Shown: positions 1-6,054 of the stretch, piece by piece
How positions within the stretch are numbered: position 1 is the stretch's first letter
Layout: each line of letters starts with the position of its first letter
Assembly: GCA_001803565.1 (NCBI GenBank)
Contig: MHDQ01000143.1
Location: forward strand, 1-6,054
Source of the DNA: Nitrospinae bacterium RIFCSPLOWO2_12_FULL_45_22
GTDB lineage: Bacteria; 2-12-FULL-45-22
Direction of reading: 5' to 3'
Length of the DNA: 6,054 nt
Notes under the pieces: generated by a model
The model's input: the letters and a program-made list of their open reading frames with translations, nothing else
What the model was told of the DNA's origin: nothing
Databases searched by the model: none
Made by a program: the position numbers and the translations under genes

Positions 1-1046
1 CTCCAGGGTTTCCCCTCCAGAATTCCCTGGGTACATTGATTGCAGTACAGGCACTTGTTGATCTGGTCCCACTTACCTTCCAGAGTCTTTTTGGCAAAGA
101 AGGGGTCAGCTAAAAGAGACCTGCCCAGGGCGATAAGGTCTGCTTTTCCTTCCGAGAGGGTGTTTTCTGCCAACAAGGGGTCTCCCAGCTTTCCTGCAGT
201 AATGACTGGGATCTTTATTACTTTTTTTATCTCCGCAGCTAGATAGGCATTTGTTGCCAAGGGCTGATCCTTCCCTGGTACACATCTAGTAAAACTGTAA
301 CCCAATGAGCCATCAGCCTCTAATCTACCACCTGCTGAGATATCCAGTATATCTATCCCGTACTCCTCCAAGCGCTGGGCTATGATCAGACTATCTGCTA
401 AGGTATTCCCATTCAAGACAAACTCATCACCGTTTATTCGACACGCCAGGCTCACTTTTGTGCCCAGAATATCTCTTGTCCTGGTTATTATCTCCTCAGC
501 TATCTTTGTCCGCCCTTCAGAGGAACCATCAAACTCATCATTCCTTTTGTTGGTCTGTCTGGAGAGAAAATCAGCTAGGGTATAAAAATGTGCCATATGA
601 AACTCAATCAGATCAAATCCTATTCCGGAGGCCCGTTGAGCTGCCCGGACAAAATCTTCAATGATGCTATATATTTCTTGCTTTGTCAGGTCAGTAGGAG
701 TCTTTGCCACTTTCACTAAGGAATCTACCAGTTGAATGCCTATCCTGGCCCCTTCCTGGTGCACCCCATTTACTAATTTCTCGAGGCCGGATAAGAAACT
801 ATCATTAAATATACTGAGGCAATTCTTATCTCTTCTCCTCCGCTCATAGTTCACCGTTGTTGCCTCGACCATAATCAACCCCATTCCCCCTGCAGCCCTT
901 TCTCTATAATAGGCTATCTGCATCGGGGTAATAAAACCATCATCAGAGGCGTAATTGGTACCACAAGGAGCCATAACTAGCCGGTTCTTCAAGTGGATAT
1001 GGGGAAGCATGAAGGGTTTGAATAAAAGCATGTCCTCTATTTTCAT
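1..1046 (-). CDS. Old-yellow-enzyme family NADH:flavin oxidoreductase (2-enoate/dienoyl-CoA reductase-like), partial, C-terminus beyond left edge
   Basis: Reading the minus strand from the ATG at 1046 gives 348 uninterrupted codons that leave the window, so the C-terminus is missing. The protein is a cytosolic FMN TIM-barrel reductase of the OYE/2,4-dienoyl-CoA reductase/2-enoate reductase group, which reduces activated C=C bonds. Visible motifs: NRLVMAPCGTNYAS (residues 21-34), HMAHFYTLADFLS (150-162, matching the family HxAHGYLxxxFLS), NKRNDEFDGS (167-175, family NxRxDxYGGS), ISAGGR near 237-241, and TAGKLGDP/ALGRSLLADP (283-315), the phosphate-binding end of the barrel. Near residue 332 is CLYCNQC (C332, C335, C338), where family members with a [4Fe-4S] cluster carry C-x2-C-x3-C; the spacing here is C-x2-C-x2-C. 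Such enzymes usually continue into an FAD/NAD(P)H-binding domain, which would lie off the window. The usual QLxHxGR motif reads QLVDSL (105-110), so a substrate-binding His appears absent. The gene lies 7 nt after the upstream small gene and no strong ribosome site precedes it. An ATG at 1031 is an alternative start. Family call firm, substrate unknown. Confidence 0.9.
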   Translation of the reverse strand, partial: MKIEDMLLFKPFMLPHIHLKNRLVMAPCGTNYASDDGFITPMQIAYYRERAAGGMGLIMVEATTVNYERRRRDKNCLSIFNDSFLSGLEKLVNGVHQEGARIGIQLVDSLVKVAKTPTDLTKQEIYSIIEDFVRAAQRASGIGFDLIEFHMAHFYTLADFLSRQTNKRNDEFDGSSEGRTKIAEEIITRTRDILGTKVSLACRINGDEFVLNGNTLADSLIIAQRLEEYGIDILDISAGGRLEADGSLGYSFTRCVPGKDQPLATNAYLAAEIKKVIKIPVITAGKLGDPLLAENTLSEGKADLIALGRSLLADPFFAKKTLEGKWDQINKCLYCNQCTQGILEGKPW

Positions 1047-1053
1047 CTTATAA

Positions 1054-1350
1054 TTATCTGGTTAATCGCATCTTATAGCTCCGGTGCAACTTTTCCATAT
1101 TATCTAATATCTCATTGCCTGTACTCATTAAATCTTTCAGTTGAACGATATATTTTAAATACCTACGTATTTCTTCTGGTGACATCAATTCCTTAGAATT
1201 CGCATAAAATTCCTCGGAACCCTTAAGGATACCTGCAGCCCTTTCTGTAAAGCTCTTTATCCGATTTAAAACCTTGATATCTACTTGGGCCTGATTAATC
1301 CATTGGCTCAGGAGGTCATTTTCCTTCATCTCAGGAATTTTTTGGCTCAT
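1054..1350 (-). CDS. Hypothetical small helical protein, 98 aa, first gene of the minus-strand operon
   Basis: I do not recognise this protein. The ORF is open from a GTG at 1359, but I prefer the ATG at 1350 because a GAGGTGG Shine-Dalgarno-like stretch precedes it at suitable spacing; the choice changes only three residues. The product is about 98 residues, rich in Lys, Glu, Leu and Met, with no signal peptide, no membrane segment and no cysteine. It reads as a mostly helical protein, possibly two long helices (roughly residues 12-45 and 55-95 with an SPEE helix cap between them), so a small adaptor or coiled-coil protein is possible. Its TAA lies 7 nt before the flavoprotein ATG, so the two are very probably co-transcribed and perhaps co-translated. 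That tight coupling and the strong ribosome site are the main reasons to believe the gene is real. No function can be assigned. Confidence 0.65.
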   Translation of the reverse strand: MSQKIPEMKENDLLSQWINQAQVDIKVLNRIKSFTERAAGILKGSEEFYANSKELMSPEEIRRYLKYIVQLKDLMSTGNEILDNMEKLHRSYKMRLTR

Positions 1351-1439
1351 CTCTCCCACCTCACTTAATATTTATAAATGTTTATACCCAACTGATTCCT
1401 AAAAACCTCATCATGAAACAGTGTTGTTGCAATAAAGAA

Positions 1440-1468
1440 ATTATAAAAATCGCCCCAAAATAGGGTAA
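1440..1468 (-). promoter_or_regulatory. Candidate sigma-70-type promoter for the minus-strand operon
   Basis: On the minus strand a perfect TATAAT sits at 1445-1440, with TTACCC at 1468-1463 as a weak -35 (3 of 6 consensus bases) at 17-bp spacing. Transcription would begin near 1433 and leave a leader of about 80 nt before the 98-aa gene. Just upstream on the minus strand is an 11-bp palindrome, TTCCC-T-GGGAA (1475-1485), which could be an operator. AT-rich DNA yields chance TATAAT boxes, so confidence is low. Confidence 0.3.
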
Positions 1469-1641
1469 CACTTTTTCCCTGGGAAGTTCAACCTCAAAAA
1501 AGAGAGGAGTTAAGGGATAATAGGGTAGACTTCTCCTTTCCTTTGTACACTCCGTGTCTCCGTGGCCAAACTCTTACAAAACATTTTATTTGAATGATAA
1601 ATATTCAATTATAATTTATAAGAGAATATGGTATAAAGAGA

Positions 1642-1892
1642 GCATCCTTCATTTTCCCGTTAACACTTTTAGCTTACAAAAGTCTAAGCAAGGGGGTAAA
1701 TATTCAGTGAACCAGTTATAATGAAACCACGGATTTCCCAGATAACACAGATATTTTAGTGAGAAGTAAGCCGTGAGCAGTAACTGCTAACTCCTTACTG
1801 CTCACTTTAGAAAATCTGTGGTTTCTATTTACGGTGTTTCCTGAATATCTACTTCGAACTGCTAACTACTTTTGGTCAGATATGAAGGATGC
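1642..1892. repeat. Nested inverted-repeat element, MITE-like, 251 bp
   Basis: The ends are a perfect 11-bp inverted repeat, GCATCCTTCAT (1642-1652) and ATGAAGGATGC (1882-1892). Nested inside in the same symmetric order are ATATTCAG/CTGAATAT (1700-1707 and 1841-1848), GAAACCACGGATTT against AAAATCTGTGGTTTC (1723-1736 and 1811-1825, with mismatches), and at the core a perfect 11-bp pair GTGAGCAGTAA/TTACTGCTCAC (1773-1783 and 1795-1805, 11-nt loop). Four concentric pairs suggest one folded unit. There is no coding frame inside and no obvious target-site duplication at the edges. This could be a non-autonomous transposable element, a REP-like dispersed repeat, or a structured RNA. The symmetry is seen directly; the element type is inferred. 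Confidence 0.5.
1773..1805. repeat. Core perfect hairpin of the nested repeat
   Basis: GTGAGCAGTAA and TTACTGCTCAC form a perfect 11-bp stem around an 11-nt loop (ctgctaactcc). The loop sequence aactgctaact recurs at 1857-1867. No T-tract follows, so an ordinary intrinsic terminator is unlikely. Confidence 0.55.
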
Positions 1893-2160
1893 CTGGATTT
1901 CTGACAGAAAATAGCCATACCCAAAAGAAAGGGGGGAGCTGATATGTGATCGATCTATAAGTCATTATTTAATAGATCTTAGTGGGTAATTTTCACAGAA
2001 GAAGTTCGCTACATTTCTTGCTGGGTCGAGTTCTCTAACGGTAATAGAAAAGATAAATTCTGGTATCCTGCTCTGCTAGGTTTTCTCTCGCAATATAAAT
2101 ATCTCCGAAGACCGGTTTCTAGTTCCCTTTCTAAGGCCTTTTCTCTATTCTTTGTCTTCT

Positions 2161-2169
2161 TGTTATAAT
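2161..2169 (+). promoter_or_regulatory. Candidate extended -10 promoter for the CoA-transferase genes
   Basis: TGTTATAAT is a complete extended -10 element (TG-n-TATAAT). The position 17 bp upstream holds only TTCTCT (2141-2146), a poor -35, which extended -10 promoters can tolerate. The transcript would carry a leader of about 108 nt before the ATG at 2284. No competing better promoter is visible nearer the gene. Confidence 0.35.
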
Positions 2170-2283
2170 TGCACCAAGGAACAGGCAAAAGCAGCATAAT
2201 AAGATGACGTCCTTTTTGGGAAATGGGTTATCATCTGAAGATATTTACAACAGGTTAATGAAGATGTAGGAGGAACAAGGCAT

Positions 2284-3528
2284 ATGAAAAAGGAAGAATT
2301 TTACCAGGAGTTCTTAGCGGACTCCCTAGGCCCTTTGGAGGGGATAAAAGTCCTAGAGGCCACTACCTCCCATGCTGGCCCTGTAGCAGGGAAGATATTA
2401 GCTGATCTCGGGGCAGAAGTTATCAAGATCGAGATGCCCCAGAAAGGTGATATTTTGCGTCATTTGGGTCCCTTTCTCCCCTCTTGTCCGGATAAATTAG
2501 AAGCTAGTTCCTATTATCAAAGTCTTAATAGGAACAAAAAGGGGATCACCTTGCGGCTCAGTTCTCCTCAAGGGAAAGACGTGTTTTTAGACCTAGCCCG
2601 GGGAATGGATATTATTATTGAGAACTATAAACCAGGTACCATGAAGCGTTGGGGAGTGGGCTATTCCCAGGTAAAAAAGATCAAGGCCGACATCATATAT
2701 GTCTCTATCGCCGGCCGGGGTCAATGGGGACCTCAACATCCAAAACCCAGCTATGATGCTGTGGGTCAGGCCATGGGGGGATTAATGCATGTTACGGGCA
2801 ATGCGGATGATCCTCCAACCCGGGCTGGTTATGGGTTGGGTGATGATCTTGCAGGCTGGCAAGCCGCCTTTGGCGGGTTGTCAGCCTTGCTCTACCGTCA
2901 ACAGACCGGAAAGGGGCAACATGTCGATGTATCCCAACAGGATGCTATGCTCTATGCCAGTGAGATAGGGATCATGGCGGCCAGCAATGCAGGATATTTT
3001 TGGAAAAGGATGGGGAGCGGGAATCCCGTGGTATCCCCTTATGATACCTATAAATGCCAGGATGATTATGTATTTATCGCGGTAGTTTTGGACTCCCATT
3101 GGGAGAGGTTTTGTAAGATAATTGCCCGGGAGGATCTTATAGCTGACCCCAGGACTTCCAACCCTGCCTCCAGGGCCAAAAACAAGGATTTTGTTGATAA
3201 AATAGTATGGGAGTGGACCCAATATAAAACGGTGGCAGAAGTGGTTGAGATATTAGAGCAAGCTCAATTAGTAGTCGCTCCTATCCTCAACCTTAACCAG
3301 GTAGCCGGGGATAAGCATCTCATGGAGCGGGATATGGTTACCAAAGTAGAACATCCTTTATCCGGTCGTTTAAGTATTTACGGTGTGGCACCCAAGTTCT
3401 CCCTTACGCCGGGTAAAGTGAGGTCTCCTGCCCCTATGCTGGGCCAACATAACCAGGAGATATATCAAGGGCTGCTCAATTACTCAGAGGAAAAGATAGC
3501 CAGCTTAAAGGAAGAAAACGGCATCTAG
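2284..3528 (+). CDS. Class III CoA-transferase, CaiB/BaiF family, tandem copy 1
   Basis: This 414-residue cytosolic enzyme is of usual family length and would move CoA between acyl thioesters and free carboxylates through an aspartyl-CoA intermediate. The start is well supported: AGGAGG at 2268-2273, 10 nt before the ATG. Family features in order: GPLEGIKVLE (residues 16-25), AGPVAGKILADLGAEVIKIE (31-50, the CoA/nucleotide-binding entry), SLNRNKKGITL (80-90), ENYKPGTMKRWG (113-124), SYDAVGQAMGGLMHVTG (156-172), GYGLGDDLAGWQ (182-193), TGKGQHVDVSQQDA (208-221) and PAPMLGQHNQEIY near the C-terminus. By alignment with the GDSNTG motif of formyl-CoA transferase, D187 is the likely catalytic Asp. 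It is followed after 35 nt by a close paralogue, and by a 2-hydroxyacyl-CoA dehydratase gene further on, which suggests activation of a 2-hydroxy acid. Substrate not determinable; enzyme class firm. Confidence 0.93.
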   Translation: MKKEEFYQEFLADSLGPLEGIKVLEATTSHAGPVAGKILADLGAEVIKIEMPQKGDILRHLGPFLPSCPDKLEASSYYQSLNRNKKGITLRLSSPQGKDVFLDLARGMDIIIENYKPGTMKRWGVGYSQVKKIKADIIYVSIAGRGQWGPQHPKPSYDAVGQAMGGLMHVTGNADDPPTRAGYGLGDDLAGWQAAFGGLSALLYRQQTGKGQHVDVSQQDAMLYASEIGIMAASNAGYFWKRMGSGNPVVSPYDTYKCQDDYVFIAVVLDSHWERFCKIIAREDLIADPRTSNPASRAKNKDFVDKIVWEWTQYKTVAEVVEILEQAQLVVAPILNLNQVAGDKHLMERDMVTKVEHPLSGRLSIYGVAPKFSLTPGKVRSPAPMLGQHNQEIYQGLLNYSEEKIASLKEENGI

Positions 3529-3563
3529 TCATCTAAAGAGATATTGGATCGGGAGGGACTAGC

Positions 3564-4808
3564 ATGAGAAAAGAAGAATTTTACCAGGATGCATTACCAG
3601 ATTCTGTAGGACCCCTGACAGGGGTAAGGGTTCTTGAGGCTACCCATAACGCCGCCGGTCCTTTTGCTGGCACTCTACTGGCGGATTTGGGGGCGGAATC
3701 AATAAAGATAGACCAGCCCGTTGTAGGTGATGTAGCCCGGCGGGTACCCCCCTTTGTAGAGAGTAGTTCTCCCTTGGAAGCCAGTACCCTTTATTTATCC
3801 ATCAATAGAAATAAAAAGGGCATAACCCTAAATCTTAAGCCTGAGGGAGGGAAAAAGCTTTTCAAGGAATTAGTGAAGCAGGTAGATATAGTGATCGAAA
3901 ATTACAAACCCGGTACTATGGAGGCCTGGGGTTTGGGTTATCAGGCCCTTATAAAGGTTAAACCTGACATCATCTATACCTCTATCAGTGGATATGGTCA
4001 GTTTGGCCCCAATCATAAAAAACCTAGCTATGATGCCATAGCTCAGGCCATGGGGGGGTTGATGAGTGTAACTGGGTATCCAGATGGTCCACCTTTGCGG
4101 ACAGGATACGGTTTTGGTGATGACCTAGCGGGTTGGCAGGGGGCAATAGCAAGTATAGCTGCCCTCTACTATAAGAGGCTTACTGGGAAAGGGCAGCGTA
4201 TAGATATTTCCCAGCAGGATACTATAGTCTATTGTAGTGCCTGGGGTATTATGGGGGCAGTTAATGCCGGGCACATCTGGCCCCGAGAAGGGAATACGGT
4301 TAGGATATTAGCCCCCTATAATACCTATAAATGCAAAGATGATAACTATGTATTTATCGCCGTGGTATTAGAGTCGCATTGGCAAAAACTATGCAGGCTT
4401 ATGGGCCGCGAAGAATTGATCAACGATCCCAAAACTAACTCTCCTTCGGCTAGGGCCGAGCGGGGAGAATTTGTAGATAATATTGTCGAGGAATGGACTA
4501 TGAAGCATACCGTCCAGGAGGTAGTAGAAATTCTGGATAAGGAACAGATAGTAGTGGCACCCATCCTCGATTTTAAACAGATATTGGAAGACGAACATAT
4601 CAAGCAGAGAGAGATGGTGGTAGAAGTTGAACATCAAGCCGCTAATAAACTAAAACTTTATGGTGTTGCTACCAAGTATTCCCTAACACCGGCTAGAATC
4701 CGTATGCCCGCCCCTATGTTAGGCCAGCATAACCAAGAGATATATAAAGGGCTTCTGGGGCTTGGTGACCGAGAGCTACTTCAACTGGCAGAACAAGGGA
4801 TAATTTGA
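3564..4808 (+). CDS. Class III CoA-transferase, CaiB/BaiF family, tandem copy 2
   Basis: Also 414 codons, aligning with copy 1 over its full length with only two compensating one-residue gaps and about 58 % identity (240 positions by hand). The start has GGGAGG at 3551-3556, 7 nt before the ATG. All core motifs remain: GPLTGVRVLE, AGPFAGTLLADLGAESIKID (31-50), SINRNKKGITL (79-89), ENYKPGTMEAWG, SYDAIAQAMGGLM, GYGFGDDLAGWQ with likely catalytic D186, TGKGQRIDISQQDT (207-220) and PAPMLGQHNQEIY. Both copies therefore look active. Differences cluster in the loops at residues about 55-70 (PVVGDVARRVPPF against PQKGDILRHLGPF) and about 233-246, where family members often vary with substrate. The 35-nt gap implies one transcript. 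The pair could be two specialised homodimers or a hetero-oligomer, as in BbsEF benzylsuccinate CoA-transferase, which is built from two CaiB-type subunits. The choice between these is inference. Confidence 0.93.
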   Translation: MRKEEFYQDALPDSVGPLTGVRVLEATHNAAGPFAGTLLADLGAESIKIDQPVVGDVARRVPPFVESSSPLEASTLYLSINRNKKGITLNLKPEGGKKLFKELVKQVDIVIENYKPGTMEAWGLGYQALIKVKPDIIYTSISGYGQFGPNHKKPSYDAIAQAMGGLMSVTGYPDGPPLRTGYGFGDDLAGWQGAIASIAALYYKRLTGKGQRIDISQQDTIVYCSAWGIMGAVNAGHIWPREGNTVRILAPYNTYKCKDDNYVFIAVVLESHWQKLCRLMGREELINDPKTNSPSARAERGEFVDNIVEEWTMKHTVQEVVEILDKEQIVVAPILDFKQILEDEHIKQREMVVEVEHQAANKLKLYGVATKYSLTPARIRMPAPMLGQHNQEIYKGLLGLGDRELLQLAEQGII

Positions 4809-4832
4809 TAACTAAAGCTATCACTTTAGATC

Positions 4833-4855
4833 AGGAGGTGCATAAGATGCAATAG
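4833..4855 (+). promoter_or_regulatory. Orphan ribosome binding site and start codon of the decayed third copy
   Basis: AGGAGG (4833-4838) is followed after 8 nt by ATG (4847-4849), then CAA and an immediate TAG stop. The surroundings resemble the leader of copy 2: both have CTAAAG, then GATC, a GGAGG-type core and ATG, at 35 and 38 nt after the preceding stop. This suggests the initiation region survived while the coding sequence behind it was deleted. A ribosome would make only Met-Gln. Chance similarity is possible but unlikely given matching position and spacing. Confidence 0.5.
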
Positions 4856-5257
4856 TTGCCTGCAGCATATCTTTCAAGGCTTTAGTGTACGATGTGCAGT
4901 CAATCCTGTAGTAGGGCGGGAGAGGTTCAAGCCAGAATATTCTCCTCCCTTGCCTGCCTCGATATTGGCAGCCGTCACCCTGCCGGTGCTCCAGCTAATG
5001 CTTACCCCTGCCGAGATGGCTATGTAGTTCTGGCCGCATCCCTGGAGAGGCATTGGGCTAAACCCTGTCAGTTCATGGGTAGGGAGGAATTGATTGACGA
5101 TCTCAGGACCAAGACTGTGGCTCTCCGGGTAAAAAATGTCGCTTTTGTGGATGAGGCAGTAGGAGAGTGGGCCCGAGATAAGACCGTTGATATGGAACCT
5201 TGCTTCGGATATAGCAAGGAAAATATAAAAGAACTGTTGCAAGAAGGGGTTATCTAA
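4847..5257 (+). pseudogene. Remnant of a third CaiB/BaiF CoA-transferase gene, multiply deleted
   Basis: From about 4961 to 5186 the frame ending at 5257 encodes a clear CoA-transferase segment: DIGSRHPAGAPANAYPCRDG, then a stretch matching copy 2 (YVFIAVVLESHW; MGREELINDPKT) as YVVLAASLERHW and MGREELIDDLRT, then FVDEAVGEWARDKTV. At about 5186-5203 it jumps to the extreme C-terminus (FGYSKENIKELLQEGVI), skipping about 80 codons including PAPMLGQHNQEIY. Everything corresponding to roughly residues 2-215, including the catalytic Asp, is absent. An ATG with a ribosome site at 4847 lies in this same frame but is blocked by TAG at 4853 and 4883. A shifted frame starting at 4846 reads DAIVACS, resembling QQDTIVYCS of copy 2, so the remaining 5' part may begin there with a frameshift. 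GSRHP and YPCRDG look more like canonical family members than copies 1 and 2 do. The longest open part begins with ATG at 4892 and could be mis-called as a 121-aa gene. A functional product is very unlikely. Confidence 0.85.
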
Positions 5258-5309
5258 GTGCTCTAATTCATAATTACGGTGACGTATTTAAAAGAAATTG
5301 TTTATGATA

Positions 5310-5374
5310 AGGAAACCAGGAATAGAGGAGAGGTTAAAAATTGGAAGTGTAATTTCCTGGTTTCTTGGTTTCCT
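5310..5374. repeat. Inverted repeat with two alternative right arms
   Basis: GAAACCAGGAA (5312-5322) pairs perfectly with TTCCTGGTTTC (5354-5364). The overlapping left arm AGGAAACCA (5310-5318) also pairs perfectly with TGGTTTCCT (5366-5374). The right arms contain TGGTTTC twice in an 8-nt period. The two hairpins share a left arm and so are mutually exclusive. This may be attenuation-like folding or only a simple repeat; no riboswitch class is recognised. Confidence 0.45.
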
Positions 5375-5392
5375 AATAAAAAAGAAGGTAAC

Positions 5393-5408
5393 CCCCGCCT
5401 GAGCGGGG
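5393..5408. terminator. GC-rich hairpin, possible weak terminator
   Basis: CCCCGC and GCGGGG form a perfect 6-bp stem with a CTGA tetraloop. On the plus strand it is followed by TAAAAAATAA rather than a T-run, so it is not a textbook intrinsic terminator for the CoA-transferase transcript. On the minus strand a T-run (TTCTTTTTT) follows about 6 nt after the stem, but no gene arrives from that side in view. It could equally be an RNA stabiliser or part of a leader fold. Confidence 0.3.
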
Positions 5409-5453
5409 TAAAAAATAAGCATAATACTTAACTGTATTTATGAAATGACGTAC

Positions 5454-5470
5454 TTAAGGAAAAACCTTAA
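5454..5470. promoter_or_regulatory. Palindrome TTAAGG-AAAAA-CCTTAA, candidate operator of the dehydratase gene
   Basis: A perfect 6-bp inverted repeat separated by five A residues lies 23 bp before the dehydratase start codon and overlaps the second TGACGTAYTTAA copy. Its size and placement fit a dimeric repressor site, or a short hairpin in the leader. The regulator is unknown, and no transcription factor gene is in the window. Confidence 0.4.
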
Positions 5471-5493
5471 CAGTTTTATGGGAGTGGACGAGG

Positions 5494-6054
5494 ATGATAA
5501 AAGAGCTAAATACTTTAAAAGAGATAAGAAATATAAATGAATCATTCCCCTTTACTGATTCGATCCGGGAATGGAAGGAACAAGGAAAAAAGGTCTTAGG
5601 ATATTTATGTACTTACATACCTGAAGAGATTATTTATGCCGGAGGGTTCTTGCCCGTGAGGATAACGGGTGATTCCAGAGAATTGGAGTTAGAAGAGGCT
5701 AATGCCTATCTCTATATTTATACCTGCTCTTTTGCCCGGAGCTGCCTGCAACTTGCTTTAAAAAATCAATACGATTTCCTGGATGGGTTTGTGGGCTGTT
5801 CGACCTGCGATCCCATACGGCGCCTCGCTGATGTCTGGGAAAAATATTTAACTACCCCTTTTTTGCACGTCCTTACTATACCCCGAAAATCCTCCCCCGA
5901 TGCCCATAAGTTGTACCAAAACCAAGTAGAGATATTCAAAGAAAAAGTGGAGGATTTCTTTGGGGTAAAAATTACGGAGGATGACCTAAAAGGGGCCATA
6001 GAGGTATATAACAAGAATAGAGAACTCCTGACAAAGCTATATGAGCTGAGGAAA
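5494..6054 (+). CDS. 2-hydroxyacyl-CoA dehydratase subunit (HgdB/FldB/BcrC family), partial, C-terminus beyond right edge
   Basis: 187 codons are visible from the ATG, with GGGAG at 5480-5484, 9 nt upstream, as ribosome site. The family dehydrates (R)-2-hydroxyacyl-CoA to enoyl-CoA, or reduces aromatic CoA esters, using [4Fe-4S] clusters and ATP-driven electron injection by a separate activator; it is cytosolic and oxygen-sensitive. Family marks: GYLCTYIPEEIIYAGGFLPVRI (residues 36-57), YTCSFARSCLQL (76-87) and DFLDGFVGCSTCDPIRR (94-110). Cysteines at 39, 78, 84, 102 and 105 include the likely cluster ligands; C39, C78 and C105 sit where ligands are expected. Family members are usually about 370-430 residues, so roughly half is present. 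The partner subunit and activator should follow beyond the edge. The CoA-transferase genes upstream fit a FldA/HadA-like supply of the CoA ester. The 236-bp gap with inverted repeats suggests its own control. An aromatic-CoA reductase subunit is the alternative within the family. Confidence 0.9.
   Translation, partial: MIKELNTLKEIRNINESFPFTDSIREWKEQGKKVLGYLCTYIPEEIIYAGGFLPVRITGDSRELELEEANAYLYIYTCSFARSCLQLALKNQYDFLDGFVGCSTCDPIRRLADVWEKYLTTPFLHVLTIPRKSSPDAHKLYQNQVEIFKEKVEDFFGVKITEDDLKGAIEVYNKNRELLTKLYELRK

Follow-up and report, generated by a model that had tools for sequence, protein, structure and literature searches.

The window analysed here is an entire contig of 6054 bp (C143), taken from a 3.67-Mb assembly of 321 contigs with an estimated completeness of 85%. 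Its contents are a minus-strand OYE-family gene, a pair of intact CoA-transferase genes, a stretch of gene debris and the beginning of an HGD-D family gene. Class III CoA-transferase genes are abundant in this genome, with 27 matches to PF02515, and HGD-D/benzoyl-CoA-reductase-like genes are also plentiful. Upstream of the OYE-family gene and co-directional with it is a 101-aa ORF at 1054–1359 (minus strand), for which Pfam and NCBIfam gave no match. The long intergenic stretch from 1380 to 2283 consists mostly of short dispersed repeats and has 46 other matches in the genome. Comparison within the phylum was made with one other genome, G001, which belongs to the same order. The features from copy 1 to the repeat beyond the debris are collected in Table 1.

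Table 1. Features of the CoA-transferase array and the adjoining debris (coordinates are those of the window)
Feature	Position	Strand	Basis
Class III (CaiB/BaiF, PF02515) CoA-transferase copy 1, intact, 414 aa	2284–3528	+	ORF and profile match
Class III CoA-transferase copy 2, intact, 414 aa	3564–4808	+	ORF and profile match
Junction between copy 2 and oxidoreductase remnant, with in-frame TAG at 4827–4829	4809–4829	+	alignment to relatives
Flavin oxidoreductase remnant (FadH/BaiCD/OYE-like), C-terminal Fe-S tail, 41 codons	4830–4952	+	translation, protein and profile matches
Deletion junction with frame change; losses comprise the oxidoreductase end, the spacer and the ~241 opening CoA-transferase codons	4953–4963	+	alignment
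Third CoA-transferase, internal piece (copy 2 residues ~242–318)	4964–5191	+	profile and paralogue alignment
Internal deletion junction, ~80 codons lost	5192–5206	+	paralogue alignment
C-terminal 16 codons of the third CoA-transferase, GYSKENIKELLQEGVI, with the stop	5207–5257	+	alignment, shuffle test
Palindromic (MITE-like) dispersed repeat, ~200 bp	5254–5458	.	genome search
			

The two CoA-transferase copies before the debris are intact, as the initial annotation had stated, and are separated by 35 nt. They share only 58% identity, which indicates that the array is made of old paralogues. Two class III CoA-transferase domains also occur head to tail in single open frames of 793–841 codons, on contigs C85, C173, C224 and C234 of the same genome and on C14 and C35 of G001, in addition to the numerous genes with a single domain. 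A split CoA-transferase on C78 was rejected as a further pseudogene candidate, since what interrupts it is a string of Ns marking an assembly gap.

The oxidoreductase remnant lies one frame over from a 121-aa ORF (4892–5257), with nt 4830 as a codon start, and encodes IRRCIRCNSCLQHIFQGFSVRCAVNPVVGRERFKPEYSPPL. It carries the C-terminal cluster motif of the FadH/BaiCD/OYE-like Fe-S flavin oxidoreductases (CxxCNxC...CxVNPxxG) and ends about 3 codons short of the stop of intact relatives. This 41-aa tail exhibits 71, 68 and 66% identity with intact oxidoreductases of ~395 aa in the same genome (C86, C201 and C312, respectively) and 64% with the oxidoreductase of G001:C47; E values for these four range from 1e-16 to 6e-14. 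The tail is also matched by the NCBIfam FadH/OYE models (E 1e-4) and by the Oxidored_FMN structure 6l6j (E 5e-4), in the part that carries their Fe-S motif, and a DNA search of the genome independently matched nt 4878–4949 to the C201 and C86 genes at their 3′ ends. All of the motif cysteines and the CAVNP are retained, and the changes are mostly in third positions. The FMN-binding barrel (PF00724) is absent, about 351 N-terminal codons being gone, and no further trace of the gene was found within 4780–5500. Elsewhere in the genome, a 160-aa oxidoreductase ORF (L040, on C86, nt 931–1413) comprises the C-terminal part only and lies directly upstream of an intact copy; it may be a further relic of this family.

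Codons 25–100 of the 121-aa ORF match positions 220–295 of PF02515 with 57.8 bits (E 1.4e-15), and the fragment matches the family profile over these positions only. The 16-residue C-tail scores above all of 20,000 shuffles, and in a six-frame translation of the window no 16-mer surpasses it except the corresponding ends of copies 1 and 2; it is a genuine CoA-transferase C-terminus. The description of a decayed third CoA-transferase fused from fragments therefore holds, as does the reported absence of ~80 codons near the 3′ end, which correspond to copy 2 residues ~319–398. The 5′ loss is larger than the ~215 codons first counted. The ORF opens with ~24 residues that come from reading the oxidoreductase tail in the wrong frame, so the CoA-transferase homology begins only at about nt 4964, and ~241 codons are gone. 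With residues ~1–241 and ~319–398 missing, the fragment lacks the full-length fold and the catalytic-Asp region of a class III CoA-transferase; this region lies around residue 186 in copy 2, as placed by alignment to SUGCT. An aspartyl-CoA adduct is a known intermediate of the CoA-transferase family (PMC3720670). Since the catalytic region is gone and the fold is incomplete, the piece is a remnant and not an enzyme.

The stretch 4827–5257 is most probably (about 0.86) a compound pseudogene, in which two co-directional genes downstream of copies 1 and 2 have collapsed. The identity, frame and extent of each piece are established by the matches described above. The first gene would have been a short FadH/BaiCD-type Fe-S flavin oxidoreductase, with about its last 41 codons left, and the second a third class III CoA-transferase, with ~76 internal and 16 terminal codons left. 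In the simplest history, the ancestral order would be CoA-transferase, CoA-transferase, oxidoreductase, CoA-transferase, and the last two genes would have decayed in place and lost their function through at least three deletions. One would have removed the bulk of the oxidoreductase, another its end together with the initial ~241 codons of the CoA-transferase, and a third a stretch of ~80 codons towards the 3′ end of the latter. Relative to the intact homologues, the disabling lesions are deletions, the frame change and the TAG at 4827.

The G001:C47 locus harbors an intact oxidoreductase (1868–3004) followed after 21 nt by a CoA-transferase (3026–4267) on the same strand. The oxidoreductase is of the same subfamily as the remnant and the CoA-transferase of the same clade as the fragment; this gene order is the one that would be expected before the deletions. 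A tree gave no firm placement of the fragment, and the C47 CoA-transferase is a candidate ortholog only. The closest relative of the fragment is another G001 gene (C31, 58%), and no near-identical intact copy of the debris is present elsewhere in the assembly. Given the 58% identity of that relative and of copies 1 and 2 to each other, the fragment is an old separate paralogue and not a recent duplicate of copy 2, in agreement with the initial annotation. The simple contraction of a tandem array that was also proposed does not fit, since copy 2 and the third CoA-transferase would have been separated by an oxidoreductase gene, which collapsed along with the third CoA-transferase. Such CoA-transferase arrays would once have included a flavin oxidoreductase gene among their members, a hint of a common pathway.

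The left end of the dispersed repeat, CTAAG, overlaps the TAA stop codon of the remnant. The repeat has terminal inverted repeats of ~35 nt, and about 18 copies of it, whole or incomplete, occur in the genome. Where both ends of a copy can be seen, it starts and finishes with CTAAG or CTTAG, in most cases with the identical sequence twice, and this suggests that CTWAG is the duplicated target site. Such a repeat abutting the 3′ end of the debris might mean that the debris arrived already rearranged as a block, for instance with the repeat, and was not made in place. However, the pieces keep the order and orientation of the intact G001:C47 pair, between copy 2 and the repeat, and a second copy of the block was not found in the genome. 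We consider arrival as a block unlikely.

It had also been proposed that the third CoA-transferase still had its original ribosome site, ATG and spacing, and that its losses were confined to internal codons. An ATG at 4847–4849 does follow an AGGAGG by 8 nt, the apparent site spanning 4833–4849, and the gap of 38 nt from copy 2 is close to that between copies 1 and 2. These two spacers resemble each other weakly and not significantly (p ~0.06; rank 5 among 74 ribosome-site regions). The bases that look like a ribosome site and start, AGGAGGTGCATAAGATG, fall inside the CxxCNxC motif of the oxidoreductase. They read as EIRRCI.CN.CL, with TAG replacing the E, continuous with 35 more matching residues, and C86, the closest intact relative, has AGG CGA TGT at the corresponding position. 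The TAG at 4827–4829, one codon upstream of the remnant, stands where 4 of 4 intact relatives have Glu (GAA/GAG). Furthermore, the intact paralogues go on with KEEFY after the start, whereas the ATG at 4847 meets a TAG two codons later. A retained start is thus very unlikely, and the supposed ribosome site and ATG are coding sequence of the oxidoreductase and not a CoA-transferase start. The persuasive signal arose by chance from Arg-Arg-Cys codons (AGG AGG TGC) of the iron-sulphur motif, an annotation trap that is corrected here.

No working product would be expected from 4827–5257, because the catalytic-Asp region and the FMN barrel are gone, the ATG at 4847 soon hits a TAG, and the 121-aa ORF starts out of frame. 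Amino-acid-changing codons in the oxidoreductase tail number 12–16 of 41 against its relatives, versus 4–10 among the intact relatives. In the CoA-transferase piece, a Leu has replaced the DPR-motif Pro, a residue that every other member of the set retains, and the end branch is among the longer ones (0.83–0.87 versus medians of 0.49 and 0.41). The internal piece is open over 76 codons with a gene-like distribution of changes over codon positions (ratio 0.575 versus 0.622 in intact pairs), and this test alone demonstrates no relaxed constraint in it. Because the pattern is still gene-like, the loss would be young compared with the divergence among the paralogues; the decay may be recent, or a weak constraint may persist on this piece.

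The open frame and its gene-like pattern could also reflect a short functional 121-aa protein or a leader peptide made here. Yet the 24 N-terminal residues are out of frame, the ATG at 4892 has no SD, the catalytic region is missing, and no 121-aa homologue was found, the matches being internal stretches of long ORFs. The scan of genome contigs for the ORF returned one distant full-length gene only. A conserved 121-aa protein in relatives had been named initially as evidence against decay; no ortholog was detected by DNA in 60 relatives or by protein in 31 genomes (own genome counted in each). Such a product is highly improbable. Just as improbable is a chimera or artefact of the metagenome-assembled genome, despite the incomplete, 321-contig assembly and a window that is a whole contig: the three pieces are in a plausible order, and each diverges from every other locus of the assembly, so the stretch is no mosaic of known contigs. 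Least probable of all is that the fused segment is translated and its CoA-transferase piece kept for a new role, such as binding copies 1 and 2 in this dimer-forming family. The compound pseudogene is ordinary gene decay, more compound than first described.

In the bai operon, the oxidoreductases baiCD and baiH and the CoA-transferase baiF are located in one operon (PMC10382948). The same two protein families are encoded together in both systems, and bai is an anaerobic acyl-CoA pathway. The likeness is at the family level only, and no bai function is claimed for the window, whose other oxidoreductase scores far below the BaiCD equivalog cut-off. The G001:C47 locus, from the same order, likewise pairs the two families, there as an intact oxidoreductase ahead of a same-clade CoA-transferase, but its upstream CoA-transferase is of another subgroup. 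As in bacterial pseudogene remnants (PMC522871), the copies here are truncated and internally deleted, with intact homologues elsewhere; unlike those remnants, two unrelated neighbours have merged here into one apparent ORF.
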